Translations under genes and position numbers: made by a program
Shown: positions 1 to 48,891 of the stretch, piece after piece
Layout: every line of letters starts with the position of its first letter
Position numbering within the stretch: position 1 is the stretch's first letter
Assembly (NCBI GenBank): GCA_024643795.1
Contig: JAHEMF010000018.1
Location: 1 to 48,891, forward strand
DNA: 48,891 bases
Reading direction: 5' to 3'
DNA from: Bacteroidota bacterium
GTDB taxonomy: Bacteria > Bacteroidota > Bacteroidia > AKYH767-A > OLB10
The notes under the pieces: model-generated
What the model was told of the DNA's origin: nothing
The model's database searches: none
Seen by the model: only the letters and a program-made list of their open reading frames with translations

Positions 1-87
1 ATGGTGTACAACTTTATTCATAGTAATTATTTATTTTAATTTTAAGAATGTTTTTTTTGCAAAAGTTCAAATTGTAAATTTTAAATC

Positions 88-1401
88 ATGAGATCATATA
101 AATTGTTTTTGGTATCAATGTTACTTATTGTATTCGCCTGCAAAAGCGATAAACAAAGCAGTGTTAACTTTGAAGCAGATTTATTTCATAAGTGTTCAAA
201 GGCACTTGATAAAGCAGTAATAAATGATTTCTTTTCACCACCTGTAGCTATTCGGATCTACACCTACTCCAATATTGCCGCCTATGAAGTTCTGGCAACC
301 AACGATACCGCGTTGATCCCTCTGGCCGGACAGGTTCATGAATTGAATAGACTACGCCCTGCTGATGATGATGTAAACATTGAACTGGCATGTATGTGGG
401 CATACACAGCCGTTGGTAAATCACTTGTGTATTCAGAGTACTTTCTCGATACGCTGCGGACAGAACTTATTTCTGAAGCAATGAATGCAGGGCTAACAGA
501 TGAGCAAGTAAAAAGGTCTACTGCATATGGTGATGAATGCTCCAAACAAATTCTGGAATGGATTTCCGAAGATAATTATAAGCAAATGAGATCATGGGAT
601 ATATGGACTCCAAGTGATTCTGCCGGTGCCTGGATACCAACACCTCCTGATTATTTTGATGCCATGGAACCGCATTGGCCAAAATTGAGAACACTTGTGA
701 TTGACTCGGCATCGCAATTCAGACCCGAGCCACCCACAAAGTTCTCACTTAAGCCGGGATCAGCCTTCTTTGAAGAAAATATGGAAGTATATAATAGTAT
801 GATGTCAAACGACTCAGACCGAGTTATCCAGGCTCGTTACTGGGATGATGCTCCTTTCCAACCTAAAGTTCAAGGACACACTATGGCAGGTGAGAAAAAG
901 CTTACACCTCCGGGTCATTGGCTCAACATCTCAAGAGGGGCATGTATTACAACCGGTAAAAATTTCAAAGAGAGTGTTGAAGCACTAACTATGATCTCAA
1001 TAGCTATGTTTGACGGGGTTATCAGCTGTTGGGATGCAAAGTATTTTTACAATTACATAAGACCCGTAACTGTGCTTCAAATAATTAAAGATCCATTATG
1101 GATCCCAATATTATATACACCTAATTTTCCGGAATACACCAGTGGTCATAGTGTATTCTCAGGGTCAGGATCGACCATCGCAGAACATTATTTTCCGGAG
1201 TATAAAAATTTCAAAGATTCATCCGAAGTACAATTCGGTTTACCGGTAAGAAGCTTTGAAACCTTTGCTGATGCAGCTGATGAGGCTGCTATGAGCAGAT
1301 TATATGGAGGAATACATTTTATGCCTTCAATTAAAAATGGCGTAGAACAAGGAAGACAAGTTGGTAGGTTCATCCTTGCTAATATCAAAACACAACCATG
1401 A
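88..1401 (+). CDS. Vanadium-haloperoxidase-like PAP2 superfamily lipoprotein
   Basis: A 437-residue protein of the vanadium-dependent haloperoxidase/PAP2 acid phosphatase superfamily. The N-terminus is a lipoprotein signal peptide: hydrophobic stretch, then FAC with the lipidated Cys at about residue 18, so the enzyme is probably membrane-anchored outside the cytoplasm. The metal/phosphate pocket is readable: K318 and R325 in KYFYNYIRP, S352-G353-H354 in the YTSGH motif, and R404 plus H410 in SRLYGGIHF. The last His is the residue that coordinates vanadate, or forms the phospho-enzyme, in this family. The stop overlaps the start of the next gene (ATGA), so the two are translationally coupled. 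Whether it oxidises halides or acts as a phosphatase cannot be told from sequence. Confidence 0.85.
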   Translation: MRSYKLFLVSMLLIVFACKSDKQSSVNFEADLFHKCSKALDKAVINDFFSPPVAIRIYTYSNIAAYEVLATNDTALIPLAGQVHELNRLRPADDDVNIELACMWAYTAVGKSLVYSEYFLDTLRTELISEAMNAGLTDEQVKRSTAYGDECSKQILEWISEDNYKQMRSWDIWTPSDSAGAWIPTPPDYFDAMEPHWPKLRTLVIDSASQFRPEPPTKFSLKPGSAFFEENMEVYNSMMSNDSDRVIQARYWDDAPFQPKVQGHTMAGEKKLTPPGHWLNISRGACITTGKNFKESVEALTMISIAMFDGVISCWDAKYFYNYIRPVTVLQIIKDPLWIPILYTPNFPEYTSGHSVFSGSGSTIAEHYFPEYKNFKDSSEVQFGLPVRSFETFADAADEAAMSRLYGGIHFMPSIKNGVEQGRQVGRFILANIKTQP

Positions 1402-4400
1402 GAATTCTAGGCTATATCGTAATTTTTATTACGACGATTTTATTTGCGACAAGCTGTTCAAACAGTAACGAAAATACAAGTAAACAAAAAAATGATTCTC
1501 TTGAAACTGTCAAAACGTTATTTGAACTTACAAATTCGGCCGAAACTGGATTTGATTTCACGAATAACATTCAAGAAACCGATCAAAATAATTATTTAAC
1601 TTACGAGTACATGTATAATGGTGGCGGCATTGCCGTTGGTGATATCAACAATGATGATCTGCCAGATATATTTATCATTTCAAACTTTGGATCAAATGCA
1701 TTATTTCTGAACAAGGGCGATTTTAAATTTGAGAACATTACTGAAACTTCAGGCCTTTCATCAACAGGGCTGAGTACCGGTGCCACAATGGCTGATGTAA
1801 ATGGTGATGGCCTGATAGATATTTTTGTATGTCAGTCTTTTACTTCTAATCCGGACGAAAGAAGAAACAAACTATACATAAACCAAGGGAATAATACATT
1901 TGTAAATGAAGCTGCTGCCTATGGTTTGGATGACCCTTCATTTTCGAACCAGGCTTGTTTTTTTGATTACGATCTCGATGGTGATCTTGATATGTTTCTT
2001 GTCAATCACCGTGTTGATTTCTCTGCAGCACTAATTGTTAACAAGGTAGAATATCTGAAATTAAATAAGGACAATGAGCAATTTCTTAAAGAATTTGAAT
2101 ATACAACATCAAAGTTATTCAAGAATAATGGTAACAACACCTTTACCGATGTAACAAAAAAAGCAGGTGTTGGAGGATACAATTACAGTTTGAGTGCTTC
2201 AATTGCCGATTTCAACAAGGATGGTTACCCTGATATTTATGTGGCCAATGATTTTGGAGATGTAGATAATTACTATTTGAATAATAAAAATGGAACCTTC
2301 AGCGATAATCTAACAAGTTCATTTTCCCATATCAGTAAGAATTCAATGGGTACTGATGCATCTGATTTTAATAATGATGGATTGATAGATCTGATATCAT
2401 TGGATATGCTTGCCGAAGATAATTTCAGACAAAAGCAATTAAAAGGTCCCAGTCCTTACGACAAGTATTATTTGGCAGTTGAGCACGGCTTACATCATCA
2501 GGTGATGCGAAATAATCTGCAACTCAATAATGGTGATGGATCATTTACTGAGATCGGTGCACTTTCTGGTATCTCTCACACTGATTGGAGCTGGGCACCT
2601 ATTTTCAATGATTTTGATAATGACGGATGGAAAGATCTTTTTATCAGTAACGGATATTATAGAGACGCTACAGATATGGATTATATTAAATATACCTCAC
2701 CTGATGCAATACAGGAAGCTGGTGGTTTTGATAAAGTAAATAAATTAGATCTGCTTTCAAAGATGCCGAAGCATCAGGTATCTAATTATATTTTTAAAAA
2801 CAATGGTGACCTATCTTTTATGAATATGCAAAAAGAATGGGGAATTGTTCATCAGGTTAACAGTCAAGGAGCCGCAAGTGCTGATCTAGATAATGATGGA
2901 GACCTTGATATTATTATCAATAATCTTGGAGCACCGGCCTTTATTTATAAAAACACATTGGAAAGTTCACCTGAACACCACTATTTAAAGATCCGGCTTA
3001 AAGGATCAAATAAAAATTCAATTGGTATTGGAGCTAAAATATGGATTAGTACTGCAGGAGGACTTCAATATGCTGAACAGATACCAAACAGAGGCTTTTT
3101 ATCAACATCAGAGCCTGTGATCCATTTTGGATTAGGAAAGATCTCATCTATAGACAAACTTGAAATCTTATGGCCTGACGGTACCGGACAAGTACTGGAA
3201 AATGTTAAAGCAGATCAGACATTGACCATTCTTCAAAAAGATGCCACAAAGGGTGCTGTTAAAATTCCATCAACAAAAATTGATCAAACAATTTTCACAA
3301 AAGTTCAAACCAAAGGTTTAGAACAGTATAAACATCAAGAAAGTGTATTTAATGATTTTAAGACTGACCCACTTATCCCCCACATGCTTTCAGACAAGGG
3401 ACCACATATTGAAAAAGGAGATCTGAATAAGGATGGATTGGAAGATCTGGTAGTGAGTGGTTCAGCAGGATATTCAACAGAGGTTTATCTTCAGAAAAAA
3501 GACAGATCATTTGTAAAAGTAGTTCAGACTGACCTTGATTCTGATTCAAAATTCGAAGATTCAGATCTGGCATTGGCAGATTTCGATAATGATGGTGATC
3601 TGGACCTTTATATTCCAAGTGGGAGTAGTGAGTTTTCTCCGGGGTCAGCTGAATTACAAGACCGTCTATATATAAATGATGGAAAGGGAGTCTTCAAGCG
3701 CAATGAGGCATTCGTCCCACGGGAAACAGAAACAGCTACCTGTGCAATCCCTGTTGATTACGATGGTGATGGTTTAATGGATCTGTTTGTAGGAGCTTCT
3801 TCAAGTGCCCGCTTCTACCCTGTTTCTTCAAAATGTCTTTTACTACATAATATCGGAGCAGGATTTAAAAACAGATCTGACCTACTGCCTAAGAATGGAA
3901 GTTTAGGTATGATCAATGATGCCGAGTTTGCAGATGTAACAGGTGATGGTAAACCCGACCTAATAATTGCAGGTGAATGGAGCCCTATAAGAGTATTCAG
4001 TTGGACTGGAACAAAGATGGTTGAGCAAACCCAAAGCTTAGGCCTGGAACACACTTCAGGTTGGTGGAATTGTCTCGAATCTGCTGATATTGACGGTGAT
4101 GGAGATATTGACCTGGTTGCAGGCAATAGAGGGCTGAACTCCTTCTATAAAGCGTCACCTGATAAGCCAGCTCAAATTTACTATGCTGACTTTGATAACA
4201 ATGGTAGCATTGACCCATTTCAGTTTTACTATTTTAATGATGGAAAGACCTATCCACGGCATACACTTGAAGAAACATTTTCTCAAATGCCTTCAATAAG
4301 GAAGAGGTTCTTAAGATTCACGCCTTATGCTAATGCTACTTTGAGTGAATTCTTTACACCCGAGCAGAAACAATCAGCTAGCATACTACAAGCTGAAATG

Positions 4401-4772
4401 TTTGAATCAATAGCCCTTTACAATGAAGGTGGAAAGTTTCGTTTGATTAAGCTTCCCAATATGACTCAAACTGCACCTGTAAACTGTATCAGACTTTCTG
4501 ACTTTGACATGGATGGGTTACCAGACATTCTTTTAGTAGGAAATCAATATAATGTAGATGCTGAAACTGGCAGATATGACGCCATGCATGGAGTGTTCAT
4601 TAAAAGAATTAAGGTTAATGATAGTTATGAAGCAATTCCCGGAAGAATATCTGGATTCAATACATTTGGCGATTGCAGAGAAATGACAATACTAAATACA
4701 CCTGATAATAAGAGGTTGATCATTGTAACAACGAATCAGGGAACTTTGCAAAGTTTTGAATTAAAAAAGTAA
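1398..4772 (+). CDS. FG-GAP/VCBS repeat lipoprotein with ASPIC/UnbV domain
   Basis: A 1124-residue secreted lipoprotein with the signal ending in ATSC (Cys at about residue 20). About fourteen calcium-loop repeats of the type D-x-D/N-x-D-G-x-x-D-hydrophobic are spread from residue 80 to near the end, for example DVNGDGLIDIF and DFDNDGDLDLY. These are FG-GAP/VCBS blades, so two consecutive beta-propellers are likely. Between them, around residues 530-610, lies an ASPIC/UnbV domain (GIGAKIWI, NRGFLS, HFGLG, LWPDG). This architecture is the bacterial relative of CRTAC1 and is common on Bacteroidota surfaces. The role is unknown; binding of calcium and of a surface ligand or partner protein is inferred. 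The overlap with the haloperoxidase-like gene suggests the two proteins act together. Confidence 0.85.
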   Translation: MRILGYIVIFITTILFATSCSNSNENTSKQKNDSLETVKTLFELTNSAETGFDFTNNIQETDQNNYLTYEYMYNGGGIAVGDINNDDLPDIFIISNFGSNALFLNKGDFKFENITETSGLSSTGLSTGATMADVNGDGLIDIFVCQSFTSNPDERRNKLYINQGNNTFVNEAAAYGLDDPSFSNQACFFDYDLDGDLDMFLVNHRVDFSAALIVNKVEYLKLNKDNEQFLKEFEYTTSKLFKNNGNNTFTDVTKKAGVGGYNYSLSASIADFNKDGYPDIYVANDFGDVDNYYLNNKNGTFSDNLTSSFSHISKNSMGTDASDFNNDGLIDLISLDMLAEDNFRQKQLKGPSPYDKYYLAVEHGLHHQVMRNNLQLNNGDGSFTEIGALSGISHTDWSWAPIFNDFDNDGWKDLFISNGYYRDATDMDYIKYTSPDAIQEAGGFDKVNKLDLLSKMPKHQVSNYIFKNNGDLSFMNMQKEWGIVHQVNSQGAASADLDNDGDLDIIINNLGAPAFIYKNTLESSPEHHYLKIRLKGSNKNSIGIGAKIWISTAGGLQYAEQIPNRGFLSTSEPVIHFGLGKISSIDKLEILWPDGTGQVLENVKADQTLTILQKDATKGAVKIPSTKIDQTIFTKVQTKGLEQYKHQESVFNDFKTDPLIPHMLSDKGPHIEKGDLNKDGLEDLVVSGSAGYSTEVYLQKKDRSFVKVVQTDLDSDSKFEDSDLALADFDNDGDLDLYIPSGSSEFSPGSAELQDRLYINDGKGVFKRNEAFVPRETETATCAIPVDYDGDGLMDLFVGASSSARFYPVSSKCLLLHNIGAGFKNRSDLLPKNGSLGMINDAEFADVTGDGKPDLIIAGEWSPIRVFSWTGTKMVEQTQSLGLEHTSGWWNCLESADIDGDGDIDLVAGNRGLNSFYKASPDKPAQIYYADFDNNGSIDPFQFYYFNDGKTYPRHTLEETFSQMPSIRKRFLRFTPYANATLSEFFTPEQKQSASILQAEMFESIALYNEGGKFRLIKLPNMTQTAPVNCIRLSDFDMDGLPDILLVGNQYNVDAETGRYDAMHGVFIKRIKVNDSYEAIPGRISGFNTFGDCREMTILNTPDNKRLIIVTTNQGTLQSFELKK

Positions 4773-4850
4773 CTTACTATATTGAAGTTTTTATAACAAA
4801 TAATCAATACAAACATCATAGGAATTTATTTACTATATAATCTATAAGAA

Positions 4851-5984
4851 ATAGACCCATTAACTAATATACGTAAACAGTTACACTCCCAACCTGAGCT
4901 TTCCGGACAAGAGTATAAAACTGCGGAAACTGTAACAGAGATACTAAAAAAAACAAATCCCGATCTATTACTTTCCGGTATCGGAAAGACAGGAGTAGTT
5001 GCCGTTTTTGACAGCAAAAAACCAGGACCCTCACTGATGTTCCGCAGTGAGCTTGATGCGCTTCCCATTCAGGAGATAAATGAGTTTGAATATCGTTCAA
5101 AAACAGACGGTGTGTCGCATAAATGCGGTCATGACGGACATACTACAGTTTTAATAGGCCTGGCCCATAAACTATCGGCACAACGGCCTTATATGGGTAA
5201 AGTGATCCTGCTTTTTCAGCCTTCAGAAGAAAATGGCGAAGGTGCTGAGGGTGTATTGCAAGATGATCGATTTACAGCTTTATCGCCAGATCTTGTATTC
5301 GCCTTTCACAACCTTCCTGGCTACCCGCTGCACCAGATAGTATATAAAAAGGGATCATTCACCTCCAGTGTAATAAGCTTGATAGTGAAGTTCCATGGAA
5401 AGACCTCACACGCCGGCGAACCGGAATTGGGTTATAACCCTGCTTCAGCTATTTCAAAATTCATTGAATCAGCACTTGGTTATTCCAACAATGAGATGAG
5501 TCGCAATGACTTTTGTGTGGTTACTCCCATCCATATCAATATGGGTGAAAAAGCATATGGAATATCGGCAGGGTATGGTGAAGTTCATCTTACGATACGC
5601 TGCTGGACAGAAACTGAACTGGATAAGGTAAGGATGAAAATCAAAGAGAATGCTGAGCAGATTGCAAAGCAGGAAGGATTAACAGCAATTGAAGAGTGGT
5701 TACAGCATTTTAATGCCAATCAAAATAGTGATGCAACTGTTGATATGGTTGTCAAGGCTGCTGAATCAAACAAGATATCATTGAATGAGAGGGCCTACCC
5801 TTTTAAGTGGGGTGAAGATTTTGGGCTTTTCACTCAACGTTATAAAGGTGTTATGTTTGGCATTGGTGCCGGCGAGCATTGTCCCGCTCTTCATAATCCT
5901 GATTATGATTTTCCGGATGAACTTTTGGAAACGGGAGTGAATATTTTTTATTCGATCATTGACCAGAACCTTAACACTGCATGA
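4851..5984 (+). CDS. M20D-family amidohydrolase, no standard start codon
   Basis: A metallo-amidohydrolase of the M20D type (relatives cleave N-acyl-amino acids, hippurate or aminobenzoyl amides). The N-terminal strand and helix (IRKQLHSQPELSG) are encoded from about 4866, so the protein must begin before the only in-frame ATG at 5037. The frame is open from the TAA at 4845, and between there and 5037 there is no ATG, GTG or TTG. An ATA at 4851 sits where the family's Met normally falls and would give 377 residues. Metal ligands are visible in HKCGHDGH (about residues 90-97), PSEE (E126-E127) and the C-terminal ALHN. The stop overlaps the alanine racemase start by 4 nt. It is either a functional gene with an atypical start or a gene that has just lost its start. 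Confidence 0.75.
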   Translation: MDPLTNIRKQLHSQPELSGQEYKTAETVTEILKKTNPDLLLSGIGKTGVVAVFDSKKPGPSLMFRSELDALPIQEINEFEYRSKTDGVSHKCGHDGHTTVLIGLAHKLSAQRPYMGKVILLFQPSEENGEGAEGVLQDDRFTALSPDLVFAFHNLPGYPLHQIVYKKGSFTSSVISLIVKFHGKTSHAGEPELGYNPASAISKFIESALGYSNNEMSRNDFCVVTPIHINMGEKAYGISAGYGEVHLTIRCWTETELDKVRMKIKENAEQIAKQEGLTAIEEWLQHFNANQNSDATVDMVVKAAESNKISLNERAYPFKWGEDFGLFTQRYKGVMFGIGAGEHCPALHNPDYDFPDELLETGVNIFYSIIDQNLNTA

Positions 5985-7129
5985 CCTACTCTACTCATAT
6001 TGAAATTGACAGATCAGCATTGATCCACAACCTGGAGTTTATTCGATCGTTCATTGGCCCTGATGTGATATTTTCATCAGTTGTAAAAGGTAATGCGTAT
6101 GGACATGGAATAGAGAACATAGTTTCAATTGAGCAAACAGCAGGAGTGAATCATTTTTCAGTGTTCAATGCACAGGAAGCTTTGCGCGTAAAGAATATAA
6201 GTAAAAAGGGTACAACCATACTTGTGATGGGTATGCTTACTGACGATCAGCTAGCCTGGGCCATTGAATCAAATATTCAGTTTTTTGTTTTCAATACTTC
6301 CAGACTGCAAAAAGCACATGACCTGGGTGTTAAAATGAAAAAGAAAGTTCGGGTGCATCTGGAGATAGAAACCGGGATGAACAGAACCGGATTCTCACCA
6401 AAGCAGATCAATGAGGCCATAGATTTTATTACTAATAGCCGTAGTTTGATATTTCAGGGTTTATGCACACACTTTGCAGGTGCTGAAAGTATTTCCAACT
6501 ATTATCGTGTTGAGAAACAAAAAAAGACTTACTGGAAAATGATGAAACAGCTGAAAGATACAAGCAAGGATCCTGAGTTGTTTCATGTGGCCTGTTCAGC
6601 TGCAGCATTACGATATCCGGGTACTTTACTTGACCTTGTAAGGATCGGGATCTTACAATATGGCTTTTTCCCAAGCAAAGAAGTTCAGATCGATTATATG
6701 TCGAGAAATAAAGTACATACATCTCCTTTAAAGAGAATTGTTTCCTGGAAGAGTACTGTAATGAACATAAAGTCGGTTAAGCGCGGTGAGTTTGTAGGAT
6801 ATGGTACCTCCTATTTTGCCAATGAAGACATGCGAATTGCCATAATACCGGTTGGTTACAGCCATGGTTTCAGCAGATCGCTCAGCAACCAAGGTCGGGT
6901 GATCATAAATGGTGAATTTGCACCTGTGGTTGGTATGGTGAATATGAATATGATTTCTGTTGATGTTACCAATATAGATGTAGTGAATGAAGGTGATGAA
7001 GTTGTATTGATAGGTAAACAGGGTGAACGTGAGATCACAGTAGATTCGTTCAGTGAATATACCAATCAGGTGAATTATGAACTGCTTACCCGATTGTCGG
7101 TTGATATACCCAGGTTGATAGTGAATTGA
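5981..7129 (+). CDS. alr: Alanine racemase
   Basis: A PLP-dependent racemase of 382 residues, full length for the family, interconverting L- and D-alanine in the cytoplasm for peptidoglycan. The PLP-binding Lys is K36 in VVKGNAYGHG. The second catalytic base, Tyr, is Y274 in VGYGTSYF. The C-terminal beta domain carries the usual GMVNMNM segment. The start overlaps the upstream M20 stop (ATGA), so it is probably translated by coupling. The pairing suggests both enzymes handle amino acids or cell-wall-derived compounds, but that is inference. Bacteroidota often also carry a MurF-Alr fusion elsewhere, so this may not be the only racemase. Confidence 0.93.
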   Translation: MTYSTHIEIDRSALIHNLEFIRSFIGPDVIFSSVVKGNAYGHGIENIVSIEQTAGVNHFSVFNAQEALRVKNISKKGTTILVMGMLTDDQLAWAIESNIQFFVFNTSRLQKAHDLGVKMKKKVRVHLEIETGMNRTGFSPKQINEAIDFITNSRSLIFQGLCTHFAGAESISNYYRVEKQKKTYWKMMKQLKDTSKDPELFHVACSAAALRYPGTLLDLVRIGILQYGFFPSKEVQIDYMSRNKVHTSPLKRIVSWKSTVMNIKSVKRGEFVGYGTSYFANEDMRIAIIPVGYSHGFSRSLSNQGRVIINGEFAPVVGMVNMNMISVDVTNIDVVNEGDEVVLIGKQGEREITVDSFSEYTNQVNYELLTRLSVDIPRLIVN

Positions 7130-7206
7130 TTTTTGCAATTCAAAATTTACAAGGCAAACTATATTAACCGATGCTTATAAATGTTACTGGTTTTTATTGC
7201 ACAAAG

Positions 7207-7280
7207 TGATTCCGATTGGATTCGAACCAATGACCTACTGCTTAGAAGGCAGTTGCTCTATCCAGCTGAGCTACGGAACC
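7207..7280 (-). tRNA. tRNA-Arg (anticodon TCT)
   Basis: The reverse complement folds as a 74-nt cloverleaf. The acceptor stem GGTTCCG pairs with CGGAATC with one G-T pair. The anticodon stem ACTGC/GCAGT carries loop CTTCTAA, and the T-loop is TTCGAAT. The anticodon TCT reads AGA. The discriminator is A and no CCA is encoded. It is the last gene of the tRNA cluster read from right to left. Confidence 0.95.
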
Positions 7281-7390
7281 AGAAAATTTGAAGAATCAAT
7301 AATTACAGATACTTTTTGAAAAATACCCGTGACGGGTCAAAGAAAAACCAATGTGCTGATTACTGGTCAATTATTATTGATCCTGTAAGA

Positions 7391-7468
7391 TGGTCGGGGT
7401 GGCAAGATTCGAACTTGCGACCTCCTGCTCCCAAAGCAGGCGCGATGACCGGACTACGCTACACCCCG
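7391..7468 (-). tRNA. tRNA-Pro (anticodon TGG)
   Basis: The reverse complement has acceptor stem CGGGGTG/CACCCCG, anticodon stem CCTGC/GCAGG with loop TTTGGGA (anticodon TGG), and T-arm CAAG-TTCGAAT-CTTG. A CCA end is encoded at 7391-7393, unlike the neighbouring tRNA-Arg. A decayed copy of this gene and its 5' flank lies 155-170 bp to the right. Confidence 0.95.
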
Positions 7469-7538
7469 AATGATCTGGATAAGATCCTGATCAGTACAGA
7501 ATTTTTACATTCTGATATTACTTAATATTTTAAAGAAC
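7459..7538. repeat. Direct repeat, copy A (tRNA-Pro 5' end and leader)
   Basis: This is the first copy of a duplicated segment that starts in the tRNA-Pro acceptor and runs through its upstream spacer. The first 43 bp (7459-7501) match 7630-7672 exactly. The remainder to TAAAGAAC at 7538 matches 7673-7717 with small changes and insertions. Confidence 0.9.
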
Positions 7539-7549
7539 AACCCTCAGCT

Positions 7550-7639
7550 TCACCTTGGCAAGTTCTTACAAACTTGCGACCTTCCCGATCCTGTCGGGAC
7601 GCGATGACCGATCCCGAAAGCTTTCGGGACTACACCCCG
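7550..7639 (-). pseudogene. Degenerate tRNA-Pro copy with three hairpin replacements
   Basis: This aligns with the intact tRNA-Pro: the connecting pieces (CTTGCGACCT, CGCGATGACCG and CTACACCCCG on the + strand) are kept. The three arms are each replaced by a self-complementary hairpin. The T-arm is now CAAGTT/AACTTG with a 6-nt loop (7560-7577). The anticodon arm is now TCCCGA/TCGGGA (7583-7599). The D-arm is now the perfect palindrome TCCCGAAAGCTTTCGGGA (7612-7629). The 3' acceptor strand no longer pairs with the 5' strand and there is no anticodon, so it cannot work as a tRNA. Together with copy B of the repeat it accounts for most of the gap between tRNA-Pro and tRNA-Ser. Confidence 0.75.
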
Positions 7640-7717
7640 AATGATCTGGATAAGATCCTGATCAGTACAGAACTATTACATTCTGATATTTTTTACTTAC
7701 TTAACATTTTAAAGAAC
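7630..7717. repeat. Direct repeat, copy B (5' flank of the tRNA-Pro pseudogene)
   Basis: This is the second copy of the tRNA-Pro 5' end and leader. It is identical to 7459-7501 over its first 43 bp and then diverges slightly, including a few extra T-rich bases. It shows that the segment arose by tandem duplication and not by chance similarity. Confidence 0.9.
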
Positions 7718-7777
7718 TATAAATCTTCACTCAATTTCACCTTTCAACCCACCCTTTTTTTCACCTGTTCTAATTCG

Positions 7778-7866
7778 CGGTGAGGGAGGGATTCGAACCC
7801 TCGGTACCGGTTTCCCAGTACGACAGTTTAGCAAACTGCTCCTTTCGACCACTCAGGCACCTCACC
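7778..7866 (-). tRNA. tRNA-Ser (anticodon GCT)
   Basis: An 89-nt class II tRNA. The acceptor is GGTGAGG/CCTCACC with discriminator G. The D-arm contains the typical GCCTGAGTGGTCGAAAG. The anticodon loop TTGCTAA (anticodon GCT) sits on GCAGT/ACTGT, followed by a long variable arm and a GGTTCGAATCC T-arm. It is first in the tRNA transcript, with a strong promoter immediately upstream. Confidence 0.95.
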
Positions 7867-7874
7867 GTGGGGCG

Positions 7875-7907
7875 CAAAGGTAGAAAATGATTCCACCTTT
7901 CGCAAAA
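7875..7907 (-). promoter_or_regulatory. Promoter of the tRNA cluster
   Basis: Read on the minus strand, TTTTG (7903-7907) is followed after 20 bp by TACCTTTG (7875-7882). This matches the Bacteroidota -33 TTTG / -7 TAnnTTTG consensus. Transcription would begin around 7868, just before the 5' end of tRNA-Ser. Confidence 0.8.
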
Positions 7908-7952
7908 CAATTTTGAATAATTTTTAGTTCCTTCTGATTGATTTTCAGAGAC

Positions 7953-7984
7953 TTGTGGATAGCGTCCTCATTTCTATATCTTTG
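7953..7984 (+). promoter_or_regulatory. Promoter of the oligopeptide ABC importer genes
   Basis: TTG (7953-7955), a 21-bp spacer, then TATCTTTG (7977-7984) match the Bacteroidota sigma-A pattern. Initiation near 7991 would leave a leader of about 17 nt before the ATG at 8008. Confidence 0.7.
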
Positions 7985-8007
7985 TTTCTCCGGTAATCTG
8001 CCTAACT

Positions 8008-9849
8008 ATGAACCTTAATAGAGTATTGGTGTTTTGTGCATTGCTAATTGCCTCGTGTAACACACCTGATACAAAAACTGATAATAGCCAAACCAGCACC
8101 GGGTTTGGACAAAACGGAAAATTCATTGCCATTCCTGATGCTGAAGAATTTTTGCCCGGGTGGTCTACTCAAAATCAGCTTATTTATCATACCATAGCTG
8201 AACCTGACAACCTTCACCCTACCAATGGAACTTCAGCCATGCGTAATGAGATCTTCCAGTTTGTTCATTGTACTTTATTACATCTCGACTACCGGACGCT
8301 TGAAATAACCACAGGATTGCTAAAAGAGTTACCGGTTTCATTAAGTGATGGGATTTCTTATGAGTGCATCCTTCGTAATGAGCCAAGGTGGGATGATGGC
8401 TCCCCAATCACAGCTGAAGATGTGATCTTTACTGCGAAGGCTAATAAATGCAGGTATACCGATAACCCACATGCTAAACCTTATTGGGATAACCTGAGAA
8501 CCATTGACCCGGATCCGGTTGATCCTATGAAGTTTACCGTGAGGATGAAAACTCCATACATGCACAATATTATTTTCTGGGGCGACTGGCCAATCATACA
8601 ACAAGCTTTTTATGATCCTCAGAACATGTTGACAAATATCAGCCTGGAAAACATTGCCGATGATCAGTCAGATCAGCTAACTGACCAGGCTCTTAAAGAT
8701 TGGGCCGCCACTTTCAATGATGCAGCTAATGGTCGTGAAACATCCAGAATATCGGGTGCCGGAATGTATCATGTGAGTGACTGGGATCCCGGAATATCAG
8801 TTACACTGTCGCGTAAAAGCAATCACTGGTCTGCCAACAGTACCAGTATTTATGAAACTGCATACCCCGAAAAGATCATTTACCGTGTAAATAAGGATCC
8901 TAATTCACAAATGCTCGATTTCAAGGCTCAGGTGTTTGATGGTTCTATTTACATGTCTACCAAAAGCTTGCTGGAATTGCAAGCTGATTCAAATTTCTCT
9001 AACAACTACCATTCACGATTCACCGATTCATTCAACTACACCTATATAGGTATGAATATGCGTCCTGATGGAAATTACAGAAAAAAAATATTTGATGATC
9101 AAAAAGTGCGAAAGGCAATGGCTTATCTGACACCGGTAGACGATATGAATGAAGTGATCAATAAGGCAATGAACAAACGTATGGTGGGACCAGTCTCCTA
9201 CCTGAAAGCAGATTTTGATTCCACTTTGAAAGCTATACCATATGACCCTGTTAAAGCGGCTTCTCTACTTGATGAAGCTGGATGGAGAGATTCGGATGGA
9301 GACAATATAAGAGACAAGGTTGTTGATGGTGAAAAGATACCATTCAGGTTCCAGATCAACTATATGACCAACACTCCCGACTGGAAAGATTATGCCACCA
9401 TGTGTAAAGAAGCCTATGAAAAGGTGGGAATAATGGTGGATCTTAATCCGCTTGATTTTTCAATTTTTGTTGCAAATGCCCGCAAGCATGATTTTGACAT
9501 GATGATCGGAGTATGGGGACAATCGGCATTTCCTGAAGATTTCACACAGTTGTGGCACACTGAAAGCTGGCTAACCGAAGGAACCAATTATCCCGGATTT
9601 GGCACTGCATCCACAGATGCGCTCATTGACTCCATCAAATTGATAACCGATCCTGTAATTCGTGCACCACTTGTTAAGAGATTTCAAAACATAGTTTATG
9701 ATGAACAACCCATGATATTTCTTTTCTCAAGTCTTAGAAAGAACATCATTCACAAGCGTTTTGGAAATGTTGAAATGTATTTTGAAAGGCCGGGCATTTT
9801 ATTGAACAACCTGGAATTAATTTCGCTAAAAAATGGAGTAACTCCATAA
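8008..9849 (+). CDS. ABC transporter substrate-binding lipoprotein, family 5 (OppA/DppA type)
   Basis: A 613-residue extracytoplasmic solute-binding protein of the SBP_bac_5 family, which delivers oligopeptides or similar solutes to a membrane importer. The N-terminus is a lipoprotein signal ending IASC (Cys at about residue 17). Family features include EPDNLHPTNG near the start, RWDDGSPITAEDV around residue 130, and KVRKAMAYL in the second half. It is 17 nt from the first permease and has its own promoter, so it leads a three-gene operon. Substrate specificity cannot be read from the sequence; oligopeptide is a family-level guess. Confidence 0.88.
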   Translation: MNLNRVLVFCALLIASCNTPDTKTDNSQTSTGFGQNGKFIAIPDAEEFLPGWSTQNQLIYHTIAEPDNLHPTNGTSAMRNEIFQFVHCTLLHLDYRTLEITTGLLKELPVSLSDGISYECILRNEPRWDDGSPITAEDVIFTAKANKCRYTDNPHAKPYWDNLRTIDPDPVDPMKFTVRMKTPYMHNIIFWGDWPIIQQAFYDPQNMLTNISLENIADDQSDQLTDQALKDWAATFNDAANGRETSRISGAGMYHVSDWDPGISVTLSRKSNHWSANSTSIYETAYPEKIIYRVNKDPNSQMLDFKAQVFDGSIYMSTKSLLELQADSNFSNNYHSRFTDSFNYTYIGMNMRPDGNYRKKIFDDQKVRKAMAYLTPVDDMNEVINKAMNKRMVGPVSYLKADFDSTLKAIPYDPVKAASLLDEAGWRDSDGDNIRDKVVDGEKIPFRFQINYMTNTPDWKDYATMCKEAYEKVGIMVDLNPLDFSIFVANARKHDFDMMIGVWGQSAFPEDFTQLWHTESWLTEGTNYPGFGTASTDALIDSIKLITDPVIRAPLVKRFQNIVYDEQPMIFLFSSLRKNIIHKRFGNVEMYFERPGILLNNLELISLKNGVTP

Positions 9850-9866
9850 TTCTTCACCCTCCTGAA

Positions 9867-11270
9867 ATGATAAAATACATTGCAAAACGTATTTTACAGT
9901 TTATCCCATCACTGATAGCCATTTCTGTACTGGCCTTCATAATCAACATTCTTGCTCCGGGTAATCCGGCCGACCGTATGTCAGGCATAACACAGGAAGG
10001 CTCCAAGGGTTTGAGTACCGATGGACCAGTGAGTACTGAATCATACTGGAACATGAAGCTTGGGCTCAACCTGCCACTTTTTTACATAAGCATATCACCC
10101 TTGTCAGTCAGTAATTTCATATACAATTTACAACTGACCAGTGAGCAACACAATGCCCGTAAACTTATGGTAACCACCGGAAACACACAGGCTGTTGAAA
10201 GCATATATAACCATACAAAACTGATCACATCTCAGGATCCTGGGATCAGAACTTCGTTCCGAAATCTCCGAAGCCATGGAGGCGTTGAAGAATGGCAGGC
10301 TTTTGCAAGTACTAATGCTGGTTTGCCTTCAGAGTTCAAGGAAGCAGTGGCTCTGCTTGGTGCTAATAACGAAACCTGGAAGTCTTATATCCCCTGCTTA
10401 CGATTTCATGGAGATAACCAGTATCACAGATGGATATTTGGTGATGGTAACTGGATTTCCGGTGAGAATTCCGTTATCTCAAAAGGGTTGATACGAGGCG
10501 ACTTTGGAATATCTTACCAAACCATGCAGCCGGTTACTCGCACTATTGGAGAAAAAATAAAATGGTCATTACTTTTTTCAATTTTTTCAATTTTACTCGC
10601 ATATCTCACCAGCATACCGGCTGGAATTTTTGCAGCATCAAAAGCAGGTAAAGGTTTTGATAGGATCTTAGGCTTTGTAGTATTCTTATTTTATTCCATC
10701 CCGTCGTTCTGGCTTGCTACACTACTGCTTATGACATTTGCCAATCCAGATAGTCTAGCATGGTTTCCAGCATCAGGTGTCAAACCACCAACAGGTTATC
10801 CGCTTGATTCCAGTTTGATTGAAAAACTGAGATTGAGTTTACCCTACCTGATACTTCCAATGATATGTTATACCTATGCATCATTTGCATTTTTAACACG
10901 AACTCTCCGAGCCAGCATGTTGGATAATATATCGATGGATTATATACGAACAGCACGGGCAAAAGGAGTTTCAGAGTTTAGAATATATGTACGTCATGCT
11001 TTCAGGAACTCACTACTCCCATTGATCACATTATTTGTAAACATCTTTCCACTCATGCTGGGAGGATCCGTGATCCTTGAAACTATCTTTTCAATACCAG
11101 GTATGGGTCTTGAAACGGTTCAAGCCATTCAAAACCAGAACTACCCTATGGTAACGGCAATCTTTACTATTACAGGACTGTTAACCATGACAGGTTATCT
11201 GTTATCAGACATTCTTTATGCATTTGCTGATCCGCGTATAAGTTTTGATGCAGAAAACAAACAGGATTAA
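9867..11270 (+). CDS. ABC transporter permease, OppB/DppB type, with large insert
   Basis: An inner-membrane permease of the dipeptide/oligopeptide family, 467 residues against roughly 310 in ordinary OppB. The first transmembrane helix (residues about 10-32) and the ILAPGNP segment are normal. About 150 mostly hydrophilic residues then precede the GDFGIS and helix 2 region near residue 210. The C-terminal membrane block has the EAA-type cytoplasmic loop contacting the ATPase (DYIRTARAKGVSEFRIYVRHAFRN). The insert is predicted to face the periplasm. The second permease follows 14 nt downstream. No ATP-binding gene is present here. Confidence 0.88.
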   Translation: MIKYIAKRILQFIPSLIAISVLAFIINILAPGNPADRMSGITQEGSKGLSTDGPVSTESYWNMKLGLNLPLFYISISPLSVSNFIYNLQLTSEQHNARKLMVTTGNTQAVESIYNHTKLITSQDPGIRTSFRNLRSHGGVEEWQAFASTNAGLPSEFKEAVALLGANNETWKSYIPCLRFHGDNQYHRWIFGDGNWISGENSVISKGLIRGDFGISYQTMQPVTRTIGEKIKWSLLFSIFSILLAYLTSIPAGIFAASKAGKGFDRILGFVVFLFYSIPSFWLATLLLMTFANPDSLAWFPASGVKPPTGYPLDSSLIEKLRLSLPYLILPMICYTYASFAFLTRTLRASMLDNISMDYIRTARAKGVSEFRIYVRHAFRNSLLPLITLFVNIFPLMLGGSVILETIFSIPGMGLETVQAIQNQNYPMVTAIFTITGLLTMTGYLLSDILYAFADPRISFDAENKQD

Positions 11271-11284
11271 ATGATGGGCATAAA

Positions 11285-12505
11285 ATGACAAAGGGGTTAA
11301 AGATTTCGATATATGCACTGTCAGTGATGATCATCATTGCATTAATTTCACCATTCATTGCTTCAGAACTTCCGATATACATTTCACATCCACAAGGGTA
11401 TGGTTTCCCTATATTGAATCCGAATGGTTCCATTGAGATGGGATCACAAGGTGAAAAAGTTAAACTTGTATATAAGCTTACCGACTGGAAAAAACGTTCT
11501 GACTTCAAAACCATTTTCACTATCATCCCATGGTCACCGGGAAGATCAGATGTTGTGAATGCGAACTATGTAAGTCCGTTTGATACACAATGGTATATAA
11601 TGCCTGATGGTACCAAAGCAGCATTGCAGGGATCCTCCAAACATCTCCTTGGCACCTCAAAGCGTGGAGAAGATGTACTCTCCGGCCTTTTGCACGGCAC
11701 CCGGGTTTCGTTGACAGTGGGCTTTTTATCCATGCTATTGGCAGGTGTTTTGGGAATTTTTCTGGGTGGAATAGCAGGATATTATGGTGATGGTAATTTA
11801 AAGTTCACAAGGGGTAAGGTAATAGCTATTATTGCAGGTTTGCTACTTTTCTGGTATTATGGAATGTACCTTTTTCCAATTTACAACTCAGGTATAACAT
11901 TCATCAGTTTGTTGGCAGCTGGATTTATTTGCCTTACGGTGATAGTGATATTAAGAATTTTATTCAACAGAATAGCTTTTCTGAGGATTAAGAAATCTTT
12001 TCCTGCAGATTCACTGATCACAAAGTTGATAGAGATCCTTGTATCATTACCAAGGCTTATTTTGATAATTGTTTTCGCAGCAATTACACCACCGTCATTA
12101 GTAAGTTTAATTCTGATCATAGGATTCACATCATGGACAGAAGTGGCAAGGATCACACGTGCTGAAATGTTAAAAACCAGGAAGCTGGAGTATATTGATG
12201 CAGCAAAAGCACTAGGCATGAAGGATATCAGGTTATTATTCAAACATGCACTTCCGAATATCATTTCACCTGTGATAGCTATTTTAACCTATGGCATTGC
12301 AGGAGCCATTCTGGCTGAAGCAGGTTTATCATTTCTTGGTATCGGTGTGCCTCAGGATGTGGTTACCTGGGGAAGTATGTTAGCAGCAGGAAGGGAACAT
12401 TTTCAGGCATGGTGGCTGGTAATCTTTCCGGGAATAGCGCTATTTGCTACAATTTACCTGTTCAATTATATGAGTGAACAGATAAGGCACAACTATATGC
12501 GTTAG
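11285..12505 (+). CDS. ABC transporter permease, OppC/DppC type, with extra segments
   Basis: The partner inner-membrane permease, 406 residues against about 300 for typical OppC. It has a first membrane helix, a periplasmic region of roughly 90 residues, then LLGTSKRGEDVLSGLLHGTR and GYYGDG, which are family hallmarks. A second insert after GYYGDG adds hydrophobic stretches (about residues 180-230) that look like extra membrane helices before the EAA loop (EYIDAAKALGMKDIRLLFKH). Its TAG stop overlaps the stop of the opposing pgpH-like gene. It forms the channel with the preceding permease; the ATPases must be encoded elsewhere. Confidence 0.87.
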   Translation: MTKGLKISIYALSVMIIIALISPFIASELPIYISHPQGYGFPILNPNGSIEMGSQGEKVKLVYKLTDWKKRSDFKTIFTIIPWSPGRSDVVNANYVSPFDTQWYIMPDGTKAALQGSSKHLLGTSKRGEDVLSGLLHGTRVSLTVGFLSMLLAGVLGIFLGGIAGYYGDGNLKFTRGKVIAIIAGLLLFWYYGMYLFPIYNSGITFISLLAAGFICLTVIVILRILFNRIAFLRIKKSFPADSLITKLIEILVSLPRLILIIVFAAITPPSLVSLILIIGFTSWTEVARITRAEMLKTRKLEYIDAAKALGMKDIRLLFKHALPNIISPVIAILTYGIAGAILAEAGLSFLGIGVPQDVVTWGSMLAAGREHFQAWWLVIFPGIALFATIYLFNYMSEQIRHNYMR

Positions 12506-14568
12506 TTCTTTTCCGGAGCAGACTCAGGATACTCTACCCTTACATGATAAATACTCATCAGCATCTTTTTAAAGATCTTTTTGATAAGAGTAATATCTTT
12601 AAAAGTAATATCACTATTTACAAACTGCTCCTGTTCAATCTGTCTCTTAATAATATTATCAACCAAATTATTCAGTGTTACTGCATCCGGTTTTTCCAGA
12701 CTTCTGGAAGCTGCCTCCACTGAATCGGCCATCATTAATACTGCTGTCTCTTTTGAAAATGGTAACGGTCCAGGATATCTGAATTTTTCTTCCTTGGCCA
12801 GCTTTTCAGGGAAGTTTTTAAGGAACGATTGATAAAAATACTGAACCATGGTGGTACCATGATGCGTCCTGATAAAGTCGATCACTATGTCAGGCAGCTT
12901 ATTTTTCCTTGCCTTTTCAATACCCTTTATCACATGTCCCACAATTATAGAAGCACTCTCTTCAAATGACAGGTCATCATGAGGGTTAATTCCAGTTGAT
13001 TGATTTTCAATGAAATACATCGGTGTTTCCATCTTTCCAATATCATGGTACAGTGCTCCAACTCTTACTAAAAGGCTATTCCCTCCTATCCTGTATATAG
13101 CAGCTTCAGCCAGATTAGCAACCTGCATACTATGCTGGAATGTTCCCGGTGCCTTTATTGAAAGTTCCCTAAGCAGAGGAGTATTTGTGTCAGACATCTC
13201 CATAAGTGAAACATCACTCACCAGGTCAAACATTTTTTCAAAAAGATATATAAGTGGATAAGCAAATAGAGTTAACAGAACATTACCAAGTAACCAAACA
13301 AAGTTCATCCATTCAACACTGGCAAAGGTTCCCTCATTTACCAAAGCTATACCCAGGTATGAGAGAAAGTAAGAAAGCATGATGAATCCAGTTGAAACAA
13401 ACAACTGTGCTCTCCTTCTAAGATTGGTAACACTAAAAATGGTAACCATACCAGCAATAGACTGCATGAATATGAACTCATAGCCATTGTAGGCAACGGC
13501 ACCAAGAATAAGTACTGAAATAATATGGGTAAACAATGCAAGCCTGGTATCAAAAAATACTCTGATGATTATCGGTAAAATACACAAGGGCACTGCATAT
13601 TGACTTATAGCAGTGAAATGCAATGAAGCAATGAACATTGAAATGTTCAGTGTGAGCAGAAGGAATAATAAAGTGATCTTGCGTTTATCTTTGAAAATAT
13701 CTTTTCTAAGGAATCCAAGAAACACTAATAACATACCTAATGACATCACAATTATAGTGAGTTGGCCCAGTAAAATAGGTCCTTTTGGCTGTTTGATCTC
13801 TTTGGCCTGATCACCTTTGAGGTATAAAGATCTCAGCATTCGTGATCTCACGTCATCTATAACATTTCCTTTTGAGATGATAAGGTCGCCTTTCCTCACC
13901 AGTCCGCTTGTAGATGATACATCATTTGAAGCCTTTTGTCTCATTTGAGTAGTAAGGTCATCATCATAAAAAACATTGGCTCGCACTAAATCATATAAAA
14001 GATTGGCAAGCATAGTATCCCCTGAAACAGCTGCTTGTTCAAAAGCCAAAGTCTTAGTGTTTTCAACCGACTTCAATGCATTTGAGTTTACGATCAGCAA
14101 ACGCTTTCCTTTTACAATTGTAATTGGTCCTTCGGCTGGTACTACTGTTCCATTGCCATGAGATTCAAAAACACCCTTGGCGTACAATTCATCCAAAATC
14201 TTTTCTCCGAGTTGTAACTTAGATACAAATCCTGAATTCAATGTATCGTATGTACGGGTACGTGACAAACGGATCTCAAGCTGAGATGATATGGATCTTC
14301 TCACGTTAGTATCAACTACGTAATGTGGCAATACAACTGCCATTGCCCTTGATCGTTCATTATCAAGACTATCAGGATCTTTAAAAATGGCAAAATCGTA
14401 CGGCGAATAAAGATCTGTGCCTGTCCATGTCCTGCCTTTCTGGTAATCGAACCGCTGAATCTCACCCCGCGGTAACATGGCAGCAATTACAGAGATCGTT
14501 ATAGCAATCAACAGTATCTTAAAAATAAGATCGTGTTGATTAGAAATATAGATGAGGAATTTTTTCAT
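12502..14568 (-). CDS. pgpH: 7TM-HD domain phosphohydrolase (PgpH-like, probable c-di-AMP phosphodiesterase)
   Basis: A 688-residue membrane protein with the PgpH plan. It has an N-terminal membrane helix (about 14-33), a large extracytoplasmic 7TMR-HDED domain to about residue 270, a bundle of seven transmembrane helices to about 465, and a cytosolic HD domain. Metal-binding residues are visible: the His in FQHSMQVANLAEAA, H508-D509 in YHDIGK, and later RTHHGTT. Family members such as Listeria PgpH hydrolyse cyclic di-AMP to pApA. The ORF starts just downstream of the RNase P RNA gene on the same strand and may be read through from it. Its stop codon overlaps the convergent permease stop. 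Confidence 0.88.
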   Translation of the reverse strand: MKKFLIYISNQHDLIFKILLIAITISVIAAMLPRGEIQRFDYQKGRTWTGTDLYSPYDFAIFKDPDSLDNERSRAMAVVLPHYVVDTNVRRSISSQLEIRLSRTRTYDTLNSGFVSKLQLGEKILDELYAKGVFESHGNGTVVPAEGPITIVKGKRLLIVNSNALKSVENTKTLAFEQAAVSGDTMLANLLYDLVRANVFYDDDLTTQMRQKASNDVSSTSGLVRKGDLIISKGNVIDDVRSRMLRSLYLKGDQAKEIKQPKGPILLGQLTIIVMSLGMLLVFLGFLRKDIFKDKRKITLLFLLLTLNISMFIASLHFTAISQYAVPLCILPIIIRVFFDTRLALFTHIISVLILGAVAYNGYEFIFMQSIAGMVTIFSVTNLRRRAQLFVSTGFIMLSYFLSYLGIALVNEGTFASVEWMNFVWLLGNVLLTLFAYPLIYLFEKMFDLVSDVSLMEMSDTNTPLLRELSIKAPGTFQHSMQVANLAEAAIYRIGGNSLLVRVGALYHDIGKMETPMYFIENQSTGINPHDDLSFEESASIIVGHVIKGIEKARKNKLPDIVIDFIRTHHGTTMVQYFYQSFLKNFPEKLAKEEKFRYPGPLPFSKETAVLMMADSVEAASRSLEKPDAVTLNNLVDNIIKRQIEQEQFVNSDITFKDITLIKKIFKKMLMSIYHVRVEYPESAPEKN

Positions 14569-14616
14569 GTTACAGGGATCAACCTGTGTTCCATATTAAT
14601 TATTCAAAATAAAAAA

Positions 14617-14990
14617 GCAAACCTATAAGCCGGGTTCTGTTCCCACCGAAGTGGGCTCCTATCATTTATCTGCGATATACATCACTGCATACCTGAATCG
14701 ACCTACCCCCGGCACCGGGCGAGCCACCCTTCTATCCGGCAAGCCGGAAAGTCCGTGTACATGGTCTTTCAACCCACAAGGTTTACCCTCCCGGAATGTC
14801 GCCACCCGGGACGTGAGCTCTTACCTCACGTTTTCACCCTTATCCCGAATGAACGGGACGGTATAGTTTCTGCGGCACTTTCTGTTACCGGGTCATTTCT
14901 AACCCGATACCTTCCCGTTAGGAAGTGTGGTGCTCTGTGTTGCCCGGACTTTCCTCCCCTGCACTAAGCTGAGGCGATAGGACGGTTTGC
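14617..14990 (-). ncRNA. rnpB: RNase P RNA, bacterial class A
   Basis: The reverse complement contains the conserved core: GAGGAAAGTCCGGGC near the 5' end, GGTAAACC and ATAGAAGGGTGGC in the middle, and ACAGAACCCGGCTTA near the 3' end. The two ends pair (GCAAACC with GGTTTGC), giving about 374 nt, the usual length. It is the catalytic RNA that trims tRNA 5' leaders. Short open frames inside this segment are not genes. Confidence 0.96.
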
Positions 14991-14996
14991 TTTATG

Positions 14997-15004
14997 CAAA
15001 AATA
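14997..15004 (-). promoter_or_regulatory. -7 box upstream of RNase P RNA
   Basis: TATTTTTG on the minus strand fits TAnnTTTG and lies 7 nt before the predicted RNA 5' end. No convincing -33 TTTG is visible at 19-21 bp, so support comes from the box and its position only. Confidence 0.5.
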
Positions 15005-15022
15005 CGAATTCAAAGGGATGTA

Positions 15023-15030
15023 TACCTTTG
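15023..15030 (+). promoter_or_regulatory. -7 box upstream of ridA
   Basis: TACCTTTG matches the -7 consensus exactly, with transcription predicted near 15037. The box contains the TTG at 15028 that could be mistaken for a start codon, which supports the ATG at 15049. It is divergent from, and only 18 bp away from, the RNase P RNA box. Confidence 0.5.
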
Positions 15031-15048
15031 AGGGAAAATAAGATAGAG

Positions 15049-15426
15049 ATGAAGAAAGTAATAAATACCACGCAAGCTCCTGCACCTATCGGTCCCTACA
15101 GTCAGGCCGTTAAAACAGGAAATATCCTATTCGTATCCGGACAGGTGGCTTTAGACCCCGCAACAGGAAGTATGCTGAATGAATCGCTTGAGCAGGAAAT
15201 AGAAGCCGTGCTGAACAATATAGCTGCAGTATTGAAAGAAGCAGGTATGGATTTTTCAAACATTGTAAAAACTTCCATATTCCTTTCTGACATGAATGAC
15301 TTTGGCGTAGTGAACGAACATTACAGTAAACGGTTCAGCTCAGATTTTCCAGCAAGAGAAACAGTGGAAGTGTCTTGTTTACCTAAAAATGCAAGAGTTG
15401 AGATCAGTGTTGTAGCAAGCGAATAA
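15049..15426 (+). CDS. ridA: RidA family enamine/imine deaminase
   Basis: A 125-residue protein of the YjgF/YER057c/UK114 family. RidA hydrolyses reactive 2-aminoacrylate and related enamines released by PLP enzymes, sparing other enzymes from damage. The signatures are clear: PAPIGPYSQAV at the start, FVSGQVALDP, and the C-terminal substrate-site block FPARETVEVSCLPKNARVEIS with its conserved Arg. The length equals that of single-domain RidA. The ATG at 15049 is preferred over an upstream TTG because the TTG falls inside a promoter box. It converges on the GDPD gene with 5 nt between stops. Confidence 0.93.
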   Translation: MKKVINTTQAPAPIGPYSQAVKTGNILFVSGQVALDPATGSMLNESLEQEIEAVLNNIAAVLKEAGMDFSNIVKTSIFLSDMNDFGVVNEHYSKRFSSDFPARETVEVSCLPKNARVEISVVASE

Positions 15427-15431
15427 AACTT

Positions 15432-16232
15432 TTATCTCAATAACTGTTTCAACCGGTCAGGATAGTCGGTTATGATACCATCTACACCTTTATGAATAAG
15501 AGACTTCATTTCCGGTATCTCATTCACGGTCCATGGTATTATTTTAACACCTTTTTGGTGAACAGACAACACCATCATGTCTGTTACATCTCCGAACCAG
15601 GGAGCTATGTGCGCCAGTTCTGCTTTAATAGTGCTCAACTTATGGTTCATGTCTTCAAATGGCTCAAGAATAAGCCCTAATGGTAGTTTGGGGTTAGTAT
15701 TTGTAATTGAATTAAGCACATTAACATTAAAAGACTGAACCACCACCCTATCAGCAATGTCAAAGAGGTCAATTACATTCAGTAAGGAATCAATAAGCTG
15801 AACAGGCCCCGGCTGAAAAACATCTTTCCATTTATCGTAATACTTTAATTCGATATTGTAATTCACCTTTCGATTCCGATTAAAGGCTTCTACCTCCCGT
15901 ATCATGTCAACCAATAACGGTTTAATACAAGTGCTACGTATCTGGTTCGGAAATTCATCATTAGGTACATTACCACAATTATATCTTGCTATCTGATCAT
16001 AAGTAAGTTTTAAAAAAGATGTATCAATCGGATCATACAACCCACTTTTTTTATCAATAAAACAAACCGAAGGGTCTATGAACGGATCATGGCTAACTAC
16101 CACATGACCATCTGCAGATAATACAACATCCAATTCAAGTACATCCACTCCTAATTCCAACGCATGCAAAAATGCTGGAATAGTATTTTCAGGTCTAAGC
16201 CCTCGGCATCCTCTGTGTCCATGAACCTCCAT
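15432..16232 (-). CDS. Glycerophosphodiester phosphodiesterase family protein
   Basis: A TIM-barrel phosphodiesterase of 266 residues that, by family, splits glycerophosphodiesters into glycerol-3-phosphate and an alcohol. The catalytic HRG (H6-R7) and the PENTIPAF segment are at the start, followed by the metal ligands in ELDVVLSADG and VVVSHDP. NIELKYY matches the mid-barrel NIExK motif. The C-terminus has the usual WTVNE and GVDGIITDYPD. No signal peptide is seen, so it should be cytoplasmic. It follows the M61 peptidase gene by 10 nt on the same strand, so both likely share one transcript. Confidence 0.92.
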   Translation of the reverse strand: MEVHGHRGCRGLRPENTIPAFLHALELGVDVLELDVVLSADGHVVVSHDPFIDPSVCFIDKKSGLYDPIDTSFLKLTYDQIARYNCGNVPNDEFPNQIRSTCIKPLLVDMIREVEAFNRNRKVNYNIELKYYDKWKDVFQPGPVQLIDSLLNVIDLFDIADRVVVQSFNVNVLNSITNTNPKLPLGLILEPFEDMNHKLSTIKAELAHIAPWFGDVTDMMVLSVHQKGVKIIPWTVNEIPEMKSLIHKGVDGIITDYPDRLKQLLR

Positions 16233-16242
16233 ATTGAATTTC

Positions 16243-17958
16243 TTAAATATTGATCCACTTCTTCCTGAAGTTCAACTGATTACCGTTGATCTCATCAAGT
16301 GGTACGATCTTGAAAGTTTGCCAGTAGCCACCATCATCCATGACCACATTGACCTTTCTGGGCATGTGATTACTTACCAATTCCACTTCTATCCTAGCGG
16401 TATTCCTCTCTATGTGCGAGACATCAAATTCTGATACAGACAACCCGTTGATCTTGACCAACTCATCGCCCGACAAAATTCCGGCCAATGCTCCAGGTGA
16501 TCCAGTGCAATTTCTGAATACTATGAATTTGTCGCCACTCTTAACACTTCTGATACCCAGAAATTTTTCTGAAGATTTATTAGATGGTGAAATACTAATT
16601 GTCAGGCCTGCAAAATGTAAAAGTTCTTTCAGTATAGTATCATATGAAACTGCTTTAGTAACTACATTACTAAAAAAATCATCCAGTTCACTTCCGGCAG
16701 CTTCGCAAACCAATTGTTTATAGTCACTGAACGAATATCCAATATTTATTTTACCGTAGGCATTGTATAGTTTTCTCATCACATCATCCAGCGTCTTTTC
16801 AGAATCAGTATGGATACGGATAAGAAAATCGGCACATAAAGCCAGTAAACAACCTTCGTCATAAATGGAGGTCTTCCGGCCGGGAATACCCGGAACATAA
16901 CCATCGAGCCATGTATCGAATGAAGATTCAAGCACCGAATAATTTAGCCTACCCTCATTATCCATATGCTTTTGCAGCCTCATATTCAACTCATTAAGGT
17001 AACCATTAAGATCAAAAAATCCTGATCGGGCCAGGAACAGGTCGCCATAATAAGTTGTTACTCCTTCATAAACCAATCCCGATGGACTGTAATTTTCGGC
17101 ATCATAATTATATGGCAGCATTTCTGAAGGACGTATGGTTTTAACATTCCAAACATGAAATAATTCATGCGAAGCAACACCAATAAGATCAGTATACAAT
17201 TCAGGTTTCATTAGATCTGCTCCGGGACCTAACGCAAGCACTGTTGATCGCATATGTTCAACACCGTGATAAAATTTGTTAGGTGTTATTTGTGTGAGAT
17301 AATGAAATTCATCTACCGGGAAAGATCCCATGGTATCAAGTTGAACCCTGGTATAATCTTTAACATCAGAAATTATTTTTTCCATATCGGGATCGCATAT
17401 ACCCTGAAACCAAATATGAAAATCAATGCCATCCATTTCAAATTTACCATGTTGTAATGAAGGTGATGCTATGAAAGGAGAGTCTGCCAATTCATGGAAA
17501 CCGGTAACCTGCCATGTAGAGTCGTCCAGCTTTTTCATTCCTGTAGCAACTTCCCAATTGTTCGGAATATTCAATTCCACAGTGCATTTTTCATCTTCCC
17601 TTCCGGGGATGTAAACAGCACATTGGATGGGATTGATATACAACTGATCATGATCCCACCAGCATGATCCACCATTCAGGACTCCGGCATAGTATTCATA
17701 GCTGATAATGATATCGGAATCTACCTCAGATACTTCCCAGGCGGAATGCCCAGTTTTTTCAGAGATCAACGGAATACCTGCTGCATCAACAACCTTAAAG
17801 TGACGTACATTTTTAGCAAAATACCCTAGTTCGTATCTACCGGGTCTCCATGCCGGTAACCTCACTTCCAATGGTCCTTTTACACCCTTAAATGGCACCT
17901 CAACCTCAATGGGTACAAACCTGTCATTGCCTGCTTTATATCTGAATTTATACTTCAT
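16243..17958 (-). CDS. M61 family aminopeptidase with PDZ domain
   Basis: A zinc peptidase of the M61 (glycyl aminopeptidase) family, 571 residues. It has an N-terminal beta domain (about 1-160), then a thermolysin-like catalytic domain with H264-E-L-F-H268 inside SHELFHVWNVKTIRP. A distal segment (YEGVTTYYGDL) supplies the third zinc ligand. A C-terminal PDZ domain covers about residues 470-540 (GSPGALAGILSGDELVKING). No signal peptide is evident. Family members remove N-terminal Gly or Ala; the substrate here is unknown. It is first in a pair with the GDPD gene and divergent from dihydrolipoyl dehydrogenase. Confidence 0.9.
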   Translation of the reverse strand: MKYKFRYKAGNDRFVPIEVEVPFKGVKGPLEVRLPAWRPGRYELGYFAKNVRHFKVVDAAGIPLISEKTGHSAWEVSEVDSDIIISYEYYAGVLNGGSCWWDHDQLYINPIQCAVYIPGREDEKCTVELNIPNNWEVATGMKKLDDSTWQVTGFHELADSPFIASPSLQHGKFEMDGIDFHIWFQGICDPDMEKIISDVKDYTRVQLDTMGSFPVDEFHYLTQITPNKFYHGVEHMRSTVLALGPGADLMKPELYTDLIGVASHELFHVWNVKTIRPSEMLPYNYDAENYSPSGLVYEGVTTYYGDLFLARSGFFDLNGYLNELNMRLQKHMDNEGRLNYSVLESSFDTWLDGYVPGIPGRKTSIYDEGCLLALCADFLIRIHTDSEKTLDDVMRKLYNAYGKINIGYSFSDYKQLVCEAAGSELDDFFSNVVTKAVSYDTILKELLHFAGLTISISPSNKSSEKFLGIRSVKSGDKFIVFRNCTGSPGALAGILSGDELVKINGLSVSEFDVSHIERNTARIEVELVSNHMPRKVNVVMDDGGYWQTFKIVPLDEINGNQLNFRKKWINI

Positions 17959-18059
17959 ATATTACTGAATTTCAATTATTTAATTCACATTATCCACCCG
18001 ATGGCTTTTGGATCATTATGATTATCTTCGCATCTCAAAAATAAAACACGAAAAGAAAG

Positions 18060-19451
18060 ATGAGTTACGATATTATTGTAATAGGAAGTGGTCCTGGAGG
18101 TTATGTTGCTGCCATCAGAGCTTCCCAATTGGGCATGAAAGTAGCAATTGTTGAGAAAGAAAGCCTTGGGGGTGTTTGTTTGAACTGGGGATGTATCCCA
18201 ACAAAAGCACTGTTAAAGAGCGCTCAGGTATTTGAATATATAAATCACGCATCAGATTATGGTATTACAGTAAATGGTGCAAGTCAAGACTTTGGAGCAG
18301 TTGTAGCGAGGAGCCGCGGAGTGGCTGAAGGCATGAGTAAAGGCGTACAGTTCCTGATGAAAAAGAACAAGATTGAAGTGTTGCAGGGTACAGGAAAGCT
18401 TTTGGCTGGTAAAAAAGTAGAAGTCACTGCTGCTGATGGAAATAAAACTGTTTACACTGCAAGCCACATCATCCTGGCCACAGGAGCCCGTTCAAGAGAA
18501 CTTCCGGGTCTTAAGCAAGATGGTAAAAAAGTATTTGGTTACAGGGAAGCGATGAGTTTACCCAAACAACCAGCATCGTTGGTTGTAGTTGGCTCCGGAG
18601 CCATTGGTGTGGAATTTGCCTATTTCTATAATTCAATGGGAACAAAAGTTACCATCGTAGAATTCATGCCTGGCATTGTTCCGGTTGAGGATGAAGAAGT
18701 TTCAAAGCAGTTAGCAAAGTCATTTAAGAAATCAGGTATCGATATAATGACCGAAAGTTCGGTTGAAAGTGTTGACACAAGCGGTAAACTTTGCAAGGTT
18801 AACATCAAGAACAAGAAAGGTGAAACTGTTGTTGTTGAAGCAGAAGCCGTACTTTCAGCAGTTGGCATCAGCGCCAATATTGAAGGAATAGGATTAGAAG
18901 AGGCCGGTGTTATCACTGATAAAGGTAAAGTTATCGTTAACGATTATTACCAGACTAACATCCCAGGCGTATATGCCATAGGTGATATTGTTAAAGGCCA
19001 GGCCTTAGCTCACGTTGCAAGTGCGGAAGGTATCATTTGTGTTGAAAAAATTGCAGGACACCATCCAGAGCCTTTAGACTATAACAATATTCCCGGATGT
19101 ACTTATTGCAGTCCTGAGATAGCTTCTGTTGGATACACTGAAAAAGCAGCCAAGGATGCGGGTCATGAGATAAAAGTTGGTAAGTTCCCTTATTCTGCTT
19201 CCGGTAAAGCCAGTGCTGCCGGTGCTAAAGATGGATTTGTTAAACTGATATTTGATGCTAAATACGGTGAGCTACTGGGAGCACATATGATCGGAGCCAA
19301 CGTAACAGAAATGATCGCGGAACTAGTGATGGCTCGCAAACTTGAAACTACAGGTCATGAGATCATCAAAGCTGTTCACCCTCATCCTACCATGTCAGAA
19401 GCTGTTATGGAAGCAGCAGCAGCTGCTTATGGCGAAGTGATCCACTTGTAA
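18060..19451 (+). CDS. lpdA: Dihydrolipoyl dehydrogenase (E3)
   Basis: A 463-residue FAD flavoprotein that reoxidises dihydrolipoamide in 2-oxoacid dehydrogenase and glycine cleavage complexes, passing electrons to NAD+. The FAD motif GSGPGG is at about residue 8. The redox disulfide is C40-C45 in GGVCLNWGCIPTK, and the NAD motif GSGAIG is near residue 180. The C-terminal HPHPTMSE carries the catalytic His. The length is typical. It is a lone gene, divergent from the M61 gene and convergent with carA. The pyruvate dehydrogenase E1 beta gene is 24 kb away at 43806, so complex subunits are scattered. Confidence 0.96.
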   Translation: MSYDIIVIGSGPGGYVAAIRASQLGMKVAIVEKESLGGVCLNWGCIPTKALLKSAQVFEYINHASDYGITVNGASQDFGAVVARSRGVAEGMSKGVQFLMKKNKIEVLQGTGKLLAGKKVEVTAADGNKTVYTASHIILATGARSRELPGLKQDGKKVFGYREAMSLPKQPASLVVVGSGAIGVEFAYFYNSMGTKVTIVEFMPGIVPVEDEEVSKQLAKSFKKSGIDIMTESSVESVDTSGKLCKVNIKNKKGETVVVEAEAVLSAVGISANIEGIGLEEAGVITDKGKVIVNDYYQTNIPGVYAIGDIVKGQALAHVASAEGIICVEKIAGHHPEPLDYNNIPGCTYCSPEIASVGYTEKAAKDAGHEIKVGKFPYSASGKASAAGAKDGFVKLIFDAKYGELLGAHMIGANVTEMIAELVMARKLETTGHEIIKAVHPHPTMSEAVMEAAAAAYGEVIHL

Positions 19452-19467
19452 ACTTCAGAAAGTTTTT
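19450..19467. terminator. Weak hairpin between lpdA and carA
   Basis: AAACTT and AAGTTT form a 6-bp stem with a 4-nt loop, followed by TT on the + strand, in the 15-nt gap between the two convergent stop codons. It is short, so it is only a possible terminator. Confidence 0.3.
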
Positions 19468-20594
19468 CAGGCAGTGACCTTTTCGGTCATGTGCGACCTT
19501 ACCATCTTTATGAAATCATCGAAGAGGTAACGTGAGTCGTGCGGACCTGGAGCTGATTCAGGATGATGCTGTACCGAGAAGGCAGGCTTGCCTTTAACAC
19601 GGATACCTTCCACCGAGTCGTCATTCAGGTTCACATGAGTGATCTCTACAATATCTGACTTCTCCACTTCTTCACGGTTGATAGAAAATCCATGATTCTG
19701 CGAAGTAACTTCAGAGTGGTCGCGATTCAAATTTTTCACTGGATGATTGATACCCCTGTGACCGTTGAACATTTTGAAAGTGCTTATACCACAAGCTTCT
19801 GCAAGTAGCTGATGCCCCAGGCATATTCCAAATAATGGTTTACTGCTATCAACAATCTGTTTAACTGTATTTACCACACCTTCCATCACACCCGGGTCGC
19901 CGGGACCGTTAGAGATCATAAAACCATCAGGTTCCCATTCATTCATTTCTTCAAAAGTAGCATTGTATGGAAATACCTTCAGGTAACAACCGCGATCTGA
20001 AAGACATCTGAGGATATTGGTCTTTACTCCCTCATCCATTACTGAGATCTTCACTTCAGATGAAGGTTCGCCAAAATAATATGGTTCTTTTACAGATACG
20101 GTAGATGATAATTCGAGTCCGGCCATAGAAGGGACCTTGGCAAGCTTTTGCTTGAGTACTTCAATATCCATTGTATCAGAAGATATAAGTGCATTCATAG
20201 CTCCCTTATCGCGGATATGTCTTACAATGGCACGTGTATCCACATCACAAATAACAACCATATTCTGTTCAACAAAGTAGTCGTTGAGAGATGTATCTGC
20301 AGTTTTTCTACTATGTAGTGAACTGAAATTACGACAAATAAGTCCGGCTATTTTTATGGATGAGGATTCAGACTCATCATACTTGATACCGTAATTACCG
20401 ATATGCACATTAGTTGTAACCATCAATTGACCTTTGTATGATGGATCAGTAAAAACTTCCTGATATCCGGTCATACCGGTATTAAAACATATCTCACCGG
20501 TGGCGGTGCCTACTTTTCCGGCAGATTTTCCATAATAAACTGTCCCATCTTCAAGTAACAGGATGGCTGGTGATTTAGGTGCGTATTTGATCAT
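19467..20594 (-). CDS. carA: Carbamoyl-phosphate synthase small (glutaminase) subunit
   Basis: A 375-residue subunit that hydrolyses glutamine and channels ammonia to CarB for carbamoyl phosphate, feeding pyrimidine and arginine synthesis. The N-terminal CarA domain carries GEICFNTGMTGYQE. The C-terminal class I glutamine amidotransferase has nucleophile Cys in FGICLGHQLLAEA and the His/Glu pair in VQHHPESAPGP. It follows rplQ, an order common in Bacteroidota, but a hairpin terminator stands between them, so it may be partly uncoupled from the ribosomal transcript. The large subunit is not in the window. Confidence 0.96.
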   Translation of the reverse strand: MIKYAPKSPAILLLEDGTVYYGKSAGKVGTATGEICFNTGMTGYQEVFTDPSYKGQLMVTTNVHIGNYGIKYDESESSSIKIAGLICRNFSSLHSRKTADTSLNDYFVEQNMVVICDVDTRAIVRHIRDKGAMNALISSDTMDIEVLKQKLAKVPSMAGLELSSTVSVKEPYYFGEPSSEVKISVMDEGVKTNILRCLSDRGCYLKVFPYNATFEEMNEWEPDGFMISNGPGDPGVMEGVVNTVKQIVDSSKPLFGICLGHQLLAEACGISTFKMFNGHRGINHPVKNLNRDHSEVTSQNHGFSINREEVEKSDIVEITHVNLNDDSVEGIRVKGKPAFSVQHHPESAPGPHDSRYLFDDFIKMVRSHMTEKVTA

Positions 20595-20607
20595 ATCTAG
20601 GGTACAA

Positions 20608-20647
20608 ATTAAAAAAAAAGGATAATGCCGTTAAGCTTTATCCTTTT
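20608..20647 (-). terminator. Intrinsic terminator of the ribosomal operon
   Basis: On the minus strand a perfect 10-bp stem (AAAAGGATAA with TTATCCTTTT, 12-nt loop) is followed by a run of nine T residues. It lies 23 nt after the rplQ stop and just before carA. Confidence 0.8.
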
Positions 20648-20669
20648 AAAAATGTTTTCAGGTTCATTA

Positions 20670-21212
20670 TCAATCTTTACTTTCTTCAGCTGAATTTTCC
20701 TGGTTATCATTTGAATCCTCACTGTTATCTGCCTGTGCATCAGGAGCTTCCGTTGCTTTTGGAGTCGCAGCAGCCTTAGCGGATGTTTTACGGGTTCTTC
20801 CACGACGTGTGGTTTTAGCCTTTTTAGAGTCTGACTTCTCTGTTACGTAGATCTCGTTAAAATCTACCAGTTCCATCATACACATTTCGGCAGCATCTCC
20901 CAGGCGGTTGCCTGTCTTGATGATACGGGTATAACCTCCCGGACGATCACCAACTTTGTTAGCCACTTCCCTGAACAGTTCAGTAACTGCTTCTTTATCC
21001 TGCAAGAAACTAAAAGCTTCTCTGCGTGAATGTGTTGAATCGCTTTTCGAACGTGTTATAAGAGGCTCAACAAATCTGCGAAGCTCCTTTGCTTTAGCAA
21101 CAGTTGTATTGATCCTTTTATGCATGATAAGCGATGCTGCCATATTAGACAACATAGCAGCCCTATGTGGTGCTGTTCTTCCTAAATGATTTCCTTTCTT
21201 CGCGTGTCGCAT
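20670..21212 (-). CDS. rplQ: 50S ribosomal protein L17 with charged tail
   Basis: L17 sits near the peptide exit tunnel. The core (residues 1 to about 118) is standard: [20 protein letters not shown] at the start and [10 protein letters not shown] in the middle. After this comes a tail of about 60 residues, first Arg/Lys/Ala-rich and then very acidic and Asn/Ser/Glu-rich (to residue 180), against about 115-130 for short L17. Such tails occur in Bacteroidota and are probably disordered. It is the last gene of the ribosomal run, 39 nt after rpoA. Confidence 0.95.
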
Positions 21213-21251
21213 TTTACTGTATAGTTATTGTAACGTATGTACGTTATTATA

Positions 21252-22244
21252 TTAGTCTTTTTCAAGTTTATACTTTGATACATTCATACCAAAGTGAAGA
21301 TTCTTACTTCTTACAAGCTCTTCTAATTCCGTTAGAGATTTCTTACCAAAGTTTCTGAACTTCAATAGATCGTTCTTTGAATAAGAAACAAGGTCGCCCA
21401 AAGTCTCTACATCAGCTGCTTTGAGGCAGTTCAGTGCTCTTACTGAAAGGTCCATATCCACAAGCTTTGTCTTCAAAAGCTGACGCATGTGAAGTGAACT
21501 CTCATCAAACTCTTCAGATGGAGTTTTTGGCTTGCTTTCGAGAGTGATCTTTTCATCAGAGAACAACATGAAGTGATGTATCAGTATCTCAGCAGCTTCC
21601 TTAAGCGCATCTTTAGGATGAATAGAACCATCGGAAGTGATCTCAATGATCAGCTTCTCATAGTCGGTCTTTTGCTCTACCCTATAATTCTCAACAGTAT
21701 AACGTACGTTGCGTATAGGAGTAAAGATAGAATCGATAGCTATGGTTCCTATTGGGTAGCTGTTAGACTTGTTTTCTTCAGCAGGTACATAACCTCTTCC
21801 TTTATCGATAGTGACATCGATCTGTAGTTTTACTGAAGAATCCATGTTGCAAATCACCAACTCAGGGTTCAATACCTGGAATGCAGAAGTATGCTTTGCG
21901 ATATCACCAGCAGTGAACTGACCTTTTCCATTGATAGTAACAACCACTTTCTCACTGTCAGTAGATTCGATCTGCTTTTTAAACCTCACCTGCTTCAGAT
22001 TCAGGATGATCTCGGTAACATCTTCAGTAACTCCCTTAATAGTAGAAAACTCATGATCAACTCCTGAGATCTTTACTGTAGTGATAGCATGACCTTCGAG
22101 TGATGATAAAAGTATTCTTCTTAAAGAGTTTCCGATTGTGATTCCATAACCTGGTTCAAGTGGACGAAACTCGAAAGTACCGATATGCTCATTTGAGTGT
22201 AGCATTACCACTTTATCCGGTTTTTGAAATTCTAATATTGCCAT
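21252..22244 (-). CDS. rpoA: RNA polymerase alpha subunit
   Basis: A 330-residue alpha subunit. The N-terminal assembly domain (to about 235) contains [21 protein letters not shown], split here as [10 protein letters not shown] and [10 protein letters not shown], for dimerisation and beta contact. A short linker leads to the C-terminal helix-hairpin-helix domain ([24 protein letters not shown]) that touches UP elements and activators. The length is normal. It is co-transcribed with rpsD and rplQ, the conserved alpha-operon arrangement. Confidence 0.97.
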
Positions 22245-22296
22245 GTTTTTATGATTCTAGGTTTTGGTATTTTTATTGATTCAGAAGGATAAAGAA

Positions 22297-22902
22297 TTAC
22301 TTAGAGTACAATTCAACTATAAGTTGTTCTTTGATATTTTCAGTTATCTCTTCCCTTGCAGGAGGATTAAGGAATTTACCTTCCATTTTTGCATTGTCCC
22401 ACTCTAACCATGAGTGACGTGCCATGCGGCCTTTCAGAGATTCTGTTACAGCTTCAAGAGACTTAGACTTTTCTCTAACCGCTACAACATCACCAGCTCT
22501 CAAGGTATAAGAAGGTATGTTCACAACGTTACCATTAACAGTGATATGTCTGTGTGAAACCAGCTGACGAGCACCTGCTCTGGATGGAGCTATTCCTAAA
22601 CGGAACACCACATTATCAAGACGGGATTCAATAAGTTTCAAAAGGTTTTCACCTGTGATACCTTCTTTGCGTGAAGCACGATCGAATATCTTGGCGAACT
22701 GTCTTTCAAGGATACCATAGGTATACTTCACTTTTTGTTTCTCCTGCAACTGAACAGCGTATTCTGACTGTTTCGTACGCTTCTTTGACTGCCCGTGTTG
22801 TCCGGGAGGATAATTTCTCTTTTCAAAACTCTTATCAGGTCCGAATATTGGCTCGCGGAATTTGCGGGCGATCTTCGACTTGGGTCCAATGTACCTTGCC
22901 AT
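22297..22902 (-). CDS. rpsD: 30S ribosomal protein S4
   Basis: S4, 201 residues, a primary 16S rRNA binder that nucleates the 30S body. The start [20 protein letters not shown] lacks the Cys ligands of the zinc form. The S4 RNA-binding fold is clear at residues about 94-155 ([26 protein letters not shown]). In other bacteria S4 represses its own operon; no leader site is evident here. Confidence 0.97.
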
Positions 22903-22940
22903 TTTTTAAATATCTCTTTTTTACGTGGTCCTATTATGGA

Positions 22941-23333
22941 TTATATTCTTCTTCTTTTTGGTGGACGGCATCCGTTGTGTGGGATGGGTGTGATGTCCAT
23001 GATCTCAGATACTTCAATACCTGCGTTGTGTATGGTCCTGATGGCCGACTCACGTCCTGCACCTGGTCCTTTTACATAAACTTTTGCCTTTCTCATACCT
23101 GCATCATGGGCAACTTTTGTACAATCCTGAGCCGCCATCTGAGCTGCATAAGGAGTGTTCTTTTTAGAGCCTTTAAAGCCCATTTTACCGGCAGAAGACC
23201 AGGAGATAACCTGACCAGCTGTATTGGTAATGCTGATAATGATGTTGTTGAAAGTAGCGTTGATATGGATCTCACCAACCGGTTCAACCTTTACAACCTT
23301 TTTCTTGGCAGTTGTTTTTGCTGTCTTTGCCAT
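22941..23333 (-). CDS. rpsK: 30S ribosomal protein S11
   Basis: S11, 130 residues, a platform protein of the 30S subunit near the E site. A Lys/Thr-rich N-terminus leads to the conserved [30 protein letters not shown] and the C-terminal [10 protein letters not shown]. It lies between rpsM and rpsD in the alpha operon. Confidence 0.97.
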
Positions 23334-23364
23334 CTATTACTTTTTATTCTTTGTCTTAGATTAA

Positions 23365-23742
23365 TTACTTAGTTACTTTCTTTTTGTTCGCAACTGTCTT
23401 ACGCTTACCTTTTCTGGTGCGACAATTGTTTTTAGTGCGTTGACCGCGTACAGGCAAGCCCAGACGGTGACGAATACCTCTGTAGGCACCTACATCCATC
23501 AGTCGCTTGATGTTAAGCTGTACTTCCGACCTGAGTGCACCCTCAACTTTGATATTATCGTTGATGTATCCACGGATCTTGGTCAACTCATCGTCATCCC
23601 AATCCTGTACTTTCTTGTTCACATCCACTCCACTTTCTGTAAGGATCTTTTCCGCTTTGGATGGTCCTATTCCGTAGATGTAAGTGAGGCCTACAACTCC
23701 TCTTTTATTTCTTGGTAGATCAATACCTGCTATACGAGCCAT
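23365..23742 (-). CDS. rpsM: 30S ribosomal protein S13
   Basis: S13, 125 residues, in the 30S head, contacting L5 and the P-site tRNA. The start is [15 protein letters not shown] with the helix-two-turn-helix [13 protein letters not shown]. The basic C-terminal tail ([20 protein letters not shown] onward) is intact. It follows rpmJ. Confidence 0.97.
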
Positions 23743-23777
23743 TTATTAATGCTTCAATTAGTTTTCAATAGTTGATT

Positions 23778-23894
23778 TTATCCCTGACGCATTTTAAAGC
23801 GCGGGTTCTTTTTGTTGATGACGTAAAGGCGCCCTTTCCTGCGTACGATCTTACAATCCACGCTTCTTTTCTTTAATGAGGGTCTGACTTTCAT
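23778..23894 (-). CDS. rpmJ: 50S ribosomal protein L36
   Basis: A 38-residue protein encoded between infA and rpsM, beginning [20 protein letters not shown] and ending NPRFKMRQG. Only one of the four zinc-ligand positions is kept (the Cys in DCK), so this is the zinc-independent form. The start is 10 nt after the infA stop, in the expected slot of the operon. Confidence 0.95.
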
Positions 23895-23903
23895 TGTAAT
23901 TAT

Positions 23904-24122
23904 TTATTTATATCTGTACGTTATTCTTCCTTTTGTTAAATCATATGGTGACAATTCCACCTTTACTTTATCACCAGGGAGGATCTTGATGTAATGCATC
24001 CTCATTTTCCCGGATATATGGGCAATAATTTCATGGCCATTCTCAAGCTCCACACGAAACATTGCATTTGACAATGCTTCGATAATTGATCCATCTTGCT
24101 CTATTACGCCTTGTTTGGCCAT
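23904..24122 (-). CDS. infA: Translation initiation factor IF-1
   Basis: A 72-residue OB-fold factor that occupies the A site during initiation. [33 protein letters not shown] and [14 protein letters not shown] are all conserved. Its start lies 2 nt after the map stop, so the two are closely coupled. Confidence 0.97.
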
Positions 24123-24124
24123 TT

Positions 24125-24934
24125 TTAAACTTCTTTTACTTCAGCACTGAGGTTTATATTCTTTGACTCAGCTTTCATTATTTTATCAAACGACGATAAC
24201 ACATCTGCAACCGGACCTCCTACAGAAACCGTATGCTCAAAATGAGCTGCCGGTTTATTATCGGCGGTAACAATGGTCCAACCATCGTTCAGTTGCCTTA
24301 TTGTACGTCTGCCCAAGTTGATCATCGGTTCAATTGCGATCACCATTCCAGGCTTCATTTGCATTCCGCTACCTCGTTTTCCGTAATTAGGAACTTCGGG
24401 TTTCTCATGCAATCTCTTTCCAACACCATGACCAACCAGTTCTCTCACAACGGTAAAACCGTTTTTCTCTGCCAGGTTCTGCACGGTAAAGCTTATATCA
24501 CCTATTCTGTTACCGGCTATTGCAACTTCTATTGCTTTTGCCAAACATTCACGTGTTGTGTCTATCAGTTTCCTCACCTCTTTACTAATCTCACCAATGG
24601 TGAAAGTATAGGCCGAATCGCCAAAGAACTTATCCTTCTTTACCCCACAGTCGATTGATATCAGATCGCCTTCCTTCAATTCCCTGTTACCAGGAATACC
24701 GTGCACAACTTCAGAATTCACTGAAATGCATAATGATCCCGGAAACCCATGATATCCTTTAAAGGCAGGTTCAGCATCATTATCACGTATGAATGTTTCA
24801 GCCAACCTGTCTAACTCGATGGTTTTAATACCGGGTCTGATGGCTGAAGCAACTTCAGCTAATGTGTCACCAACAAGCAAAGAACTAACCCGGATCTTTT
24901 CAATTTCTTCCGGGGTTTTGATTATAACTTGCAC
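24125..24934 (-). CDS. map: Methionine aminopeptidase type I
   Basis: A 269-residue enzyme that removes the initiator Met from nascent proteins. The five metal ligands are recognisable: Asp in SIDCGV and in GDSAYTF, His in [15 protein letters not shown], Glu in AIEPMIN and Glu in HFEHTVSV. There is no N-terminal zinc-finger extension (type Ia). It is 45 nt downstream of secY, without adk between them. Confidence 0.96.
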
Positions 24935-24979
24935 TTCTTTATATCAGTTTTCTTAGTTAACGTTTTGATTGGGATAGTG

Positions 24980-26317
24980 TTAATATGCTGCCCCAACTGC
25001 AGAACGCCCTTTTATCTTTCCTGTCTTCATCAATCCGTCGTAATGGCGCATCAGCAAATGACTTTCTATCTGCTGCAGCGTATCCAATACAACACCTACA
25101 AGAATCAACAGGGAAGTACCTCCATAAAATTGTGCAAAGTTTGTATTCACTCCTGCCAGTATGGCAAAAGTGGGTAATATGGCGATGAATGCCAGAAAGA
25201 TTGAACCCGGTAGGGTTATTCTGGACATAACATCATCTATAAATTCAGCTGTTTTCTTACCCGGTTTAACTCCCGGTATGAATCCGCCGTTCTTTTTCAT
25301 GTCTTCAGCCATTTGGTTCGGATTAACCGAAATTGCTGTATAGAAGTATGTGAACAATATGATCAACAGAGCAAAAGTGAAGTTGTACCAAAAGGAAACA
25401 AAATTGGTGAAGGCTGCGCCAAATCCCTGCCATGTAGCTGATTCAGGGAAGAACTGAGCAATGGTAGCAGGAATGAACATGATAGCCTGTGCAAAGATGA
25501 TCGGCATTACACCTGCTGCATTCACTTTTAACGGAATGTACTGCCTTACACCACCATATTGTTTGTTACCTACTATCTTTTTGGCAAACTGTACCGGTAT
25601 TCGCCGGGTTCCCTGCACCAGCATAATAACAAATGCTACTACCAGGAATAGCGCAACTATCTCTACCAGGAACACTACCAAACCACCTCCTTCATTAAGT
25701 CTTGATAAGAATTCAGAATTTAGTGAGCTGGGTAATCGAGCAATGATACCGATCATGATCAGCAAGGATATACCATTACCAATTCCTTTATCAGTGATCT
25801 TTTCTCCAAGCCACATTACAAATAATGTACCTGCTGTGAGGATAATAACTGAAATGATCCAGAAGCTTGCACCGTCAACCAATATGGCCCCGGGAGCTTG
25901 TGATTTGAGGTTAACGATGTAACCAGGAGCCTGACCCAGTGTTACCAATACTGTAAGCCAACGAGTGATCTGGTTTATCTTTTTTCTTCCACTTTCACCT
26001 TCTTTCTGAAGTTTCTGGAAATATGGAACAGCAATTCCTAACAGCTGAACCACGATACTGGCCGAGATGTAGGGCATGATACCCAAAGCAAAGATAGAAG
26101 CCTGTGAGAAGGCACCTCCAGCGAACATATCTATAAGTCCAAGGATACCCGATGAAGTCTGCGCCTGCAATTGGGCAAGCGCACCCGGATCAACCCCTGG
26201 TAACACGATATGTGCACCCAGACGGTAAATAAGAATGAAACCAAGGGTAGTAAGGATCCTGTCCTTAAGTTCCTCGATCTTGAAAATATTCTTTATTGTT
26301 TCTATCAGTTTCTTCAT
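24980..26317 (-). CDS. secY: Protein translocase subunit SecY
   Basis: A 445-residue ten-helix channel of the Sec translocon. An amphipathic N-terminus ([15 protein letters not shown]) precedes TM1. The plug-region segment [20 protein letters not shown] and the cytosolic loop [20 protein letters not shown] are typical. Its start overlaps the rplO stop by 4 nt, so translation is coupled to ribosomal protein synthesis. Confidence 0.97.
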
Positions 26318-26766
26318 TTACTTGCTTCTGTTGTGGTTCCGCCTTGCGCTTCAATTGCTGATTTAGCTGCTGCCGAAAAGGCATGAGCCGTAACATTAAC
26401 TTTCGATTTTAATTCACCTCTTCCGAGTACTTTAACTTTATCATTCTTAGAGGCCAACCCATGCTCAAAAAAGAAATTGAGGTCCATGTCGGTTACTCCA
26501 TGCTTTTCAGCCAGATTCTGGATCACATCCAGATTGATTCCGTTATAAGTAAGATGGTTCAGCGGTTTAAAGCCAAACTTTGGTACTCTCCTTTGTAACG
26601 GCATCTGTCCTCCTTCGAACCCTACCTTGGATGAGTATCCAGAACGGGATTGTGCTCCTTTATGACCACGTGTAGAGGTTCCGCCTCTACCTGACCCTTG
26701 TCCACGGCCAACCCTTTTCCTTGTTTTCACCGAACCTTTTGCCGGCTTAAGATTGCTGAGATCCAT
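26314..26766 (-). CDS. rplO: 50S ribosomal protein L15
   Basis: L15, 150 residues. The Gly/Arg-rich N-terminal extension ([20 protein letters not shown]) reaches into the 23S core and is followed by [18 protein letters not shown]. The C-terminal domain contains [20 protein letters not shown]. It overlaps secY by 4 nt. Confidence 0.97.
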
Positions 26767-26807
26767 TTTTATTGTAATTCTTCTTTAAATACTTTGTTCT
26801 ATTTCTT

Positions 26808-26990
26808 TTAACCTCTGGTTTCTACTTCTACCAGATGTTTTACTTTTTCAATCATTCCCAGGATCTGTGGAGTAGCTTCTTTCTCCACCACCTGATGCAT
26901 TTTTCTAAGACCTAAAGCTGCCAAAGTTCTTTTTTGACGCTCTGATCGGTCGATGCCGCTTTTTACTTGTTTTATACTAACCTTTGCCAT
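26808..26990 (-). CDS. rpmD: 50S ribosomal protein L30
   Basis: A 60-residue protein beginning [20 protein letters not shown], with [16 protein letters not shown] marking the family and ending in the helix of short bacterial L30. It lies between rpsE and rplO in the conserved spc order. Confidence 0.96.
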
Positions 26991-27048
26991 GTTCTTATCT
27001 TATTGAAAGAAGCCTATTTCGTTTTATTAATTTAAACCCTGTCTTTAA

Positions 27049-27567
27049 TTACCCTTCAAATATCTTTTGCATTTTCATTCCTCTTTCCTGTGATAATGAA
27101 AGCGGATCGCGCATTTCAGCCAAAGCTTTGATGGTAGCTTTAACCACGTTGTGTGGATTTGAAGATCCTCTTGACTTTGCAAGTACATCTGTGATTCCAA
27201 CACTCTCAAGTACAGAACGCATTGCACCACCTGCAATTACTCCGGTACCGGGAGCAGCAGGCTTCAACAATACCAAAGCACCGCCGAACTTTCCAAGTTG
27301 CTCATGAGGTACTGTACCGTTCATGATTGAAACTTTGATCAGGTTCTTTTTAGCATCATCGATACCCTTACTTACTGCATCGGTTACCTCTTTAGCCTTA
27401 CCAAGACCAAATCCAACAACACCTTTTTCATCACCAACCACCACGATAGCGGCAAATGTGAAGGCACGTCCTCCTTTGGTAACTTTAGTAACCCTGTTTA
27501 TGGCAACCAGGCGGTCTTTAAGTTCAATTTCGCTGGTTCTTACTCTTTTTAAATTGGTAGTAAACAT
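27049..27567 (-). CDS. rpsE: 30S ribosomal protein S5
   Basis: S5, 172 residues, important for decoding fidelity and mRNA unwinding. The N-terminal dsRNA-binding-like domain has [19 protein letters not shown] and [17 protein letters not shown]. The C-terminal part has [15 protein letters not shown] and [11 protein letters not shown]. It has a normal length and a normal operon position. Confidence 0.97.
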
Positions 27568-27583
27568 ATCTTTCTTCTGTAGC

Positions 27584-27943
27584 TTAGAATTTCAATCCTC
27601 CTTCACGGGCACCATCAGCAAGAGCTTTAACTCTTCCATGATACAGGTAACCTCCCCTGTCGAATATAACATTACTGATACCTGATGCTGAAGCTTTTTC
27701 TGCCAACAGTTTTCCAACCTTGCTTGCCTGTTCAACCTTAGTGGTTTTACCTGCATCGGCCAATCCCTTTTCACGAGATGAGGCAGCTACCAGAGTACTG
27801 GAATTGCTATCATCTATGATCTGAGCATAGATATCCTTATTACTCCTGTATACAGCCAAACGTGGTCTGTCTGCCGTACCACGGATAGACCTGCGGATAC
27901 GCTTACGGATGCTGTTTCTTCTATTAACTTTTTTAGAAAGCAT
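27584..27943 (-). CDS. rplR: 50S ribosomal protein L18
   Basis: L18, 119 residues, binds 5S rRNA with L5. The basic N-terminus ([20 protein letters not shown]), [18 protein letters not shown] and the C-terminal [20 protein letters not shown] are characteristic. Confidence 0.97.
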
Positions 27944-27950
27944 GCTTCAA

Positions 27951-28505
27951 TTATTTTTTAGCGGCCGATTTACCGGCTTTTCTTCTTAATACTTCACCAA
28001 CGAACTTGATACCTTTTCCTTTGTAAGGTTCAGGTTTTCTGAGCGACCTTATTTTGGCAGCCACCTGGCCGATCAACTGCTTGTCGTGGCTTTCAAGCGT
28101 GATGATCGGATTTTGTCCTCTCTCCTGGCGGGTAGCAACTTTGATCTCAGTTGGTAACTCAAACACCACGTGGTGAGAATAACCTAAAACAAGATCAAGT
28201 GTCTGACCCTGATTGGAGGCACGATAACCCACACCTACCAATTCCTGTTCAATTTTATAACCTTCACTTACACCTTTAACCATATTGGAAAGAAGTGATC
28301 TGTAAAGACCGTGGTATGCACGGTGTCTTTTTTGCTCTGTTTTACGGATCACAGTAAGGGTTGAACCATCAACCTTTACTTCCACACCGTCTTCAAGCTT
28401 CTGTGTTAATTCACCCTTAGGACCTTTTACAGTTACCTGAAAAGGCTTTATATCAACGGTAACTCCGTTGGGTAAACTAATGGGTGCTTTTCCTATCCTT
28501 GACAT
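27951..28505 (-). CDS. rplF: 50S ribosomal protein L6
   Basis: L6, 184 residues, two homologous alpha/beta domains, near the sarcin-ricin loop. MSRIGKAPISLPNGV starts the first domain. The signature near the end (RSLRKPEPYKGKGIKFVGE) binds 23S rRNA. It is 7 nt upstream of rplR. Confidence 0.97.
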   Translation of the reverse strand: MSRIGKAPISLPNGVTVDIKPFQVTVKGPKGELTQKLEDGVEVKVDGSTLTVIRKTEQKRHRAYHGLYRSLLSNMVKGVSEGYKIEQELVGVGYRASNQGQTLDLVLGYSHHVVFELPTEIKVATRQERGQNPIITLESHDKQLIGQVAAKIRSLRKPEPYKGKGIKFVGEVLRRKAGKSAAKK

Positions 28506-28525
28506 CTTATCGGACTTTTATTTTT

Positions 28526-28924
28526 TTAATAAACGAAACAAAGTACTTCACCTCCAACATTGTGTCTGCGTGCTTCTTTGTCGGTCATTATACCGCTTGA
28601 AGTAGACACAATAGCAATTCCCATTCCGTTAAGGACACGAGGAATGGCATCAGCTCCTTTGTATTTTCTCAACCCCGGCTTACTGAATCTTGAAAGATTC
28701 TTGATAGCAGGTAGTTTTGTTACAGGGTTATACTTCAAGGCTACTTTTATAAGGCCCTGATTGTTATCTGTATCTTCGAACTTGTAATTAAGGATATAAC
28801 CCTTATCATACAGGATCTTGGTAATTTCCTTTTTCACGTTAGATGCAGGAATCTCAACCACTCTATGGTTGGCCTTTATGGCATTCCTCATTCTTGTGAG
28901 GTAATCTGCAATTGGATCTGTCAT
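28526..28924 (-). CDS. rpsH: 30S ribosomal protein S8
   Basis: S8, 132 residues, a central-domain 16S rRNA binder. It starts [20 protein letters not shown]. The C-terminal [20 protein letters not shown] and GGEVLCFVY form the RNA-binding surface. In E. coli S8 is the spc-operon repressor; whether that holds here is unknown. Confidence 0.97.
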
Positions 28925-28947
28925 TGCTTTTGTATTCTATTATTTTA

Positions 28948-29217
28948 TTACCAACTAGCTTTTGTAATTCCGGCTATCTTTCCTTCCAGCGCCATTTTGC
29001 GGAACAGTACACGTGAGATACCGAACTGTCTCATATATCCACGTGGTCTGCCTGTAAGACTGCAACGATTGTGCAGACGTACGGGAGATGCATTACGGGG
29101 AAGTTTGCTCAATCCTTCATAATCACCTGCAGCTTTAAGTGCAGCACGCCTCTCTGCATACTTCTTCACGATCCGCTGACGTTTGCGCTCACGCGCCTTC
29201 ATCGATTCTTTTGCCAT
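28948..29217 (-). CDS. rpsN: 30S ribosomal protein S14, zinc-free form
   Basis: S14, 89 residues, in the 30S head. It is the longer form without the CxxC zinc knuckle: only one Cys is present ([20 protein letters not shown]). The C-terminal [10 protein letters not shown] is conserved. The start lies 23 nt upstream of rpsH and the gene follows rplE by 3 nt. Confidence 0.97.
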
Positions 29218-29220
29218 TTC

Positions 29221-29775
29221 TTATTCTTTGTTTTTGAATGGAATTCCAAATGCTTTTAACAGGTGATACGCCTCGTCATCAGTTTTTGCTGAAGTAACGA
29301 AAGTGATATCCATACCTGTGATCTTATTTACCTTATCTATGTCAATCTCAGGGAATATGATCTGTTCAGTTACACCAAGAGTGTAATTACCGCGACCATC
29401 GAAACCTTTATTATTAACTCCTTTGAAGTCACGGATCCTTGGAAGAGCAACAGAGATAAGTCTGTCTAAAAATTCATACATATTGTTATCACGTAGGGTA
29501 ACGCGAACACCAATAGGCACACCCTGTCTGAGTTTAAAGTTGGAGATATCCTTCTTTGAACGTGTAGGAACAGCCTTCTGTCCTGTAACAGCCGTGATCT
29601 CATTGATAGCGGCATCTATAAGTTTCTTGTCAGATACAGCATCACCTACTCCCTGATTAACACAGATCTTCTGGATCTTAGGAACCTGCATGGTGCTTTT
29701 GTAGGCAAACCTCTCTTTTAGAGCCGGTGCTACTTCTTTATGATACTTAGCTTTAAGTCTGGGTGAATATTCCAT
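29221..29775 (-). CDS. rplE: 50S ribosomal protein L5
   Basis: L5, 184 residues, binds 5S rRNA and contacts S13 and P-site tRNA. Conserved blocks are [38 protein letters not shown] and [20 protein letters not shown]. It overlaps the rplX stop by 1 nt. Confidence 0.97.
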
Positions 29776-30113
29776 TACTTTATAACCTCCCCTGATTTTT
29801 TGGTATATCTTTTTATTTCACCGTCTTCACGTTTACGGCCTACACGGGTAGGTTCACCTGAAGAAGGATCAACCAACATAACGTTGGAAATATGTATCGG
29901 TGCTTCCATTTTAATGATACCACCGTTAGTGTTTTCAGCATTAGGTTTAGTATGCTTTGAAACCAAGTTCACACGCTCAACGATGATTCTGCGGGTGATA
30001 GGGTTTACTTCAAGCACTTTACCTTGCTGGCCTTTGCTTTCGCCGGCGATAACTTTTACAGTATCACCTTTTTTTATTTTCAGCTTTTGCTGACTGTTTG
30101 ATTTTCTTTCCAT
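29775..30113 (-). CDS. rplX: 50S ribosomal protein L24
   Basis: L24, 112 residues, an early 23S assembly initiator with a KOW domain ([20 protein letters not shown]), then [11 protein letters not shown] and the C-terminal [12 protein letters not shown]. It is joined by 1-nt overlaps to rplN upstream and rplE downstream. Confidence 0.97.
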
Positions 30114-30481
30114 TACAATACCTCCGGAGCTAATGATACTATTTTCATATACTGCTTCTCCCTGAGTTCGCGGGCTACCGGACCGAAGATACGGGTACCT
30201 CTGAGTTCATCATTTGCAGTAAGCAGTACAACGGCGTTGTCGTCGAAGCGGATATAAGAACCATCGTTCCTTCTAACCTCTTTGCTGACCCTCACCACAA
30301 CTGCTTTGGTCACGGTTCCTTTTTTAATGTTCCCTGCGGGGATAGCATTTTTTACGGATACCACAATTTTATCGCCTAAAGAAGCATACCGTTTGCGGGT
30401 ACCTCCAAGGACACGGATGCAAAGAACTTCTTTGGCACCGCTGTTATCGGCTACTGTAAGCCTTGACTCCTGCTGAATCAT
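30113..30481 (-). CDS. rplN: 50S ribosomal protein L14
   Basis: L14, 122 residues, at the subunit interface near the GTPase region. [36 protein letters not shown] and [20 protein letters not shown] are diagnostic, and the protein ends in APEVL as in most bacteria. Confidence 0.97.
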
Positions 30482-30504
30482 TTCTTTATCGGATTCTTAA
30501 TTTC

Positions 30505-30777
30505 TTACTTCGCTTTTTCTAATATTTCAACCAACCTCCAACGCTTGTTCTTGCTAAGAGGACGTACTTCCATGATACGAACCGTATCACCGATTCCGCA
30601 GGTATTACCCTGGTCGTGAGCCATGAATTTCACAGAACGTTTTACAAACTTCCCATAGATCGGGTGTTTTACCTTACGTTCAACCATTACTACAATAGAA
30701 TTTTGCATCTTATTGCTGGTAACGGTACCTACTTTCTCTTTTCTGAGGGACCTGGTTTCTAACATTTCCTCGTTCAT
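30505..30777 (-). CDS. rpsQ: 30S ribosomal protein S17
   Basis: S17, 90 residues, an OB-fold 16S rRNA binder. The core is [36 protein letters not shown] and [18 protein letters not shown]. The start overlaps the rpmC stop by one base (TAATG). Confidence 0.96.
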
Positions 30778-30989
30778 TAATTCGTTGTTTCAGATTGTTG
30801 TTGAGCCAGTCTTTTTCTGTATTCGGTCTCAAGTCTGGCAATGAACCGGCGTGTTGATCTGATCTTCAGCGGATTCTCGAGAGGAGAAACAGCGTGATTC
30901 AGTTTCAATTTTGCGTAATTACCTCTCTCTTCTTCGATCCTGTCGCGGATCTCATCAGTAGTAAGGTCGTTTATAATATTCTGCTTCAT
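30777..30989 (-). CDS. rpmC: 50S ribosomal protein L29
   Basis: L29, 70 residues, two long helices at the exit-tunnel rim near the trigger-factor site. [20 protein letters not shown] and the C-terminal [18 protein letters not shown] fit the family. It sits between rplP and rpsQ. Confidence 0.96.
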
Positions 30990-31027
30990 TTTGGTACTTA
31001 TCTGTTTTCTTTAGATCATGTTCAGGA

Positions 31028-31453
31028 TCAAGACACCTGATCATAGTCTCTTCTTACAATAAACTTGGTGATTACCGGGAGCTTTTGAGCAGCAAGTCTC
31101 ATAGCTTCTTTCGCGATATCCATTGGTACACCTTCTGCTTCAAATATTATCCTGCCCGGTTTAACAACCGCAACCCAATATTCGGGAGCTCCCTTACCTT
31201 TACCCATCCTTACTTCGGCGGGCTTTTTAGTGATGGGCTTGTCAGGAAATATTCTGATCCAGATCTGACCTTCTCTTTTCATATAACGTGTTACGGCTAC
31301 ACGAGCGGCTTCGATCTGGCGTGATGTGATCCATGCTGATTCAAGTGATTTTAATCCGAACGATCCGAATGAAATCTGGTTGCCACGCATGGCATTACCT
31401 TTAGATTTCATCTTATGCATCTTGCGGAATTTCGTTTTCTTCGGCTGCAGCAT
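31028..31453 (-). CDS. rplP: 50S ribosomal protein L16
   Basis: L16, 141 residues, near the A-site tRNA elbow. [40 protein letters not shown] and [20 protein letters not shown] are typical, and the length is standard. It follows rpsC by 47 nt. Confidence 0.97.
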
Positions 31454-31500
31454 TTTCTTTTACGTATTAACTTTTTCTATTCTCTTTACAGGTTAACTAA

Positions 31501-32256
31501 TCAATTGTTCCTTGGTCCTTTACCACCGCGGCGCTCTCTTCCACCGCCTCCGCCTTTTGGCATACCGCCCGGACCTTTGCCCTTACCACCACCGCTGGTA
31601 GTTTGGCCAATGTTTGGCGACAGGTCACGCTTTCCAAGAACTTCTCCTTTACAGATCCAAACTTTCACACCTATTTTACCATAAGTAGTTTGAGCTTCCG
31701 CAATGGCAAAATCAATATCTGCACGGAAAGTATGTAATGGCGTACGGCCTTCTTTATATTGCTCAGTTCGTGCTATCTCAGCTCCGCCTAAACGACCTGA
31801 CACACTTACTTTAATTCCTTCTGCTCCCATTCTCATGGTGGATGCTACTGCACTTTTAACAGCTCTACGGAAAGATATCCTTGCCTCAAGCTGACGTGCA
31901 ATACTTTCACCCACTAATACAGCATCCAACTCAGGACGCTTAATCTCAAATATGTTGATCTGTACCTCTTTACGGGTAAGTTTCTTAAGTTCTTCTTTAA
32001 TACGATCTACTTCAGCTCCGCCTTTTCCGATAACGATACCGGGACGCGCTGTGTTGATTGTAACAGTAATAAGTTTAAGCGTACGCTCAATGATGATCCT
32101 GGATACACCACCTTTGGCCAAACGGGCACTCAGGTAATTCCTGATCTTTTCATCTTCGGCAAGTTTTTCGGAATAGTCACGTCCCCCGTACCAGTTTGAA
32201 TCCCATCCTCTGATGATTCCGAGCCTGTTGCCTATTGGATTGGTTTTTTGTCCCAT
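31501..32256 (-). CDS. rpsC: 30S ribosomal protein S3 with Gly-rich tail
   Basis: S3, 251 residues, part of the mRNA entry tunnel and helicase surface. [20 protein letters not shown] begins it. The KH domain GxxG-type loop is [15 protein letters not shown], and the C-terminal S3 domain has [18 protein letters not shown]. After KVWICKGE about 35 residues are dominated by Gly, Lys, Arg and Pro ([18 protein letters not shown]). This is a disordered tail longer than in E. coli S3. Confidence 0.97.
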
Positions 32257-32278
32257 GTATACTTTCTGCTATTTCTTA

Positions 32279-32719
32279 TTACTGATTAGTTTCTTCTTCT
32301 GTTGTAGCCGGTGCAGCCTGCAATTCGCTCTTGGTATCAAGAACTACAGTGATGTGGTTTGAACGCTTACGGATCCTTGCTCCACGACCCTGTGGGGCTG
32401 TACGCAATCTCTTCAACTGACGACCACTGTCAACATGCACTTCTTTTACAAAAAGGTCGTGATCTTCAATACGCTCACCCTCATTCTTAGCCTGCCAGTT
32501 GCTGATAGCAGACATTAGAAGTTTATGCATACGTACTGATGCCTCTTTGGTACTAAATTTCAATGAGCTCAACGCGCTCTCTACTTTTTTACCGCGGATC
32601 ATGTCGGCAACAAGCCTCATCTTCCTGGGAGAGGTAGGACAGTCGTTGAGTTTTGCAAAAGAGATATCTTTCATGATCTCTTTTCTTTCTTCAGCTGAAT
32701 TTCTTTTCCTGGCGCCCAT
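32279..32719 (-). CDS. rplV: 50S ribosomal protein L22
   Basis: L22, 146 residues, lining the peptide exit tunnel with its beta-hairpin ([20 protein letters not shown]). An N-terminal extension of about 20 residues ([17 protein letters not shown]) precedes the usual [21 protein letters not shown] recall this extension from other Bacteroidota, so the ATG at 32719 is kept. It is 2 nt after rpsS. Confidence 0.95.
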
Positions 32720-32721
32720 GA

Positions 32722-33000
32722 TTACTTAGATGATTTATCTTTAGCACCGGCATGTCCTCTGAAAGTTCTGGTTGGAGCAAACTCACCTAGCTTATGTCCT
32801 ACCATGTTTTCAGTTACGTAAACCGGAACAAATTTATTTCCATTATGAACTGCGAATGTGTGTCCCACAAAGTCAGGAGATATCAAACTTCTCCTTGACC
32901 AGGTCTTGATCACCGATTTTTTCTTACCATCATTCATCCCAAGAATCTTCTTCTCAAGTTTGAAATCGATAAATGGACCTTTTTTTAACGAACGACTCAT
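32722..33000 (-). CDS. rpsS: 30S ribosomal protein S19
   Basis: S19, 92 residues, in the 30S head next to S13. [40 protein letters not shown] and the C-terminal [12 protein letters not shown] are strongly conserved. It is followed at once by rplV. Confidence 0.97.
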
Positions 33001-33018
33001 GTATGATCAGTTATTAAA

Positions 33019-33843
33019 TTACTTTTTCCTTTTTTCAATAATATATCTGTTACTAGACTTCTTTCTAGCGCGGGTTTTATAACCCTTTGCAATAAGTCCT
33101 TTCCTTGATCTAGGGTGACCTCCTGAAGCTCTTCCTTCACCACCACCCATTGGATGGTCAACCGGGTTCATGGCTACACCTCTAACTCTTGGTCTGCGAC
33201 CTAACCAACGACTACGGCCAGCTTTTCCGCTCGACTCCTTATTATGCTCGGGATTAGAAACTGTACCTATGGTAGCTGTGCAGGTGGTAAGGATCATCCT
33301 TGTTTCACCTGATGGCATTTTCATAGTTGCAAATTTCCCGTCACGTGCTGCCAGTTGAGCATATGATCCTGCACTACGTGCTATCTTACCTCCCTGACCC
33401 GGGCGCAATTCAATATTATGAACCAGTGTACCCAATGGAATATCCTGTAACAGCATAGCATGACCTACATCCGGTGTGGCTTTAGGTCCTGATATTACTT
33501 CCATTCCAGCTTTCAAGCCATTTGGAGCAATGATATACCTCTTTTCACCATCAGCGTAATTGATCAAAGCAATGTTTGCAGTACGATTTGGATCATACTC
33601 AATGCTAGCTACTTTTCCGGGTACATCTTTCTTGTCCCTTTTAAAGTCAATTATCCTAACTTTTTTCTTGTGACCACCGCCAATATAACGCATGGTCATT
33701 TTGCCCTGATTGTTCCTTCCTCCGGTTCTGTTCTTGGCAACAACCAACGATTTTTCAGGAGATGTCTTAGTGATCTCTCCTGAGTCGGCTACTACCTTAA
33801 AACGTTGCCCTGGTGTGGTGGGGCGTAATTTTTTAATTCCCAT
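33019..33843 (-). CDS. rplB: 50S ribosomal protein L2
   Basis: L2, 274 residues, required for subunit joining and the peptidyl-transferase fold. It contains [20 protein letters not shown], the SH3-like [20 protein letters not shown] and the C-terminal [20 protein letters not shown] with the functionally critical His. Confidence 0.97.
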
Positions 33844-33863
33844 TTCAGCCTTTATTCAAGGGG

Positions 33864-34154
33864 TTAAATGCTACTGTAGAAATCGATGGCATCCCCTTTT
33901 TTAAGGGTAACTACCGCCTTCTTATATTTACTTGTCTTGCCCAAGGTATATCCCGACCTTGTGCCACGCATTCTGAGTTTACCTCTGAATATCATAGTAT
34001 TGACATCCACTACGGAAACTCCATACATTTCTTCCACTGCCTGTTTGATCTGGATCTTATTGGCACGTGGGTTTACTACAAACCCATATTTCCCGGATTG
34101 CTCTCCGGAACGGGTCATTTTTTCTGTTATAATCGGCTTTTGTAAAATGTTCAT
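33864..34154 (-). CDS. rplW: 50S ribosomal protein L23
   Basis: L23, 96 residues, at the tunnel exit where trigger factor and SRP dock. It begins MNILQKPIITEKMTRSGEQS, followed by YGFVVNPRANKIQIKQAVEE and GVSVVDVNTM. It overlaps rplD by 4 nt. Confidence 0.97.
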   Translation of the reverse strand: MNILQKPIITEKMTRSGEQSGKYGFVVNPRANKIQIKQAVEEMYGVSVVDVNTMIFRGKLRMRGTRSGYTLGKTSKYKKAVVTLKKGDAIDFYSSI

Positions 34155-34780
34155 AGCTCGATAGTTTTCTCAATTAAAGGCAGAGCGCTCTCGAACACTA
34201 CTAGGTCGTGAGCGTTAAGAATATCATAAGTATTTATGTCAGAGGCTGTTACAACCTTAGACCCCTGTAAATTTCGGGAGGACAAATATAGGCTTTTATT
34301 CGACTCAGGCAGCACAACCAGTGTTTTTTTCCCTGTAAGGTTCAGATTACCTAAAACCTTGAGGTACTCACTAGTTTTTGGAGCATCCATCTTAAAGTCC
34401 TCAAGAACGGTGATCTTGTTCTCGCGGGCTTTATATGAAAGAGCGCTGATCCTTGCCAATCTCTTAACCTTTTTATTCACCTTAAAACCATAATCACGAG
34501 GTTCTGGCCCGAATACACGTCCGCCACCTACGAATAATGGCGACTTGATACTACCTGCTCTGGCACCACCGGTACCTTTTTGCTTCTTCAGCTTGCGAGT
34601 ACTTCCGGCAATTTCATTCCTCTGCTTTGTCTTAGCATTACCCTGACGGGCATTTGCCTGGATCAGTTTAACATCCAGATAAATGGCATGGTCGCTTGGT
34701 TCTGCGTTGAAGATGTTGTCATTCAGGACGGCTTTCCTGCCGCTATCCTTGCCTGATGATTGTTTAACCGCAACTTCCAT
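34151..34780 (-). CDS. rplD: 50S ribosomal protein L4
   Basis: L4, 209 residues, with the extended tunnel loop QRNEIAGSTRKLKKQKGTGG and ARAGSIKSPLFVGGGRVFGP. The C-terminal half is the usual alpha/beta domain (VLEDFKMDAPKTSEYLKVLG). In E. coli L4 represses the S10 operon; no comparable leader is recognised here. Confidence 0.97.
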   Translation of the reverse strand: MEVAVKQSSGKDSGRKAVLNDNIFNAEPSDHAIYLDVKLIQANARQGNAKTKQRNEIAGSTRKLKKQKGTGGARAGSIKSPLFVGGGRVFGPEPRDYGFKVNKKVKRLARISALSYKARENKITVLEDFKMDAPKTSEYLKVLGNLNLTGKKTLVVLPESNKSLYLSSRNLQGSKVVTASDINTYDILNAHDLVVFESALPLIEKTIEL

Positions 34781-34781
34781 C

Positions 34782-35399
34782 TTAAATTTCTATTGTAATA
34801 AATGAACCCTTAGCTCCTGGTACAGAGCCTCTTAAAACCAACAGGTTTTGTTCGGGAATGATTTTCATGATCTGGAGGTTGAAAGCTTTAACAGTATCAC
34901 CACCCATACGACCTGCCATGCGCATTCCTTTGAATACACGTGAAGGGTATGATGCAGCACCAAGTGAACCTGGTGCACGTAATCTGTTATGCTGACCGTG
35001 AGTACGGCCTCCAACTCCGGCAAATCCGTGGCGTTTTACAACACCCTGATGTCCTTTACCTTTTGAAACACCAACTACATCGCAATATTCACCTTCGGTA
35101 AATATGTCAACTGTAACCGTGTCGCCAAGGTTGAGTTCTTTTTCAAATCCTTTGAATTCAACTACCTTTCTTTTAGGTGTTGTTCCGGCCTTTTTAAAAT
35201 GGCCTTTCAAAGCAGCGGGAGTATTTTTCTCCTTGCGTTCGCCATAGGCAATCTGCACTGCAGCATAGCCATCATGGTCTTCAGTTCTGACCTGAGTAAC
35301 CACACAGGGTCCTGCCTCTACTACCGTGCAAGGGATATTTCTCCCTTCAGCATCGAAGTAGCTGGTCATACCTACTTTTTTTCCAATTATTCCTGACAT
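34782..35399 (-). CDS. rplC: 50S ribosomal protein L3
   Basis: L3, 205 residues, an early assembly protein reaching to the peptidyl-transferase centre. [20 protein letters not shown], the long loop [35 protein letters not shown] and the ending [10 protein letters not shown] are characteristic. rplD follows after 1 nt. Confidence 0.97.
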
Positions 35400-35449
35400 C
35401 TCAGTATGAGTTTTAAATTACTGATGATCAATTATTTATATATAACTAA

Positions 35450-35755
35450 CTAAACTTTTATTTCAACATCGACTCCACTTGGCAATTCCAGTTTCATTAA
35501 CGCGTCCACTGTTTTTGCTGTAGAGCTGTAGATATCCAAAAGTCTCTTGTAAGAACACAATTGGAACTGCTCACGGGCTTTCTTGTTCACGTGTGGTGAA
35601 CGCAATACCGTGTATATGTTCTTCTGTGTCGGTAACGGAATAGGTCCGCTTACAACAGCTCCTGTTGACTTTACAGTCTTTACAATTTTCTCAGCCGACT
35701 TATCAACCAGGTTGTAGTCGTATGATTTGAGTTTTATTCTGATTCTTTGATTCAC
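35450..35755 (-). CDS. rpsJ: 30S ribosomal protein S10
   Basis: S10, 101 residues, a 30S head protein, also NusE in antitermination complexes elsewhere. It contains [40 protein letters not shown] and the C-terminal [11 protein letters not shown]. It follows fusA by 36 nt; tuf, which often sits between them in other phyla, is absent. Confidence 0.97.
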
Positions 35756-35791
35756 GATAGAGTGACTTTAATTAATACTTTGATCAGGATC

Positions 35792-37897
35792 TTATACTTT
35801 TTCTGTTTTACCTTTTACTTTAGCAACTACCTCATCAGCTAGTGATCTTGGTACCTCAGCGTAGTGAGAGAATTCCATTGTTGAAGATGCACGACCACTT
35901 GTAATGGTTCTTAATGAAGTTACATACCCGAACATCTCACTTAACGGAACTTTTGCTTTAATTACCTGCGCACCTGCACGGCTATCCATTCCTTCCATCT
36001 GGCCACGACGTTTGTTAAGGTCGCCCATTACATCACCCATATTCTCTTCAGGAGTAACCACTTCAACCTTCATGATAGGCTCAAGCAGAATTGGCTTAGC
36101 CTTCTTCACTGCCTCACGATATGCCATTTTAGCACAAAGTTCAAATGATAGTGAATCGGAGTCAACGTTGTGGTATGATCCGTCGATCAAACGTACTTTC
36201 ATGCTGTCCATCTGATATCCGGCCAAAACACCATTCTGCATGGCTGTTTTAAATCCTTTTTCAACAGATGGGATGAATTCACGAGGAATATTACCACCAG
36301 TTATCTCATTCACAAACTGAAGACCATCTTTACCTTCATCAACAGGACTTATTTCTACAGCGATGTCGGCAAACTTACCACGACCACCGGTCTGCTTCTT
36401 ATAAACTTCCCTGTGATTAACTGAACCTGTGATAGCTTCTTTATAAGCAACCTGAGGAGCTCCCTGGTTACACTCAACTTTAAATTCACGCTTCAATCTG
36501 TCAACAATGATCTCAAGGTGAAGCTCACCCATACCACTGATAACAGTCTGGCCGGTTTCATCATCTGTGTAAACACGGAATGTAGGATCCTCTTCAGCAA
36601 GTTTACCCAGTGCCATTCCCAATTTGTCTACATCAGCCTGTGTTTTAGGCTCGATCGCCAAACCGATAACCGGCTCAGGGAATGACATAGATTCAAGAAC
36701 GATAGGGTGCTTTTCACTGCAAAGGGTATCACCTGTCTTTATATCTTTAAAACCCACTGCTGCCGCTATATCACCGGCTTCAATAGAATCGATCGGACTT
36801 TGTTTATTTGAGTGCATCCTGATGATCCTTGAGATACGCTCATTTCTCATAGTTCTTGTATTGAGTACATAAGAACCTGCATCCAGTTTACCTGAATATA
36901 CACGGAAAAATGCCAGACGTCCTACAAAAGGATCCGTAGCGATTTTAAAAGCCAGCGCTGCAAATGGTTCTGAGGCATCAGGCTTACGTATAAGTTCATC
37001 GCCTGAATCAGGGTCTGTACCAGTTACGCTGGCAATATCTACCGGTGAAGGCAAATATGTTACCACAGCATCAAGCATGGTTTGAACACCTTTATTTTTG
37101 AATGCAGATCCGCATAATACCGGTGTGATAGACATGCTTATCGTAGCTTTTCTGATAGCTTCGATCATTTCTTCTTCCGTAATAGAATTAGGATCATCGA
37201 AAAACTTCTCAAGAAGTTTATCATCATACTCAGCAACTGATTCAACCAGTTTACCTCTCCAGAGCTCCACATCTTCCTTAATATCATCAGGGATCGGAAC
37301 TTCAGTAAAGGTCATTCCTTTAGACTCTTCATCCCAGATAATAGCTTTGTTGTTGATCAGATCAACAACTCCTTTAAAAGTTTCTTCACTACCGATAGGA
37401 ACCTGTAATGGAACAGGGTTACCTCCCAGTCTTTCCTTGATCTGGTTCACAACTGAGAAAAAGTTGGCACCGGCACGATCCATTTTATTAACGAATGCAA
37501 TACGAGGCACGATATATTTGTTCATCTGACGCCATACGGTCTCAGACTGAGGTTCAACACCACCAACAGCACAAAACAATGCAACAGCACCATCAAGCAC
37601 GCGTAAAGAACGTTCTACCTCTACCGTAAAGTCAACGTGACCCGGTGTATCAATAATATTTACTTTATAACGGCCTCCTCTATAGTCCCAATAAGTTGTT
37701 GTAGCGGCAGAAGTGATAGTGATACCTCTTTCCTGCTCTTGAACCATCCAGTCCATAGTAGCAGCACCATCGTGTACTTCACCGATCTTATGAGTAAGTC
37801 CGGTGTAAAAAAGTACCCTTTCGGTGGTGGTTGTTTTACCCGCATCAATGTGGGCTGATATACCAATATTCCTTGTTAAGTGGAGGTCTTTACTCAT
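35792..37897 (-). CDS. fusA: Elongation factor G
   Basis: A 701-residue translocation GTPase. The GTP-binding motifs are in order: [32 protein letters not shown] and VNKMDRAG. Domains II-V follow, with VAYKEAITG and [15 protein letters not shown] in the C-terminal half. It is full length. It stands between rpsG and rpsJ, so translation elongation is expressed with the S10 genes. Confidence 0.97.
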
Positions 37898-37970
37898 TTG
37901 TTTCTTCCCAGGGGGCGGGAACCCGTTTCTTTATTTTTTACTAAAAATTATTCTATATATATAAGGTGTA

Positions 37971-38438
37971 TTAAACTCTGAAGTGAGAGAATGCTTTGTT
38001 GGCTTCTGCCATACGGTGCGTGTCATCCTTCTTCTTTACTGCAGCGCCTTCTCCTTTAGATGCGGCGATAATTTCACCTGCTAACCTCTCATGCATCGAC
38101 TTCTCATTTCTTTTTCTTGCAAAAGAGATCATCCACTGCATACCTAACGCCATACGACGTTCAGGTCTGATCTCACTTGGGATCTGGAATGTAGCTCCAC
38201 CTACTCTGCGGCTTTTTACTTCAATTGCCGGAGTGATATTAGCAAGGGCCTTTTTCCACATCTCCAATCCATCTTCCTTGGTCCTGTTGGCAACCAGATC
38301 AACTGCATCATAGAATGTTCTGTATGCAACGCTCTTTTTTCCACTGTACATGAGTGAGTTCACAAAACGTGTTACCGTTTTATCGTTGAACTTTGGATCT
38401 GGCAGTAGTATCCGTTTCTTTGGTTTTGACTTTCTCAT
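37971..38438 (-). CDS. rpsG: 30S ribosomal protein S7
   Basis: S7, 155 residues, nucleates the 30S head and touches E-site tRNA. MRKSKPKKRILLPDPKFNDK starts it. VKSRRVGGATFQIPSEIRPE, RRMALGMQWMISFARKR and MAEANKAFSHFRV mark the family. It is second in the str part of the cluster. Confidence 0.97.
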   Translation of the reverse strand: MRKSKPKKRILLPDPKFNDKTVTRFVNSLMYSGKKSVAYRTFYDAVDLVANRTKEDGLEMWKKALANITPAIEVKSRRVGGATFQIPSEIRPERRMALGMQWMISFARKRNEKSMHERLAGEIIAASKGEGAAVKKKDDTHRMAEANKAFSHFRV

Positions 38439-38471
38439 GGATTATATAAACTCTTTCCTGTTTTCTGAATA

Positions 38472-38855
38472 TTAAGACTTAGGTGCTTTAGGACGTTTAG
38501 TTCCGTATTTGGAACGACGTTGATTTCTTCCATCCACTCCGGATGTGTCAAGAGCACCGCGGATGATGTGGTATCTAACTCCGGGAAGGTCTTTAACCCT
38601 GCCACCACGAATCAATACAATCGAGTGTTCCTGTAAATTGTGTCCCTCACCGGGGATGTATGCAGTTACTTCAAAACTGTTTGTTAACCTAACCCTGGCA
38701 ACCTTCCTCATTGCAGAGTTTGGCTTCTTAGGTGTGGTTGTGTATACACGTGTACAAACACCTCTGCGCTGTGGGCAAGATGTTAATGCAGGTGACTTAC
38801 TTTTGTCTTCCAGCTTTGTGCGGCCTTTACGAACCAGTTGTTGAATAGTCGGCAT
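38472..38855 (-). CDS. rpsL: 30S ribosomal protein S12
   Basis: S12, 127 residues, at the decoding centre. [40 protein letters not shown] (with the streptomycin-related Lys in the wild-type state), [20 protein letters not shown] and [10 protein letters not shown] are all present. It is the first gene of the ribosomal run, preceded by a promoter box about 55 nt upstream. Confidence 0.97.
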
Positions 38856-38908
38856 ATCCGTTATTCTTGTTTTTTAATAGATATAGTACCCCCATTTTTT
38901 GGGAAGGG

Positions 38909-38916
38909 CAAAGGTA
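38909..38916 (-). promoter_or_regulatory. -7 promoter box of the ribosomal operon
   Basis: TACCTTTG on the minus strand fits the Bacteroidota -7 consensus, with initiation predicted near 38902 and a leader of about 47 nt before rpsL. A -33 TTTG at the right distance is not clear, though the upstream DNA is A/T-rich with a long T run (minus strand). Confidence 0.5.
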
Positions 38917-39124
38917 CAAGTTCTTTTTGAAATATCCACTAGCGGTTTCAAAAAAAAACTTATTGATTTTTAACATTTTAAAAGTCTTCCGGAGGGTGCA
39001 TCCGGAGGGCATTTTAGCCTCTTCATCCAAAAAGATCTTAACAACACTTTTCTGGAAAATTTATACCTATTTCATCCATGAAGATTCGGATTTATCAATC
39101 GTGGTATTACATTTGACACACAAA

Positions 39125-40750
39125 ATGGGCGGAATTACAGATCATATGGTTAGGATTATACTTGTTGTGGACGATGAGCCTGATATGCAGGCACTTATAA
39201 ATTTGAAGTTCAGGAAACAGATAGCAGCCGGAACATTCAAATTTGTCTTTGCCCTCAACGGTCGTGAAGCTCTGGAGGTATTACAGGAAAACCCGGATAT
39301 CCATTTACTGATGACCGATATCAACATGCCGGAGATGACCGGACTTGAATTATTGGATAAAGTGATAGAACAACATCCTGTGTTCAAAGTGATTGTTGCA
39401 TCTGCCTATACTGATCTGCCCAATATCAGAAGTGCAATGAACAAGGGGGCTTACGATTTTGTAACTAAACCCATTGATTTTCAAGACCTTATTTTGACAT
39501 TTGAAAAGTGTTTTGCAGCCTTTGATGAATCTGTTTCAGCTAAAAATGCCATAATAGAAAGGGATACTGCATTGGTGCTCAAACAAAAAGCTGAGGCTTC
39601 TGAACAGTTCAAGAAACAGTTTTTGGCCAATATGAGTCATGAGATACGCACTCCCATGAACTCCGTGATAGGATTTTCGAATCTGCTGCTTCGTACAACG
39701 TTAGATGACACCCAAAAACGATATGTAGGACTAATACACTCAGCTTCAGAGCAACTGATGTCCATCATTAATGATATTCTGGATATATCGAGAATAGAAG
39801 CAGGTAAAATGAGCTTTGAATCGATCCCTTTCAGCTTGCATGAGGCAGTTTCCAATGTTGCTGAGATATTAGGCATGCGTGCAAATGAGAAAAAGCTGGA
39901 GCTCAAGGCTGATTTTGGAAATGACCTGCCCGACATGGTTATCGGCGACCCTCACCGACTGGCACAGGTTCTGATAAACCTGATCGGAAATGCCATTAAG
40001 TTCACTTCTGAGGGAACCATAACCATTAAATTGAAGGCTCATGAAGAGGAACTTGCTGATGAAGGACGGTCAAAAAGAAACATTGAATTCAATGTAGTTG
40101 ATACTGGTATTGGCATTGCACCCGAAAAACTCGATCATATTTTTGAAAGCTTTACTCAGGCAGAGAATGATACAAGCAGAAAATACGGTGGCACCGGACT
40201 GGGATTAACAATTTCCAAACAGCTGGTTGAAATGCAAAATGGAAACATTGGTGTTTCCAGTATACTGGGTAAAGGCACAACTTTTCACTTTACTATACCC
40301 TATCTGATACCGCTTGAATCAGATCTGGAAGACCACTCAAATGACTCATCAGGCATTGATGTTGGAACATTGACAGGAATAAAGATCCTGTTGGTTGAAG
40401 ATAACGAATTCAATCAGATGGTTGCCGAAGACACCTTGCATGACCACTTGCTGAACATTACAATTGATAAAGCAGAAAATGGCCAGGTTGGGCTGGATAT
40501 CCTGAAAGAAAAGGATTTTGATATAGTATTGATGGACATTCAAATGCCCATAATGAGTGGTTATGAGGCTATGCGCCGTATCCGCGGAGGTGAGACCAAC
40601 AGGCCAGACATACCTATCATTGCTATGACCGCCAATGCCACACCGGAAGAGATAAAAGAAGTTTTTAGCAGCGGAGCAGATGCTTATGTACCCAAACCTT
40701 TCGATATAAATGAACTACTGAAAAGGATGAGTGAGCTGATAAAACGTTGA
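39125..40750 (+). CDS. Receiver-histidine kinase-receiver hybrid signalling protein
   Basis: About 541 residues with no membrane segment. The N-terminal receiver has phospho-acceptor D65 in MTDINMPEM and Lys in VTKPIDF. A coiled linker leads to the HisKA domain with H172 in [17 protein letters not shown]. The HATPase domain has N-box [18 protein letters not shown]1 DTGIGIAP and G2 GGTGLGL. The C-terminal receiver has D471 in LMDIQMP. Receiver-first hybrids act as soluble relays that take input from another kinase. The open frame extends upstream to 38867, but that part crosses the rpsL promoter and has no domain; ATG 39125 directly precedes the receiver. ATG 39146 is an alternative. Confidence 0.9.
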
Positions 40751-40781
40751 TCAAAAATATCAGATAACTAACAACACAATC

Positions 40782-40809
40782 ATAACTACATGTAAATATA
40801 CGTAGTTAT
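40782..40809. terminator. Inverted repeat between convergent genes
   Basis: ATAACTAC (40782-40789) and GTAGTTAT (40802-40809) form a perfect 8-bp stem with a 12-nt loop, between the stops of the kinase and the bifunctional nuclease gene. No T run follows directly, so termination is only possible. Confidence 0.35.
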
Positions 40810-40842
40810 ACTATCAATAAATATCTTATTGTTTTTTTACTA

Positions 40843-41451
40843 CTACTTCTTACGACGATTGAGTTCGTCACGAATTTTTGAAGCACGTTCGTATGCTTCT
40901 TCGTTTATAGCCTGCGTTAGAGAGTCTTTCAGTTCCTGTTCACTAAGACTGCTGTAGTCGAGATTACCCTGCTGGGCAGAAGGTTCAGGTGAAGATTCTG
41001 CAATACCTATGATCCGGTCATCAGGCTCCTCCCCTTCCGAAGCTGATTCAACACCTGCAGTTGAAATGATGGATTCATAAACATAAATAGGACAATTGAA
41101 TCGAAGTGCAAGGGCAATAGCATCTGAAGTCCTGGAATCGATCTCCTTTTGAACATCGCCCATCATGCAAATGAGTCTGGAATAATAAATGCCTTCCTTC
41201 AGCTTATAGATGACCACTTCTTCCAGGGTTATCTCATAACTATCGGCCAAGGATTTAAACAGGTCATGCGTAAGAGGACGTGCAGGGGTAAGATTCTCAA
41301 TTTCAATTATAATAGCCTGAGCTTCAAACTGCCCGATAACGATAGGCAATTTTCTCCGGCCGTTAGATTCCTGAAGAACAATGGTATAATGAGCTGACGT
41401 CGAACTGACCGTATCGAGCATCCGGTATATTTCCAGCTTGACTTTTTTCAT
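40843..41451 (-). CDS. Bifunctional nuclease family protein with C-terminal UVR motif
   Basis: A 202-residue protein. Residues 1 to about 135 are a bifunctional-nuclease (BFN, DUF151) domain: LPIVIGQFEAQAIIIEIE, RPLTHDLFKSLAD and IDSRTSDAIALALRFNCPIY are the family signature. After a Glu/Pro/Ser-rich linker, the last 35 residues (LTQAINEEAYERASKIRDEL) form a UVR motif like the one that joins UvrB to UvrC or is found in Clp adaptors. BFN proteins have been reported to have RNase and DNase activity in plants and bacteria; the bacterial role is poorly known. It is convergent with the kinase gene and 95 nt downstream of etfA. Confidence 0.88.
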   Translation of the reverse strand: MKKVKLEIYRMLDTVSSTSAHYTIVLQESNGRRKLPIVIGQFEAQAIIIEIENLTPARPLTHDLFKSLADSYEITLEEVVIYKLKEGIYYSRLICMMGDVQKEIDSRTSDAIALALRFNCPIYVYESIISTAGVESASEGEEPDDRIIGIAESSPEPSAQQGNLDYSSLSEQELKDSLTQAINEEAYERASKIRDELNRRKK

Positions 41452-41546
41452 AAAAGCGATCCCCGCATGATTCTTAATCGATCTTAAATATACAATTTTG
41501 GATTAACCTGTCCTGTGGCTATTGAACCCTTTTTTTAACAGCATGA

Positions 41547-42521
41547 TCAGCCGTTGGCTGCTTTATATTTTTTCACTGACTCAAGGAGCCTGGGCACCAC
41601 TTCAAAAGCGTCACCTACTATTCCGTAATCAGCAGCCTTAAAGAACGGTGCTTCAGCATCTTTGTTGATAACCACAATGGTTTTGGATGAACTTACACCT
41701 GCCAAATGCTGTATGGCACCTGATATTCCGATAGCTATATATAAGTTAGGACTGATAGAGATGCCGGTTTGTCCAACGTGCTCAGAATGAGGCCTCCAGT
41801 GCGCATCTGACACAGGCTTGGAGCACGCTGTTGCGGCTCCCAGTTGTTCAGCAAGCTCTTCAATCATTCCCCAGTTCTCAGGACCTTTCATTCCACGTCC
41901 GGCAGAAACAACCAGTTCAGCTTCCGGAAGAGATACCTTGTCAGTTGATTTTACGGTTTCTGTGACGGTCTCACTTTTGCCTTCGGATGATGATTGGCTG
42001 AATGTAACCACTTCAGCAGCAACGCTTTTTTCTTCCAGTTTATATGAATTAGGAACCACTCCCAATACCTTTACATCGCTTAAAACATTAACATCAGCAA
42101 ATGCCTTCCCTGAGAACGCATTTTTTCTGACCTTGAATCCATTGGCTGTATCAGGTAGTGAAACAATTCCATCAACATAGGCTGCTTTTAACCGGGCAGC
42201 AACTCTGGGAGCAAAACCTTTCCCTGTAAAGGTGGCAGGAATAATCACAACCTTCGCACTTTCGGCTTTAGCCATATCTGCAACAGTTGCCGGATAAACT
42301 GTACTTGAAAAGTTCTTGTAAGAATCGCCTGAAGCATGCAATACTTTTTCTGCACCATATTTTCCCAACATGTTCATTGCTTCAGCACCCGGGTCACCTA
42401 ACACAGCTGCAACAACCTTACCCCCGGTTAGTGAAGAAACAGCACATGCATAACTCAATGCTTCAAAAGTTGATTTTCTAAAAACTCCGCTGGAGTGTTC
42501 TGTATATACTAGTATCGACAT
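41547..42521 (-). CDS. etfA: Electron transfer flavoprotein alpha subunit
   Basis: A 324-residue subunit that binds FAD and passes electrons from acyl-CoA dehydrogenases toward the quinone pool. The FAD-binding C-terminal region is typical: ELVVSAGRGMKGPENW, TGISISPNLYIAIGISGAIQ and HLAGVSSSKTIVVINKD. It follows etfB by 30 nt on the same transcript. Confidence 0.96.
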   Translation of the reverse strand: MSILVYTEHSSGVFRKSTFEALSYACAVSSLTGGKVVAAVLGDPGAEAMNMLGKYGAEKVLHASGDSYKNFSSTVYPATVADMAKAESAKVVIIPATFTGKGFAPRVAARLKAAYVDGIVSLPDTANGFKVRKNAFSGKAFADVNVLSDVKVLGVVPNSYKLEEKSVAAEVVTFSQSSSEGKSETVTETVKSTDKVSLPEAELVVSAGRGMKGPENWGMIEELAEQLGAATACSKPVSDAHWRPHSEHVGQTGISISPNLYIAIGISGAIQHLAGVSSSKTIVVINKDAEAPFFKAADYGIVGDAFEVVPRLLESVKKYKAANG

Positions 42522-42551
42522 CTGATCTGTTTTCTAAAGAATTAAAACTGG

Positions 42552-43289
42552 TTAAATAACTTTTGCTTCGGTATGAAGTAATTCCACAAGTTTGTCAGTG
42601 TTATCTGCTTCAACCAAAGTAACCTGCCCACGGCCTTTTGGAGTATCGTACGAAATAATTTCACTTAAAGTATCTACAGCCACCGCTTCTACCACATTCA
42701 GTGGTTTTGTACGTGCCGACATTATACCCCTCATGTTGGGTATCCTGGGTTCAGCCATACCTTCAGAAGCCGAAGCAATGAAGGGTGTTTCAACAATTGC
42801 CACTTCTTTTCCACCTTCTATTTCACGATCAACAGTTGCTTTGTTTCCTTCCAGTGTTAACGACTTACATATGCTTATGGAAGGAATGTTCATTAACTCA
42901 CCAACAAGTGCAGCCATTTGAGAACCGTTATGATCAATGGACTCACGACCCATGAGTATAAGATCATAACCTGCACCATTAGCAACATTTGAGATCTGAT
43001 TAGCAACGAACCAAGCATCACGTGGAGCAGCATTAACTCTTATGGCATCATGTGCACCCATAGCCAATGCTTTTCTGATAGTTGGATCTGCGGATGCTTC
43101 TCCAACATGCAGAACGGTAACTGTGCCTCCATCCTTTTCAGTGATCTCAATAGCTCTGGTCAATGCAATTTCATCATACGGGTTAATTACAAATTGTACA
43201 CCCGATGTATTGAATTCTGTTTGTTCAGAGTTGAAAGTTATTTTGGTAGTAGTGTCAGGAACATTACTAATGCAAACAAGTATCTTCAT
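42552..43289 (-). CDS. etfB: Electron transfer flavoprotein beta subunit
   Basis: A 245-residue partner of EtfA; the family binds AMP structurally. It begins MKILVCISNVPDTTTKITF, with INPYDEIALTRAIEI, DLILMGRESIDHNGSQMAAL and the recognition loop GMAEPRIPNMRGIMSARTKP. The frame is open upstream to 43385, but the ATG at 43289 is chosen because the family starts there and a strong promoter (43314-43345) lies inside the upstream extension. Confidence 0.95.
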   Translation of the reverse strand: MKILVCISNVPDTTTKITFNSEQTEFNTSGVQFVINPYDEIALTRAIEITEKDGGTVTVLHVGEASADPTIRKALAMGAHDAIRVNAAPRDAWFVANQISNVANGAGYDLILMGRESIDHNGSQMAALVGELMNIPSISICKSLTLEGNKATVDREIEGGKEVAIVETPFIASASEGMAEPRIPNMRGIMSARTKPLNVVEAVAVDTLSEIISYDTPKGRGQVTLVEADNTDKLVELLHTEAKVI

Positions 43290-43313
43290 TTTATTTATTT
43301 GGAAATGAGGCCG

Positions 43314-43345
43314 CAAAGTTAACTCAATATGACCTGAGTTCAAAA
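43314..43345 (-). promoter_or_regulatory. Promoter of etfBA
   Basis: On the minus strand TTTTG (43341-43345), a 19-bp spacer, then TAACTTTG (43314-43321) match the Bacteroidota consensus closely. Initiation near 43307 gives a leader of about 18 nt. Confidence 0.8.
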
Positions 43346-43398
43346 CAAAAGCAAGGCGCGGGAGTTTTGTTATGCATAGGATCAATTAGATTTGTACC

Positions 43399-43704
43399 AT
43401 GCGGATAGAACTTTTAAAGCAATATATGGAAGAAGACCCCCGGGATCCTTTTCCACCCTATGCGCTTGCACTTGAATACATGAAACTGATGCAAATGCAG
43501 CGAGCCAAAGAACTTTTCGAAAAGTTATACTATCATCATCCTGAATACCTTCCTGCCTATTATCATTATGGAAAGCTTTTGATAGATAGCAGCGATCCGG
43601 CTCTAGCTTCTGAGGTTTTGGAAAAGGGAGCCACCCTGGCAGTTAAGACCCATGATACCCATACTTTGAATGAGATAAGAAGCCTGTTGGATGAAATGGC
43701 ATAA
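43399..43704 (+). CDS. Small tetratricopeptide-repeat protein
   Basis: A 101-residue protein made of TPR-like helical pairs (PFPPYALALEYMKLMQMQRA, YHHPEYLPAYYHYGKLL, then SEVLEKGATLAVKTHD). There is no signal peptide or membrane segment, so it is probably a cytoplasmic scaffold or adaptor. It is divergent from etfBA. A TAGATTTG box lies at 43387-43394, too close to the ATG for a normal leader. Function unknown. Confidence 0.75.
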   Translation: MRIELLKQYMEEDPRDPFPPYALALEYMKLMQMQRAKELFEKLYYHHPEYLPAYYHYGKLLIDSSDPALASEVLEKGATLAVKTHDTHTLNEIRSLLDEMA

Positions 43705-43754
43705 AAAGCACTATTCAGAGGTTAAAACAAATGGCAGCTGAGCAATTTATTTGT

Positions 43755-43762
43755 TACTTTTG
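43755..43762 (+). promoter_or_regulatory. -7 promoter box of pdhB
   Basis: TACTTTTG fits TAnnTTTG; initiation near 43769 gives a leader of about 37 nt to ATG 43806. No good -33 element is seen. Confidence 0.4.
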
Positions 43763-43805
43763 ACCCCGCCTTGATTATTTGGGTTTTAAATACAACTCAC
43801 TATTT

Positions 43806-44789
43806 ATGAGAGAATTACAATTTCGAGAAGCCTTAAGAGAGGCAATGTCTGAAGAAATGAGAAGGGACGAAAAAGTGTTCCTAATGGGGGAAGAAGTGGC
43901 TCAGTACAATGGGGCCTACAAGGTTAGTCAGGGCATGCTGGATGAGTTTGGCGAGAAACGGGTGATCGACACTCCCATAGCTGAGCTGGGTTTTGCCGGT
44001 ATAGGTGTAGGTGCAGCTATGAACGGTTTACGCCCCATCATCGAATTCATGACCTTCAACTTTTCGCTTGTAGCTATTGACCAGGTGGTGAACTCTGCTG
44101 CTAAAATGATGTCAATGTCGGGTGGTAATTTTAATGTACCTATTGTTTTCCGGGGTCCTACCGCTTCCGCGGGGATGCTTAGTTCTCAGCACTCACAGGC
44201 TTTTGAAAGCTGGTATGCCAATTGTCCCGGATTAAAAGTGGTTGTACCCAGTAATCCTGCAGACGCCAAAGGTTTATTGAAATCAGCCATCAGGGATGAT
44301 GATCCAGTAATATTCATGGAATCGGAACAGATGTATGGTGATAAAGGTGAGGTGCCTGATGGCGAATACCTTATGCCTATTGGTGTTGCCAATAAAGTAC
44401 GTACCGGAAAAGATGTTACCATTGTTTCTTTTGGTAAAATGATGAAAGTGGCCATTGCAGCTGCTTTGGAGCTTGAGAAGGAACAGATAGATGCAGAAGT
44501 GATAGACCTCAGGTCGGTGCGACCTATAGATTACGCATCTATTGTTGAATCTGTTAAGAAAACCAACCGGTTAGTGATTGTTGAAGAGTCATGGCCATTG
44601 GCATCAATTGCTTCAGAGATAACATTTAAAGTACAGAAGGATGCGTTTGACTACCTTGATGCTCCGGTTTTAAGAGTTATGGGTGGAGATGTTCCCCTTC
44701 CGTACGCGCCTACTCTGATAGACGCATATCTGCCTAACCCAACCCGGGTAATTGAAGCAGTAAAAAGCGTGCTTTACCTTCAAAAATAA
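43806..44789 (+). CDS. pdhB: Pyruvate dehydrogenase E1 component, beta subunit
   Basis: A 327-residue transketolase-like subunit that, with E1 alpha, decarboxylates pyruvate on thiamine diphosphate. MRELQFREALREAMSEEMRR begins it. The TPP-contacting Glu is in LMGEEVAQYNGAYKVSQGM, followed by RVIDTPIAELGFAGIGVGAA. The C-terminal transketolase domain has VIDLRSVRPIDY and VEESWP. The ATG at 43806 is chosen over an upstream TTG at 43779. E1 alpha and E2 are not nearby. A branched-chain oxoacid role is possible but less likely by sequence feel. Confidence 0.93.
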   Translation: MRELQFREALREAMSEEMRRDEKVFLMGEEVAQYNGAYKVSQGMLDEFGEKRVIDTPIAELGFAGIGVGAAMNGLRPIIEFMTFNFSLVAIDQVVNSAAKMMSMSGGNFNVPIVFRGPTASAGMLSSQHSQAFESWYANCPGLKVVVPSNPADAKGLLKSAIRDDDPVIFMESEQMYGDKGEVPDGEYLMPIGVANKVRTGKDVTIVSFGKMMKVAIAAALELEKEQIDAEVIDLRSVRPIDYASIVESVKKTNRLVIVEESWPLASIASEITFKVQKDAFDYLDAPVLRVMGGDVPLPYAPTLIDAYLPNPTRVIEAVKSVLYLQK

Positions 44790-44792
44790 GGT

Positions 44793-44828
44793 TGCAGGGC
44801 CTTTGAGGCTGACCTGTATTATTTTTTT
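44793..44828 (+). terminator. Possible terminator of pdhB
   Basis: CAGG-GCCT and AGGC-TGA-CCTG form a hairpin with a 3-nt bulge and a short loop, followed by TATTATTTTTTT. It overlaps the -33 region of the next promoter. Confidence 0.4.
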
Positions 44829-44856
44829 GAAGATTGCCGATTAAGGCTTACCTTTG
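44826..44856 (+). promoter_or_regulatory. Promoter of the pyrophosphatase-YceI gene
   Basis: TTTG (44826-44829), a 19-bp spacer and TACCTTTG (44849-44856) match the consensus exactly. Initiation near 44863 leaves about 52 nt to the ATG at 44915 and rules out the in-frame TTG at 44834. Confidence 0.8.
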
Positions 44857-44914
44857 CGCCCTTCAAAACGAAACCTCAAAAGAATTCGAAATACTTTTAA
44901 ATCAATTTATTAAG

Positions 44915-47725
44915 ATGAACACATCGATCATTTATCTAATTCCAGCCTTCGGAATATTAGCATTACTTTTTACCTGGTGGAGATCAGCCTGGGTTACAAA
45001 ACAGGATGCGGGTACCGATAAAATGAAGAAGATAGCCAGTCACATTGCTGACGGTGCTATGGCATTCCTCAAAGCGGAGTATAAAGTGCTTGCCATTTTT
45101 GTAATTGCAGTTGCCATATTATTAGGTGTGACTGCTGACAGTGAAACTTCTTCACCCATGGTAGCAGTTGCGTTTGTTATGGGTGCCTTCTGTTCCGGAC
45201 TTGCCGGATTCATAGGAATGCGTGTGGCCACAAAAGCTAACGTACGTACCACAAACGCCGCCCGTACAGGACTGGGTAAAGCTCTTGAAGTTGCTTTTGC
45301 CGGAGGTTCCGTAATGGGTATGGGTGTTGTTGGATTAGGTGTTCTTGGTTTAAGTACATTGTTCATATTCTTCTCAAGTCAGTTCGGTGTTGATACTCAC
45401 GCCAACCTGATGAAGACCATAACTGTGATCACCGGATTCTCATTTGGTGCATCATCGATAGCATTGTTCGCCCGTGTGGGTGGAGGTATATATACCAAGG
45501 CTGCGGACGTTGGAGCTGACCTTGTAGGTAAGGTAGAAGCCGGTATCCCTGAAGACCATCCATTGAATCCTGCTACCATAGCTGATAACGTAGGTGATAA
45601 CGTAGGTGATGTGGCCGGTATGGGTGCCGACCTTTTTGAGTCGTATGTAGGTTCAATCATTGGAACTATGGTTCTGGGTGCAGCCTTTATGGGTGCAGGT
45701 TTTGACGATGCATTCAACGGCCTTTCAGCTGTGTTGCTTCCGTTGGTATTGGCTGCAACCGGTATCGTTATGTCTATCATCGGTTCATTCATGGTAAGAG
45801 TTAAAGAAGGTGGCGATCCGCAAAGAGCACTCAACATTGGTGAGTTCGGTTCATCAATATTAATGATCATAGCTTCATGGTTCATCATCAAAGGAATGTT
45901 ACCTGAGTCATGGTTGTATACTGACCCATTATATCCTAATGCTGATGGTACTCCAACCACATACACTTCATCAGGAATATTTTACTCAACTATAATAGGA
46001 CTGGTTGCAGGATTATTAGTTGGACTGGTAACAGAACACTTTACAGGAACAGGTAAAAAGCCTGTACTTTCAATTGTACGTCAATCAGTAACCGGTGCAG
46101 CCACAAACATCATTGCCGGACTAGGAGTTGGTATGATGTCTACCGCGGTTCCTGTGCTTTTGATAGCAGGTTCTATTGTAGGAGCCTTCCATTTCGGTGG
46201 ATTATATGGTATTGCTATAGCTGCTGTAGGTATGCTATCTAATTTGGGGATTCAGCTGGCTGTTGATGCTTATGGCCCTATCTCAGATAATGCAGGTGGT
46301 ATTGCTGAAATGTCGGAGTTAGAAAAAGATGTAAGAAAGAGAACCGATAAACTTGATGCGGTTGGTAATACTACTGCAGCTATTGGTAAAGGATTTGCCA
46401 TTGCATCTGCTGCGCTTACTGCTCTTGCATTATTCGGGGCCTATATGACTGCCGCTCACATCAAGACTATTGATATTTCAAAGGCTATAGTAATGGCCGG
46501 ATTATTCATCGGGGCAATGCTTCCGTTTGTATTCTCTGCCCTTGCAATGGGTGCTGTTGGCCGTGCGGCGATGGCAATGATTGAAGAAGTAAGACGTCAG
46601 TTCAAATCGATACCACAACTTTCTGCTGCATTGGAAGTAATGAAGCGCAATGAAGGTAAGGAAACACATGAGTGGAGCGATAGTGATCGTAAAACATTTG
46701 AAGAAGCTGACGGAAAAGCCGAATATGGTAAGTGTGTGGAAATATCAACTCAGGCTGCTATCAAGCAGATGGTTCTTCCGGGCCTTATGGCAGTAGTTAT
46801 ACCGGTTGTGGTTGCTTTCGTAATGGGACCAGAAGCATTGGGCGGATTACTTGCCGGTGTTACTGCATCGGGAGTATTGATGGCTATATTCCAATCTAAC
46901 GCTGGAGGCGCATGGGATAATGCCAAGAAGATGTTTGAAGAAGGCGTTGAAATTGACGGACAAATGCATTACAAAGGATCAGAAGCTCATAAAGCAACTG
47001 TTGTTTGTGATACTGTTGGTGATCCGTTCAAAGATACCTCAGGCCCGTCACTCAATATCCTGCTCAAATTAATGTCGGTAGTTGCTCTGGTGCTTGCACC
47101 TTCACTGGTAACAATTGAAGAAGCTGGCAGTGCAGATGGAAATGCAACTGAAATGACCCTACCTGCAACTGATGCCTCTGCGGAGTCTCCATCTATAACT
47201 ACCCTGAACGGTACATATGTACTTGATCAGGCACACTCATTCATTGGTTTTGAAATAGGACACCTACTCTCTACAGCTAAAGGCACATTTATGCTTGACA
47301 CGGGTTATATCAATTTCAACGGAACTGTTGAAGGAACAAGTCTGATGATCACTATTGATGCAACAACTGTAAACATTCAGAATGGAATGCGTGATGACGA
47401 CCTGCGATCTGAGGAATTCCTCCATACTGCAGCATTCCCTTCCATTACATTTATATCTAACTCAGTTAGAGAAAATGAATCAGGTGAATATCAATACACC
47501 GCAACCGGAGAACTAACGGTTAGAGACGTTACAAAAACCATTGATGTTCCTTTCAATTACCTTGGAGAGATTGAAAGTCCATTTGGCACAAAGGTTAACA
47601 CCTTCAATGGTTCTTTAACTATCAACAGAAAAGACTACAAGATTTCAAAATATGGACCTCCTTTGGTAAAAGACGATGTAACCATTGAATTCTCAGTGGA
47701 AACAAGCCAACTACCTGCAAACTGA
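44915..47725 (+). CDS. hppA: Membrane-bound ion-pumping pyrophosphatase fused to a YceI domain
   Basis: 936 residues. Residues 1 to about 736 are a complete membrane pyrophosphatase, which couples PPi hydrolysis to H+ or Na+ export. The active-site block is present ([40 protein letters not shown]). [10 protein letters not shown] carries A488 and G491, the K+-dependent combination. The usual EDDPRNP reads EDHPLNP. A Ser/Thr/Ala-rich linker (about 737-763) leads to a full YceI domain (about 765-935: [51 protein letters not shown]). These enzymes have 16 helices with the C-terminus outside, so the YceI domain should be periplasmic. YceI relatives are beta-barrels holding polyisoprenoid-like lipids. 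The fusion is in one uninterrupted frame. Confidence 0.92.
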
Positions 47726-47745
47726 TAACACATTAACACACTAGT

Positions 47746-47772
47746 AAAAAGGCTGCCTTTGGCAGCCTTTTT
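47746..47772. terminator. Bidirectional intrinsic terminator
   Basis: AAAAAGGCTGCC and GGCAGCCTTTTT form a perfect 12-bp stem with a TTT loop, with T runs on both strands. It serves the convergent pyrophosphatase and exonuclease genes, and the exonuclease stop lies in its tail. Confidence 0.92.
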
Positions 47773-48547
47773 ATTTTTTGTTAAAGTCCTTAAGCCTGAT
47801 GTTAGTAATAACCTGCTTAGTGTGACGAGGGAAATTCCCGTCCATCATCCATTTATAATATGAAGGGTCTTTCGAAAATACATCCACTACCCTTTCGCCC
47901 TTATACTTTCCAAAATTGAACACCTCTTGTTTATCAGGGTTGTAAACAATGCGACCTGCCAGATCCACTGAGTTGAACATGTTGGTAAAATCACTTAAAA
48001 AGTCAACATCTGATTTAAGGTTATCGCCATATTTTTCAAGTTGGGCTTCCAGAACCTCGAAGGTTGCCATGGTATCGGCATCAGCGCTATGTGCATTTTC
48101 GAGATTTTTATCGCAATAAAACTTGTATGCAGCAACCAATGTCCGCTGTTCCATCTTGTGAAAAATATTCTGAACGTCGATCAGCTTTTTATTAGAAACA
48201 TCCAGATCAAAATCATTTGCCAATAACTCTTCAACCAGCATTGGCACATCAAATTTATTTGAATTATATCCCGCAAGGTCACAATCCTTTAGAAAGTTCA
48301 GTATCTCAGGAGCAAGCTCTTTAAAGGATCTTTCATTTTTAACATCATCATCAGTGATACCATGAAAAGTTGTTGATTCTGCCGGTATTGGCATTCCCGG
48401 GTTCACCCTTTTAGTATATGACTCTTGTTTGCCGTCAGGGAACACTTTTAAAATTGAAATCTCAACTATCTTATCATGACCAATAGTAAGTCCTGTTGTT
48501 TCAAGGTCAAAAAAAGCAAGTGGTCTTTTAAGGTTTAGTTTCATCAA
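47771..48547 (-). CDS. DEDDh 3'-5' exonuclease (DnaQ/ExoX-like)
   Basis: A 258-residue exonuclease. The catalytic acids are in FFDLETTG (D14, E16), the next Asp in GYNSNKFDVPML, and His/Asp in AHSADADTM, giving DEDDh. GITDDDV is the usual Exo II neighbour. The C-terminal part (FNFGKYKGERVVDVFSKDP, YYKWMMDGNF) resembles the small domain found at the end of ExoX-like proteins. It is probably a stand-alone DNA repair or RNA-trimming nuclease and less likely the replicative proofreading subunit. It is 4 nt downstream of the next gene on the same strand, so likely co-transcribed. Confidence 0.9.
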   Translation of the reverse strand: MMKLNLKRPLAFFDLETTGLTIGHDKIVEISILKVFPDGKQESYTKRVNPGMPIPAESTTFHGITDDDVKNERSFKELAPEILNFLKDCDLAGYNSNKFDVPMLVEELLANDFDLDVSNKKLIDVQNIFHKMEQRTLVAAYKFYCDKNLENAHSADADTMATFEVLEAQLEKYGDNLKSDVDFLSDFTNMFNSVDLAGRIVYNPDKQEVFNFGKYKGERVVDVFSKDPSYYKWMMDGNFPRHTKQVITNIRLKDFNKK

Positions 48548-48551
48548 AAAA

Positions 48552-48891
48552 TTATTTTCTCCGCGGTACCAGGGTAAATGATTTTCTTAACACTCCACCG
48601 GGTTCATCACCGGTAATAATAACCTCTTCGGCCAGGTTTCCTGCTCTTGGATCACGGGCCTGAAGTTCATATTTGCCGGGAGGTAAAAGGATGAAGAATT
48701 CGGCAGCATAACCTGAAACTTCCATGATACCTAATGTTTCTCCTGTAGAAACTTTATTGATGATACACATAGAATTCTTGGCAGGTAATCCGGTATTTGC
48801 CAGCATACTACCATGTAATAGCACATTATTACCGCTCACCAGTGGATCTTTGGTTTTGAACTGCCATATATCCAGATCACCTTCACCACTA
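48552..48891 (-). CDS. C-terminal fragment of a hypothetical protein, cut by window edge
   Basis: The frame stays open to the right edge, so the start is outside. The visible 112 residues begin SGEGDLDIWQFKTKDPL, resembling the end of a PD40/WD40-like propeller repeat in Bacteroidota surface proteins. A small beta-sandwich-like segment follows (INKVSTGETLGIMEVSGYAA, FILLPPGKYELQARDPRAGN), similar to carboxypeptidase-regulatory-like domains. A GTG at 48839 is not the true start, because coding continues before it. The function of the whole is unknown. Confidence 0.7.
   Translation of the reverse strand, partial: SGEGDLDIWQFKTKDPLVSGNNVLLHGSMLANTGLPAKNSMCIINKVSTGETLGIMEVSGYAAEFFILLPPGKYELQARDPRAGNLAEEVIITGDEPGGVLRKSFTLVPRRK

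Follow-up and report, generated by a model that had tools for sequence, protein, structure and literature searches.

The tRNA-Pro(TGG) gene of the window (the whole 48,891-nt stretch of Bacteroidota DNA that was analysed) is accompanied by a tandem copy in which tRNA arms have been exchanged for hairpins. Copies marked in the same manner recur beside other tRNA genes of the same genome and across Bacteroidota, often next to small GIY-YIG nuclease genes. We regard the case as evenly balanced that the window holds a dead, hairpin-marked tRNA-Pro copy of a Bacteroidota family of tRNA-gene-homing GIY-YIG elements, formed via cutting of a tRNA arm and tandem repair; the cutting, the mobility and the function of the hairpin are what we infer. 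More tentatively, these elements might represent a new class of selfish chromosomal element with tRNA-specific GIY-YIG homing, in which the arm-for-hairpin swap serves as the element's end or as a self-immunity tag and the working part is recognised by its shape.

Results

A tandem tRNA-Pro copy with hairpins in place of arms

The window contains a Ser(GCT)-Pro(TGG)-Arg(TCT) tRNA cluster on the minus strand (7866-7206), with a degenerate tRNA-Pro and its leader between Ser and Pro. The features of the locus are as follows.

7206-7280, minus strand: tRNA-Arg (TCT), last gene of the cluster (ARAGORN)
7391-7468, minus strand: intact tRNA-Pro, anticodon TGG (ARAGORN; Rfam RF00005, 69.1 bits)
7469-7540, minus strand: leader of the intact tRNA-Pro, from which the second leader was duplicated (direct repeat, alignment)
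about 7550-7639, minus strand: tRNA-Pro part-copy with arms changed to hairpins, no functional tRNA, 3' strand of the acceptor decayed (alignment; no ARAGORN call)
7558-7577: T arm with altered loop and longer stem, GCAAGTT..AACTTGC, without the TCCCGA motif (sequence, fold)
7583-7599: hairpin TCCCGATCCTGTCGGGA (sense TCCCGACAGGATCGGGA) where the whole anticodon arm was (alignment, motif search)
7612-7629: hairpin TCCCGAAAGCTTTCGGGA where the D-loop was (alignment, motif search)
7640-7713, minus strand: duplicated leader of the copy (direct repeat, alignment)
7777-7866, minus strand: tRNA-Ser (GCT), first gene of the cluster (ARAGORN)

A preliminary description of this DNA had reported a second copy of tRNA-Pro plus leader, and alignment confirmed it as a 171-bp tandem copy, offset +171 from the intact gene, in which 43 bp are identical (7459-7501 = 7630-7672) within a 75-bp direct repeat of 89% identity. 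The same description held that all three arms had become hairpins. This was borne out for the D-loop and the anticodon arm, both of which carry TCCCGA/TCGGGA hairpins; the T arm is a weaker case since it is without this motif, its stem GCAAG/CTTGC being retained and its loop changed from TTCGAAT to TTTGTAAGAA, which makes the stem longer. On the sense strand, the D-loop CGTAGTC of the intact gene corresponds to TCCCGAAAGCTTTCGGGA in the copy, and the 17-nt anticodon arm CCTGCTTTGGGAGCAGG is replaced by the 17-nt TCCCGACAGGATCGGGA between the retained borders GCG and AGGTCGC. The final 5-7 nt of the copy's acceptor strand have decayed. The two sense sequences read as follows.

Intact tRNA-Pro: CGGGGTGTAG-CGTAGTC-CGGTCATCGCG-CCTGCTTTGGGAGCAGG-AGGTCGCAAG-TTCGAAT-CTTGCC
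tRNA-Pro copy: CGGGGTGTAG-TCCCGAAAGCTTTCGGGA-TCGGTCATCGCG-TCCCGACAGGATCGGGA-AGGTCGCAAG-TTTGTAAGAA-CTTGCC

The window has two occurrences of the pattern TCCCGA-N(0-20)-TCGGGA, each of them in the tRNA-Pro copy; 0.03 were expected in the window, and none of 100 shuffles reached two. The RNA strand of the copy is predicted to fold into three hairpins (-35.7 kcal/mol, z -3.1), and ARAGORN found nothing tRNA-like left in it. An Rfam scan of the window returned no families besides tRNA and RNase P, the latter an ordinary RNase P RNA on the minus strand at 14610-14993 (RF00010, 247 bits). There was no long ORF between the copy and the tRNA and no GIY-YIG ORF at 7469-7776, and none of the genome's six PF01541 matches fell on the window's contig (C7). 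The copy, being without a nuclease ORF, is therefore placed in the family by its hairpin, its arm borders and its tandem layout.

Hairpins in tRNA part-copies of the same genome

The window's own genome (G000; 2.88 Mb in 110 contigs) was searched for TCCCGA-N3..12-TCGGGA, with the reversed pattern as a control. Twenty hairpins were found, and none with the control. Seventeen of the 20 lie within part-copies of tRNA genes (Pro, three Leu, Val, Trp and Ala), in the D, anticodon or T arm, and an intact gene usually adjoins the part-copy. Of the remaining three, two are terminator copies that follow tRNA-Val, and the third is in an unrelated stretch of DNA. The loci are listed below.

Window, tRNA-Pro copy: D and anticodon arms
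C26, tRNA-Trp piece: D-loop hairpin
C39/C60, tRNA-Leu(CAA): three 5' pieces, D-loop; one 3' piece, T-loop
C48, tRNA-Leu(CAG): three tandem 3' pieces, T-loop
C49, tRNA-Val: one 5' piece, D-loop; two 3' pieces, T-loop
C68, two tRNA-Ala-like pieces: D-loop
C89, tRNA-Leu(TAA): two 5' pieces, D-loop

The TCCCGAAAGCTTTCGGGA motif of the window's D-loop recurs in nine other D-loop copies of this genome, and the strict form TCCCGATNNNNATCGGGA lies in a tRNA copy in 15 of 15 cases (9 D-loop, 6 T-loop). With tRNA-derived DNA set at 0.18% (about 0.2%) of the genome, the chance of 15/15 is ~1e-41, a figure in which tandem copies are not independent, though at least six separate tRNA loci are. Recurrence of the window's unit, which the preliminary description had raised, was thus found in part: one or two hairpins per tRNA copy recur, and the three-hairpin unit itself is not repeated. 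Chance hairpins were rejected by the shuffles and the genome counts. Terminators were rejected as well; the hairpins at C49:11097 and 11263, after tRNA-Val, are terminator-like with a T run, and those in tRNA arms are without one.

The same arm borders with other hairpin letters in relatives

At 308 nt, the window's Ser-Pro spacer exceeds the 14-125 nt measured in 19 of the 20 relatives that share the Ser-Pro order. The sole exception, G005, belongs to another genus and also has marked tRNA-Pro pieces: at its orthologous tRNA-Pro(TGG) locus (L024), GCG[TCCCGATGGGAATCGGGG]AGGTCGC follows the intact gene and GCG[TGCCGATGGGAATCGGAA]AGGTGGC precedes it. The tRNA-Pro(TGG) of G052 (L080) is associated with GCG[TCCCGATTTTGATCGGGA]AGGTCGC. 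In both relatives the anticodon arm has been swapped at the window's borders for a hairpin of other letters. Ordinary decay of a tRNA pseudogene was rejected because the same borders recur with other letters. The preliminary description had suggested either a repeat family derived from tRNA or hairpin elements with tRNA arms as their targets, and had set against this suggestion a lone copy with neither counterparts elsewhere nor conservation in relatives. The hairpins in tRNA arms of the own genome (17/20) and the swap shared by G005 and G052 speak for the suggestion.

At the G005 locus, an ORF of the PF05635 family (23S rRNA intervening-sequence / four-helix bundle) was seen between tRNA-Ser and tRNA-Pro, beside the swapped pieces (G005:C32, about 1710-2070).

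The strict hairpin was present in 32 of the 61 genomes searched. Where contexts were read by eye in the window's family, TCCCGAN6TCGGGA fell within tRNA pieces in 18 of 20 instances (G005 6/7, G009 8/9, G014 4/4). Some marked pieces form arrays. In G038 (L185), six 66-bp units, each made up of the leader and nt 1-26 of tRNA-Trp with a swapped D-loop, stand directly before the intact tRNA-Trp; this array is inside a 2.7-Mb contig and so is no artefact of an assembly end. Other arrays comprise four tRNA-Lys units in G005 and seven units after tRNA-Val in G018. Copies of tRNA-Arg(CCT) at L171 have hairpins inserted in the D and T loops with no base lost and are otherwise 72/73 identical. Within one genus, tRNA-Arg(CCT) is followed in G003 by a nuclease gene and four two-hairpin units and in G011 by none; G016 has T-loop-swapped pieces of this tRNA.

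Small GIY-YIG nuclease genes beside tRNA genes

Genes for small GIY-YIG proteins of a single domain are common among Bacteroidota. Among 93 sampled small GIY-YIG ORFs from the 61 genomes, 38 lay within 400 bp of an intact tRNA, against ~1.6% expected (p ~1e-43), and the tRNA was typically 10-60 bp away, upstream and on the same strand. The control was PF05635, a family of small ORFs that is about as common; among its top hits, from which alone it was sampled, 1 of 30 loci lay within 1.5 kb of a tRNA (Fisher p 7e-6). The four-helix protein was on that count rejected as a general partner, despite its one ORF in the G005 Ser-Pro spacer.

The usual order at these loci is an intact tRNA, the GIY-YIG ORF, a tRNA piece with one arm changed to a hairpin, and the remaining 3' part of the tRNA (L136, L130, L152, L166, L144). 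Two such tRNA-linked genes occur in the window's own genome, both at tRNA-Leu genes with hairpin copies; their GIY-YIG domains start 45 bp (C39, intact) and 26 bp (C89, truncated) after the tRNA. The PF01541 domain was present in 13 of the 13 nucleases checked, no NCBIfam model scored above cut-off for these proteins, and the nearest solved structures by sequence were UPF0213 and SLX1 (1zg2, 1ywl, SLX1). The catalytic residues of the GIY-YIG domain (Y, Y-x-G, R, H, E) are invariant (Y5, Y16, G18, R26, H30, E64). The predicted nuclease fold is clear from the Pfam match and these active-site residues. At L130, L144 and L108 the tRNA piece and the hairpin supply the end of the GIY-YIG frame, and the proteins terminate in ..GSAHPA or ..GSEHPE.

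In a tree of the nucleases, tRNA-linked genes cluster, and they sort by tRNA identity with 21 changes compared to 30-38 in 300 shuffles. Groups correspond to Met, Val, Arg(CCT), Ala, Asn, Asp and Ser, and several span different host families, in a tree of few columns that is too shallow to prove or exclude transfer. Each GIY-YIG subfamily holds to a single tRNA and, for the most part, to a single arm.

The Val clade was followed into GTDB genomes, where a scan gave 294 relatives. The best 80 of these were examined and nearly all carried a Bacteroidota label, among them Algoriphagus, Niastella, Flavisolibacter, Marivirga, Chryseobacterium, Elizabethkingia and further genera; the other labels, on two MAG contigs, are probably binning errors. 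At about 73 of the best 80 loci there is a tRNA within 420 bp, usually Val(TAC), and in Weeksellaceae usually Arg(TCT). At 53 of the 80, the anticodon arm of a nearby tRNA copy is exactly replaced by a hairpin between GCA and GGGTC. Pairs 1-6 are paired in 44 of 44 distinct Val-clade hairpins, and pairs 2, 6 and 7 vary on both sides, with a degree of pairing that 0 of 2000 shuffles matched. Covariation of the hairpins, looked to in the preliminary description, was accordingly seen at tRNA-Val and tRNA-Arg loci together with the arm swap itself. The palindrome is conserved, by compensation or by exchange of whole palindromes. The inserted and displaced tRNA 3' halves at the Val loci are mostly identical, so a foreign origin of the inserted gene end cannot be shown.

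Some arm-swapped copies are named by ARAGORN as tRNA-Cys(GCA), Val(AAC) or tRNAs with odd anticodons (L292, L301, L250, L271 and others), the tRNA-Cys(GCA) of L301 and L292 being read from the hairpin loop. Some annotated Bacteroidota tRNAs may therefore be arm-swapped copies.

Hairpins outside tRNA genes

Strict hairpins were numerous in G037 (81), G048 (93) and G010 (34), where the few contexts read were mostly AT-rich repeats. In the more distant G054 nearly all hairpins are outside tRNAs, often in the loops of other palindromes. The presence of tens of hairpins outside tRNAs in some genomes means that the hairpin can occur without a tRNA target.

Several individual sites were recorded. At L345-L351 (G054) the hairpin stands at the loop of larger inverted repeats, CCTCTG-hairpin-TCAGAGG and TCACGC-hairpin-CGTGA, as if palindromes nest in loops generally. 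In G037, G022, G020, G012, G021, G010 and G006, TCCCGATAGCTATCGGGA is flanked by short direct repeats within AT-rich intergenic DNA, away from any tRNA (L055, L063-L066, L073, L074, L190). At L071 (G008:C33, near 1501), TCCCGATTTACATCGGGA is in an apparent 23S rRNA gene beside tRNA-Ile/Ala, possibly as a hairpin in an rRNA helix.

Discussion

Proposed mechanism and alternatives

In the mechanism we propose, a GIY-YIG nuclease would cut an arm of its tRNA gene, and repair of the break would add a tandem tRNA copy, either with the nuclease gene or, as in the window, without it. A hairpin would take the place of the cut arm in the new copy, which would then no longer be recognised or cut, and the intact copy would maintain the cell's tRNA supply. 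Later unequal exchange could grow the hairpin copies into arrays of up to six or seven. The window copy would have arisen in this way, or by deletion from such a product, with the nuclease acting in trans or since lost. Several observations count against homing: next to every nuclease gene, the intact tRNA retains the very arm expected to be cut; the window locus has no nuclease ORF; and some genomes have tens of the hairpins outside tRNAs.

The spared intact tRNA, the unexplained hairpin letters and the hairpins outside tRNAs make a separate mobile palindrome the main rival, one that we consider unlikely. The hairpin would then be a REP-like palindrome that a Y1/RAYT transposase or some other enzyme moves into hairpin loops, including those of tRNA arms and terminators; only insertions in spare copies would survive since single-copy tRNA genes are indispensable, and the GIY-YIG gene would be a separate guest at the same hot spots. 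Such movement would fit the occurrence, in several genomes, of hairpins away from tRNAs, often flanked by direct repeats or set in the loops of other palindromes, as well as those in terminator loops (L056, L062) and the variation in hairpin letters between genomes, which makes the hairpins look locally resident. The own genome has one Y1 transposase ORF (C13:3064), on a contig without this hairpin. Against a mobile palindrome, every strict copy in that genome is in a tRNA copy. A mobile palindrome also leaves unexplained the match between nuclease clade and tRNA identity and the arm swap at the nuclease border in 53 of 80 Val-clade loci.

Cassette-like site-specific recombination appears improbable. 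Circles made up of one tRNA arm flank, the hairpin and the other arm flank would integrate at the arm, with the hairpin as the recombination site, like attC in integrons, and arrays would be serial insertions. The array units do exactly fit integration of a circle at the arm (six at L185, three at L013-L015, seven at L175), and folded single-strand hairpins and tRNA arms are alike in shape, but unequal crossing-over accounts for the arrays equally well.

We give similarly little weight to the idea that hairpin copies are selected as structured RNA, for example as decoys for tRNA-cutting enzymes or as processing elements or terminators in the tRNA transcript or the nuclease mRNA, for which 23S rRNA intervening sequences offer a comparison. 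The copies lie within the tRNA transcription unit, the nuclease C-terminus enters the tRNA piece and hairpin at several loci, and covariation keeps the stems paired, although this may reflect exchange of whole palindromes. The copies are often truncated at either end and can be present or absent within one genus, and the swap removes the anticodon loop, the usual target of nucleases. A one-off decayed tandem duplicate with hairpins by chance, to which the decayed 3' acceptor strand and T-loop of the copy might point, is already refuted by recurrence at seven tRNA genes of this genome and in many genera, and we set it aside as extremely improbable.

Under tRNA-gene homing, genes that are essential and nearly invariant would serve as homing sites on bacterial chromosomes, and the exchange of an arm for a hairpin would offer an explanation, open to direct testing, of how such an element escapes its own nuclease. 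By the present data, a large share of the small GIY-YIG genes of Bacteroidota goes with particular tRNA genes and with an unusual scar. The tRNA part-copies and the assembly breaks at tRNA genes in these genomes would thereby be explained, and annotators are warned that ARAGORN takes some swapped copies for tRNAs.

Comparison with known systems

The tRNA-linked GIY-YIG elements would be a variant of two known kinds, the free-standing homing endonuclease and the mORF-like insertion. In the open-access literature, which was the scope of our search, with subscription literature outside it, we found no published description of such elements and no account of the small Bacteroidota GIY-YIG genes, the hairpin or the tRNA/palindrome arrays. 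By sequence, the nearest solved structures are single-domain GIY-YIG proteins of the UPF0213 / SLX1 type, and those GIY-YIG genes of these genomes that have no tRNA nearby fall mostly on separate branches of the tree. REP/RAYT palindromes and Rickettsia palindromic elements are short, repeated, hairpin-forming DNA found at many sites. In contrast to these, the hairpins of the window's family are nearly confined to tRNA arms and are tied to GIY-YIG genes.

The intervening sequences of 23S rRNA in Coxiella and other bacteria are similar in that a palindrome-ended insert occupies a hairpin of a structural RNA (PMC4990558), and PF05635 is shared through the ORF in the orthologous tRNA-Ser/Pro spacer of G005. 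Those inserts are located in functional rRNA and are excised by RNase III (PMC4990558), whereas the window's insert is in a spare, dead tRNA copy. The position in a functional RNA gene that defines the 23S type is thus absent here, the hairpins being in a copy beside the intact tRNA-Pro.

Fungal mitochondrial mORFs (Glomus, Allomyces atp6) consist of the start of a host gene, an inserted gene end, an endonuclease ORF and the displaced native end, and the endonuclease of the Glomus atp9 mORF is of the GIY-YIG type (PMC3630166). A displaced gene end behind an endonuclease ORF is likewise found at the Bacteroidota tRNA loci; the layout of intact gene, endonuclease ORF and displaced 3' end is seen at L136, L130, L152, L166 and the Val loci, and not in the window. 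The mORFs differ in residing in protein genes, and the available part of that account names no tRNA target and notes no hairpin at the displaced end (PMC3630166).

SegB, a free-standing GIY-YIG endonuclease of phages T4/T6, cleaves tRNA genes internally at RAWTSGAAC, a motif similar to the complement of the T-loop, and its activity is required for tandem amplification of a tRNA gene (PMC13096335). It resides in a phage and not in a chromosome, and the available part of the study describes no hairpin-swapped tRNA copies for SegB. The study saw no preference for particular tRNA isotypes (PMC13096335), whereas the Bacteroidota clades hold to one tRNA. A GIY-YIG gene beside tRNA genes, a T-loop-like cut motif and tandem tRNA amplification are nevertheless shared features, and by analogy SegB provides the closest experimental support for a cut-and-repair mechanism (PMC13096335).
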